From: a virus
DNA: 32,263 nt
Virus record (IMG/VR): IMGVR_UViG_3300030390_001220
Span: 1 to 32,263 of that record
Direction: 5' to 3' (one strand)
Made by a program: the position numbers and the translations under genes. The notes below the pieces were generated by a model. The model saw only the letters and a list, made by a program, of their open reading frames with translations. It was not told the origin of the DNA and ran no database searches. Shown piece after piece: positions 1 through 32,263 of this stretch; positions within the stretch are counted from its first letter, which is position 1; the number at the start of each line of letters is the position of its first letter.

Positions 1-36
1 AAACTGACTGACATTTGCCAAGACAAGGAGATTGAT

Positions 37-585
37 ATGGCTAATACAACTTTTTCGGGTCCAGTCCGTTCCGAGGGTGGATTCAACATAATTTCAAAAG
101 ATGGTACAACAGGTGCTGTTACAACTGTAGCTAGTACTGCTTCAACAGGTATCGTAACAAACAAATTTGTAAAGCATGTTGGTTTTGCCACAGGCGTTAC
201 TGTAAATACTACTGCTGGAGACAGTCCTGCAATAGGTGAGTTTGCACAACCTGCTAACACAATTATTACAGACATAAAAATATTTTGTGACATTGCTCCC
301 GTTATTGGAACTGGTGACATTGGATATGAGGTTGGAACCTCTAGTTCTGGTGCTCAAATTGTTGCCACAGTAAGTGATGAGATTTTAGATGGTGGTACGA
401 CTGTAGTAGTACATAACGTCACAACTACAGCATTGGTGGTACAAACACAAAGTGGTACAACTGCTCCAGCTTCTGTTCAGTACACAGACACAGCAAGAAC
501 TATTTTCTGTAACGTTACCAACACAGCTGATGCAACAACAGCGGGATCTTTCACATTCATTATTGAATATGTTCAAATCGCTTAA
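37..585 (+). CDS. Virion structural protein, probable head decoration or fibre protein
   Basis: 182 residues, rich in Thr, Val, Ala and Gly with almost no charged runs, as in beta-structured virion proteins. The opening MANTTFSGPVRSEGGF followed by a 'DGTTGAVTT' stretch resembles a protein I associate with the gene directly after the major capsid gene in marine podoviruses; this is from memory, not a search. A good ribosome site (AAGGAG, 25-30) sits 6 bases before the ATG. No transmembrane segment or catalytic motif is visible. Bases 1-36 contain stops in the other two forward frames (TGA at 5-7 and 9-11), so an upstream gene, expected to be the capsid gene, may end there, but too little remains to identify it. 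A head decoration or cement role is inferred from position and composition; a tail or fibre role is possible. Confidence 0.7.
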   Translation: MANTTFSGPVRSEGGFNIISKDGTTGAVTTVASTASTGIVTNKFVKHVGFATGVTVNTTAGDSPAIGEFAQPANTIITDIKIFCDIAPVIGTGDIGYEVGTSSSGAQIVATVSDEILDGGTTVVVHNVTTTALVVQTQSGTTAPASVQYTDTARTIFCNVTNTADATTAGSFTFIIEYVQIA

Positions 586-597
586 TAGGAGGTTAGC

Positions 598-882
598 ATG
601 GCATCTAGATCTGATGTAAAAGCGTTTAACCATGACCAAGGAGCCGATGCGGCAGTAGTAGGACCTACGAGATCAAGGATAAGACAAGTTGTAATCTTTG
701 GTAATGCTGCTGGTGTGTTGACTATTAAAGATGGATCAGGTGGAGCAACTATATTGCTTCAAAGTTTTCCTACTGGTTTACATACCTTAAACATTCCAGA
801 TGCTGGTGTGTTAGCTGAAAGTGGAGCATATATACATGGTTTCACTGGCAGTGGTAACAAGTTGACTATATTCTTGTCATGA
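598..882 (+). CDS. Small virion structural protein, head-associated
   Basis: 94 residues. The N-terminal 25 residues are polar; the rest alternates short hydrophobic beta strands with Gly/Asp turns (for example VVIFGNAAGVLTIKDGSGG), which suggests a small beta sandwich. A strong ribosome site (AGGAGG at about 589-594) precedes the ATG, and the last codons overlap the next gene by 4 bases (ATGA), so the genes are translationally coupled. No enzymatic motif is seen. Its place between the putative decoration protein and the basic-protein cluster suggests a head or head-vertex component. I do not recognise a named family with certainty. Confidence 0.65.
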   Translation: MASRSDVKAFNHDQGADAAVVGPTRSRIRQVVIFGNAAGVLTIKDGSGGATILLQSFPTGLHTLNIPDAGVLAESGAYIHGFTGSGNKLTIFLS

Positions 883-1163
883 ATAAAAAGAGGGATAATC
901 AACCTCCGAAAACTAAAAAGTATTTCCGCTCTACTAAAAGTGGAGCGGGAATGACTGCAAAGGGTGTTGCTAAATATCGTAGGGACAACCCTGGAAGTAA
1001 ACTAAAGACAGCTGTTACTGGTAAAGTAAAAAAAGGTAGCACTGCTGCAAAGAGACGTAAGTCATATTGTGCACGATCAGCGGGTCAAATGAAACAATTT
1101 CCTAAAGCTGCAAAAAATCCTAATAGTCGTTTACGTCAAGCTAGAAGAAGGTGGAAGTGCTAA
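879..1163 (+). CDS. Small highly basic protein with conserved cysteines
   Basis: 94 residues, very rich in Lys and Arg. The middle is 'NPGSKLKTAVTGKVKKGS', then 'KRRKSYCARSAGQMK' (Cys near residue 64), and the protein ends in RRRWKC with a C-terminal Cys. The pattern of a basic 'SYCARSAG' box plus a terminal 'RRWKC' matches a family I recall as recurrent in marine phages (possibly DUF6321; the number is uncertain). No function is known to me. The charge and the location just after the head genes fit a nucleic-acid-binding or DNA-condensing protein packaged with the genome, but this is inference. The start overlaps the previous stop by 4 bases; its own stop overlaps the next start (TAATG). Confidence 0.65.
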   Translation: MNKKRDNQPPKTKKYFRSTKSGAGMTAKGVAKYRRDNPGSKLKTAVTGKVKKGSTAAKRRKSYCARSAGQMKQFPKAAKNPNSRLRQARRRWKC

Positions 1164-1402
1164 TGAATACTAAAGAATTTTCAACTGGTGTAATGATAAT
1201 TTTATTTGCAGGTGCTATAGGATGGTCTATATCAACTTTGATTGAGGTAGATAAAAGAACAGCTATTATGGCAGAAAAAGTTTCTGAAAATCATAAAATG
1301 ATAAAGCCTTTATGGGAAGATTTTATTAGGAGAAAGCAAGATGGTTATGTCGAGAGGCTCGATGAGCAAACAAATAGCAAAGTCGGTTTCAAGTGGAAAT
1401 AA
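1163..1402 (+). CDS. Small membrane protein with one transmembrane segment and coiled-coil tail
   Basis: 79 residues when started at the ATG at 1163, which overlaps the previous stop as TAATG; an in-frame ATG at 1151 lies inside the upstream gene and is less likely. Residues about 8-26 (TGVMIILFAGAIGWSISTL) form one clear transmembrane helix. Then comes a charged, probably helical stretch (EVDKRTAIMAEKVSENHKMIKPLWEDFIRRK). Proteins with an N-terminal anchor and this 'xNHxMIxPLWxDF' tail are common in phage genomes and are sometimes called holin-like or spanin-like, without proof. It could help membrane permeabilisation, although the endolysin gene is far away at 19701, or anchor something at the inner membrane. 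Confidence 0.6.
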   Translation: MNTKEFSTGVMIILFAGAIGWSISTLIEVDKRTAIMAEKVSENHKMIKPLWEDFIRRKQDGYVERLDEQTNSKVGFKWK

Positions 1403-1575
1403 AAAAAGACCAAAAAGAAAAAGAAGAACAAAAAATATTCAGAGGAAGTCCTGTTAAATATTGTCTGGATTGTGGAAAGAAAAAATGGTCTTGTACATGT
1501 TATAGGGTCACTGGATTTGAGGAGTTAAGAAATGCCAAAAGACGCATGTTATCGAAAAGTAAAAGCAAGCTTTAA
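1393..1575 (+). CDS. Small basic zinc-finger-like protein
   Basis: 60 residues from a GTG at 1393, the first usable start after an in-frame stop at 1375-1377. The central block YCLDCGKKKWSCTC has the arrangement C-x2-C-x6-C-x-C, a plausible zinc-binding knuckle, flanked by Lys/Glu-rich arms. No clear ribosome site precedes the GTG; translation may depend on coupling, because the upstream gene stops at 1400-1402, just inside it. The 3' end overlaps the next gene by 44 bases, and that gene has a strong ribosome site of its own. The cysteine spacing supports a real product, but the start and even the expression are uncertain. Function unknown; nucleic-acid binding is possible. Confidence 0.45.
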   Translation: MEIKKDQKEKEEQKIFRGSPVKYCLDCGKKKWSCTCYRVTGFEELRNAKRRMLSKSKSKL

Positions 1576-1792
1576 AGTTTTTCCTTCCGCTTATGCTGGA
1601 GGAGCTATGGCAAAATGTCGTAAAGTAGGAGCTGCTAACTATGGAAATAAGTCAAAGAAAAAAGCAGAAGGTGGAGTAATAACTGCTAAAAACGGTAAAG
1701 CTTTTACAAAAAGAAAATCGAAAAATAAAAATATTGCAAGAGGTTGTGGTCAAGTCTTAAACGAGAGACGTAAAGTCACAAAGTATTCATAA
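1532..1792 (+). CDS. Basic protein with MPKDACYRKVK-type motif, marine phage family
   Basis: 86 residues. It opens with MPKDACYRKVKASFKVFPSA and continues 'YAGGAMAKCRKVGAANYG', then a long Lys/Arg-rich tail with one further Cys ('ARGCGQVL'). The 'KDACYxKVKxxFKVxPSAYAxGAxxxCRKxGAxN' pattern is one I recall from many marine phage and metagenome proteins of unknown function. A strong ribosome site (GAGGAG at about 1518-1523) lies before the ATG and fixes the start. The stop overlaps the next start by one base. Cys6 and the 'AKCRK' Cys are the likely conserved pair. No enzymatic motif is seen; the charge suggests DNA or RNA binding, or packaging into the head. Confidence 0.65.
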   Translation: MPKDACYRKVKASFKVFPSAYAGGAMAKCRKVGAANYGNKSKKKAEGGVITAKNGKAFTKRKSKNKNIARGCGQVLNERRKVTKYS

Positions 1793-2070
1793 TGGCAGTA
1801 AGAAAAACCAAAGCAGGATTAGCTTTAAAAAGATGGTTTAAAGAAGATTGGAAAGATGTAAAGACGGGTAAAGCATGTGGTCGTAAAAAAGGTGAAAAGA
1901 GAAGTACACCTTATTGCCGTCCTAGTAAAAGAATTTCTTCTAAAACTCCGAAAACGTCTTCGGAGATGACTTCTACTGAAAAACGTAGTAGAATAAATCA
2001 GAAGAATAAGTTGGGTCAACCTTCGGGTAAGCCTAGAAGAGTAGCATCACTAAAGAGAAGGAAAAAATAA
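1792..2070 (+). CDS. Basic cysteine protein with 'CGRKKGEKRS..YCRPSKR' motif
   Basis: 92 residues. The N-terminal part is 'KRWFKEDWKDVKTGKACGR', then 'KKGEKRSTPYCRPSKRISSK', then 'TPKTSSEMTSTEKRSR' and a Gly/Pro/Lys-rich end. The paired box 'DWxDV..G..CGRxKGEKR...YCRPSKR' recurs in phages and, as far as I recall, in some giant viruses (possibly DUF5872; the number is uncertain). Two cysteines (about 28 and 42) could hold a metal or form a disulfide. It overlaps both neighbours by one base (TAATG junctions), so it is part of the same translation-coupled run. Function unknown; a DNA-associated virion protein is an inference from charge and context. Confidence 0.65.
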   Translation: MAVRKTKAGLALKRWFKEDWKDVKTGKACGRKKGEKRSTPYCRPSKRISSKTPKTSSEMTSTEKRSRINQKNKLGQPSGKPRRVASLKRRKK

Positions 2071-2657
2071 TGGAATTACAATCTAAAAAAGGTAAAAAGA
2101 AAGATGTCTCTGATTTTTCAGGGAATAACAAAGGTGTAAGAGATAAATCAGATTTTGCAGGGAATAACAAAGGTGCAAGAGATAAATCAGATTTTGCAAC
2201 AAATAAGAAACCAGTTACAAAAAGTAGTGTAACCAAAAGTATTGTTAGTAAAAAAAGTAATGGCAACAAAGTTAAAACAAGTACAAACAAGCCTAGAATT
2301 GTTTCTGCAAAAGAATTAAAAGCATCTGGTTTGTCTTTACGAGACTTCTTAAATAAAGAAAGAGGCTTAACAAGAAAAGACGGAAAGAAAGCTGTAAAAA
2401 AAGTTGTAAAAAAATCTGCTGCTCCTAAAGCTCCACCACCAGCACCGAATAGAGGTAAAAATAAAATAGTGCCTTCTTTAAAAAAATCTAGTGCAGGTAT
2501 CGATGGTGGTTCTTCTCAAGTTAATAGAGCTAAGAAAAAAACTGTCAAAAAGAATATAATGTCTACAAAAACACCTAAGACGTTTAAAGGCACAAACATA
2601 ACTCCTACTAAACTACAAAGAGATAGAATGCGTAAGAGAGCAATGGGGTCTACATAA
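2070..2657 (+). CDS. Lysine-rich histone-tail-like protein with 13-residue repeats
   Basis: 195 residues, dominated by Lys, Ser and Asn with very few hydrophobic residues, so largely disordered. Residues 14-46 hold about two and a half copies of a 13-residue repeat (SDFSGNNKGVRDK, SDFAGNNKGARDK, then SDFATNKK). A short ordered-looking motif 'ELKASGLSLRDFLNKERGLT' follows near residues 86-105. After it come Lys/Ala/Pro-rich stretches (KKAVKKVVKKSAAPKAPPPA) that resemble histone H1 tails or viral core proteins. The start overlaps the previous stop (TAATG). It closes the basic-protein cluster just upstream of the neck genes. A role in neutralising packaged DNA is plausible but unproven; it could also be a scaffold-like protein. 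Confidence 0.65.
   Translation: MELQSKKGKKKDVSDFSGNNKGVRDKSDFAGNNKGARDKSDFATNKKPVTKSSVTKSIVSKKSNGNKVKTSTNKPRIVSAKELKASGLSLRDFLNKERGLTRKDGKKAVKKVVKKSAAPKAPPPAPNRGKNKIVPSLKKSSAGIDGGSSQVNRAKKKTVKKNIMSTKTPKTFKGTNITPTKLQRDRMRKRAMGST
2109..2207 (+). repeat. In-frame 39-base tandem repeat
   Basis: Two full 39-base units (2109-2147 and 2148-2186) and a degenerate partial third (2187 to about 2207) lie inside the lysine-rich gene. The shared core GGGAATAACAAAGGTG recurs at 2121 and 2160, exactly 39 bases apart, and encodes GNNKG. Few substitutions separate the first two copies, which suggests a recent duplication by slippage. Confidence 0.85.
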
Positions 2658-2660
2658 TAA

Positions 2661-3326
2661 ATGGCAACATCAAATTCAAGAGATTTCGACTTAGATGTCG
2701 GTGAAATAATAGAAGAGGCTTATGAGCGTTGTGGTTTAGAATTAAGAACTGGCTACGATGCAAAAACTGCTAGACGTTCTATGAACCTTATGTTTGCTGA
2801 TTGGGCAAACAGAGGACTGAATATGTGGACAGTTACACAAGACACTAAATCTATTACTTCTGGTACGGCAACTTATTCTTTCGATGCTACTCATGTCGAT
2901 CTCTTGGAAGTTGTTTTAAGGAATAGTAGTGGTACAGATTTTACTTTAAGTCAGATGAGCAGAAGTGAGTATCTAACTATCCCTAATAAAGCAAGCAGTG
3001 GACAACCTAGTCAATACTTTTTTGACAGACAAGTTACTCCAACAATAACCTTATGGTCTACTCCAGATGCTTCTTATACTTTAGTTTATTATTATGTAAG
3101 ACGTATTCAAGATGCAGATACTTTAGTTAATACAACGGACATGCCATTCAGATTTTTGCCTTGTATGGTAGCAGGTCTTGCTTATTATTTGTCAATGAAA
3201 AGAGCACCAGAAAGAGTTCAACTATTAAAATCTGTCTATGAAGAAGAGTTTCAAAGAGCAGCAGCCGAGGATGCTAATAGCACTCCTTTAAAATTAACAC
3301 CTAGCATGTCCTACTATAGTTATTAA
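2661..3326 (+). CDS. Head-to-tail adaptor (P22 gp4-like / tail completion)
   Basis: 221 residues. The N-terminal helix pair 'GEIIEEAYERCGLELRTG' and 'ARRSMNLMFADWANRGLNMW' is the typical opening of P22 gp4-type head-completion/adaptor proteins of podoviruses. Next comes a beta-rich middle (TATYSFDATHVDLLEVVL) and a C-terminal helical part with 'LPCMVAGLAYYLSMKRAP' and 'YEEEFQRAAAED', also characteristic. The known role is to bind under the portal ring and extend the channel, closing the filled head. It starts 3 bases after the basic cluster and is followed within 2 bases by the next gene, so it sits in the late operon. Family assignment is by recognition, not by search. Confidence 0.8.
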   Translation: MATSNSRDFDLDVGEIIEEAYERCGLELRTGYDAKTARRSMNLMFADWANRGLNMWTVTQDTKSITSGTATYSFDATHVDLLEVVLRNSSGTDFTLSQMSRSEYLTIPNKASSGQPSQYFFDRQVTPTITLWSTPDASYTLVYYYVRRIQDADTLVNTTDMPFRFLPCMVAGLAYYLSMKRAPERVQLLKSVYEEEFQRAAAEDANSTPLKLTPSMSYYSY

Positions 3327-3327
3327 A

Positions 3328-3564
3328 ATGACAAATATAATAGAAACAAAATTTGGAACATTAGTTAACACAAGCAAGACGGCTTCTGGTAGTGCTTCTA
3401 CTATAAAGAAGTCTGGAGCGTTTTATAATTTTTCTATTAGAGTTGATAGTAACGATATTCGTGAGTACTCATTTACAGACTTGGCAAGAGCTGAATATAT
3501 GAGAAGGGTTATGATTGGTCATTTAGAAGAAAAAATTAAAATGAGTTTTAAGAAAAATGGCTAG
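3328..3564 (+). CDS. Small conserved phage protein, function unknown
   Basis: 78 residues. The N-terminal half is Ser/Thr-rich and short of large hydrophobics (KFGTLVNTSKTASGSASTIK); the C-terminal half looks helical and basic (ARAEYMRRVMIGHLEEKIKM). No transmembrane segment or cysteine pair is visible. It lies between two adaptor genes and overlaps the next start by 8 bases. It could be a neck component or an assembly helper; I do not recognise the family. Confidence 0.55.
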   Translation: MTNIIETKFGTLVNTSKTASGSASTIKKSGAFYNFSIRVDSNDIREYSFTDLARAEYMRRVMIGHLEEKIKMSFKKNG

Positions 3565-3874
3565 GTACGCAACAGGAAAAAAAGCATGGGGCTTTTCAGA
3601 TCGTTCTGGGTTTCGTTATCGCTTGCGAGAAATGAAGACCGAATGGAATGGTTTGAAAGTGGGTCCTGATGAGTATGAAGAAAAACATCCTCAATTAAAG
3701 CCTAATCAGCCAGGCCCCGATCCAACAGCCTTGTACCAACCACGACCACATCAAGATAAAGAATTAAGAATTTTTGCAGTTTACACAAGCACGGGTGATG
3801 GGATCATAGGAAAAAAGTTGACAAGTTATAGTGCTACGGCTAGTGTCGGAACAGTTACAGTGAGTACATCATGA
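3557..3874 (+). CDS. Small structural or assembly protein with 'ARYATGKKAWGFSDRSG' motif
   Basis: 105 residues. It begins MARYATGKKAWGFSDRSGFR, then 'LREMKTEWNGLKVGPDEYEEKHPQL', a pattern I recall from small proteins near the neck genes of marine phages. The middle is Pro-rich (KPNQPGPDPTALYQPRPHQD) and the end is a Ser/Thr/Val-rich strand region. It overlaps the upstream gene by 8 bases and the downstream one by 4 (ATGA), so it is translated in the same chain. No enzyme motif is seen. A minor virion protein or joining factor between adaptor proteins is the best inference. Confidence 0.6.
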   Translation: MARYATGKKAWGFSDRSGFRYRLREMKTEWNGLKVGPDEYEEKHPQLKPNQPGPDPTALYQPRPHQDKELRIFAVYTSTGDGIIGKKLTSYSATASVGTVTVSTS

Positions 3875-4518
3875 GTTTTACATTAACAACATTAAAGCAA
3901 TCCATTCAAGATTGGACGCAAAATAGTGAGACAACTTTTGTGAATGAATTAGATTTCATTATAAAAAACGCAGAAGAAAGAATCTTTAAAAGTGTTGATT
4001 TAGACTATTTTAGAAAAAATGTAACTGGTTCAATGAGTAGTAGTAATCAGTTTCTACAAAAGCCTTCAGATTATTTAGCCTCATTTTCCTTATCGTTTGT
4101 AAATGCAAGTAGTGAAAATGTATTTCTTTTACAAAAAGACGTAAATTTTATACAAGAATATAATCCTAATCCAGCAACTACTGGTTCACCAAAATATTAT
4201 GCTTCTTTTGACGTAGACAATTATATTATAGCTCCTACTCCAGATTCAAATTACACCGTAGAGCTACACTACTTTTACAGACCTGCATCAATAACAACTG
4301 ATGACAGTGGATCAACATGGATAAGTGAAAATGCTCCAGATGCTTTGTTGTATGCTTGCTTAGTTGAAGCTTACACCTTTATGAAAGGTGAAGCAGATAT
4401 GCTTGCTTTATATACACAAAGATACGGAGAAGCCGTGAGCAGACTTAAAGTTTACGGTGAAGGTCAAGAGAACAATGATGCTTACAGAGATGGATTACCT
4501 AGAGTCAAACGACAGTAA
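3871..4518 (+). CDS. Second adaptor / tail-tube-like protein
   Basis: 215 residues. The N-terminal helices 'LKQSIQDWTQNSETTFVNEL' and 'FIIKNAEERIFKSVDLDYFRK', a beta middle ending 'SPKYYASFDVDNYIIAPTPD', 'YTVELHYFYRPASIT', and C-terminal helices ('LYACLVEAYTFMKGEADM', 'YTQRYGEAVSRLKVYG') fit the family of short-tailed phage adaptor/nozzle proteins (T7 gp11-like, or the SU10-type adaptor). Such proteins form a ring between portal and tail. Together with the gene at 2661 it makes two adaptor-like proteins, a layout common in HMO-2011-type podoviruses as I recall. It starts in a 4-base ATGA overlap. Confidence 0.7.
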   Translation: MSFTLTTLKQSIQDWTQNSETTFVNELDFIIKNAEERIFKSVDLDYFRKNVTGSMSSSNQFLQKPSDYLASFSLSFVNASSENVFLLQKDVNFIQEYNPNPATTGSPKYYASFDVDNYIIAPTPDSNYTVELHYFYRPASITTDDSGSTWISENAPDALLYACLVEAYTFMKGEADMLALYTQRYGEAVSRLKVYGEGQENNDAYRDGLPRVKRQ

Positions 4519-4527
4519 GGTACCCGT

Positions 4528-5235
4528 GTGAAAGATAAAAGCGTAGCAATTGTTGGGCTAGGTAATAGCTTTTCAGAATATATATTAGCAAAAATTAGAA
4601 GTGAACATTTTGATGAGGTCTGGGCAATAAATGCTATGTCTGGTGTTATTTATCATGACAAAGTATTTATGATGGATCCTCCTTCTCGTTTCTTGGATCA
4701 AAAGTTTGCAGGTAAGCAAACAGATATTATGAAACAAAGATTAGAAGCTAAATTAAATATACCTATATTCTCATGTATCTTAGACGAGAGATGCCCGGAT
4801 GTTGTTGAATATCCATTACAAGAAGTACTTGAAAAGACCAAATATGCATACTTAAATAACACTGTTGCTTATAGTATTGCTTATGCCGTAGCACAAGAAG
4901 TGTCGGACATACATTTATATGGCATTGATTTTACTCACAAAAATGTAGCCTTTGCCGAAGCTGGTAGAGCTTGTTGTGAGTTTTGGTTAGCCATAGCTAC
5001 TGCAAAAGGAATAAAAATTCATATAGCACACAATTCTTCTTTATTGGATACTAATGTTCCAGACGATCAAAAACTATATGGCTATCACAGACTAGACGAT
5101 CCTATTGTTTCAACAGTCACACAAGGTAGTATGTTGATTACAAGAAAATCTAAACTAGAACCACCGAATCCAACGGATCAAAAACCTAACATAGTAGGCA
5201 GAGAAGATATAGCAGGTGTAACATATGAGGAGTAA
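4528..5235 (+). CDS. Rossmann-like protein, possible DUF115/Maf-like
   Basis: 235 residues starting at GTG, with a ribosome-site-like TAAGG 7 bases upstream. Residues 6-14 (AIVGLGNSF) form a glycine-rich nucleotide-binding-type loop after a hydrophobic strand. Later strands are 'EVWAINAM', 'VFMMDPPSR' and 'DIHLYGIDFTH'. 'YLNNTVAYSIAYAVAQEVSDIHLYGIDF' is followed by 'EAGRACCEFWLAIATAKGIKIHIA', which resembles the core of DUF115/MptE-like or glycan-transfer proteins. Reaction unknown. The C-terminal 60 residues look like a flexible extension. Embedded between neck and structural genes, it may modify virion or host surface sugars, or be a carried accessory gene. No membrane segment. The family call is tentative. 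Confidence 0.55.
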   Translation: MKDKSVAIVGLGNSFSEYILAKIRSEHFDEVWAINAMSGVIYHDKVFMMDPPSRFLDQKFAGKQTDIMKQRLEAKLNIPIFSCILDERCPDVVEYPLQEVLEKTKYAYLNNTVAYSIAYAVAQEVSDIHLYGIDFTHKNVAFAEAGRACCEFWLAIATAKGIKIHIAHNSSLLDTNVPDDQKLYGYHRLDDPIVSTVTQGSMLITRKSKLEPPNPTDQKPNIVGREDIAGVTYEE

Positions 5236-5237
5236 AA

Positions 5238-5525
5238 ATGTTTGAATTAGGTATAAGCAGTGTAGGAAGTGTTAATGTAATGACTTCCGACAAAGGAGGT
5301 CTATCAAATGAGCAAGTTGCCGATTTGGCTGTTGATAAGATAGTTAGTATATCTGACGAGGCTCCCGCTCATATTAGACAACAAGCTAATCAATTTAGAG
5401 AACACCTAAAGCATGTACTGTATCACTACCTGCTCTTGGCAAGAAAAGAAGAGCGTGGTACTATAATACAAGCTTTGAAATCAAGTGGTCATAAAGAAAT
5501 GGCTGAATATATAAGGAGATTATAA
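5238..5525 (+). CDS. Small helical phage protein, function unknown
   Basis: 95 residues. The first 25 are Gly/Ser/Val-rich (LGISSVGSVNVMTSDKGG). The rest is helical, with 'VADLAVDKIVSISDEAPAH', 'RQQANQFREHLKHVLYHYLL' and 'SGHKEMAEYIRRL'. Similar small helical proteins occur beside structural genes in marine phages. It begins 2 bases after the Rossmann-like gene and ends 1 base before the next gene, whose ribosome site (AAGGAG) lies within its final codons. No catalytic or metal motif. Confidence 0.6.
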   Translation: MFELGISSVGSVNVMTSDKGGLSNEQVADLAVDKIVSISDEAPAHIRQQANQFREHLKHVLYHYLLLARKEERGTIIQALKSSGHKEMAEYIRRL

Positions 5526-5526
5526 C

Positions 5527-5979
5527 ATGGCTATAGCCCAAGCGATGTGTACATCATTTAAACAAGAATTGATGTTAGGAACACATAACTTTGCGACAAA
5601 CGGAAATGCTTTTAAATTAGCACTTTACGCAGAAGGTGGTGGTGGAAAATCTTCTACTACGGCAACACTAGGTGCAGCAACAACAGCTTATACAACAACT
5701 GGCGAAGTTGCAAATAGTGGTAGTTATGCTGCTGGTGGTGGAACTTTAACAAAAGTAGCTCCAACTACTAACGGTACAACTGCTTTTACAGATTTTGCTG
5801 ACATAAGTTTTACTACAGCAACTATCACTGCTATGGGTGCATTAATATATAATGACACAAATAGTGATAAATCTGTGGCTGTGTTAGATTTTTCAACTAA
5901 TAAAACATCTACATCAGGTACATTTACTGTTCAGTTTCCAACTGCTGATGCTTCAAACGCTATAATTCGTATAGCTTAA
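5527..5979 (+). CDS. Virion structural protein, beta-rich
   Basis: 150 residues opening MAIAQAMCTSFKQELMLG, then 'NAFKLALYAEGGGGKS', and a long Thr/Ala/Gly-rich beta region with 'DFADISFTTATITAMGALIY' and an ending strand 'FTVQFPTADASNAIIRIA'. The opening 'FKxELLxGxHxF...FKLALY' is, as I recall, a frequent signature of small phage virion proteins found near tail genes. A strong ribosome site (AAGGAG, about 5513-5518) precedes the ATG. It is likely a tail- or head-decorating protein; the exact place in the particle is unknown. Confidence 0.65.
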   Translation: MAIAQAMCTSFKQELMLGTHNFATNGNAFKLALYAEGGGGKSSTTATLGAATTAYTTTGEVANSGSYAAGGGTLTKVAPTTNGTTAFTDFADISFTTATITAMGALIYNDTNSDKSVAVLDFSTNKTSTSGTFTVQFPTADASNAIIRIA

Positions 5980-5990
5980 AGTAAACCGTT

Positions 5991-6866
5991 ATGGCTAACG
6001 GTTGGGGTCAAGGTGGATGGGACGCAGTAGGTTGGGGAGGTATTGGTAATACCTCTTTTGCTATTACTGGTGTCGCAGGAACTGGTCAAGTTGGAAATGA
6101 AAGTGTTACTGGTACTTCTCTCGTCATTGAAACGGGTTTAGAAGCAACTGGTTCTATAGGAACTGTTGTTGCAACTAGCGTATTCGTATTTGGTGCAACT
6201 GGAGTTGGAGGAACGGGTGCCGTTGGTAATGTACTACCCAAAATACCAATTACTTTTTCTGTTACAGGTGTGTCTGGAACAACTCAATTTCTATCTGGTT
6301 GGGGTAGCGATGCTTTTGGTAATCATATTTGGGGTGGTGGTGTCGCTGCTATCCCTGGACAAGATGTTGTACCTTCTACAAATGTAGGTACGGGTTCCGT
6401 AGGTTCCGTAAGTTTAGTCGGAACTGCCGTATTTTCTGTTACGGGTGTCGCTGCATCAGGTGCCGTAGGCAATGAGGTTGTAGATGCTCAAATGCTACAT
6501 GTTGTCACTGGGTTGGCAGGAACGGGAGCCGTTGGTAATACAGTAGAAACGGGAACAAGCACTGTAGCTTTATCTACAAATGTAGGTACGGGGTCCATAG
6601 GTACTTCTTTACTAATTACATCTACTGGTGCACCAACAACAAATGTTGTTGGAACAATGGCATTGGGTTCCGAGTCAGTCACGGCTGGAGCAAGTGTCGC
6701 AGTTACATTGGCTGGAATGGAAATGTCGGCAGGAACACTTGCCATCACTGGTGGTTCTGTGTTATCTTTGACAGGACTTGAAGCTACAGGTGGCACTGGA
6801 GAAGAACAAGTTTACGGATTAATTACGCCAACACAATTGGCAAATTGGATTGAAAGGGCAGCATAA
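5991..6866 (+). CDS. Repetitive Gly/Thr/Val-rich fibre-like virion protein
   Basis: 291 residues. It starts with a Trp/Gly-rich head (NGWGQGGWDAVGWGG). It then carries many loose repeats of roughly 25-35 residues built on 'VTGVAGTGQVGNE', 'ETGLEATGSIGTV' and 'TNVGTGSIG'. A second Trp/Gly block (SGWGSDAFGNHIWGGG) lies near residues 103-118. Such repeats suggest an elongated beta fibre or a surface-display protein. A 20-base DNA repeat occurs twice within it (6375-6394 and 6573-6592), consistent with growth by internal duplication. It shares one base with the next gene (TAATG) and is probably expressed with it. Its target and location are unknown; tail or head fibre is the inference. Confidence 0.65.
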   Translation: MANGWGQGGWDAVGWGGIGNTSFAITGVAGTGQVGNESVTGTSLVIETGLEATGSIGTVVATSVFVFGATGVGGTGAVGNVLPKIPITFSVTGVSGTTQFLSGWGSDAFGNHIWGGGVAAIPGQDVVPSTNVGTGSVGSVSLVGTAVFSVTGVAASGAVGNEVVDAQMLHVVTGLAGTGAVGNTVETGTSTVALSTNVGTGSIGTSLLITSTGAPTTNVVGTMALGSESVTAGASVAVTLAGMEMSAGTLAITGGSVLSLTGLEATGGTGEEQVYGLITPTQLANWIERAA

Positions 6867-7963
6867 TGGCAACATATGTGAATAACCTCAGATTAAAAGA
6901 AATTGCAACGGGGGATGAATCTGGTACATGGGGTGCTTCGACAAATACCAACCTAGAGTTGTTAGGTGAAGCACTAGGTTTTGGTACAGAGGGTATAACG
7001 ACAAATGCAGATACTCATGCAACCACAATAGCGGATGGTGCATCAGATGCGGGAAGAGGGATATACATAATATACACTGGAACATTGGATTCAGCTTGTA
7101 CTATTACTATTGGTCCGAACACAATGAAGAGAGTCCATATAATTAAAAATGGAACAAGTGGATCGCAAAACATTCTTATCAGTCAAGGTTCTGGTGCAAA
7201 CATTACAATCGCTGCAGGACAAACTAAGGTTGTTTCTTTAGATGGAGCAGGATCTGGAGCAGCTGTCACAGAAGTTTTTTCTGCATTATCCTTAGTAAGT
7301 CCTAGTTTAACTGGAACACCACTTGCACCAACGGCAGGAACAAGTGTAAATACTACACAAATAGCGACAACTGCTTATGTCACAACTGCCGTAGGAAATG
7401 CAGAGCCTTTTCCATCTGGTACGTCAATGTTATTTCAACAAACTGCGGCACCAACTGGTTGGACAAAACAAACAACACATAATGATAAAGCACTAAGGCT
7501 GACATCTGGAACAGTGGGAACTGGTGGTAGTGTAGCTTTTACTACTGCGATGGCAACTCCTGCCGTTAGCTTGGGTAGTATTACTGGTACTCCTGGAGAA
7601 AACTTAGCAGTCGCTGCTGGAAACTTAGCAGTTAGTATGAGTGGAAATATTTCAGCTACAACTCTAAGTGTTAATCAAATTCCATCACATACACACCCAA
7701 CAAAAGCAGCGGCTACTGGTGGTAATACCACCACGAACTATAACCTTATGACACAAGGAGCGGCGAATAATACCAATGCGTTGCCACCTACTGGTGCTAC
7801 TGGTGGTGGTCAATCTCACAATCACGGACACAATTTAAGTGGTAGTATGTCTGGTGATCCAGCTATTAGTGGTAATATAACTGCTGGAAACTTAGCAGTA
7901 GCCGCTTCAACTGCCACTATTAATGTGCAGTATGTAGATTTTATTATAGCTAATAAGGACTAA
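6866..7963 (+). CDS. Tail fibre protein with collar-like C-terminal domain
   Basis: 365 residues. The N-terminus 'NNLRLKEIATGDESGTWG' followed by 'TNTNLELLGEALGFG' is typical of fibres of marine podoviruses. A beta region of about residues 60-130 follows, then a 'LSGTPLAPTAGTSVNTTQIATTAYV'-type linker (about 150-175). The collar-like part begins 'PFPSGTSMLFQQTAAPTGW' near 183 and ends with His motifs 'IPSHTHP' and 'QSHNHGHN', as in tail-collar domains whose His residues bind metal in trimeric fibres. Repeats of 'GNLAV' are interspersed. Likely role: host recognition at the tail. The downstream cysteine protein and oxygenase might act on the fibre or the host surface. Confidence 0.75.
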   Translation: MATYVNNLRLKEIATGDESGTWGASTNTNLELLGEALGFGTEGITTNADTHATTIADGASDAGRGIYIIYTGTLDSACTITIGPNTMKRVHIIKNGTSGSQNILISQGSGANITIAAGQTKVVSLDGAGSGAAVTEVFSALSLVSPSLTGTPLAPTAGTSVNTTQIATTAYVTTAVGNAEPFPSGTSMLFQQTAAPTGWTKQTTHNDKALRLTSGTVGTGGSVAFTTAMATPAVSLGSITGTPGENLAVAAGNLAVSMSGNISATTLSVNQIPSHTHPTKAAATGGNTTTNYNLMTQGAANNTNALPPTGATGGGQSHNHGHNLSGSMSGDPAISGNITAGNLAVAASTATINVQYVDFIIANKD

Positions 7964-7964
7964 T

Positions 7965-8270
7965 ATGCAGTTAAAGGTTGAAGAAAATTGTCCATTACAT
8001 AATTTTAAAAAATGTAAACAATTTAAATGTGCATGGTTTGTCCAAATGAAAGGCACTAATCCTAATGATGGTAAAGAAATAGATGAATATGCTTGTGCTA
8101 TTGCATGGTTGCCTTTATTACTTGTTGAAAATGCAACACAAGCAAGACAAACTGGAGCGGCAGTAGAATCATTTAGAAATGAAATGGTAAAGTCAAATGA
8201 TTCTAATAGAAATATTTTAGAATTGTCAAAAGTTCTAGAGATTAGAAATAATGGGGAAATAAAACAATGA
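7965..8270 (+). CDS. Conserved small protein with four cysteines
   Basis: 101 residues. 'ENCPLHNFKKCKQFKCAWFV' (Cys 9, 17, 22) plus a fourth Cys in 'DEYACAIAWLPLLL' near residue 44 give a possible metal or Fe-S site. The later stretch 'ATQARQTGAAVESFRNEMVK' is helical. I recall this family ('NCPLxxFKxCKQFxCAWF') as widespread but uncharacterised in phages of proteobacteria. It sits between the tail fibre and the oxygenase and overlaps the latter by 4 bases, so the two are translated together. It could be an iron-binding partner or chaperone for the oxygenase; that is only an inference. Confidence 0.65.
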   Translation: MQLKVEENCPLHNFKKCKQFKCAWFVQMKGTNPNDGKEIDEYACAIAWLPLLLVENATQARQTGAAVESFRNEMVKSNDSNRNILELSKVLEIRNNGEIKQ

Positions 8271-8863
8271 ATGATATGACAAAAGTAAAAAATTTAACTT
8301 TTATTGGTGCTTATGAAAATCTAGCACCTGATGATTATTGTGATAAAATGATAGAGGCTTGGGAGAGAATATATACAAATGCATCATTACGAGATGGTGG
8401 TAATGATGGTTCTATTACTAATGGAGGAGTAGTAAACAGAACAGATTTTGCTCTTTACTTTGATGATATTAGAAATAAGACTCAAGACTTACAACAACAA
8501 ACAAATATGATACTAGACGAAGGTTTAAAAAAATATGGTGCTGAATACCCATCATTAGAAATGAAGCAATATTATAGCGTTAATATTAAAGTGCAAAAAA
8601 CTCCACCAAAAGGTGGATTTCATACTTGGCATAGCGAACACGCTGTTGGAGAAGCTTCTTCTAGAGTTTTGACATGGACAATATATCTTAATGATATTCC
8701 TGATGGGGAAGGAGAAACAGAATTTTTAGAGTATGGTATAAAAGTAAAGCCTAAAAAAGGTACTGTGTCTTTTTTTCCTGCAAGTTGGACACATACTCAT
8801 AGAGGTAATGCAGTTTACACACAAAATAAATACATAGCAACTGGTTGGTATTATTTAGCTTAA
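8267..8863 (+). CDS. 2-oxoglutarate/Fe(II)-dependent oxygenase (prolyl-hydroxylase-like)
   Basis: 198 residues, with the usual late jelly-roll core. 'GFHTWHSEHAVG' supplies the Fe ligands as H122-x-E124 (or H119). 'RVLTWTIYLNDIPDGEGETEFL' is the classic strand of phage and prolyl-4-hydroxylase-like oxygenases. 'GTVSFFPASWTHTHRG' supplies the distal His (H176 or H178), and K188 or R179 could bind 2-oxoglutarate. The first Fe carboxylate is Glu rather than the common Asp, a tolerated variant in this superfamily. Known members hydroxylate protein side chains, nucleobases or small molecules; the substrate here is unknown. Position beside the tail fibre suggests hydroxylation of a virion or host surface protein. 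Confidence 0.75.
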   Translation: MNDMTKVKNLTFIGAYENLAPDDYCDKMIEAWERIYTNASLRDGGNDGSITNGGVVNRTDFALYFDDIRNKTQDLQQQTNMILDEGLKKYGAEYPSLEMKQYYSVNIKVQKTPPKGGFHTWHSEHAVGEASSRVLTWTIYLNDIPDGEGETEFLEYGIKVKPKKGTVSFFPASWTHTHRGNAVYTQNKYIATGWYYLA

Positions 8864-8874
8864 AGGAGATAAAA

Positions 8875-9276
8875 ATGGCAAAAATAACATATTTAAAAGA
8901 AGGCGAAGATAATAAATCACAACTTATTATAGATAGTGTCCAAGTGGATTCTTCTAATTATGGTATAGATAGTAAAATCCATGCCATTCAATGGAATGGT
9001 TCTAAAGGTGAGATTGAATACAATGACGGTACACCAAATAAAGAAATAACAGATATATCTTCTTTGGATTTAGAAACAAAACATGCAACTGAAAAGAAAG
9101 CTAATTCAGATGCAGCAGCAAAAGTTGTTTCAGATGCAGAAGCAAAATACACCTATGTAGAAAAAAGAGTTCTTGCATACCCAACCATGAAAAACCAAAT
9201 AGATGACATTTATCATAATGGAATTGAGGGTTGGAGAAAAACAATCAAAGCAGTTAAGGACAAATATCCTAAATAA
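8875..9276 (+). CDS. Tail-assembly-chaperone-like protein
   Basis: 133 residues from the ATG at 8875, preceded by AAGGAGAT; an in-frame ATG at 8845 lies inside the oxygenase gene and is unlikely. The N-terminal half is beta-rich (AIQWNGSKGEIEYNDGTPN), the middle is an Ala/Lys/Asp-rich helix, and the end is 'LAYPTMKNQIDDIYHNGIEGWRKTIKAVKDKYP'. The 'YPxxxxQLDxxYHNGxxxWxxxIxxVKxxYP' pattern is known from phage proteins next to tail fibres, often annotated as tail-fibre assembly or XkdW-like. A role in folding or attaching the fibre is likely but not demonstrated. Confidence 0.6.
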   Translation: MAKITYLKEGEDNKSQLIIDSVQVDSSNYGIDSKIHAIQWNGSKGEIEYNDGTPNKEITDISSLDLETKHATEKKANSDAAAKVVSDAEAKYTYVEKRVLAYPTMKNQIDDIYHNGIEGWRKTIKAVKDKYPK

Positions 9277-9297
9277 GAAATGATGGGATAATTAAAA

Positions 9298-11181
9298 ATG
9301 CCTCTAACAAGTTTAAAATTTAAACCTGGAATTAACAGAGAGATAACTTCTTATTCCAATGAAGGTGGTTTCTTTGACTGTGAAAAAGTTAGATTCTATA
9401 CTCCTTTTCCAGAAAAAATAGGAGGGTGGATTAAGTATTCTTCTAATACTTATTTGGGAACAGCAAGAGCCTTACATAATTATGTAGCACTAGATGGTTC
9501 AAACTACATGGGTGTAGGTACACACTTAAAGTATTATGTAGAAGAAAGTGGCGTATTTACAGACATAACACCTATCCGTAAAACTTCAACTAACAGTGTA
9601 ACCTTTGCAGCCACAAATGGTTCTTCAACTATTACAGTTACCGATAGTTCTCATGGTGCCATTCAAGGAGACTTTGTTACTCTTGCAGGTGCCGCTAGTC
9701 TGGGTGGTTTAATAGTAGCCAATGTTTTAAATCAAGAATATGTAATAGACTCAATAGCTAATGCTAATAGTTTCTTGATCACAGCAAAAGATACAAGTGG
9801 TAATACTGTAACTGCAAATGGTTCGGATAGTGGTAATGGTGGTTCGGGTGGAGATGCCGTTTATCAAATCAACGTAGGTCTTGATACAACTGTTGGTGGA
9901 ACAGGTTGGGGAGCAGGAGGTTTTTCTGGTGTTAACTCGGATCTTTCAACCTTTGGTTGGGGGGACGCAGCAGATACGGGAACAACTACAACTGTTCGTT
10001 TGTGGACTCATGATAATTTTGGTGAAGATCTATTAATAAATCCAAGAGATGGTGGAGTTTTTTATTGGGATAAATCAGACGGATTAACTGCAAGAGCAGT
10101 GGCACTTTCTTCTGAATCGGGAGCCTCTGACGTACCTACAATTGGTAGACAAATTATGGTTTCAGATATAGACAGACATATTATTGTTTTTGGAGCCAAT
10201 ACTCTGGGAACCACGGTCCAAGATCCATTGTTAATACGTTTTGGTTCTCAAGAATCTTTAGTTGATTTTACTCCTACTGCGACAAATACAGCAGGCGATT
10301 TAAGACTAAGTAGTGGATCTGAATTTATACAAGCAGTAGAAACAAAACAACAAATACTAGTGTTTACAGACAGAAGTCTTTTTTCCATGAGATTTATAGG
10401 TCCTCCTTTTACTTTTGGTTTACAAGAACTATCAAAGAATATAACTATTATAAGTTCTAAATCTGCCGTAGCTGTTGATGAAAGTGTTCTGTGGATGGGT
10501 AAAGAAAACTTTTATATTTACAATGGTGGAAAAGCTCAACAATTACCTTGTACTGTACGAGACAAAGTATTTTTAGATTTTAATTTTGGTCAAGGTGCAA
10601 AAGTATGTGCTGGAGTAAACTCACAATGGTCAGAGGTATGGTGGTTTTACCCTTCTGCTAGTTCTAGTGAAAATGATAAATATGTTATTTTTAATTATGC
10701 TAATCAAACATGGTATTACGGGACACTAAGTAGAACTGCTTGGCATGATAGAGGTGTAAGACAATACCCTATCGCAGCAGGTGATCAATATTTATATGAT
10801 CACGAAAATGGTAATGATGATGATGGCTCTGCTATGACTGCATCCGTTGAATCTAGTCAAATGGATATAGGTGACGGGTATCAATTTAATTTTATTCGTC
10901 AGTTAATACCAGACATTACATTCGAAGGATCAACATCACAAGAAAACCCTACTGTAACTTTTACATTACAAGCTAGGAATGGACCTGGAAGTACCTATGA
11001 CACAAATACTTCTGGAGCATCAACTAGAACAGCAACAACTCCAGTAGAACAGTTTACTGATATAGTAGATGTTAGACTTAGAGGTAGAGCTTTCAACATG
11101 AAGCTAGAGTCCACGAACCAAGGAGTGTCTTGGAAACTTGGAACTCCTAGAATAGATATACGACCAGATGGAAGACGATAA
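9298..11181 (+). CDS. Tail hub / packaged DNA stabilisation protein, gp10-like
   Basis: 627 residues. The opening 'LTSLKFKPGINREITSYSNE' followed by 'GGFFDCEKVRFYTPFPEKIGGW' is the recognisable start of the large hub proteins of HMO-2011-like and P22-like podoviruses (gp10 role). A long beta-propeller-like region follows, with recurrent aromatic strands ('LWTHDNFGEDLLINPRDGGV', 'DRSLFSMRFIGPPFTFGLQE', 'VLWMGKENFYIYNGGKAQ', 'VWWFYPSASSSENDKYVIFNY'). A C-terminal domain ends 'VRLRGRAFNMKLESTNQG'. It likely seals the tail channel and holds the fibres. It is separated by 21 bases from the previous gene and joined to the next by a 1-base TAATG overlap. Confidence 0.8.
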   Translation: MPLTSLKFKPGINREITSYSNEGGFFDCEKVRFYTPFPEKIGGWIKYSSNTYLGTARALHNYVALDGSNYMGVGTHLKYYVEESGVFTDITPIRKTSTNSVTFAATNGSSTITVTDSSHGAIQGDFVTLAGAASLGGLIVANVLNQEYVIDSIANANSFLITAKDTSGNTVTANGSDSGNGGSGGDAVYQINVGLDTTVGGTGWGAGGFSGVNSDLSTFGWGDAADTGTTTTVRLWTHDNFGEDLLINPRDGGVFYWDKSDGLTARAVALSSESGASDVPTIGRQIMVSDIDRHIIVFGANTLGTTVQDPLLIRFGSQESLVDFTPTATNTAGDLRLSSGSEFIQAVETKQQILVFTDRSLFSMRFIGPPFTFGLQELSKNITIISSKSAVAVDESVLWMGKENFYIYNGGKAQQLPCTVRDKVFLDFNFGQGAKVCAGVNSQWSEVWWFYPSASSSENDKYVIFNYANQTWYYGTLSRTAWHDRGVRQYPIAAGDQYLYDHENGNDDDGSAMTASVESSQMDIGDGYQFNFIRQLIPDITFEGSTSQENPTVTFTLQARNGPGSTYDTNTSGASTRTATTPVEQFTDIVDVRLRGRAFNMKLESTNQGVSWKLGTPRIDIRPDGRR

Positions 11182-11558
11182 TGTTTATTACTGCAATACC
11201 TCAGTACATACAGAATATAACAAATGCAAAAGCTGATCTAACAGGTACTGGTGTAGTCACTCTTTATACTGCTCCTAGTGATGCAGATTTCAATGCCTCT
11301 GTTATTAATTCTATTTTAGTTTCAGAAGACTCGGGTAACTCAGACACAATAACAGTAACAATTACAAACGGTAGTAGTGTTTTTAGTTTGTTTAAAGTTG
11401 CAGCAGTGGGAGCAAATGCTACAGTCGAATTATTAACACATAATCTTGTTTTACAAGGAACAGAAATATTAAAAGTTCAAGCGGCAACAGCAAATAGATT
11501 ACATGTCGTAGCAAGCATACAAGAGTTTGCACAGAACAGAAATACAACAGCGTTATAG
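11181..11558 (+). CDS. Small beta-rich virion protein
   Basis: 125 residues, mostly strands: 'ADLTGTGVVTLYTAPSDAD', 'ASVINSILVSEDSGNSDTIT', 'VTITNGSSVFSLFKVAAVG', 'LVLQGTEILKVQAATANRLH'. This 'TLYTxPxxxxAxVxSILVxNxSxxxxTVTV' pattern resembles beta-sandwich proteins that decorate phage particles or cap the tail. It is translationally coupled to the hub gene (TAATG), so a tail position is favoured. A gap of 36 bases with a possible promoter follows it. Confidence 0.6.
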   Translation: MFITAIPQYIQNITNAKADLTGTGVVTLYTAPSDADFNASVINSILVSEDSGNSDTITVTITNGSSVFSLFKVAAVGANATVELLTHNLVLQGTEILKVQAATANRLHVVASIQEFAQNRNTTAL

Positions 11559-11560
11559 GA

Positions 11561-11589
11561 TTGAAAAATAAACGATTAATTGGTAGTAT
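11561..11589 (+). promoter_or_regulatory. Possible sigma70-type promoter before internal virion genes
   Basis: TTGAAA (11561-11566) and TAGTAT (11584-11589) are separated by 17 bases, a 5/6 and 4/6 match to the consensus. The ATG at 11595 would then lie at or within a base or two of the start of the RNA, implying a leaderless message; no ribosome site is obvious for that gene. A+T-rich DNA gives such matches by chance, so this is weak. Confidence 0.25.
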
Positions 11590-11594
11590 AGACT

Positions 11595-12344
11595 ATGGGT
11601 ATTTTTAAGAACATTACTAAGACTTTAAAAAAAGCAGCACCAATTATTGGAGCGGGTATCGGTATGTATTTTGGTGGACCGATGGGTGCATCAATTGGAT
11701 CGGGTATCGGATCTCTTGCAGCAGGGCAAGACACAGAACAAGCTTTATTAAATGCCGCACTTGCAGGGGGTACTGCATATATGAGTGGATATGGTAAAGG
11801 TTTTGAAAAATTACCTAGTGGGGGTATGAGTAGCATATCTGGCCCAGAAATGATGGTAAATCAAACAACCACAACTCCCGTTTCAGCAATACAAGAAGCT
11901 GGTGGTAGTGGCGTATTAAGTCAAATAGGTAATTTTGTAAAAGACAACAAAGCACTAACTGCCGGTATAGCGGGTTTAGGTTTGGCAGGTTTAGCTGGTG
12001 AAGAAGAAGGAAAGAGTATGGGTTCCGATATGCGTCCTTATGCTACTGGTAAATCAAGACTAGGGTATGGACGAATTGGCGATAAAATGTATAATTTAGA
12101 TGATGAAGAAGAAAGACAACGATACTATACAGACAATAGGAACAGACAAGAGGGCGAAGATCTAGCTGTGGGGGGTGAAGTTGAAGGACCTGGAACAGGA
12201 ACTTCTGATTCTGTGCCTGCTAGATTATCAGACGGAGAGTTTGTCTTAACTGCGAAAGCTATTCGTGGTGCAGGTGGTGGAGATAGAAATGTCGGTGCTG
12301 CAAGAATGTATGACATGATGTCACAATTAGAAGGAGCCGCATAA
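11595..12344 (+). CDS. Internal virion protein with Gly/Ala-rich membrane-active region
   Basis: 249 residues. The N-terminal part alternates glycine-rich hydrophobic stretches (APIIGAGIGMYFGGPMGASI, 'SGIGSLAAG'), and a second hydrophobic Gly/Ala run (KALTAGIAGLGLAGLAG) lies near residue 120. The C-terminal 50 residues contain 'GPGTGTSDSVPARLSDGEFVLTAKAIRGAG', a widely shared phage motif of the form 'GTSDSIPAxLSDGEFVxTAxAVxxAG'. The glycine-rich segments could insert in membranes during DNA ejection. It precedes three further internal proteins. The last base of its stop overlaps the next ATG. No obvious ribosome site is seen. Confidence 0.65.
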   Translation: MGIFKNITKTLKKAAPIIGAGIGMYFGGPMGASIGSGIGSLAAGQDTEQALLNAALAGGTAYMSGYGKGFEKLPSGGMSSISGPEMMVNQTTTTPVSAIQEAGGSGVLSQIGNFVKDNKALTAGIAGLGLAGLAGEEEGKSMGSDMRPYATGKSRLGYGRIGDKMYNLDDEEERQRYYTDNRNRQEGEDLAVGGEVEGPGTGTSDSVPARLSDGEFVLTAKAIRGAGGGDRNVGAARMYDMMSQLEGAA

Positions 12345-13369
12345 TGGCAGACCCACAACAAGTTAAACAAGAACAAATTGTAAGGTTAGCTCCTTTTCAA
12401 GAAGAATTTCTAGCAGATATATTTGCAAGTGGTAGAGCTTTAACAGAGCCTGGCTCTCAAATGCCTTATGCAGATCAGCAATTAGCTAATCTTTCTGCTC
12501 CACAACAACAAGCCATAACAGCAGCAACACAAGGTGTTGGTTCCTATCAACCTTATCTTCAACAAGGATCTCAAGCTATTGGAACAGGAATCGAGGCTCT
12601 TGGTACTGGACTTGGTACAATAGGTTCAGCGATAGGTCAAACTGGACAAGCAGATTTTAATTTTGCTCCCACAGACTATCAACAATTTATGGATCCTTAT
12701 ACAGAATCCGTTATTGCAGCACAACAAGCAGATATAGCAAGACAAGGACAAATGCAACAAAACCAACTAGGTGGAACTGCCGTAGGTGCAGGTGCTTTTG
12801 GTGGGTCGAGACAAGGTATTGCACAAGCAGAGATAGCAAGAAATGTTATGGATCAACAAGCAAGAACTGGTTCACAACTAAGATCGGCTGGATTTCAACA
12901 AGCACAAAACACTGCAATGCAAGTGGCTCAAGCACAAGCACAACAACAATTAAAACAAGCTCAACTTACTGGTCAATTGGGTCAAACAACGGGTGCTCTT
13001 GGTCAATCCATAGGGCAACTAGGAACGGCAACGGCTGGACTAGGACAACTAGGACAACAAATGGGTGTTCAAGATGTAAACTCATTATTAGGTGTAGGTG
13101 CACTACAACAAGGACAAGATCAAAAATCATTAGATGTAGCAAGAGCAAATACACTTGCACAACAAGCATTGCCTTATCAACAAGTTGGTTTTATGTCTGA
13201 CTTGTTTCGTGGTGTCCCAGCATTACAACAAACTTATTCTAAAACCACGAGCCCCGGTCCAAGTACCACTTCTCAAATGTTAGGTTTAGGTATTGCAGGT
13301 CTTGGTGCGGCTGGAGCAGCAGGTGGCGTAGGTAATCTATTTAACATGGGTCTATCCCAAAGGAAATAA
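12344..13369 (+). CDS. Glutamine/alanine-rich internal virion protein
   Basis: 341 residues, heavy in Gln, Ala and Gly. After 'VRLAPFQEEFLADIFASGRAL' come long helical Gln-rich stretches ('QPYLQQGSQAIGTGIEALG', 'ADIARQGQMQQNQLGGTAVG', 'QVAQAQAQQQLKQAQLTGQL', 'LGQLGQQMGVQD'). The block 'AFGGSRQGIAQAEIARN' near residue 145 matches a motif I recall as common to phage internal or ejection proteins. A hydrophobic Gly/Ala segment near the C-terminus (LGLGIAGLGAAGAAGGVG) might be membrane-active. It likely belongs with its neighbours to the set of proteins injected with the DNA, comparable in role to T7 gp14/gp15/gp16. Confidence 0.65.
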   Translation: MADPQQVKQEQIVRLAPFQEEFLADIFASGRALTEPGSQMPYADQQLANLSAPQQQAITAATQGVGSYQPYLQQGSQAIGTGIEALGTGLGTIGSAIGQTGQADFNFAPTDYQQFMDPYTESVIAAQQADIARQGQMQQNQLGGTAVGAGAFGGSRQGIAQAEIARNVMDQQARTGSQLRSAGFQQAQNTAMQVAQAQAQQQLKQAQLTGQLGQTTGALGQSIGQLGTATAGLGQLGQQMGVQDVNSLLGVGALQQGQDQKSLDVARANTLAQQALPYQQVGFMSDLFRGVPALQQTYSKTTSPGPSTTSQMLGLGIAGLGAAGAAGGVGNLFNMGLSQRK

Positions 13370-13372
13370 TAA

Positions 13373-15073
13373 ATGAATAATCCTTTACAAAGAAAAATGT
13401 TTCGTGAAGCGGGTATGTCCAAACAACCTGTGGGTATTCTTGCATCATCTCCAGAGTTGATGAATGCAGCTAAAGGCTATGAAAAAGGTGGTACTTATCA
13501 AGATAGGGTTATAAGAGAAGCCCAAAACTATGCACCAGAATTTTCTTTTCAAAATATACCAGCAGCTATTCCTGACATCCCTATCTTAGGTAGACCTAAA
13601 TTTAAAATGTTTAATAGTCCTGGCGAAAACGATGGTTTAGGAGAGATTGGTACTTCTAAAATAGGAGATACATTAAAAGAAGAAAAAGATAAAAAAGCAG
13701 TAGAAAATCAAAATATTGAGCCTAACATAGAAAATATTAATAACACTAATAAAAATATTTTAGACAAGAAAAATGAAGAAGAGTTTGATGTAAAAAAACT
13801 AATGCCTTTTGGTCAAAATCTTAATGTTAGAGGTAAGCAAGAGTTATCGGCAACGGAAGATCCAAATCTAGCCAGTGCAAGTGGAGATGTAACCACAGCT
13901 ATGCAAAAGGTAGCTACTGCCACAACTAAAGATTTCAAAGACACTAATATTGCAGGGACAACATATAATAAAGCGATTAATGATTTAACTAGTCAAATTA
14001 ATAAAGAAGGCAGAGAAATTGGTCTTGATGATGTTTACGATGAAGGTATTAAATTATTAAATTATGATCCTAGAGATTTAGAAAAAAACTATGACGCTGA
14101 TAGAAGACAAGCTTTCTGGTTTAACTTAATGAATGCTGGACTGCAAATCGCAGCAGGCGAAAGCTCTAATGCTTTGACTAATGTAGCCAAAGGTTTAGGT
14201 TCAGGATTACAAAGTTTTGGAAAAGATGTTGGAGAGTTAAAATCAGATCTTCGTGAAGATAGAAAAGAATCAACCAATGTTATGTATCGATTATTAGGTA
14301 ATAAAAGATCAGAGCAGTTAGCAAAAGAAGCATTAGAGTTAGATAAGAAAGCAAAGATTTTTAATATAACTCAGACAGAAGTTGGACAGATGAGATCAAC
14401 TGAAATTGCCAAGGCAAATGCTGAATTTGAAGAAAAGAAATTTAATCTTAACTATTTGGTCGAACTTAAAAAGATGGATCAAACAGAAAAACTAAGTGAA
14501 AATAAAATTAAAGCAGCATTACAGAATGCAATGATAAATAACAAAGCTATCTCCGTTCCTTTCATGTTAGGTTTAATTACACCTAAAGATGGATTTACTA
14601 AGGATACTGTAGATATCTCTGATCCGAATTCGTACTCTTTTACTCCAGAGGGTATAAAGATTGCCAAAGATATTTATGATAATACTAGAACGTATAAACC
14701 TACAAATAGAGAACAGAGTAAAAAAGAAAATTTGGGTAAAGCTACTGGACCTGCTGGAATTGTTTTTGCAAAGCCATCTGATAATGACGGCACATTAGCA
14801 ACAAATTGGGATCAGAACATAAACAGTCAATTTGTTAAAGATGTATCCACCGATCCAGAGAATGCGGCAAAGTTGTTACTTGGTCATGTGTCTCAGTATC
14901 AAAGTCAAGGAGCTCAAATTGATCTTAAAAAGCTAAAAGGACTATATCCAGAAATACATAGATATTTAACAACAGATAAAGATATAGACGGTGAAATACA
15001 AAAATCTCCATTAAGTCAAATGCCAAGTCTATTTAAAAATTCTAATTCTGTTGATTTGAGTAACCCATCCTAA
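13373..15073 (+). CDS. Internal virion protein, helical
   Basis: 566 residues. The N-terminus 'NPLQRKMFREAGMSKQPVGI' then 'LASSPELMNAAKG' is a signature I recall from internal proteins of marine podoviruses. The middle (about residues 90-160) is charged and low-complexity. A hydrophobic helical block 'RRQAFWFNLMNAGLQIAAGE' follows near residue 245, and then long helical, coiled-coil-prone regions (about 300-390). The C-terminal 130 residues are polar, with 'AAKLLLGHVSQYQSQGAQI'. No peptidase or lysozyme motif was found by eye. The 1-base overlap with the next gene (TAATG) and the position suggest an ejection-complex component. Confidence 0.65.
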   Translation: MNNPLQRKMFREAGMSKQPVGILASSPELMNAAKGYEKGGTYQDRVIREAQNYAPEFSFQNIPAAIPDIPILGRPKFKMFNSPGENDGLGEIGTSKIGDTLKEEKDKKAVENQNIEPNIENINNTNKNILDKKNEEEFDVKKLMPFGQNLNVRGKQELSATEDPNLASASGDVTTAMQKVATATTKDFKDTNIAGTTYNKAINDLTSQINKEGREIGLDDVYDEGIKLLNYDPRDLEKNYDADRRQAFWFNLMNAGLQIAAGESSNALTNVAKGLGSGLQSFGKDVGELKSDLREDRKESTNVMYRLLGNKRSEQLAKEALELDKKAKIFNITQTEVGQMRSTEIAKANAEFEEKKFNLNYLVELKKMDQTEKLSENKIKAALQNAMINNKAISVPFMLGLITPKDGFTKDTVDISDPNSYSFTPEGIKIAKDIYDNTRTYKPTNREQSKKENLGKATGPAGIVFAKPSDNDGTLATNWDQNINSQFVKDVSTDPENAAKLLLGHVSQYQSQGAQIDLKKLKGLYPEIHRYLTTDKDIDGEIQKSPLSQMPSLFKNSNSVDLSNPS

Positions 15074-18000
15074 TGAGTAAGACTCTTAACTATGGAGGCG
15101 TGGACTATACCTTCGAAGATGGTGTTTCTGACGAAGAAGCCATTGGAAGAATCAAGACTCATTTAGCTAAACAACCAGCGTCTCCCGAAACACGATCCAC
15201 GGCTCCTAAAGGCACATACGAAAACCCAGAGTATGAAGGTTTTCTAACAGAGATGGGCGAAGGTGTTGCCTCTGGTGTTATAGGTATGTTCCAAGGGGTG
15301 GGTGAACTTGTCGGAATACTTACAGATGCTTCTGGTCTTACAAAAACATTAGCTCGAGATGTTGAAGAAGGTTTCATTAATTTTCGTAATAAAGCACCTT
15401 CCTATTTAGGATTTGATGGGGCGATTGATCCCGCTGGTATGACGGGAAAGATAACCGAAGGACTTGTGCAGTTTGGTGTGCCAGGTGTAGGTGCTGCAGG
15501 TTTAGTAGCCAAAGGTACTTTAGGTGTTACTAAAAATTTTAGACGAGCTGCAAAGCTTGCTCAAAAAGGTGGTAATATAAGTAAAGCCAGAAAAACTGGT
15601 ATAGCTATTCAACAAATTGGTGCGGCAGGTTTGGCAGATGCTATCGTATCTACTGATAATACTGAAACTGTATCTGACTTTTTTGAACAAGGTCCTTTTC
15701 AAACAGATAAAAGACTCGGGCTCCAAGGACGAGAGGATGCTTATCGTAGATTCATGAACAAGGTTCACATGGGTGCCGAGGGTGCAATAGCCACGGCAGT
15801 TATTCCAGGTGCCATAAAAGGATTTTTAAAAGGATCTACTGCTTTAGCTTCTGCTAATATTCCAGTTGGTAAGGGTGGCACTAGTGTAGCAGAGATAGTT
15901 TCTTACCTTCCAAGAAAGGGTATTGATGCAGCAGGAGAAAAAATTGGAGGCTCTGTAGAAAGATTTAAGCTTGGAGAATCTGTAAATACTTTAGATGCAG
16001 CCGTTGGTAAAGTAGCATCAACATTGTCATATAAAGGACTGCTCGATCCCATTACTGCAAGAATGAGATCATTGATTGCTCCTGGTATTGAAGGCGATGT
16101 GAAAATAGCAGAAAGAAAATTAAGAAACATTGATGATGCCATAAGCCAAGAATTAAAAAGAGAAGACATAAGAGGCATGTCAGGTAATCAAAAAGTTAGA
16201 TTAATGAATTCTTTTATGGATGTATTAGAGGGCACCAAATTCAATGAGTTTAATTCTTCACCAAACAATCCTTTAAGTATTGAGCTATTTAGAGAATTTA
16301 AAAAAGCAAAGGATGTTATAGATAACTTATCTAATCAAATGGAAAAGACAGGTGCCTTCAAAGCTTTACCAGAAGTTGGGGCAAATGACAAAGTTATGGA
16401 TCAAACAACTTTTAAACGTCTTATTGCGGAACAAATATCTTCTGGTGGATATCTACAAAGAAAATATGAAATATTTAGTAATAAAAATTATAAGGTAACG
16501 CCCGCAGCTAAACAAGCTATCAAAGCTCAGATCGTAGGTAGAATAGGTCAAGATGGAGCTCAAGGAAGTGCTATTAATATTGAACATATGCAAAAAATAT
16601 TAAATAGTAAGACGGGATTATCTGATCAAATAAGAATCAGTGCAGACAATGTAGAAGAATTTAAAAACGGAACTTACGAAATTACCCAGAGACAAGCAGA
16701 CATATATATTGATCAAGTTTTTAAGTTAGCTAAAGACAGAGCAGGTTTTGATAAATCACCATCGTCAACTAGATACATAATAGATAGACTTAACCCATCT
16801 TTAATTAATAAAACTAAAGTTGATGATAAAATTATTCAACAAATTTATGGTCAAGTAAAAGATCCTAGAGAAGCTTACATATCTACTGTAGCTGAACTTG
16901 CTGGTTTCTTATCAACTGATGCTTATTATACTACTTTTAAAAATATGGCAGACAAATCTATTATAGAAACAGCAGAAAAAAATGCCGTTATCCGATCAGC
17001 TAACAATGATATCAGAGCTAGAAACAATGAAGCACGACAAAGAGGTGTTGCAGAAGATCAATTAGAAAAAGAGGCTGACTATATAAATGATGCTTTTATA
17101 GACACTAATAAATTTTTAGAGAATTATGCGGCTAAAAGAAGATTAAACATTGATCAGCTAACAGATGCACAAAGAATCGATGCCTTTGAAGCGATGAAAA
17201 GAAGAACAAAAGATTTACACATTTTAGGCAGAACTGAAGGCGATAATTTAAACGAGAGAAACATCATGGGCACAAGTCCATACGGTGCTATGTTTGGTTA
17301 TGCCGTTCCTAAAGCATTATACAAATCTCTTTCTACTCAAGTTCAATCTGAAAATTCTGCCACTGAAATAGCAAGAGCTATGTATGCTCCTTTTTTAAAG
17401 ATGAAAGGTGTATCTCAATATGCTAAGACAATTTTATCTCCCTACACTCAAGTTAGAAACGTAACGTCTGCCGCTATGTTTGCTTTAGCTCAAGGTAACA
17501 TTGGTAAAGGAGCTAACGTATTTGAATCTGTTGATATGGTATTAAGAGACATAGTGGATAAAGGAAGATCTGTACAAACATTAGGTTTCGATTTTAAACA
17601 AGACGAAGAGTCACTTAATTTTTTAGCTAAATTACAAAAGCAAGGTGTTATAGGAAGTTCGGCTAATCTTCGTGAAATTTTGGATAACATTCAAAAGGGA
17701 TTAGGATACAGAAAGACTGCTACGGAACTAGAAAGAGCAAAAGATGCACCTGAACAAGGGGCGAAATACATACGAAGATCAAAAGATATTCCATACGTTG
17801 GTAAGTTTTTACAGTTTAGTGAAGACTTGTACAGAGGCGGCGATGATATTTGGAAAATATATAATTATACTTTTGAAAAAAATAAGTTGAGACAAGCTCA
17901 AAGAAAAATAATAAATGGTGAGGTTCAAAAAAGAATAAAATCTTTTGGTGCAAAGAATTTTGAAGCTCTCGATATAAAAAGACAAGGTGTACTTATCAAC

Positions 18001-19704
18001 ACTGCTCGAGCCGATGCCAATAAAAGATTAATTATGTCTATGGGTGGTAAGCTTGATGGCTTAGATACTAACTCAAAGATAGCAAATTACATGGATGAAA
18101 TGGTTGAGAATACTGCTTCTGATAATGTAAGAAACTTAGTTCCTAACTACGACCTAACTCCAGAAGCAATTAAAGGTTTAAGAAAGCTACCTTTAGGTAA
18201 CTTTATATCTTTCCCTGCTGAAATAATGAGAACTGGTTTTAACACAATTAATGTTGCTTTAAAAGAAATGGGAAGCAATGAAGCTGCTATAAGAGAAATT
18301 GGTGTTAGACGAATGATGGGAGCTATGACTGCTTTTGGTACGATAGGTGCTACAGTTCAAAATTTTGGTCAATACATGACAGGAACAAATGAAGAAGAAA
18401 TAAAAGCAGCACAAAGATTATCCGCACCATATCAGAGAAACTCTCAGTTTATACCCGTAGGTAGAGACAAGAAAGGTAACTTAGAATTTATTGATTTTAG
18501 TCATACTAACCCATATGATTTATTACTTAGACCTATCCGAGCTGCGATTACTGGTATGGATACTAGTGGTAAATTAAAAGAAGGCGTTGCAGATACTGTA
18601 ACTAGAGCCATGTGGGAATCTATGTCTGAATTTTTTAATCCTTTCTTAGACGAGTCCATGATCTTCTCGGCTGTTGCTGATGTTATGCCAGTGAATGCTC
18701 CTTTGATTGGAAGAAACGGTGAGACAAGATCTGGTGCTAAAGTTTATAACACAGAAGATAGCCGTTTAAGACAGTTCGAGAAATCAATGGTACATATAAT
18801 GAATACCTTTAAACCTGGTGTTCTCCCAGTAAGAATTCCTATTGGATCAGAGATCGGAGTAGTGAGTTCAATTGAAAGAGGTGAATTTACTCGTCCTGTT
18901 AAAGGAATAGAAGTTGGAAGATTTGCAAGAGGTATAGGATTTGGGGAAAAGAAAGAGCCAACAACTGGTAGACAATACACACCAGCAGGTGAATTATTTA
19001 GAGCATTCACTGGTATTGGAACTCAAACTATTGATAAAGAAAGAATACTAGGATTTAAAGCTCAAGAGTTTAAAGAAAGTAGATCCAAAGCTGCATCTAT
19101 ATTTAATCAAGTTGTTCGTCAAGAAAGACCTTCAGTAGATCAAATAATGGAAGCCTATAGACAAGCAGATGATTCAAGGTTAACCACCTTTAGAGAAATG
19201 AGATTAAATATTCAAGATATAAAAAAATTAGGAGGATCGGATAGATTAATAAGAAAAGTCTTGAAAGATTCTGCTTTGGGTGTAAAAGAAAGAGGTGCTT
19301 TAATGAGGGACAAATATCTTCCTTTTAGACCAAGTAAAGATAAGATAATAGAGTTAAGAAAAAAGAGAATTAGAGTTCCAACTGCTGCCTTGAATAGAGC
19401 ATATATGTTAAGAAATGGTTTAAAATTAAGTGCTAAGAGACAACCTTTAGATAAGGAAGCACCTGGAATGTTTAGACCTATTGATCTTAATAAAGTTCAG
19501 AGATTTAATCAGTCTGAAGGTGAGCAAGTAAGAGGACCTATTAGTCCTTTGGCAGCTCCTTTACTAGCTACAAGACCATCAACAAATAATGTTAGTACTA
19601 AATTCCCAGGTTTATTTGGTTCTAACACACCAGTTAGTCCTTCCATTTTAGGAGACAATCCAGAGAATGTTTTAAAAAATATGCAAATAGCGAGGAATAG
19701 ATGA
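15073..19704 (+). CDS. Giant internal/ejection virion protein (1543 residues)
   Basis: The largest gene in the window. Residues 6-34 (NYGGVDYTFEDGVSDEEAIG and following) form a small tag seen at the start of many phage internal proteins, as I recall. A Gly-rich hydrophobic zone follows (about 60-170: 'GEGVASGVIGMFQGVGELVG', 'LVQFGVPGVGAAGLVAKG'), as expected of a protein that inserts in membranes. The remainder is long, mainly helical and charged. Size, position at the end of the internal series and lack of beta fibre repeats fit the role of T7 gp16 or P22 gp16/gp20-type ejection proteins. I see no clear lytic transglycosylase Glu motif, so peptidoglycan digestion by this protein is not supported. 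It overlaps the endolysin gene by 4 bases. Confidence 0.7.
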   Translation: MSKTLNYGGVDYTFEDGVSDEEAIGRIKTHLAKQPASPETRSTAPKGTYENPEYEGFLTEMGEGVASGVIGMFQGVGELVGILTDASGLTKTLARDVEEGFINFRNKAPSYLGFDGAIDPAGMTGKITEGLVQFGVPGVGAAGLVAKGTLGVTKNFRRAAKLAQKGGNISKARKTGIAIQQIGAAGLADAIVSTDNTETVSDFFEQGPFQTDKRLGLQGREDAYRRFMNKVHMGAEGAIATAVIPGAIKGFLKGSTALASANIPVGKGGTSVAEIVSYLPRKGIDAAGEKIGGSVERFKLGESVNTLDAAVGKVASTLSYKGLLDPITARMRSLIAPGIEGDVKIAERKLRNIDDAISQELKREDIRGMSGNQKVRLMNSFMDVLEGTKFNEFNSSPNNPLSIELFREFKKAKDVIDNLSNQMEKTGAFKALPEVGANDKVMDQTTFKRLIAEQISSGGYLQRKYEIFSNKNYKVTPAAKQAIKAQIVGRIGQDGAQGSAINIEHMQKILNSKTGLSDQIRISADNVEEFKNGTYEITQRQADIYIDQVFKLAKDRAGFDKSPSSTRYIIDRLNPSLINKTKVDDKIIQQIYGQVKDPREAYISTVAELAGFLSTDAYYTTFKNMADKSIIETAEKNAVIRSANNDIRARNNEARQRGVAEDQLEKEADYINDAFIDTNKFLENYAAKRRLNIDQLTDAQRIDAFEAMKRRTKDLHILGRTEGDNLNERNIMGTSPYGAMFGYAVPKALYKSLSTQVQSENSATEIARAMYAPFLKMKGVSQYAKTILSPYTQVRNVTSAAMFALAQGNIGKGANVFESVDMVLRDIVDKGRSVQTLGFDFKQDEESLNFLAKLQKQGVIGSSANLREILDNIQKGLGYRKTATELERAKDAPEQGAKYIRRSKDIPYVGKFLQFSEDLYRGGDDIWKIYNYTFEKNKLRQAQRKIINGEVQKRIKSFGAKNFEALDIKRQGVLINTARADANKRLIMSMGGKLDGLDTNSKIANYMDEMVENTASDNVRNLVPNYDLTPEAIKGLRKLPLGNFISFPAEIMRTGFNTINVALKEMGSNEAAIREIGVRRMMGAMTAFGTIGATVQNFGQYMTGTNEEEIKAAQRLSAPYQRNSQFIPVGRDKKGNLEFIDFSHTNPYDLLLRPIRAAITGMDTSGKLKEGVADTVTRAMWESMSEFFNPFLDESMIFSAVADVMPVNAPLIGRNGETRSGAKVYNTEDSRLRQFEKSMVHIMNTFKPGVLPVRIPIGSEIGVVSSIERGEFTRPVKGIEVGRFARGIGFGEKKEPTTGRQYTPAGELFRAFTGIGTQTIDKERILGFKAQEFKESRSKAASIFNQVVRQERPSVDQIMEAYRQADDSRLTTFREMRLNIQDIKKLGGSDRLIRKVLKDSALGVKERGALMRDKYLPFRPSKDKIIELRKKRIRVPTAALNRAYMLRNGLKLSAKRQPLDKEAPGMFRPIDLNKVQRFNQSEGEQVRGPISPLAAPLLATRPSTNNVSTKFPGLFGSNTPVSPSILGDNPENVLKNMQIARNR

Positions 19705-20156
19705 AACTATCAGACAACTTTTCATTAACAGAATTTACTAAATCACAGACAGCCGAAAGAAAAGGTATAGACAACAAGCCTAATGGAATTCATATTATAG
19801 CTATGGAATCTTTATGTCATAATATATTAGAAAGAGTTAGATCTGCCTTTAGTAAACCCATTAATATTAACTCGGGTTATCGAAGTGTTGCTTTGTGTGA
19901 AGCTATCGGATCAAAATCCACATCACAACATTGTGACGGAGAAGCGGCAGACATAGAAATATATGGCGTAAGTAATTACGACTTAGCAAAATATATAGAA
20001 AACAATTTGAATTTTGATCAATTAATACTAGAATGTTGGGACGGCATTGATCCTAACTCTGGTTGGGTACATGTGTCATACGTCAATGATGTTGCTAACA
20101 GAAAAGATGTGTTAACATATACAAGAGCAAACGGATATACAAAGGGGATTATATAA
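19701..20156 (+). CDS. Endolysin: M15-family zinc peptidase
   Basis: 151 residues. 'NINSGYRSVALCEAIG' (58-62 SGYRS) is the substrate-side signature of the M15A family. 'SQHCDGEAADIEIYG' gives the zinc ligands H77 and D84 in the SxxHxxGxAxD pattern. 'SGWVHVSYVN' gives the third ligand H124. The N-terminal 'LSDNFSLTEFTKSQTAERKG' is also typical of phage M15 enzymes. The reaction is cleavage of peptide bridges in peptidoglycan, releasing progeny at the end of infection. There is no signal peptide, so it would need a holin; none is clear nearby, the only small one-helix protein of the late block being at 1163. Start is in an ATGA overlap. Confidence 0.88.
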   Translation: MKLSDNFSLTEFTKSQTAERKGIDNKPNGIHIIAMESLCHNILERVRSAFSKPININSGYRSVALCEAIGSKSTSQHCDGEAADIEIYGVSNYDLAKYIENNLNFDQLILECWDGIDPNSGWVHVSYVNDVANRKDVLTYTRANGYTKGII

Positions 20157-20338
20157 TGGAAGACGGACCTTTTAAGCAAATTTTAGAACAAAGCACCGAA
20201 GGTGTTATTAGACAAGAATTAATAACTTACAAAATAGAAGACGGTGTTTTAAAAAGACAAATGGTTTCAAGAGATTTTATTGAATCTGGTGACTATCACG
20301 ATAGCTCATACTCATTACCTTTGGTGACAATGCATTAA
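20156..20338 (+). CDS. Small conserved phage protein
   Basis: 60 residues, acidic N-terminus, with 'LITYKIEDGVLKRQMVSRDF' and 'ESGDYHDSSYSLPLV'. The pattern 'VxRxFxxxGDYxDSxxxxPL' recurs, as I recall, in small phage proteins near lysis genes. It shares one base with the endolysin stop and one with the next ATG, so it is translated in the same chain. No membrane segment and no catalytic motif. Function unknown. Confidence 0.6.
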   Translation: MEDGPFKQILEQSTEGVIRQELITYKIEDGVLKRQMVSRDFIESGDYHDSSYSLPLVTMH

Positions 20339-20979
20339 TGTCTACTTTATTTTGCAATTTACCATCAGTAGATGTATGGGTTAGACGAGAATATTTAAGG
20401 GATCATCAAGATGGACATGGGGAATTTGTAAAAGGTGTCTGGGTTACTGCAAAATCTATTCCTGGTAGAAGTTTTTACTTTGAAACTTACCTTCCTGATT
20501 ATGGTGCTTTGTATGACAAGCTACCTATTTCAGCATTCGTATCAAGCCCCGATACCCCGACCCCAGATATGGATCTTTACAATCTTCAGTTTTGGAATTG
20601 TATGGATTATGGCGTGGTGTCTATTTGTAAACAATTCATAGGATCAATGTCCTTTGAAATACTAACAAGGGATCACGGTACAATGACGGGTACATATATT
20701 TGTACTCTTGATAATTATCACCAAGACCCAGACGTAACTGATTACTCTACCAGCGAAACACCAGCAGAACATAAATCATTTAATCTTTTAGAATTAAAGA
20801 ACGGGCAGTTCTGTTTGTATCCAAACAATAGAATGAGAGTCTATGATAATTCTTTAACACCTCAAGAGCCATTGCAGCCAGACTTCAAAGTGAGTACAGT
20901 AGAGTATCAAGTTGAGAATGGTCAAAAATTTAGACTTGGTGATACAGACGAATACTTTTGGAAAACCAAAGATGAATGA
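20338..20979 (+). CDS. Conserved phage protein with 'LPSVDVWVRREYLRD' motif
   Basis: 213 residues. It begins 'CNLPSVDVWVRREYLRDHQD', then 'GHGEFVKGVWVTAKSIPGRS' and 'FYFETYLPDYGALYDKLPIS'. Later blocks are 'ETPAEHKSFNLLELKNGQFC', 'YPNNRMRVYDNSLTP' and 'KFRLGDTDEYFW'. I recognise these blocks as a family seen in many marine phages, of unknown function. It looks like a soluble mixed alpha/beta protein rich in Asp and aromatic residues; no catalytic triad or metal motif is obvious by eye. It lies just after the endolysin and overlaps the next gene by 4 bases. It could be a regulatory or assembly protein expressed late. Confidence 0.65.
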   Translation: MSTLFCNLPSVDVWVRREYLRDHQDGHGEFVKGVWVTAKSIPGRSFYFETYLPDYGALYDKLPISAFVSSPDTPTPDMDLYNLQFWNCMDYGVVSICKQFIGSMSFEILTRDHGTMTGTYICTLDNYHQDPDVTDYSTSETPAEHKSFNLLELKNGQFCLYPNNRMRVYDNSLTPQEPLQPDFKVSTVEYQVENGQKFRLGDTDEYFWKTKDE

Positions 20980-21173
20980 TAGAGTTTGCTTTAGTCTATA
21001 TGATAGGCACGATAATAATTAATCAAGACCAAACATTCCCCAATGTTAATGACTGTCTGTATTTTGCTAGACGATTAAACGAACAACCAGAGATTCCATA
21101 CCCCGATGACAAGTTTAGAAAGATCACCGCCTATTGTAAGCCCGTGCCTAAACGTCTGCAAAATAAAAAATAA
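20976..21173 (+). CDS. Small exported protein with two cysteines
   Basis: 65 residues. The first 17 residues (MIEFALVYMIGTIIINQ) form a short hydrophobic leader or anchor, followed by 'NVNDCLYFARRLNEQ' and 'FRKITAYCKPVPKR'. Two cysteines after the leader suggest a periplasmic disulfide. The start overlaps the previous stop (ATGA). The last 68 bases also encode the beginning of the DUF1289 gene in the +1 frame. A protein of similar plan lies on the other strand at 25459-25686. Function unknown; surface or periplasmic exclusion, or helping lysis, are guesses from architecture only. Confidence 0.55.
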   Translation: MIEFALVYMIGTIIINQDQTFPNVNDCLYFARRLNEQPEIPYPDDKFRKITAYCKPVPKRLQNKK

Positions 21174-21300
21174 TATATGTATTGGATGTCTTAGGACTTT
21201 AGAGGAAATATCTGTGTGGTCAACCCTATCTAACCTAAAACGTAACGAAATCATGGAATCAGTGAAAAAACGAGGCTCTCAGATGCCTCAGAATCGTTGA
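21106..21300 (+). CDS. DUF1289 family protein (small cysteine cluster)
   Basis: 64 residues. 'VSPCLNVCKIKNNICIGCLR' followed by 'TLEEISVWSTLSNLKRNEIM' matches DUF1289, a short bacterial family with four conserved cysteines (SPC-x3-C-x6-C-x2-C) and an 'RTLxEIxxWxxLSxxxR' helix, thought to bind metal or an iron-sulfur cluster. All four Cys are present (residues 14, 18, 25, 28). The start lies 68 bases inside the upstream gene, in another frame, with only a weak ribosome site; even a later start would still have to include the SPC box at about 21139. The family is common in proteobacteria, where its role is poorly known. It is the last gene of the late plus-strand run. Confidence 0.7.
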   Translation: MTSLERSPPIVSPCLNVCKIKNNICIGCLRTLEEISVWSTLSNLKRNEIMESVKKRGSQMPQNR

Positions 21301-21490
21301 AGCATAAGGCTTTGGTACGATTGCTACCTAAAATAGTCTTCTCTTTTGTACATTTAAGATACATAGCCTAGCATTAATTCATGCTCTTTTGGAAATTATT
21401 TGTTTCACTTTTGCCTAGTTTTTTATTATTAAGAACAAATGTATAAATAAAATGCAGAGTTAAGCATTAACAAACAAAAAAGGAATAGAA
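21301..21490 (+). other. 190-base noncoding spacer before the DUF1127 gene
   Basis: No convincing gene or tRNA is seen. It holds a weak stem AGCAT/ATGCT followed by CTTTT (21370-21390), which might end late transcription, and an A+T-rich stretch with TATAAA at 21442-21447 that could be a -10 element without a convincing -35. A 13-base palindrome GTTAAGCATTAAC lies at 21459-21471. AAAAAAGGAATAG just before the ATG provides a ribosome site. This is the longest noncoding stretch in the window, which suggests it controls the lone DUF1127 gene. Confidence 0.5.
21370..21390 (+). terminator. Weak candidate terminator for the late operon
   Basis: A 5-base-pair stem (AGCAT, loop TAATTC, ATGCT) is followed by CTTTT. 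The stem is short and A+T-rich, so it would be inefficient. It is listed only because it follows the last late gene and no stronger hairpin is seen there. Confidence 0.25.
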
Positions 21491-21691
21491 ATGTTATCGA
21501 AGTGGTTTTACAAATTTAAAATAGGAAGAACAATTACAGCTTTACATAGCTTGGATGATGCGACATTAAAAGATATAGGTATTCATAGATCAAATATTAG
21601 ATCACATGCATACGAGATTTTTGAAAATGAAAAGCCTGTAAAAGATCCTATGTCAGAGCTACATGATTTGTATGTAAAATCTACTTACTAA
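21491..21691 (+). CDS. DUF1127 family protein (YjiS-like)
   Basis: 66 residues. 'TITALHSLDDATLKDIGIHR' followed by 'SNIRSHAYE' matches DUF1127, an arginine/leucine-rich small helical family with the core 'LxxLDDxxLxDIGIxRxxI'. The family is abundant in alphaproteobacteria, where some members have been tied to RNA turnover and to phosphate and carbon metabolism. It is preceded by AGGAATAGAA as ribosome site and by a 190-base spacer, so it is likely transcribed separately from the late operon. Its stop overlaps the polymerase stop on the other strand by 4 bases. An acquired host gene used to alter host regulation is a reasonable inference. The C-terminal extension of about 20 residues is acidic and not part of the core. 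Confidence 0.75.
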   Translation: MLSKWFYKFKIGRTITALHSLDDATLKDIGIHRSNIRSHAYEIFENEKPVKDPMSELHDLYVKSTY

Positions 21692-23601
21692 TCTACTTCG
21701 CCCCAATTGTCACATAAAGCAGTATCTACTTCAAAAGGTATCTTTAAGTCTGGAACACAAGTTGTCATGATCTCTACGATCTTGTCGGCTTGTTCTTGAC
21801 TTTCTATGTTGAAGCACAATTCATCATGCACAGTTAAAGTTGGGCATAGTCCTACTTTATAGCATTCGACCATAGCTCTCTTGGTTTGATCGGCACTTGA
21901 TCCTTGAATCAATCTATTCAAGGCTTTGTATGTATAGGCTCTTCTAATTCTACCTTTACTTCCATATTCTTTGATGGCTTGTTCCATAGGTAAAGCTCTA
22001 TTGAATCCATAGGACACGGGTTCATACATATCAAATCTACACTTACGACCTAACCATGTTCTTATAACACCAGTATTCGCAGCACGGTTCATGGCTTTTT
22101 CAGATAAAGATTTTAGAAAAGGAACTTTTTCATTATACGTTTGTAAAAGTTTCTCTGCTTCTTCTATGTCTATGTCCATAACATTAGCAAGTTTGCCTTT
22201 ACCCATTCCATACATAATACCAAGGTTAACTGTCTTAGCTTGTTTTCTAGGTATGTTTGCCATGTCTGCAACCATTTGATGGAAGTCGGCATTACCTTCA
22301 TGATACATTTTTACAACGTCATCAATCTGTGGATGTCGATCTACACCTGTCAAGGTGGCACAGTAATGAACTAACCATCTTGGTTCTTGTGATGCATAAT
22401 CAAAGGAACCCCATTTGTGGCCCTCCTCCGGGATAAACAAACCACGAATTAATTTCTTGATCTCAGGATCTCGTGCTGGTATCTGCTGCAAATTGGGGTT
22501 GCTTGAACTAAATCGTCCTGTTACAGTTCCTCCACCATCAGATCTTAGGGAGTGAAAGTCACAATGTATTCTACCATTATGAGAGTGTTGAAGAATTGTA
22601 TCAACAAATGTCGTATTAGCTTTATTTATTTCTCTAATTTTTATAATCTTTTGTGCAATTGGATGAGTGTTATTAGCAAGAAATTGTTTTGTAAACATGG
22701 GAGCCCCGGACTTTTCTGTGCGAGAATAAGAAAGTCCCACAGCGTCAAAGACCTTTGCTACAGATGTGGCGACCCAAGGTTCAACCGTGACTCCAGTTTC
22801 TTTGACTATCTCTTGTACAAGTGATTCCTCTATCTTAGTTAGCTTTTTCTTTGTATCGTGAGCTTTCTCAACATCAACACGAACTCCTTTTGTTTTCATC
22901 TCAAACAACACGGGAAGTAAATCGATTTCTAATTCAAAAATACTTGAACATTCTTGTTGAGTTATCTTCTTTCTTAAATTTTCCCAAAGTTTTAAAGTTA
23001 TCAAAGCATCTTGCTCGGCATACTTACCTACATATCTAGGAGGTAGTTGCCACATACCAGACTTGGCATCAACACCAAACTCTTCTGCAGCAGACTTTAA
23101 TAATTTTTCGTCTTTAAATTCTCCCAAGTAATCTCTAGCAAGTGAGTTAAGATTATACCATTTTCTATTTTCATCGAGTAAAGGAGCGGCAATCATAGTG
23201 TCTATAATTTTACCTTTAACTTCTATACCCTCGGCTCGAAGCCATCCTAAATCATACAAAGCATTATGAAATACTTTACTTATTTTTTCGTCTGCACAAA
23301 TTTTTGTAAGCCAACTGTATACGGCATTCTTTGGCATGTTACCAACCTTGTGCCCCGTAGGAAAATACCAAGCACTATCTCCAGCACCAACTGCTATGCC
23401 TATTATATATCCATCTTTCCTAGTCCACCCAGGTCCTAGAGTTAAAAGGTTTGAATCTTTTGTTTCTAAGTCAATAGATATAGTTGTATGTTGTGATAGA
23501 TCTGGAAGTGTTTGAGGTGGTTCCCAATCAGAATCCACATTTCCCCAGGAAACATCTTTAATATCTTGATCTAGTAAATGATATTGATCATGTTTTGTCA
23601 T
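21688..23601 (-). CDS. polA: Family A DNA polymerase with 3'-5' exonuclease
   Basis: 637 residues. The exonuclease domain shows D44 and E46 (IDLET), H112-N113...D117 (HNALYD) and Y194...D198 (YAEQD). The polymerase domain has 'GRFSSSNPNLQQIP' (362-375), motif A around D401 (DYASQEPR), motif B R452-x3-K456-x7-Y464 and motif C H592-D593-E594 (VHDEL). All catalytic residues are present. The residue aligned with E. coli Phe762 is L460 ('TVNLGIMYG'). There is no 5' nuclease domain and no DnaJ-like insertion of the kind reported for phage HMO-2011. It replicates the phage genome. The start overlaps the DUF6378-like gene by 14 bases; it is the last gene of the minus-strand block, and no terminator follows. 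Confidence 0.93.
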   Translation of the reverse strand: MTKHDQYHLLDQDIKDVSWGNVDSDWEPPQTLPDLSQHTTISIDLETKDSNLLTLGPGWTRKDGYIIGIAVGAGDSAWYFPTGHKVGNMPKNAVYSWLTKICADEKISKVFHNALYDLGWLRAEGIEVKGKIIDTMIAAPLLDENRKWYNLNSLARDYLGEFKDEKLLKSAAEEFGVDAKSGMWQLPPRYVGKYAEQDALITLKLWENLRKKITQQECSSIFELEIDLLPVLFEMKTKGVRVDVEKAHDTKKKLTKIEESLVQEIVKETGVTVEPWVATSVAKVFDAVGLSYSRTEKSGAPMFTKQFLANNTHPIAQKIIKIREINKANTTFVDTILQHSHNGRIHCDFHSLRSDGGGTVTGRFSSSNPNLQQIPARDPEIKKLIRGLFIPEEGHKWGSFDYASQEPRWLVHYCATLTGVDRHPQIDDVVKMYHEGNADFHQMVADMANIPRKQAKTVNLGIMYGMGKGKLANVMDIDIEEAEKLLQTYNEKVPFLKSLSEKAMNRAANTGVIRTWLGRKCRFDMYEPVSYGFNRALPMEQAIKEYGSKGRIRRAYTYKALNRLIQGSSADQTKRAMVECYKVGLCPTLTVHDELCFNIESQEQADKIVEIMTTCVPDLKIPFEVDTALCDNWGEVD

Positions 23602-23929
23602 TTATAATTTCTCCACCTAAAGCTGCATAGCCTATAACGTCTAACCACGAATCGTCTTTTGAAATGTCTTCAGCGAGACGAGCCACCTTAACACCAATCA
23701 TACAAGCCACCACTTCCTCTGGAGTTATTTTTGCACCATTTAATTTTTTATCTAATAGTATAGTCCATATATCGGCTATACGTTGATGGTTCTTTTTAGC
23801 AGGTCCATACTCCTTGGCTCTCTGTCCATTGATTAGTTTCTCTGCTTCTTTTAAAAAAAATTCTCTATCTTTGTTAGCAAACTGTTTTATTTGTTTCATA
23901 TTATCTCTTAGTTCTTTTGATATTGTCAT
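23588..23929 (-). CDS. DUF6378-like phage protein
   Basis: 113 residues. 'LINGQRAKEYGPAKKNHQRI' then 'ADIWTILL', 'ITPEEVVACMIGVKVARLAE' and 'DSWLDVIGYAALGGEI' fit a family found in many phages (DUF6378 as I recall). These proteins are all-alpha with conserved acidic and basic residues and are sometimes compared with MazG-like nucleotide pyrophosphatases; I cannot confirm an activity. It is placed between the SF1 helicase and the polymerase, overlapping both (4 and 14 bases), so a nucleotide-metabolism or replication-support role is plausible. Confidence 0.7.
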   Translation of the reverse strand: MTISKELRDNMKQIKQFANKDREFFLKEAEKLINGQRAKEYGPAKKNHQRIADIWTILLDKKLNGAKITPEEVVACMIGVKVARLAEDISKDDSWLDVIGYAALGGEIINDKT

Positions 23930-25440
23930 ATGTTAAACCTATGTAATGCTGTTGATTCGATTAAGTGCAATGTTTTTTTAGCACGAGTTGCTCCCACATA
24001 GAAAGTTCTAATCTCAGAATCTTGATCTAAGCTTTCAACACAGGCCTTGGTTGAGTCAAGTAGTAGAGCTACGTTATCCGCCTCTCCACCTTTGGCTTTG
24101 TGAATTGTCGATATCCGAATCCTCGGAGTCCCCGTCAGTATCCTCTCCCCTCGTCTCCTCACTGACATTATGTATGCCACTTCGTGATCCGAGACTTTCA
24201 AGACTTTTTGCCAAGGAGTCTCGTGTGTAACGCTCAAACTGCAACTCTCTAAAATATCGTCTAGAGTATAAGTTCGTTCTGCATCTAAGGATGATAGTGC
24301 CTTTCTCCCAGGTTTGGAAATAATATTCGGGTTCAATATTTTTGCAAAGCTCTTTAGTTCTGTTGACGACAAGTTTTTGTTTTTGCATAGTTTAAGCCAT
24401 ACCTCTATTCCGTTAATAACATTAGGGGAAATAGACCAACCAGTGCCTTCTCTCCAATAGAGATACCCGTCCTCTTTAAGACGGTTACAGACTTTATTTG
24501 TAATGTAATTAGTTCTCGCAAGTACCAACCATTCGCCACTAGTTAAATCTACATCAAGTATATCTCGGTGCCATGTTATGGTGCCATCTTTTTTGGCGGG
24601 TTGCCATACTTTTGATTGTCTGGTAGCTACTTTTTTTATTAGGTCTTGTGTAAATTTGTGAATGGTACTCGGTACACGGAACGATTGTGTTAAAAATAAT
24701 TTATCGTCACATGCATTTAAGAAGTCAGCAACCTTTACACCCATCCAAGTGTATATAGCTTGATCATCATCTCCAGCGTAGTAAACCTTTTTTGAATTAG
24801 GCACTAATACTTCTTTAACCATCTTCCATTGCAGAGGTGCTAGATCTTGTGCCTCATCTATTATAAGTAAATCAAACTTAGGAGACGTTCCTTGTGCTAC
24901 AAATTTTTCAATCATATCAACGAAGTCTAATTTATTTTTAGCTTCTTTATAATCACGATAAGCTTTATCTAAATTTTTTAACTCTTGCCAATGTAATCTG
25001 TGATCCCAAGTATCATTAAACTGTTGCTCCAAAGATACTTCTCTAACACGAGCCATCTGTATAATGGACATATACTTATCTCCACCAGCTCCTATTTGAA
25101 ACAAAGGTCCCTCTTCTAAACTAATAGTCGGAGCCGATCTAAACTCTAATCCTACAAGCTTACCAAGATCATTATAGTCAGAACCTTTAAACACTCTTTT
25201 ACTTTCTAAACCTAACCATGTGAAAGCAAGTGAATGTAATGTTCTAAAGTAAATCATTTGTTTTACATCTAGACCAAGTTCAATAGCCGATCTATCTCTG
25301 GCTTCAGTCGCAGCCTTACGACTAAAAGACATGAAAGCTATCTTAGTAGGATCCATACCATCTTGAATACTCTTCTTAATTATATCAATTAAGGTTGTTG
25401 TTTTACCCGTTCCTGGGGGTCCGAAAATTACTGTTTCCAT
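23926..25440 (-). CDS. SF1 DNA helicase, UvrD/Dda-like
   Basis: 504 residues from the ATG at 25440, which has AGGTGG 6-10 bases upstream; a longer reading from a TTG at 25458 is less likely. Walker A 'GPPGTGKTT' is at 7-15. Other motifs in order are 'FMSFSRKAATEA' (Ia), 'LLIIDEAQDLAPLQW' (II), 'YYAGDDDQAIYTWMG' (III), 'LTQSFRVP' (IV), 'ISTIHKAKGGEADNVALL' (V) and 'FYVGATRAKKTLHL' (VI). All motifs for ATP-driven 3'-5' or 5'-3' translocation are intact. It likely unwinds DNA at forks or in recombination-dependent replication. It overlaps the next gene by 4 bases. Confidence 0.9.
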   Translation of the reverse strand: METVIFGPPGTGKTTTLIDIIKKSIQDGMDPTKIAFMSFSRKAATEARDRSAIELGLDVKQMIYFRTLHSLAFTWLGLESKRVFKGSDYNDLGKLVGLEFRSAPTISLEEGPLFQIGAGGDKYMSIIQMARVREVSLEQQFNDTWDHRLHWQELKNLDKAYRDYKEAKNKLDFVDMIEKFVAQGTSPKFDLLIIDEAQDLAPLQWKMVKEVLVPNSKKVYYAGDDDQAIYTWMGVKVADFLNACDDKLFLTQSFRVPSTIHKFTQDLIKKVATRQSKVWQPAKKDGTITWHRDILDVDLTSGEWLVLARTNYITNKVCNRLKEDGYLYWREGTGWSISPNVINGIEVWLKLCKNKNLSSTELKSFAKILNPNIISKPGRKALSSLDAERTYTLDDILESCSLSVTHETPWQKVLKVSDHEVAYIMSVRRRGERILTGTPRIRISTIHKAKGGEADNVALLLDSTKACVESLDQDSEIRTFYVGATRAKKTLHLIESTALHRFNI

Positions 25441-25458
25441 TAATTCCACCTTTCCCAA

Positions 25459-25686
25459 TCACTTTTCATCTATACAAAGTCCCGATGCCGTTATTCTTAC
25501 TGCCTTTGGATGAATTCTCCATGCCTCTTCAATCAAATAATCTTCAATCATTTTTTTATCGGCTTTACATTCTTGTTTAGTTTTAAATTCTACTTTTGGT
25601 GCCCACCAATTACATATAGATTTACCACCATCAATTCTAGGTGCTTCAACCAGCACAATGCAGAATGCTACAACCATCTCAATCAA
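25459..25686 (-). CDS. Small exported or membrane-anchored protein with cysteines
   Basis: 75 residues. Residues 1-14 (MIEMVVAFCIVLVE) form a short hydrophobic leader. Then come 'SICNWWAPKVEFKTKQEC' and 'KAVRITASGLCIDEK'. Three cysteines follow the leader region (in 'SICNWW', 'KQEC' and 'GLCID'). It is translationally coupled to the primase gene (4-base overlap) and lies 18 bases before the helicase start. The plan resembles the late protein at 20976. Unknown function; a periplasmic factor acting early in infection, for example against superinfection, is speculative. Confidence 0.55.
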   Translation of the reverse strand: MIEMVVAFCIVLVEAPRIDGGKSICNWWAPKVEFKTKQECKADKKMIEDYLIEEAWRIHPKAVRITASGLCIDEK

Positions 25687-27221
25687 AACGGTGCCTCCCC
25701 CGATTCTATTTTCACGGGTTCAATTTCTATTTCTGATACGAATTCTGGTATACTCCAAACACGAATTGTTTTTGAATTTCCCGTTGATGTTTTAAATCTT
25801 TTTACAATAGAACTATCGCCACTATTTATTTCTTTTAATCTTTCTTGCACTTGTCCTCTTGTATAAACATCAAACTTTTTCTGTCTCATAAACTCCATCA
25901 AAGACTCAAGCCTAAAGTAAGTCTTACTCTCTTCTGCCTCGGTGTATGGTTTACCTAGCATAATCTCTTCAAAGGTTTGTGCTTGTACTCGCCCCGTACA
26001 ATAAGTTTCTAACAAAGATACAAATTGTCCTTTGTATGTAAGCTCCTCGGGTACATTTATCTCATTACAATTTTCCAACAAACCATTGATCTGTTCTTCC
26101 CATAGATTGTCCTTTAACTTTGGGGGCATGAAATTTAATTGCTCCATACATGCTCTTTGAAATAGTCTCGGAGTTTGTAATTCATCTGTTGTTAACTCAA
26201 GTCTTCTCCCACCTATATCCACGAACCATAGTCTTGGCTCCGATAAGATAACAGATAGTCCACTAATTGTAGGCATAGACCCGACACCAATACCATGCTT
26301 CATTGTTCTACAAACACTTTGATTACAATGAGAAGACATAGGTTCTTCTTTACATAAATATTGATATTCTTTTTTTTCTAATGTGTTTTGTATTGCTACA
26401 ACTTCTGATGCCGTAAGTGGTGGTGTAAAATCTTTTGCATTGTGTTCTTCTAATTTAGATTTCCAATCTTGAGGAAAAGCTTTTTGTAAGAAAACACCAA
26501 GGTGGAAGGCAGCTCGGTTTCTCCCCCCTTCGAATATACCCATAGACATTAATGATCGTAAGCACGGAACATAGTTAGGATATAATTCGACTGCCCCACC
26601 AATTGGTATCTTTAAGAAATCTTTTGGTACTATCTTTACCTTTTGTATCTCTTCGATAAATTGTGACAACGATGCCTCGACATAAGATCCTTCTCTTCGG
26701 ATGATCGCATATCTGAAAGTTTGCTCTGAATCAAAATACGGTAAATTGATAAAGTTACCAACATCGCCCCTTTCGACAAGAACCTGTTCTTGTTTCGGGA
26801 ATATTTCGCACCTGCCATGACCAAGTGCAGCAGAAATTTCTGCAGCCTTGTCTCTGAAATCTCCTGCATTCATCCACTCCTTGAAGAAAAAGAATATATG
26901 TGCTCCACCAGATTTACTACGGCACACGATACACGGAACATTAAACTTTTCTAATTTATCTATTAATTCATTATGATCAAGAGGATATTGATCTATATCT
27001 AAAGCACCAAACTTACACTTATTATCTTCGTTAATTGGTATAGCACCGACACCTTGTTTGCCATCGATATGGCTTTGCATCAATTCAAGTGTTAACGGAT
27101 TTCTTACAATATAAGATTTTGCTTTTTGTTTACCAGCCGTTCTTTGGCTTGACACTTCTGTCTGACCATGTGCTGATCTAAAGCCTTCAAAGGCTTTCAT
27201 TAATTCTTCTGCTAAATTCAC
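25683..27221 (-). CDS. Archaeo-eukaryotic-type (AEP) primase, TOTE-like
   Basis: 512 residues from a GTG with GGAG 6 bases upstream. The primase core shows 'FGALDIDQYP' (catalytic D75 and D77), 'SKSGGAHIFFFFKEW' (motif II, H108), 'CEIFPKQEQVLVE' (138-150) and 'GNFINLPYF', the order and spacing of AEP primases of the TOTE conflict-system type found in phages. A three-cysteine block 'YLCKEEPMSSHCNQSVCRTM' near residue 290 could hold zinc or an iron-sulfur cluster. The C-terminal 150 residues have no recognised motif. No helicase fusion is present. It likely makes primers for the family A polymerase, although such enzymes can also have polymerase activity. A terminator lies just upstream, so it may depend on read-through. 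Confidence 0.8.
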   Translation of the reverse strand: MNLAEELMKAFEGFRSAHGQTEVSSQRTAGKQKAKSYIVRNPLTLELMQSHIDGKQGVGAIPINEDNKCKFGALDIDQYPLDHNELIDKLEKFNVPCIVCRSKSGGAHIFFFFKEWMNAGDFRDKAAEISAALGHGRCEIFPKQEQVLVERGDVGNFINLPYFDSEQTFRYAIIRREGSYVEASLSQFIEEIQKVKIVPKDFLKIPIGGAVELYPNYVPCLRSLMSMGIFEGGRNRAAFHLGVFLQKAFPQDWKSKLEEHNAKDFTPPLTASEVVAIQNTLEKKEYQYLCKEEPMSSHCNQSVCRTMKHGIGVGSMPTISGLSVILSEPRLWFVDIGGRRLELTTDELQTPRLFQRACMEQLNFMPPKLKDNLWEEQINGLLENCNEINVPEELTYKGQFVSLLETYCTGRVQAQTFEEIMLGKPYTEAEESKTYFRLESLMEFMRQKKFDVYTRGQVQERLKEINSGDSSIVKRFKTSTGNSKTIRVWSIPEFVSEIEIEPVKIESGEAPF

Positions 27222-27234
27222 TCTTCACTCCATA

Positions 27235-27273
27235 GAAAAAAGAGCCGTGGCTTGGAGGACATAGCCACGGCTC
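27235..27273 (-). terminator. Strong intrinsic terminator downstream of the SSB-like gene
   Basis: On the minus strand, a perfect 11-base-pair stem GAGCCGTGGCT/AGCCACGGCTC (27263-27273 with 27242-27252) with a 10-base loop is followed at once by a T-run (27235-27241 on the complement). This is a textbook rho-independent terminator, G+C-rich in an A+T-rich genome. It lies between the SSB-like stop (27280) and the primase start (27221). In the minus-strand RNA the loop contains CCUCC, complementary to a ribosome site; the primase ribosome site GGAG is just downstream, so a regulatory pairing is possible but unproven. Confidence 0.9.
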
Positions 27274-27279
27274 AGTTAA

Positions 27280-28071
27280 TTAAAACGGTATTTCTTCGTC
27301 CTTCTGACTTGATGACATTTCATCGGCAGAAGCCGCCGCCATTTTAATTTCCCCTTTTCTAAAACTTTGATACATAGTCCTAGCTTCTAACATCATAGTC
27401 TCTAGTTCTTTTGACATCTCAGTTACACGATCAACCTTATAATTATACCAACTACCTTGATCGTTGCTTTCTGCAATAGTCTTAATAGACCATGCAGTTC
27501 CGTATAGAGGCATAGGCTTACCCGAAGGTAATCTTATGCCATTCTTCATAGTGTTCCATCTACGAGACACTTTTAACTGTGTCTTCTTCATATCAAGAAC
27601 TGCTGGAGAACATAACTTTGTCTCTGGATCCATCACTTGCACGAGATGTTGATGTGTCCTAACTAACTCATTACCAGATGGCAGAATTTCTGCCGCACCT
27701 TCACGAACTGTTAAAGTTATATCCTTATCATCGGGAGATAGTTCTCTAATGAAACCACCACCACTTGATCTAAGGGCGAACTCCAGGAACTTCTTTTCAA
27801 AGAAACAAGGCACAACAATTATTCCGTCTTCTGCTCGGAAGACTTGTTGAGACACCGTATTGAAGATGTCGCCTTGTTCGGCTCCCTTCATATACATACT
27901 GTCTTGCTTGTTTAGTTGTGGCGATAATGCTTGTAGTATCCTTATGAAAGGAATTTGCATATCGTCTGTTGTGAAGTTTTCAAGACCAGCTCCAGCTTCT
28001 TCTTCAAGTAATGAAGATAAATCTGATACTGCTACTTCTGTCTTTGCTTTTTGTGCTACTGCTTGGGACAT
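27280..28071 (-). CDS. Single-stranded-DNA-binding-like protein
   Basis: 263 residues. The last residues 'SSQKDEEIPF' copy the acidic 'D-D/E-x-I-P-F' tail of bacterial SSB proteins, which recruits partner enzymes. The middle (40-200) has blocks 'FIRILQALSPQLNKQ', 'GIIVVPCFFEKKFLEFALRS' and 'YGTAWSIKTIAESNDQGSWY', a pattern I recall in marine phage proteins often labelled SSB. No OB-fold is provable by eye. The strong ribosome site AAAGGAGG lies 6 bases from the ATG, and the start overlaps the previous stop (TAATG), predicting high, coupled expression. It is followed by a strong terminator, consistent with a separately tuned unit. It is likely to coat exposed strands during replication. Confidence 0.7.
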   Translation of the reverse strand: MSQAVAQKAKTEVAVSDLSSLLEEEAGAGLENFTTDDMQIPFIRILQALSPQLNKQDSMYMKGAEQGDIFNTVSQQVFRAEDGIIVVPCFFEKKFLEFALRSSGGGFIRELSPDDKDITLTVREGAAEILPSGNELVRTHQHLVQVMDPETKLCSPAVLDMKKTQLKVSRRWNTMKNGIRLPSGKPMPLYGTAWSIKTIAESNDQGSWYNYKVDRVTEMSKELETMMLEARTMYQSFRKGEIKMAAASADEMSSSQKDEEIPF

Positions 28072-28643
28072 TACTGACCTCCTTTAATTTTTGCACGGTT
28101 ACCAACATAGACTCCAAACATATCGTAATCGACCTCTTGACCGTTTTCGATTCTATTCTTTAGCCATGTTCTTAAAGTCATTGGGTGTATGTGGGTTTTT
28201 TGGGCAGGATTTAGCCCTTGCTTTGATAAATCATCAAGCACGGCCCCCGCTACATTATCTTGACCCATCCCAAAATTGACAACGACTTCGTTCTTAATTA
28301 TATCAGCCTCGCCAATAGAACGCAGAAAGTTAAATGCTTCTGCCTTTCTATCTTCAGGAATTCGTGCTGATACAAATTTATCTACGGAGACTTTGTTGCC
28401 ATCTACTGTCAGACTTTGTACTCCAAGCTCTTCCATTAATGAAGGTATGTCCTCCTCATCAATAGTTCGCTTTTTGTACTGCAAGTCTTTCAAGTATTGC
28501 TCGGCATCTTTGACTTGTTTATTTAAGTCAATCGTTTGCCTTATAAGTGAAGACAGTCTTTTAGTACCATCTTCTCCAACCTTATCAAATGCTTGAGGGT
28601 TGGCAGCTTCTTCTTCAAACAGTGAAAACACATCACTCATCAT
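28071..28643 (-). CDS. Coiled-coil phage protein linked to the SSB-like gene
   Basis: 190 residues. The N-terminal half is a long charged helix with heptad-like spacing ('LIRQTIDLNKQVKDAEQYLK', 'DLQYKKRTIDEEDIPSLMEE'). It is followed by 'LGVQSLTVDGNKVSVDKF', 'SARIPEDRKAEAFNFLRSIG', 'GLNPAQKTHIHPMTLRTWLK' and 'FGVYVGNRAKI'. This pattern is familiar from many phage genomes beside replication genes; a relation to Gam-like nuclease inhibitors has crossed my mind, but I cannot support it. The ribosome site AAGGAG precedes tandem ATGs (28643 and 28640). It is translationally coupled to the SSB-like gene, so it may act with ssDNA, for example as a loader or protector. Confidence 0.65.
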   Translation of the reverse strand: MMSDVFSLFEEEAANPQAFDKVGEDGTKRLSSLIRQTIDLNKQVKDAEQYLKDLQYKKRTIDEEDIPSLMEELGVQSLTVDGNKVSVDKFVSARIPEDRKAEAFNFLRSIGEADIIKNEVVVNFGMGQDNVAGAVLDDLSKQGLNPAQKTHIHPMTLRTWLKNRIENGQEVDYDMFGVYVGNRAKIKGGQ

Positions 28644-28693
28644 TCTCTCCTTCTCAATTAAAGTTTATACCCTTCGGTATTGGAACTAAGGTT

Positions 28694-28873
28694 TTAACCC
28701 CTAGCTTGTTGCTTGTCAATAGAATTTGTTTGACTCTTCTTCCACATATATTCTTGCTTTGTGAGAAAAGAAATCTGACCGCCTATTGATCGGTCATTGT
28801 CTTGCGACAATTCTTTTAGCATGTTCCAAGTCTTAATTGGTACTGCTACTGATTTCCATTTTTCTGAATCCAT
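28694..28873 (-). CDS. Small ribbon-helix-helix-like protein
   Basis: 59 residues, a gene of the size easily missed. It begins MDSEKWKSVAVPIKTWNMLK, then ELSQDNDRSIGGQISFLTKQ. A strand 'KSVAVPIKTWNML' followed by helix 'KELSQDN' and helix 'SIGGQISFLTKQEY' is the arrangement of ribbon-helix-helix DNA binders (Arc/CopG kind), which contact operators through the strand. A ribosome site (AGGGAG, about 28879-28884) precedes the ATG. It is the first gene after a good promoter, with an inverted repeat over the -35 box, so it may repress its own unit. The C-terminal 15 residues are polar. Family assignment is by pattern only. Confidence 0.6.
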   Translation of the reverse strand: MDSEKWKSVAVPIKTWNMLKELSQDNDRSIGGQISFLTKQEYMWKKSQTNSIDKQQARG

Positions 28874-28892
28874 TGAATTCTCCCTTTTAATT

Positions 28893-28921
28893 GTTATGCC
28901 TAAGATTTAGTATAATGTCAA
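28893..28921 (-). promoter_or_regulatory. Sigma70-type promoter for the RHH/SSB unit
   Basis: On the minus strand TTGACA (28916-28921, a full match) and CATAAC (28893-28898, 4/6) are separated by exactly 17 bases. The predicted start of the RNA is about 28886, leaving a short leader to the ATG at 28873. The region lies in the only real gap of the early block (28874-28939). Together with the terminator at 27235-27273 it defines a three-gene unit. Confidence 0.7.
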
Positions 28922-28935
28922 ATAATTTCTTATTT
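28920..28935 (-). repeat. Inverted repeat over the -35 box, possible operator
   Basis: AAATAA-TTTC-TTATTT (plus-strand order) is a perfect 6-base inverted repeat whose left arm overlaps the final bases of the -35 element. Further AAATAA-like runs lie next to it. A binding site for the adjacent ribbon-helix-helix protein is conceivable; A+T-rich sequence makes such repeats common by chance. Confidence 0.35.
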
Positions 28936-28939
28936 ATTT

Positions 28940-29458
28940 TTATACGGCTTGTTTTCTTGGTACTTTATATAGATTAGCTATAAATTTACGATTTTCCATA
29001 GACTCCAAATACAGTCTCGTCTCTTCTATACTTTTATCTAAAGCAAATCGCCACGATCTTGCCGTAATGTCTGGATCATTAATGAATGCATCCATGTGTA
29101 TTTTTTTAGTTACACCACGACACATACCCACGGGAAGAAATTGTATTTTTCTTTCGGGCAAACAAACCAAGGCTAATATGTCACAGTCTTCTTTTGTGTA
29201 TGGTCTTTTTGGACTATTACCTTTACTAGTCGTAAAACTATATTGCTTTCCACCTTTCTTGTATTTCTCATTTGTATGAGTCGATGTCTTCACTTCTATT
29301 CTTTGGGCAACGGGTACATCAAATCCTTTTATGGCAACTACATCTGTCCCATCTTGTTTAACCAGGTCACATTGAACTCCTAGCATTGTTAACTCGAAAG
29401 CTGCAAGAAGTTCGCCAGCCGTTCCCGTTAGTTTCTCCGATCTTATACCTTTAACCAT
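28940..29458 (-). CDS. PD-(D/E)XK-like endonuclease
   Basis: 172 residues. 'TGTAGELLAAFELTMLGVQC' (helix with E near 16), 'LVKQDGTDVVAIKG' (D near 39) and 'QRIEVKTST' (E-x-K near 54-56) reproduce the active-site order of the PD-(D/E)XK superfamily, as in resolvase-like or restriction-like phage nucleases. Nothing shows the DNA structure cut. It could resolve branched replication intermediates or degrade host DNA. The start overlaps the SNF2 helicase gene by 16 bases, so they probably work together. The C-terminal 60 residues look helical and basic, possibly for DNA binding. Confidence 0.75.
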   Translation of the reverse strand: MVKGIRSEKLTGTAGELLAAFELTMLGVQCDLVKQDGTDVVAIKGFDVPVAQRIEVKTSTHTNEKYKKGGKQYSFTTSKGNSPKRPYTKEDCDILALVCLPERKIQFLPVGMCRGVTKKIHMDAFINDPDITARSWRFALDKSIEETRLYLESMENRKFIANLYKVPRKQAV

Positions 29459-30882
29459 TCTAATACTTCCTCTCCTAATGTTTTATTTGCTATTTTATCC
29501 TTTTGTAACAAGGACTTAACTATGTGTACATCAACTGTGTTGGGGCACACTAAATCAACATATAGCACGGGTTTATGTTGACCTATTCTATGACATCTGT
29601 CTTCTGATTGTTTTCTTGACTCCAGGTTAAAGTCATTGGAGTAGTAAATTACATTCGATGCAGCCGTTAAAGTTATACCTCGACCACCCGTTTGTGCATT
29701 ACTGACAAAGAACCTCGTCTCTGGATTTGTTTGAAAGTTATGTATTGCCGAGTCTCTATCTTCCTGGGAAGTGTCCCCATAATAAGTGACCACGGAACCC
29801 GATCCATAGGCTTTTGCTAATTCATTTTTAATCTTCTTTATATCGTAACGAAATCTTGACCATATAATTACTTTGCCATCCATTTCTTCGATGACTTCCA
29901 TCATGACTTTTATTCTATTGTTAGCTAGTTCTATGGTTTCTCCATCATCATTCACAAGATATCCACAGAGCAATTGTTGTAGTCTAAGAAGTCTCGTCAT
30001 CACTTCGGGTGCCGATACCATATTACCATCTTCTAAATAGATAACGGATGTCTTCTTCATACTTATGTATTGATCTATCTGTGTGGATGTTAAATCTACT
30101 TGCCTTGTTGTATAAATCTTATCGGGTAAATCTAAGGCTTCTTTCTTGGTTGTCCTATGGGCAAAAAATTTTAATTTCTGTGTTAACTCTTCTAAATTTT
30201 TATAGCCAACAACTTGATTGAAACTCATACTGCCCATTCTTTGTTGTTTGATAATGGCAAACCTTCCTTGGAAAGACCAATAGCTATCATATCCAAGAAG
30301 AGTTTTACTTAGAAAAGCACATTGTGAATATAAATCTAGGGGCGATTGTGTTATCGGAGAACCCGTTAGTATTCTTTTATACTTGGCAGTCTCTCCAAAC
30401 TTCATGATTGCTTTTGTACGTTTCGCTTTTACATTTTTGATTGTTGTTGACTCATCAATCGCTAACATAAATTCACTTCTGTGAGTAAACGATTCAAGGA
30501 ACACGGGTGCTTTTTTTGTAACGAATGATTCTACATTCATTAGAAGTATTCTAAACTTATCTCTTTTGGTTGCACCTTCTGCTAATTTTTTCTTCTCGTT
30601 CCTTGTAGGATTAGCTTTCCATAAATATATATCGGCATCTATATCATCGGGTAAATGGATTGGTATCTCATTGTTTTTCCAATTCATATACACACCCTTG
30701 GGGGCAACAACTATTGCAGTATCAATTTCTTTCTGCTGCCAAAGCCAATATATATTATCGATTAAAACTTTTGATTTGCCACAACCCATCTCCATAAAGT
30801 ATGCGAAATTTTTCTTGTTGTAGCTTTTTAACAAAGCATCCTCTTGATGAGCATATGGCTTTGTCTTGTACTTGAATTGCAT
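29443..30882 (-). CDS. SNF2-type DEAD/DEAH-box helicase
   Basis: 479 residues. Motif I 'EMGCGKSK' (31-38), motif II 'AIDESTT' (D143-E144), motif III 'LTGSP' (172-176), a second RecA-like domain with 'VIIWSRFRYDIKKI' (338-351) and 'SNAQTGGRGITLTAASNVIYY' (motif V region, 394-414), and motif VI 'QSEDRCHRIGQ' (425-435). This set is specific for SNF2-family SF2 ATPases, which translocate on double-stranded DNA. In short-tailed marine phages this gene is a usual part of the replication block. It has a ribosome site AAGGGGA before the ATG. It ends inside the nuclease gene, which suggests functional coupling in fork or branch processing. Confidence 0.92.
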   Translation of the reverse strand: MQFKYKTKPYAHQEDALLKSYNKKNFAYFMEMGCGKSKVLIDNIYWLWQQKEIDTAIVVAPKGVYMNWKNNEIPIHLPDDIDADIYLWKANPTRNEKKKLAEGATKRDKFRILLMNVESFVTKKAPVFLESFTHRSEFMLAIDESTTIKNVKAKRTKAIMKFGETAKYKRILTGSPITQSPLDLYSQCAFLSKTLLGYDSYWSFQGRFAIIKQQRMGSMSFNQVVGYKNLEELTQKLKFFAHRTTKKEALDLPDKIYTTRQVDLTSTQIDQYISMKKTSVIYLEDGNMVSAPEVMTRLLRLQQLLCGYLVNDDGETIELANNRIKVMMEVIEEMDGKVIIWSRFRYDIKKIKNELAKAYGSGSVVTYYGDTSQEDRDSAIHNFQTNPETRFFVSNAQTGGRGITLTAASNVIYYSNDFNLESRKQSEDRCHRIGQHKPVLYVDLVCPNTVDVHIVKSLLQKDKIANKTLGEEVLEWLKV

Positions 30883-30891
30883 ATAGTCCCC

Positions 30892-31179
30892 TTATATGAA
30901 TGTTAATGACGAACTTGCCGAACTTGTTTCCCTATATTTGTTTCTATATCTTTCTTCTGGTTTGACGGCTTCAGGATCATCCGTCCCTCTAAAATCTGTC
31001 TCGGGTAATTCACTTTGTTCTTCTGTCGTTAGAAAGGGTCCCCAATAACCACCCCATCCATCTAAAGCATTTCTTTCTTTTCTTTTCCAACCTTCTAGCC
31101 TAGCTATCTTTTGAATCGTTTCCCCATCCGTCCCAATCTGGTTCGAAATGGATTGTGTATCCCTCCCCACTTCCCACAT
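30892..31179 (-). CDS. Helix-turn-helix-like small protein, start uncertain
   Basis: About 95 residues from an ATG at 31179 (alternatives are GTG at 31170 or ATG at 31269, the latter giving 125 residues and a 170-base overlap with the next gene upstream). The recognisable part is 'DTQSISNQIGTDGETIQKIA' followed by 'RLEGWKRKERNAL', which looks like a helix-turn-helix with a basic tail, similar in form to small DNA-binding subunits. The C-terminal part is polar and acidic. No clear ribosome site marks any start. It could be a regulator of early genes. It ends 9 bases before the SNF2 helicase gene. Confidence 0.5.
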   Translation of the reverse strand: MWEVGRDTQSISNQIGTDGETIQKIARLEGWKRKERNALDGWGGYWGPFLTTEEQSELPETDFRGTDDPEAVKPEERYRNKYRETSSASSSLTFI

Positions 31180-31285
31180 CTTCTTCGCTACTGCTACTGC
31201 TAGGTGGGGATGGTTTGGGAAAAGGGATGACGTTATCTCTATCTTCAGAGTGTATGTCTTTTTTTTCATTTTTATTACTCATCAT
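31100..31285 (-). CDS. Small acidic, serine-rich early protein
   Basis: 61 residues from tandem ATGs (31285/31282), set by a strong ribosome site (GAGGAGGAG) directly upstream; an in-frame ATG at 31306 lies upstream of that site. Sequence features are 'NVIPFPKPSPPSSSSSEED' in the middle and 'FEPDWDGWGNDSKDS' at the end, so probably a disordered acidic protein. It overlaps the helix-turn-helix-like gene by 80 bases in another frame. Function unknown. Acidic disordered early proteins can act as DNA mimics or inhibitors, but nothing here proves that. Confidence 0.5.
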   Translation of the reverse strand: MMSNKNEKKDIHSEDRDNVIPFPKPSPPSSSSSEEDVGSGEGYTIHFEPDWDGWGNDSKDS

Positions 31286-31514
31286 TCTCCTCCTCTTCAA
31301 GTCCATTCATTATACCAAATTTTGCAGACTCGAGATGCCAAAGCACCTCGGCTGGATCTTTCATAGTTGTGATCATCTGAACAGAACCATCTTCTGAATT
31401 TGTTCCTACAATCAAAACTTGTTCAAATTGTTTTGCAGCCATTTCACATACCAAAGGTACGGGTTTAACTGTCTTCCTAACTTTATATGGGAATTTAAGA
31501 ATGTTGTCACTCAT
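31275..31514 (-). CDS. Small early protein with 'SDNILKFP' start
   Basis: 79 residues from the ATG at 31514, which overlaps the zinc-ribbon stop by 4 bases (ATGA). It contains 'EQVLIVGTNSEDGSVQMITT' and 'DPAEVLWHLESAKFGIMN'. The pattern 'xVLxxGxxxxGxxxxxxxxxDxxExLWHLxxAK' resembles a family I recall from marine phages and proteobacterial prophages, without known function. It is a compact alpha/beta protein by appearance. A longer reading from 31535 would start inside the upstream gene and is not favoured. Confidence 0.6.
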   Translation of the reverse strand: MSDNILKFPYKVRKTVKPVPLVCEMAAKQFEQVLIVGTNSEDGSVQMITTMKDPAEVLWHLESAKFGIMNGLEEEENDE

Positions 31515-31681
31515 TTTAATTGAGCACCTTGGCAACAGTCTTCAATGACGGCATGACATAAAACACATTGCTCATGTCCATGTACTTCCATTGTTTGTAA
31601 TGTGCCTTGGCATCTTGGACAACGAGGTGCACAATGATTTTTTACGTCTTCTCGTTTCCATTCGTAGTTTTCTTCTTCCAT
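31511..31681 (-). CDS. Small zinc-ribbon protein
   Basis: 56 residues. 'HCAPRCPRCQGTLQTMEVHG' followed by 'HEQCVLCHAVIEDCCQGA' holds C21-x2-C24 and C39-x2-C42, with further Cys at 17 and 49-50. This is a clear zinc-ribbon plan; the 'EVHGHxQCVxCxxxIxDCCQG' part is, to my memory, common in small phage proteins. It overlaps its upstream neighbour by 40 bases and its downstream neighbour by 4. No further domain is present. It may bind nucleic acid or a host protein; role unknown. Confidence 0.65.
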   Translation of the reverse strand: MEEENYEWKREDVKNHCAPRCPRCQGTLQTMEVHGHEQCVLCHAVIEDCCQGAQLK

Positions 31682-31848
31682 TTTTGATTTATCTCCGTTC
31701 TTAGTGAATGTGTATGACCATTGTATTTCATCTCAGTATATTTGGAAGCTAATCTTCGAGCATCTTGTGCTTCTTCTTCCATACCAGCAGATGCAAATTC
31801 AATTGCCTCTTCTTCAAACCTTTGGATTAACTTGCTTATAAGCCTCAT
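31642..31848 (-). CDS. Small helical early protein
   Basis: 68 residues. 'LIQRFEEEAIEFASAGMEEE' and 'AQDARRLASKYTEMKYNG' form two amphipathic helices, followed by a Lys/Asn-rich tail. GGAG lies about 10 bases before the ATG. It overlaps the upstream gene by 35 bases and the zinc-ribbon gene by 40 bases. No recognised family; a helical binding or adaptor protein is all that can be said. Confidence 0.5.
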   Translation of the reverse strand: MRLISKLIQRFEEEAIEFASAGMEEEAQDARRLASKYTEMKYNGHTHSLRTEINQKWKKKTTNGNEKT

Positions 31849-32089
31849 AATCTTTTTTCTCCACTACATTGTAGTCGCAATCTACAAATGTATAAAAGTT
31901 TCTAGTTGTTCTTTGCTCTTCTCTTTTCAAAGCTTTGTAAACAGCTTCTTGCTCATCAATAGCTTCTATCTTAATAATTTTTTTTACGTTTACAAAAACT
32001 TCTATATAATAAGAGTCGGCCTGGGTATAGTCCATGTTTTTCTTTTTTGCCGTTGATTCCTTTAACATCTTTACAGTACTCGATTTCAT
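31814..32089 (-). CDS. Small early protein, function unknown
   Basis: 91 residues. The first 18 residues are Lys/Ser-rich; then 'YYIEVFVNVKKIIKIEAIDE' and 'QEAVYKALKREEQRT' make a strand-helix unit resembling small 'integron/phage early' alpha-beta proteins. 'TFVDCDYNVVEKKDYEAY' follows. A run GGGGGG before the ATG serves as ribosome site; a second in-frame ATG (residue 19) is an alternative. It overlaps the downstream gene by 35 bases. Family not recognised. Confidence 0.5.
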   Translation of the reverse strand: MKSSTVKMLKESTAKKKNMDYTQADSYYIEVFVNVKKIIKIEAIDEQEAVYKALKREEQRTTRNFYTFVDCDYNVVEKKDYEAYKQVNPKV

Positions 32090-32090
32090 T

Positions 32091-32263
32091 TTACCCCCCT
32101 ATTAATTCTTCAAGTTCATAATCACTTAATGTTTCTAAATAACTTGGATCATCAAACGGATCACGAGTTTTTACTTTAGGTTTTCTTACCTTTATTGTTT
32201 CTTTAACAACAACTGTTTTTACAACAGTCGCCTCTGTTAACACTTGTTCTATCGTATTAAACC
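32091..32263 (-). CDS. Partial small early protein, cut by the window edge
   Basis: Only the C-terminal 56 or so residues are inside the window, ending 'RDPFDDPSYLETLSDYELEE' then 'LIGG' and a TAA at 32091-32093. The frame stays open to the last base. The visible part is Val/Lys/Thr-rich and then acidic. The downstream ATG at 32089 lies just after its stop. Nothing can be said about function. Confidence 0.5.
   Translation of the reverse strand, partial: FNTIEQVLTEATVVKTVVVKETIKVRKPKVKTRDPFDDPSYLETLSDYELEELIGG

Follow-up and report, generated by a model that had tools for sequence, protein, structure and literature searches.

A phage replication module with an archaeo-eukaryotic primase, a UvrD-like helicase and matching C-terminal tips on the primase and a probable single-stranded DNA-binding protein

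Which enzymes open and prime the replication fork of a phage that carries a primase of the archaeo-eukaryotic primase (AEP) superfamily together with a family A DNA polymerase is the question raised by the IMG/VR virus record IMGVR_UViG_3300030390_001220. A sequence-only reading of this record had described such a pair of enzymes and had claimed that no DnaB-like helicase is present in the window, by which we mean the whole stretch of 32,263 bases that was analysed and that makes up the complete record. This claim is true and, taken alone, weak: the window is probably a fragment, since an open frame is cut at its left end and a PHROG scan of 28 of its proteins turned up no terminase, portal or capsid protein. 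Two relatives measure 60–62 kb. A search of the window with a terminase model gave no match either, which tells little because the same model missed the annotated terminase of MW202510. Since the window looks like a fragment, the helicase question was put to relatives; a search for a DnaB-type helicase or a DnaG-type primase elsewhere in the genome is not applicable to the window record itself, and the relatives have to stand in for it.

According to the PHROG scan, the first 21 kb or so carry virion-type genes on the plus strand. From the right end inward, a compact run on the minus strand, in which several genes overlap at their ends, encodes an SNF2-family ATPase, a PD-(D/E)XK-like protein, gp33, gp34, the AEP primase, a 75-aa ORF, a UvrD-like helicase, a DUF6378 protein and the family A polymerase (Table 1). 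The window polymerase scores 335 bits against the model of the aminoadenine polymerase DpoZ (cut-off 500) and is a relative of DpoZ; a Z-genome context was not recognised. Further to the left, an auxiliary gene for a 2OG-Fe(II) oxygenase-like protein is found at 8267–8863 (phrog_61, 3.4e-42), and a 213-aa protein encoded at 20338–20979 strongly matches phrog_3704 (9.7e-110), the label of which, 'ferredoxin', looks doubtful given the length of the protein.

Table 1 Features of the replication module in the window, with the evidence for each
Feature	Position	Strand	Evidence
AEP primase, 512 aa, PHROG 21866	25683..27221	-	ORF, Pfam, PHROG, alignment, model
AEP catalytic domain, residues 1-205, D75/D77/S102/H108/E139 invariant	26607..27221	-	alignment, profile search, structure comparison
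Four-Cys helical domain, residues 214-310, PriCT-1-like, possible PriL-type Fe-S	26292..26582	-	alignment, PriCT-1 in relatives
Winged-helix-like part, residues 396-499	25725..26036	-	model, structure comparison (modest)
Primase C-terminal tip GEAPF	25686..25700	-	tip reading, shuffle test
gp34-like protein (PF23977), 263 aa, probable OB-fold SSB, low-confidence (disordered) tail	27280..28071	-	Pfam, model
gp34 C-terminal tip EEIPF, matches primase tip	27283..27297	-	tip reading, shuffle test
gp33-like protein (DUF7307), module neighbour	28071..28643	-	Pfam
UvrD/PcrA/Rep-like SF1 helicase, 510 aa	23926..25458	-	Pfam, model searches
Family A DNA polymerase with 3'-5' exonuclease domain	21688..23601	-	Pfam, model searches
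SNF2-family ATPase	29443..30882	-	Pfam
PD-(D/E)XK-nuclease-like protein	28940..29458	-	Pfam match below cut-off
75-aa ORF between primase and helicase	25459..25686	-	no PHROG match
DUF6378 protein	23588..23929	-	Pfam

The frame that had been taken for a primase gene is real and uninterrupted, with the addition that it lies on the minus strand; a plus-strand reading of 25683–27221 was rejected because of its many stops. A chance frame is not at issue, since at least 600 IMG/VR stretches and 25 GenBank phage records encode relatives. Members of the AEP superfamily are marked by an hhDhD motif, a motif of the SxH type and a third acidic residue. The primase contains DID (D75, D77) and SGGAH (S104–H108), and in an alignment of 42 relatives, with identities down to 22%, the residues D75, D77, S102, H108, E139 (of the motif EIFPKQ), N159 and R170 are invariant. 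The Pfam family AEP-TOTE (PF22548) matches residues 33–172 (3e-18; 66.6 bits against a gathering cut-off of 27) and is matched by all 42 relatives at E values up to 10, and PHROG 21866, 'primase', matches residues 3–491 (3e-79). A profile of the primase alignment (positions 2–195) finds the CRISPR-associated Prim-Pol (CAPP) of Marinitoga sp. 1137 (PDB 7nqd, 7nqe, 7nqf, 7p9j) with an E value of 5e-16; the positions of DID, H and EIFPKQ align, and S102 faces a threonine in CAPP. The structural model of the primase (mean pLDDT 86.8) has a pTM of only 0.49, so that the relative placing of its domains is uncertain, and its nearest solved structure is again CAPP (7nqf; VIA), with Z 21.0 and an rmsd of 3.1 Å over 190 residues; GenBank loci were left out of the structure alignments. 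The invariant motif residues and the fold shared with CAPP place the protein in the AEP superfamily, and the core proposed in the sequence-only reading is borne out by Pfam and PHROG as well. The epithet 'TOTE-like' holds for the name of the Pfam family, but among solved structures CAPP comes closest, and the gene sits in an operon for phage replication. CAPP, which is CRISPR-associated by its title, has the same catalytic domain, but the match covers residues 1–210 of the primase only and its partner genes are different.

What follows the catalytic domain had been read as a Cys3 block and a long C-terminal part without a recognised motif, and both statements need correction. Four cysteines (C220, C290, C299 and C304) are invariant in the 42 aligned relatives, the number also found in PriL, and PriCT-1 is matched by 20 of these relatives (E values up to 10, the lowest being 7.5e-7) and not by the window protein. 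Because PriCT-1 has been argued to be related to the Fe-S domain of PriL (Kazlauskas 2018), and because all four cysteines are conserved, an iron–sulfur cluster in this domain is plausible. PriL is absent among the matches listed for the primase model, in a comparison that barely covers residues 210–390. For the stretch of about residues 315–390 no domain was assigned. The fold prediction that had been suggested for the C-terminal part yields a winged-helix-like fold for residues 396–499 or so, with modest scores (best match the relaxosome accessory protein of pCW3, 5vfx; Z 7.1, rmsd 3.5, 88 residues).

For model searches in the relatives, 35 records were used: 15 from GenBank, the window and 19 from IMG/VR. 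Acinetobacter phages account for ten of the 25 GenBank records, and two of these ten were included; of the 15 GenBank records used, eight are labelled circular, among them MW202803, and many of those from IMG/VR may be fragmentary. None of the 35 records matched Toprim_4, Toprim_2 or Pox_D5, and at E 0.001 DnaB_C was found in one, MW202803 (below the curated cut-off), the own record of which calls the gene DnaB-like. In control genomes the DnaB model was detected in 14 of 14 (ten over the cut-off), the Toprim models likewise in 14 of 14 and Pox_D5 in three. The models for UvrD, SNF2 and PolA each matched 22 of 23 records, and these were the same 22, namely all that have a full-length AEP, which supports the pairing of this primase with a family A polymerase. 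The one remaining record is MW202803 (L096), which has an AEP frame of 338 aa and lacks UvrD, SNF2 and PolA. The combination of a short AEP and a DnaB-like helicase in this phage forms a natural contrast to the full-length module. The absence of a DnaB-type enzyme noticed in the window holds in relatives with more complete genomes; with the models used, a search for DnaB or DnaG in the genomes of the relatives found none in the 34 records with a full-length enzyme, the single find being in the record with the short AEP. Because UvrD, SNF2 and PolA co-occur so strictly and the DnaB_C, Toprim and Pox_D5 searches were silent in these records, the full-length AEP travels with these three proteins and without a ring helicase that the models used could recognise. 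The arrangement is also conserved locally: of the 321 loci in which the downstream sequence extends for 2.5 kb or more, UvrD was found in 315. By a strict spacing rule the count is 294, and the 27 misses consist of 21 loci in which UvrD overlaps or lies further off and six without any UvrD in the stretch.

On the other side of the primase, gp34 is the immediate upstream neighbour in 267 of 287 loci with enough flanking sequence, whereas the group of SH-Ab 15497 has it at a greater distance. The gp34 model (pLDDT 83.3, pTM 0.75) has low pLDDT from about residue 241, and the protein ends in a disordered tail with the acidic-hydrophobic tip EEIPF. The best structural matches are a phiC31 integrase–RDF entry (Z 7.2), of which we take the matching chain I to be the RDF, RB69 gp32 (6.1), T4 gp32 (6.0) and a BRCA2 entry (5.9), all in the range below Z 8 for which the tool warns of common arrangements, so that the likeness to gp32 and the RDF (Z 6.0–7.2) may be a chance arrangement. 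They are followed by gp32 with Dda (4.9), PRD1 P12 (4.6) and then mostly SSB, RPA, PriB and MCM entries. The sequence of gp34 matched neither gp32 nor the phiC31 RDF in a PDB search, which gave two armadillo-type chains at E 0.35–0.5; a Foldseek search of the model against the PDB gave no match at E <0.001, and one against a viral library gave 28, with two proteins named single-stranded DNA-binding protein among the 50 best rows and most of the others unnamed. Since the list of structural matches is uniform, though each score alone is uninformative, gp34 is probably an OB-fold protein that binds single-stranded DNA (SSB), as judged from its model. The position of the phiC31 RDF at the top of the list hints at a possible relationship between it and the SSBs of replication. 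Next to gp34, gp33 (DUF7307) is often found, with blastp matches in 277 of 417 loci, and three distant phages were checked as well; gp33 is a candidate for the missing docking partner or for a loader.

In many of these phages the C-terminal tips of the primase and gp34 match. In 340 loci that have both proteins, PF is paired with PF in 183 and IV with IV in 50, and smaller classes combine SEF with GEF, LEPDL with EPEL, and PPPFV with DIPFA, the last with one extra residue in both proteins. In the window, PF ends only the primase and gp34 among 45 mechanically chosen genes; elsewhere, it ends seven of 1083 other genes in 38 records, one of these being a third, 62-aa gene of DSL-LC04. Since the loci are redundant, representatives chosen by shared four-residue words were tested instead of all loci. 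Primases shorter than 480 aa, incomplete or containing X had been dropped before clustering, which kept 394, and clusters without a complete gp34 were left out, reducing 75 clusters to 62 and 31 to 22. Scored with BLOSUM62 over the last three residues, own pairs reached 6.09 in the set of 22 clusters against 1.50 (sd 1.08) for shuffled pairs, and 9.61 against 6.05 (sd 0.47) in the set of 62, values that none of 5000 shuffles attained in either case, in a test that leaves the relatedness of clusters in and in which clusters are not fully independent. Control pairings of the tips with gp33, UvrD, PolA and SNF2 gave negative scores that were mostly at chance. PolA was an exception when two residues were used (54 and 95 of 5000 shuffles for primase–PolA, 147 of 5000 for gp34–PolA with 16 clusters), its scores still being negative.

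On a tree from which the last 25 residues had been left out, the two tips change jointly in the IV lineage, in the SH-Ab-like group (except L264) and in L083, L287 and L142; the tip of gp34 changes alone in L165, L173, L121 and L163, and the tips do not change together in the 023Pt group, in L273/L279, in Nanhaivirus and in HTVC023P. Mismatches are found in Nanhaivirus, with primases ending in GEA or GQD, in HTVC023P (primase FRT), in the 023Pt group (NF, HF or DF against PY), in the L273 group (LI against PY) and in L264 (EF against PF). In four further cases the primase retains PF and the residue preceding the last F of gp34 is V or I. The primase of R5C, a phage of Dinoroseobacter, has no such tip. 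An apparent PF/VV pair in L070 was rejected as a real tip, the gp34 frame being shortened. Because the changes are joint in some lineages and not in others, the match and co-variation of the two tips are strong and not universal.

A partner for such tips could be sought in the host. The tips might copy the tail of the host SSB and bind the partners of that protein, and their match would then be convergence on one host signal; many tips are indeed of the form [DE]xPF, like the SSB tails that were found. However, SSB genes were matched in nine of 12 SAR11 genomes searched, and eight of the nine products end in DD[DE]IPF and one in DDPPF, whereas the SAR11 phage HTVC027P, whose own host strain HTCC1062 has an SSB outside this SAR11 set, carries the tips KENIV and KQDIV. 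Furthermore, in SH-Ab 15497 the SSB-like ending DDDLPF is on a third, separate protein, with the primase ending in SEF and gp34 in GEF. These two observations make copying of the host tail unlikely in our view, and the comparison of endings favours a phage-encoded protein as the docking partner. The third protein of SH-Ab 15497 is a 99-aa product annotated as ssDNA-binding (L084, 31377–31676), which has no Pfam match and ends in DLDDDLPF, like an SSB tail.

The reading to which we give about an even chance is that the AEP protein is the priming enzyme of a SNF2–gp33–gp34–AEP–UvrD–PolA module that works with no phage ring helicase of the DnaB or gp4 type, and in which two tips share one partner in the manner of T7. 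In such a module the AEP domain would synthesise the primers, the four-Cys PriCT-1/PriL-like domain, with its putative Fe-S cluster, may aid initiation, and the winged helix may bind duplex DNA, for example at an origin. Single strands would be coated by gp34, and the fork would be opened by the UvrD-like helicase. Primase and gp34 would take turns, by means of the same C-terminal plug, on one phage-encoded partner, most simply the family A polymerase and otherwise the UvrD helicase. That all this amounts to a separate type of phage replisome, composed of an AEP with a PriL-like Fe-S domain, a gp32-like SSB, a UvrD-type helicase moving 3'–5' on the leading-strand template, and a shared, co-evolving plug, is a proposition that we put forward tentatively, as possible rather than probable.

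UvrD enzymes are usually repair helicases, and these phages could recruit the DnaB of the host instead. The host enzyme, brought to the phage origin, would unwind the fork, the AEP would only prime, and UvrD and SNF2 would serve recombination or repair; use of the ring helicase of the host would remove the need for a phage one, and one study (PMC7824862) assigns the UvrD-type and Snf2 helicases of jumbo phages to recombination. This remains a doubtful explanation, as no loader of the DnaC/IstB type, to which this argument is confined, exceeded the cut-off in the 23 records (sub-threshold matches in three), and as UvrD accompanies every full-length AEP and is missing from the one DnaB-bearing record, a pattern expected if UvrD and DnaB substitute for each other. 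A model for AAA_25 gave no match over the cut-off in the same 23 records and sub-threshold matches in four. Melting of DNA by the PriCT-1 and winged-helix module of the primase itself we hold to be decidedly unlikely. A like order of AEP, PriCT-1-like domain and HTH occurs in the PrimHYQ and RepE/RepS primases, which belong to elements without a helicase and for which such melting is predicted, and ColE2 Rep is reported to melt DNA (Kazlauskas 2018). Here, unlike in those helicase-less elements, all 22 records have two helicase-like ATPases, and the module may open the origin only. A role in defence or conflict, of the TOTE or CAPP kind, is suggested by the Pfam name and the nearest structure. 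It was disfavoured as highly improbable because in the six relatives first inspected the primase sits with polymerase and helicase genes, and because the score for the CAPP equivalog (NF040561) is 44 bits, far under the cut-off of 200.

The preferred reading, that of a fork opened by UvrD with a partner shared by primase and gp34, may be compared with known systems. In phage T7 a Toprim primase is fused to a ring helicase, and the tails of gp4 and gp2.5 use the same region of the polymerase. The T7 replisome (gp4, gp5, gp2.5) has a family A polymerase too, with the tails of its primase and SSB as docking parts, but in the present module an AEP primase and an SF1 helicase are used, and the Toprim primase and ring helicase that define the T7 type were not detected in any record with a full-length AEP. 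The tails of gp4 are acidic and bind to gp5 at basic patches (PMC12593628), and T7 polymerase cannot carry out strand displacement without the C-terminal phenylalanine of gp2.5 (title cited in PMC9917605). In PolpTN2, PrimHYQ and RepE/RepS, too, a PriCT-1 or PriL-like domain comes after the AEP domain, together with a winged helix or HTH (Kazlauskas 2018); the likeness lies in domain order, since the PrimHYQ and RepE/RepS elements lack the helicase gene that is present here.

The primase family is not new, as it is already annotated in phages and PHROGs. Homologues in the same kind of module occur in phages of PHROG 21866 such as SH-Ab 15497, HTVC023P, HTVC027P and DSL-LC04, where the annotation goes no further than primase, putative primase, DNA primase small subunit or hypothetical protein, and in the accessible part of the literature searched we found no mechanism study on them. 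Nor did we meet in that literature with the all-or-none module, the PriCT-1-like domain with its four cysteines, a reading of gp34 as an SSB or, above all, the matched tips; that a tip shared by primase and SSB was not found described there is no proof of its being unpublished. The chief interest lies in the tip match and the all-or-none module. For a family that so far has only the name Pam3_Gp34, an SSB role is proposed on the basis of the model. The way in which helicase-less, primase-bearing elements unwind their DNA is called an open question in Kazlauskas (2018), where about 2% of primase-bearing dsDNA viruses are said to lack a helicase.

The module is common in IMG/VR viruses, and it seems that in many viruses of aquatic bacteria DNA is copied by means of an archaeal-style primase and a repair-type helicase, in place of the usual ring helicase. 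Since it is also present in cultured phages, with Acinetobacter, Salmonella, Klebsiella, Dinoroseobacter and Pelagibacter as hosts, it can be tested by experiment; one of these phages, SH-Ab 15497, is a Z-genome phage according to PMC8599892. The tip pairs provide a sequence-based clue to the replisome's hub. If the proposed replisome is real, a coupling in the style of T7 would have been rebuilt from unrelated parts, and with a 3'–5' helicase and an AEP primase the geometry of the fork would be nearer to the eukaryotic than to the bacterial one.
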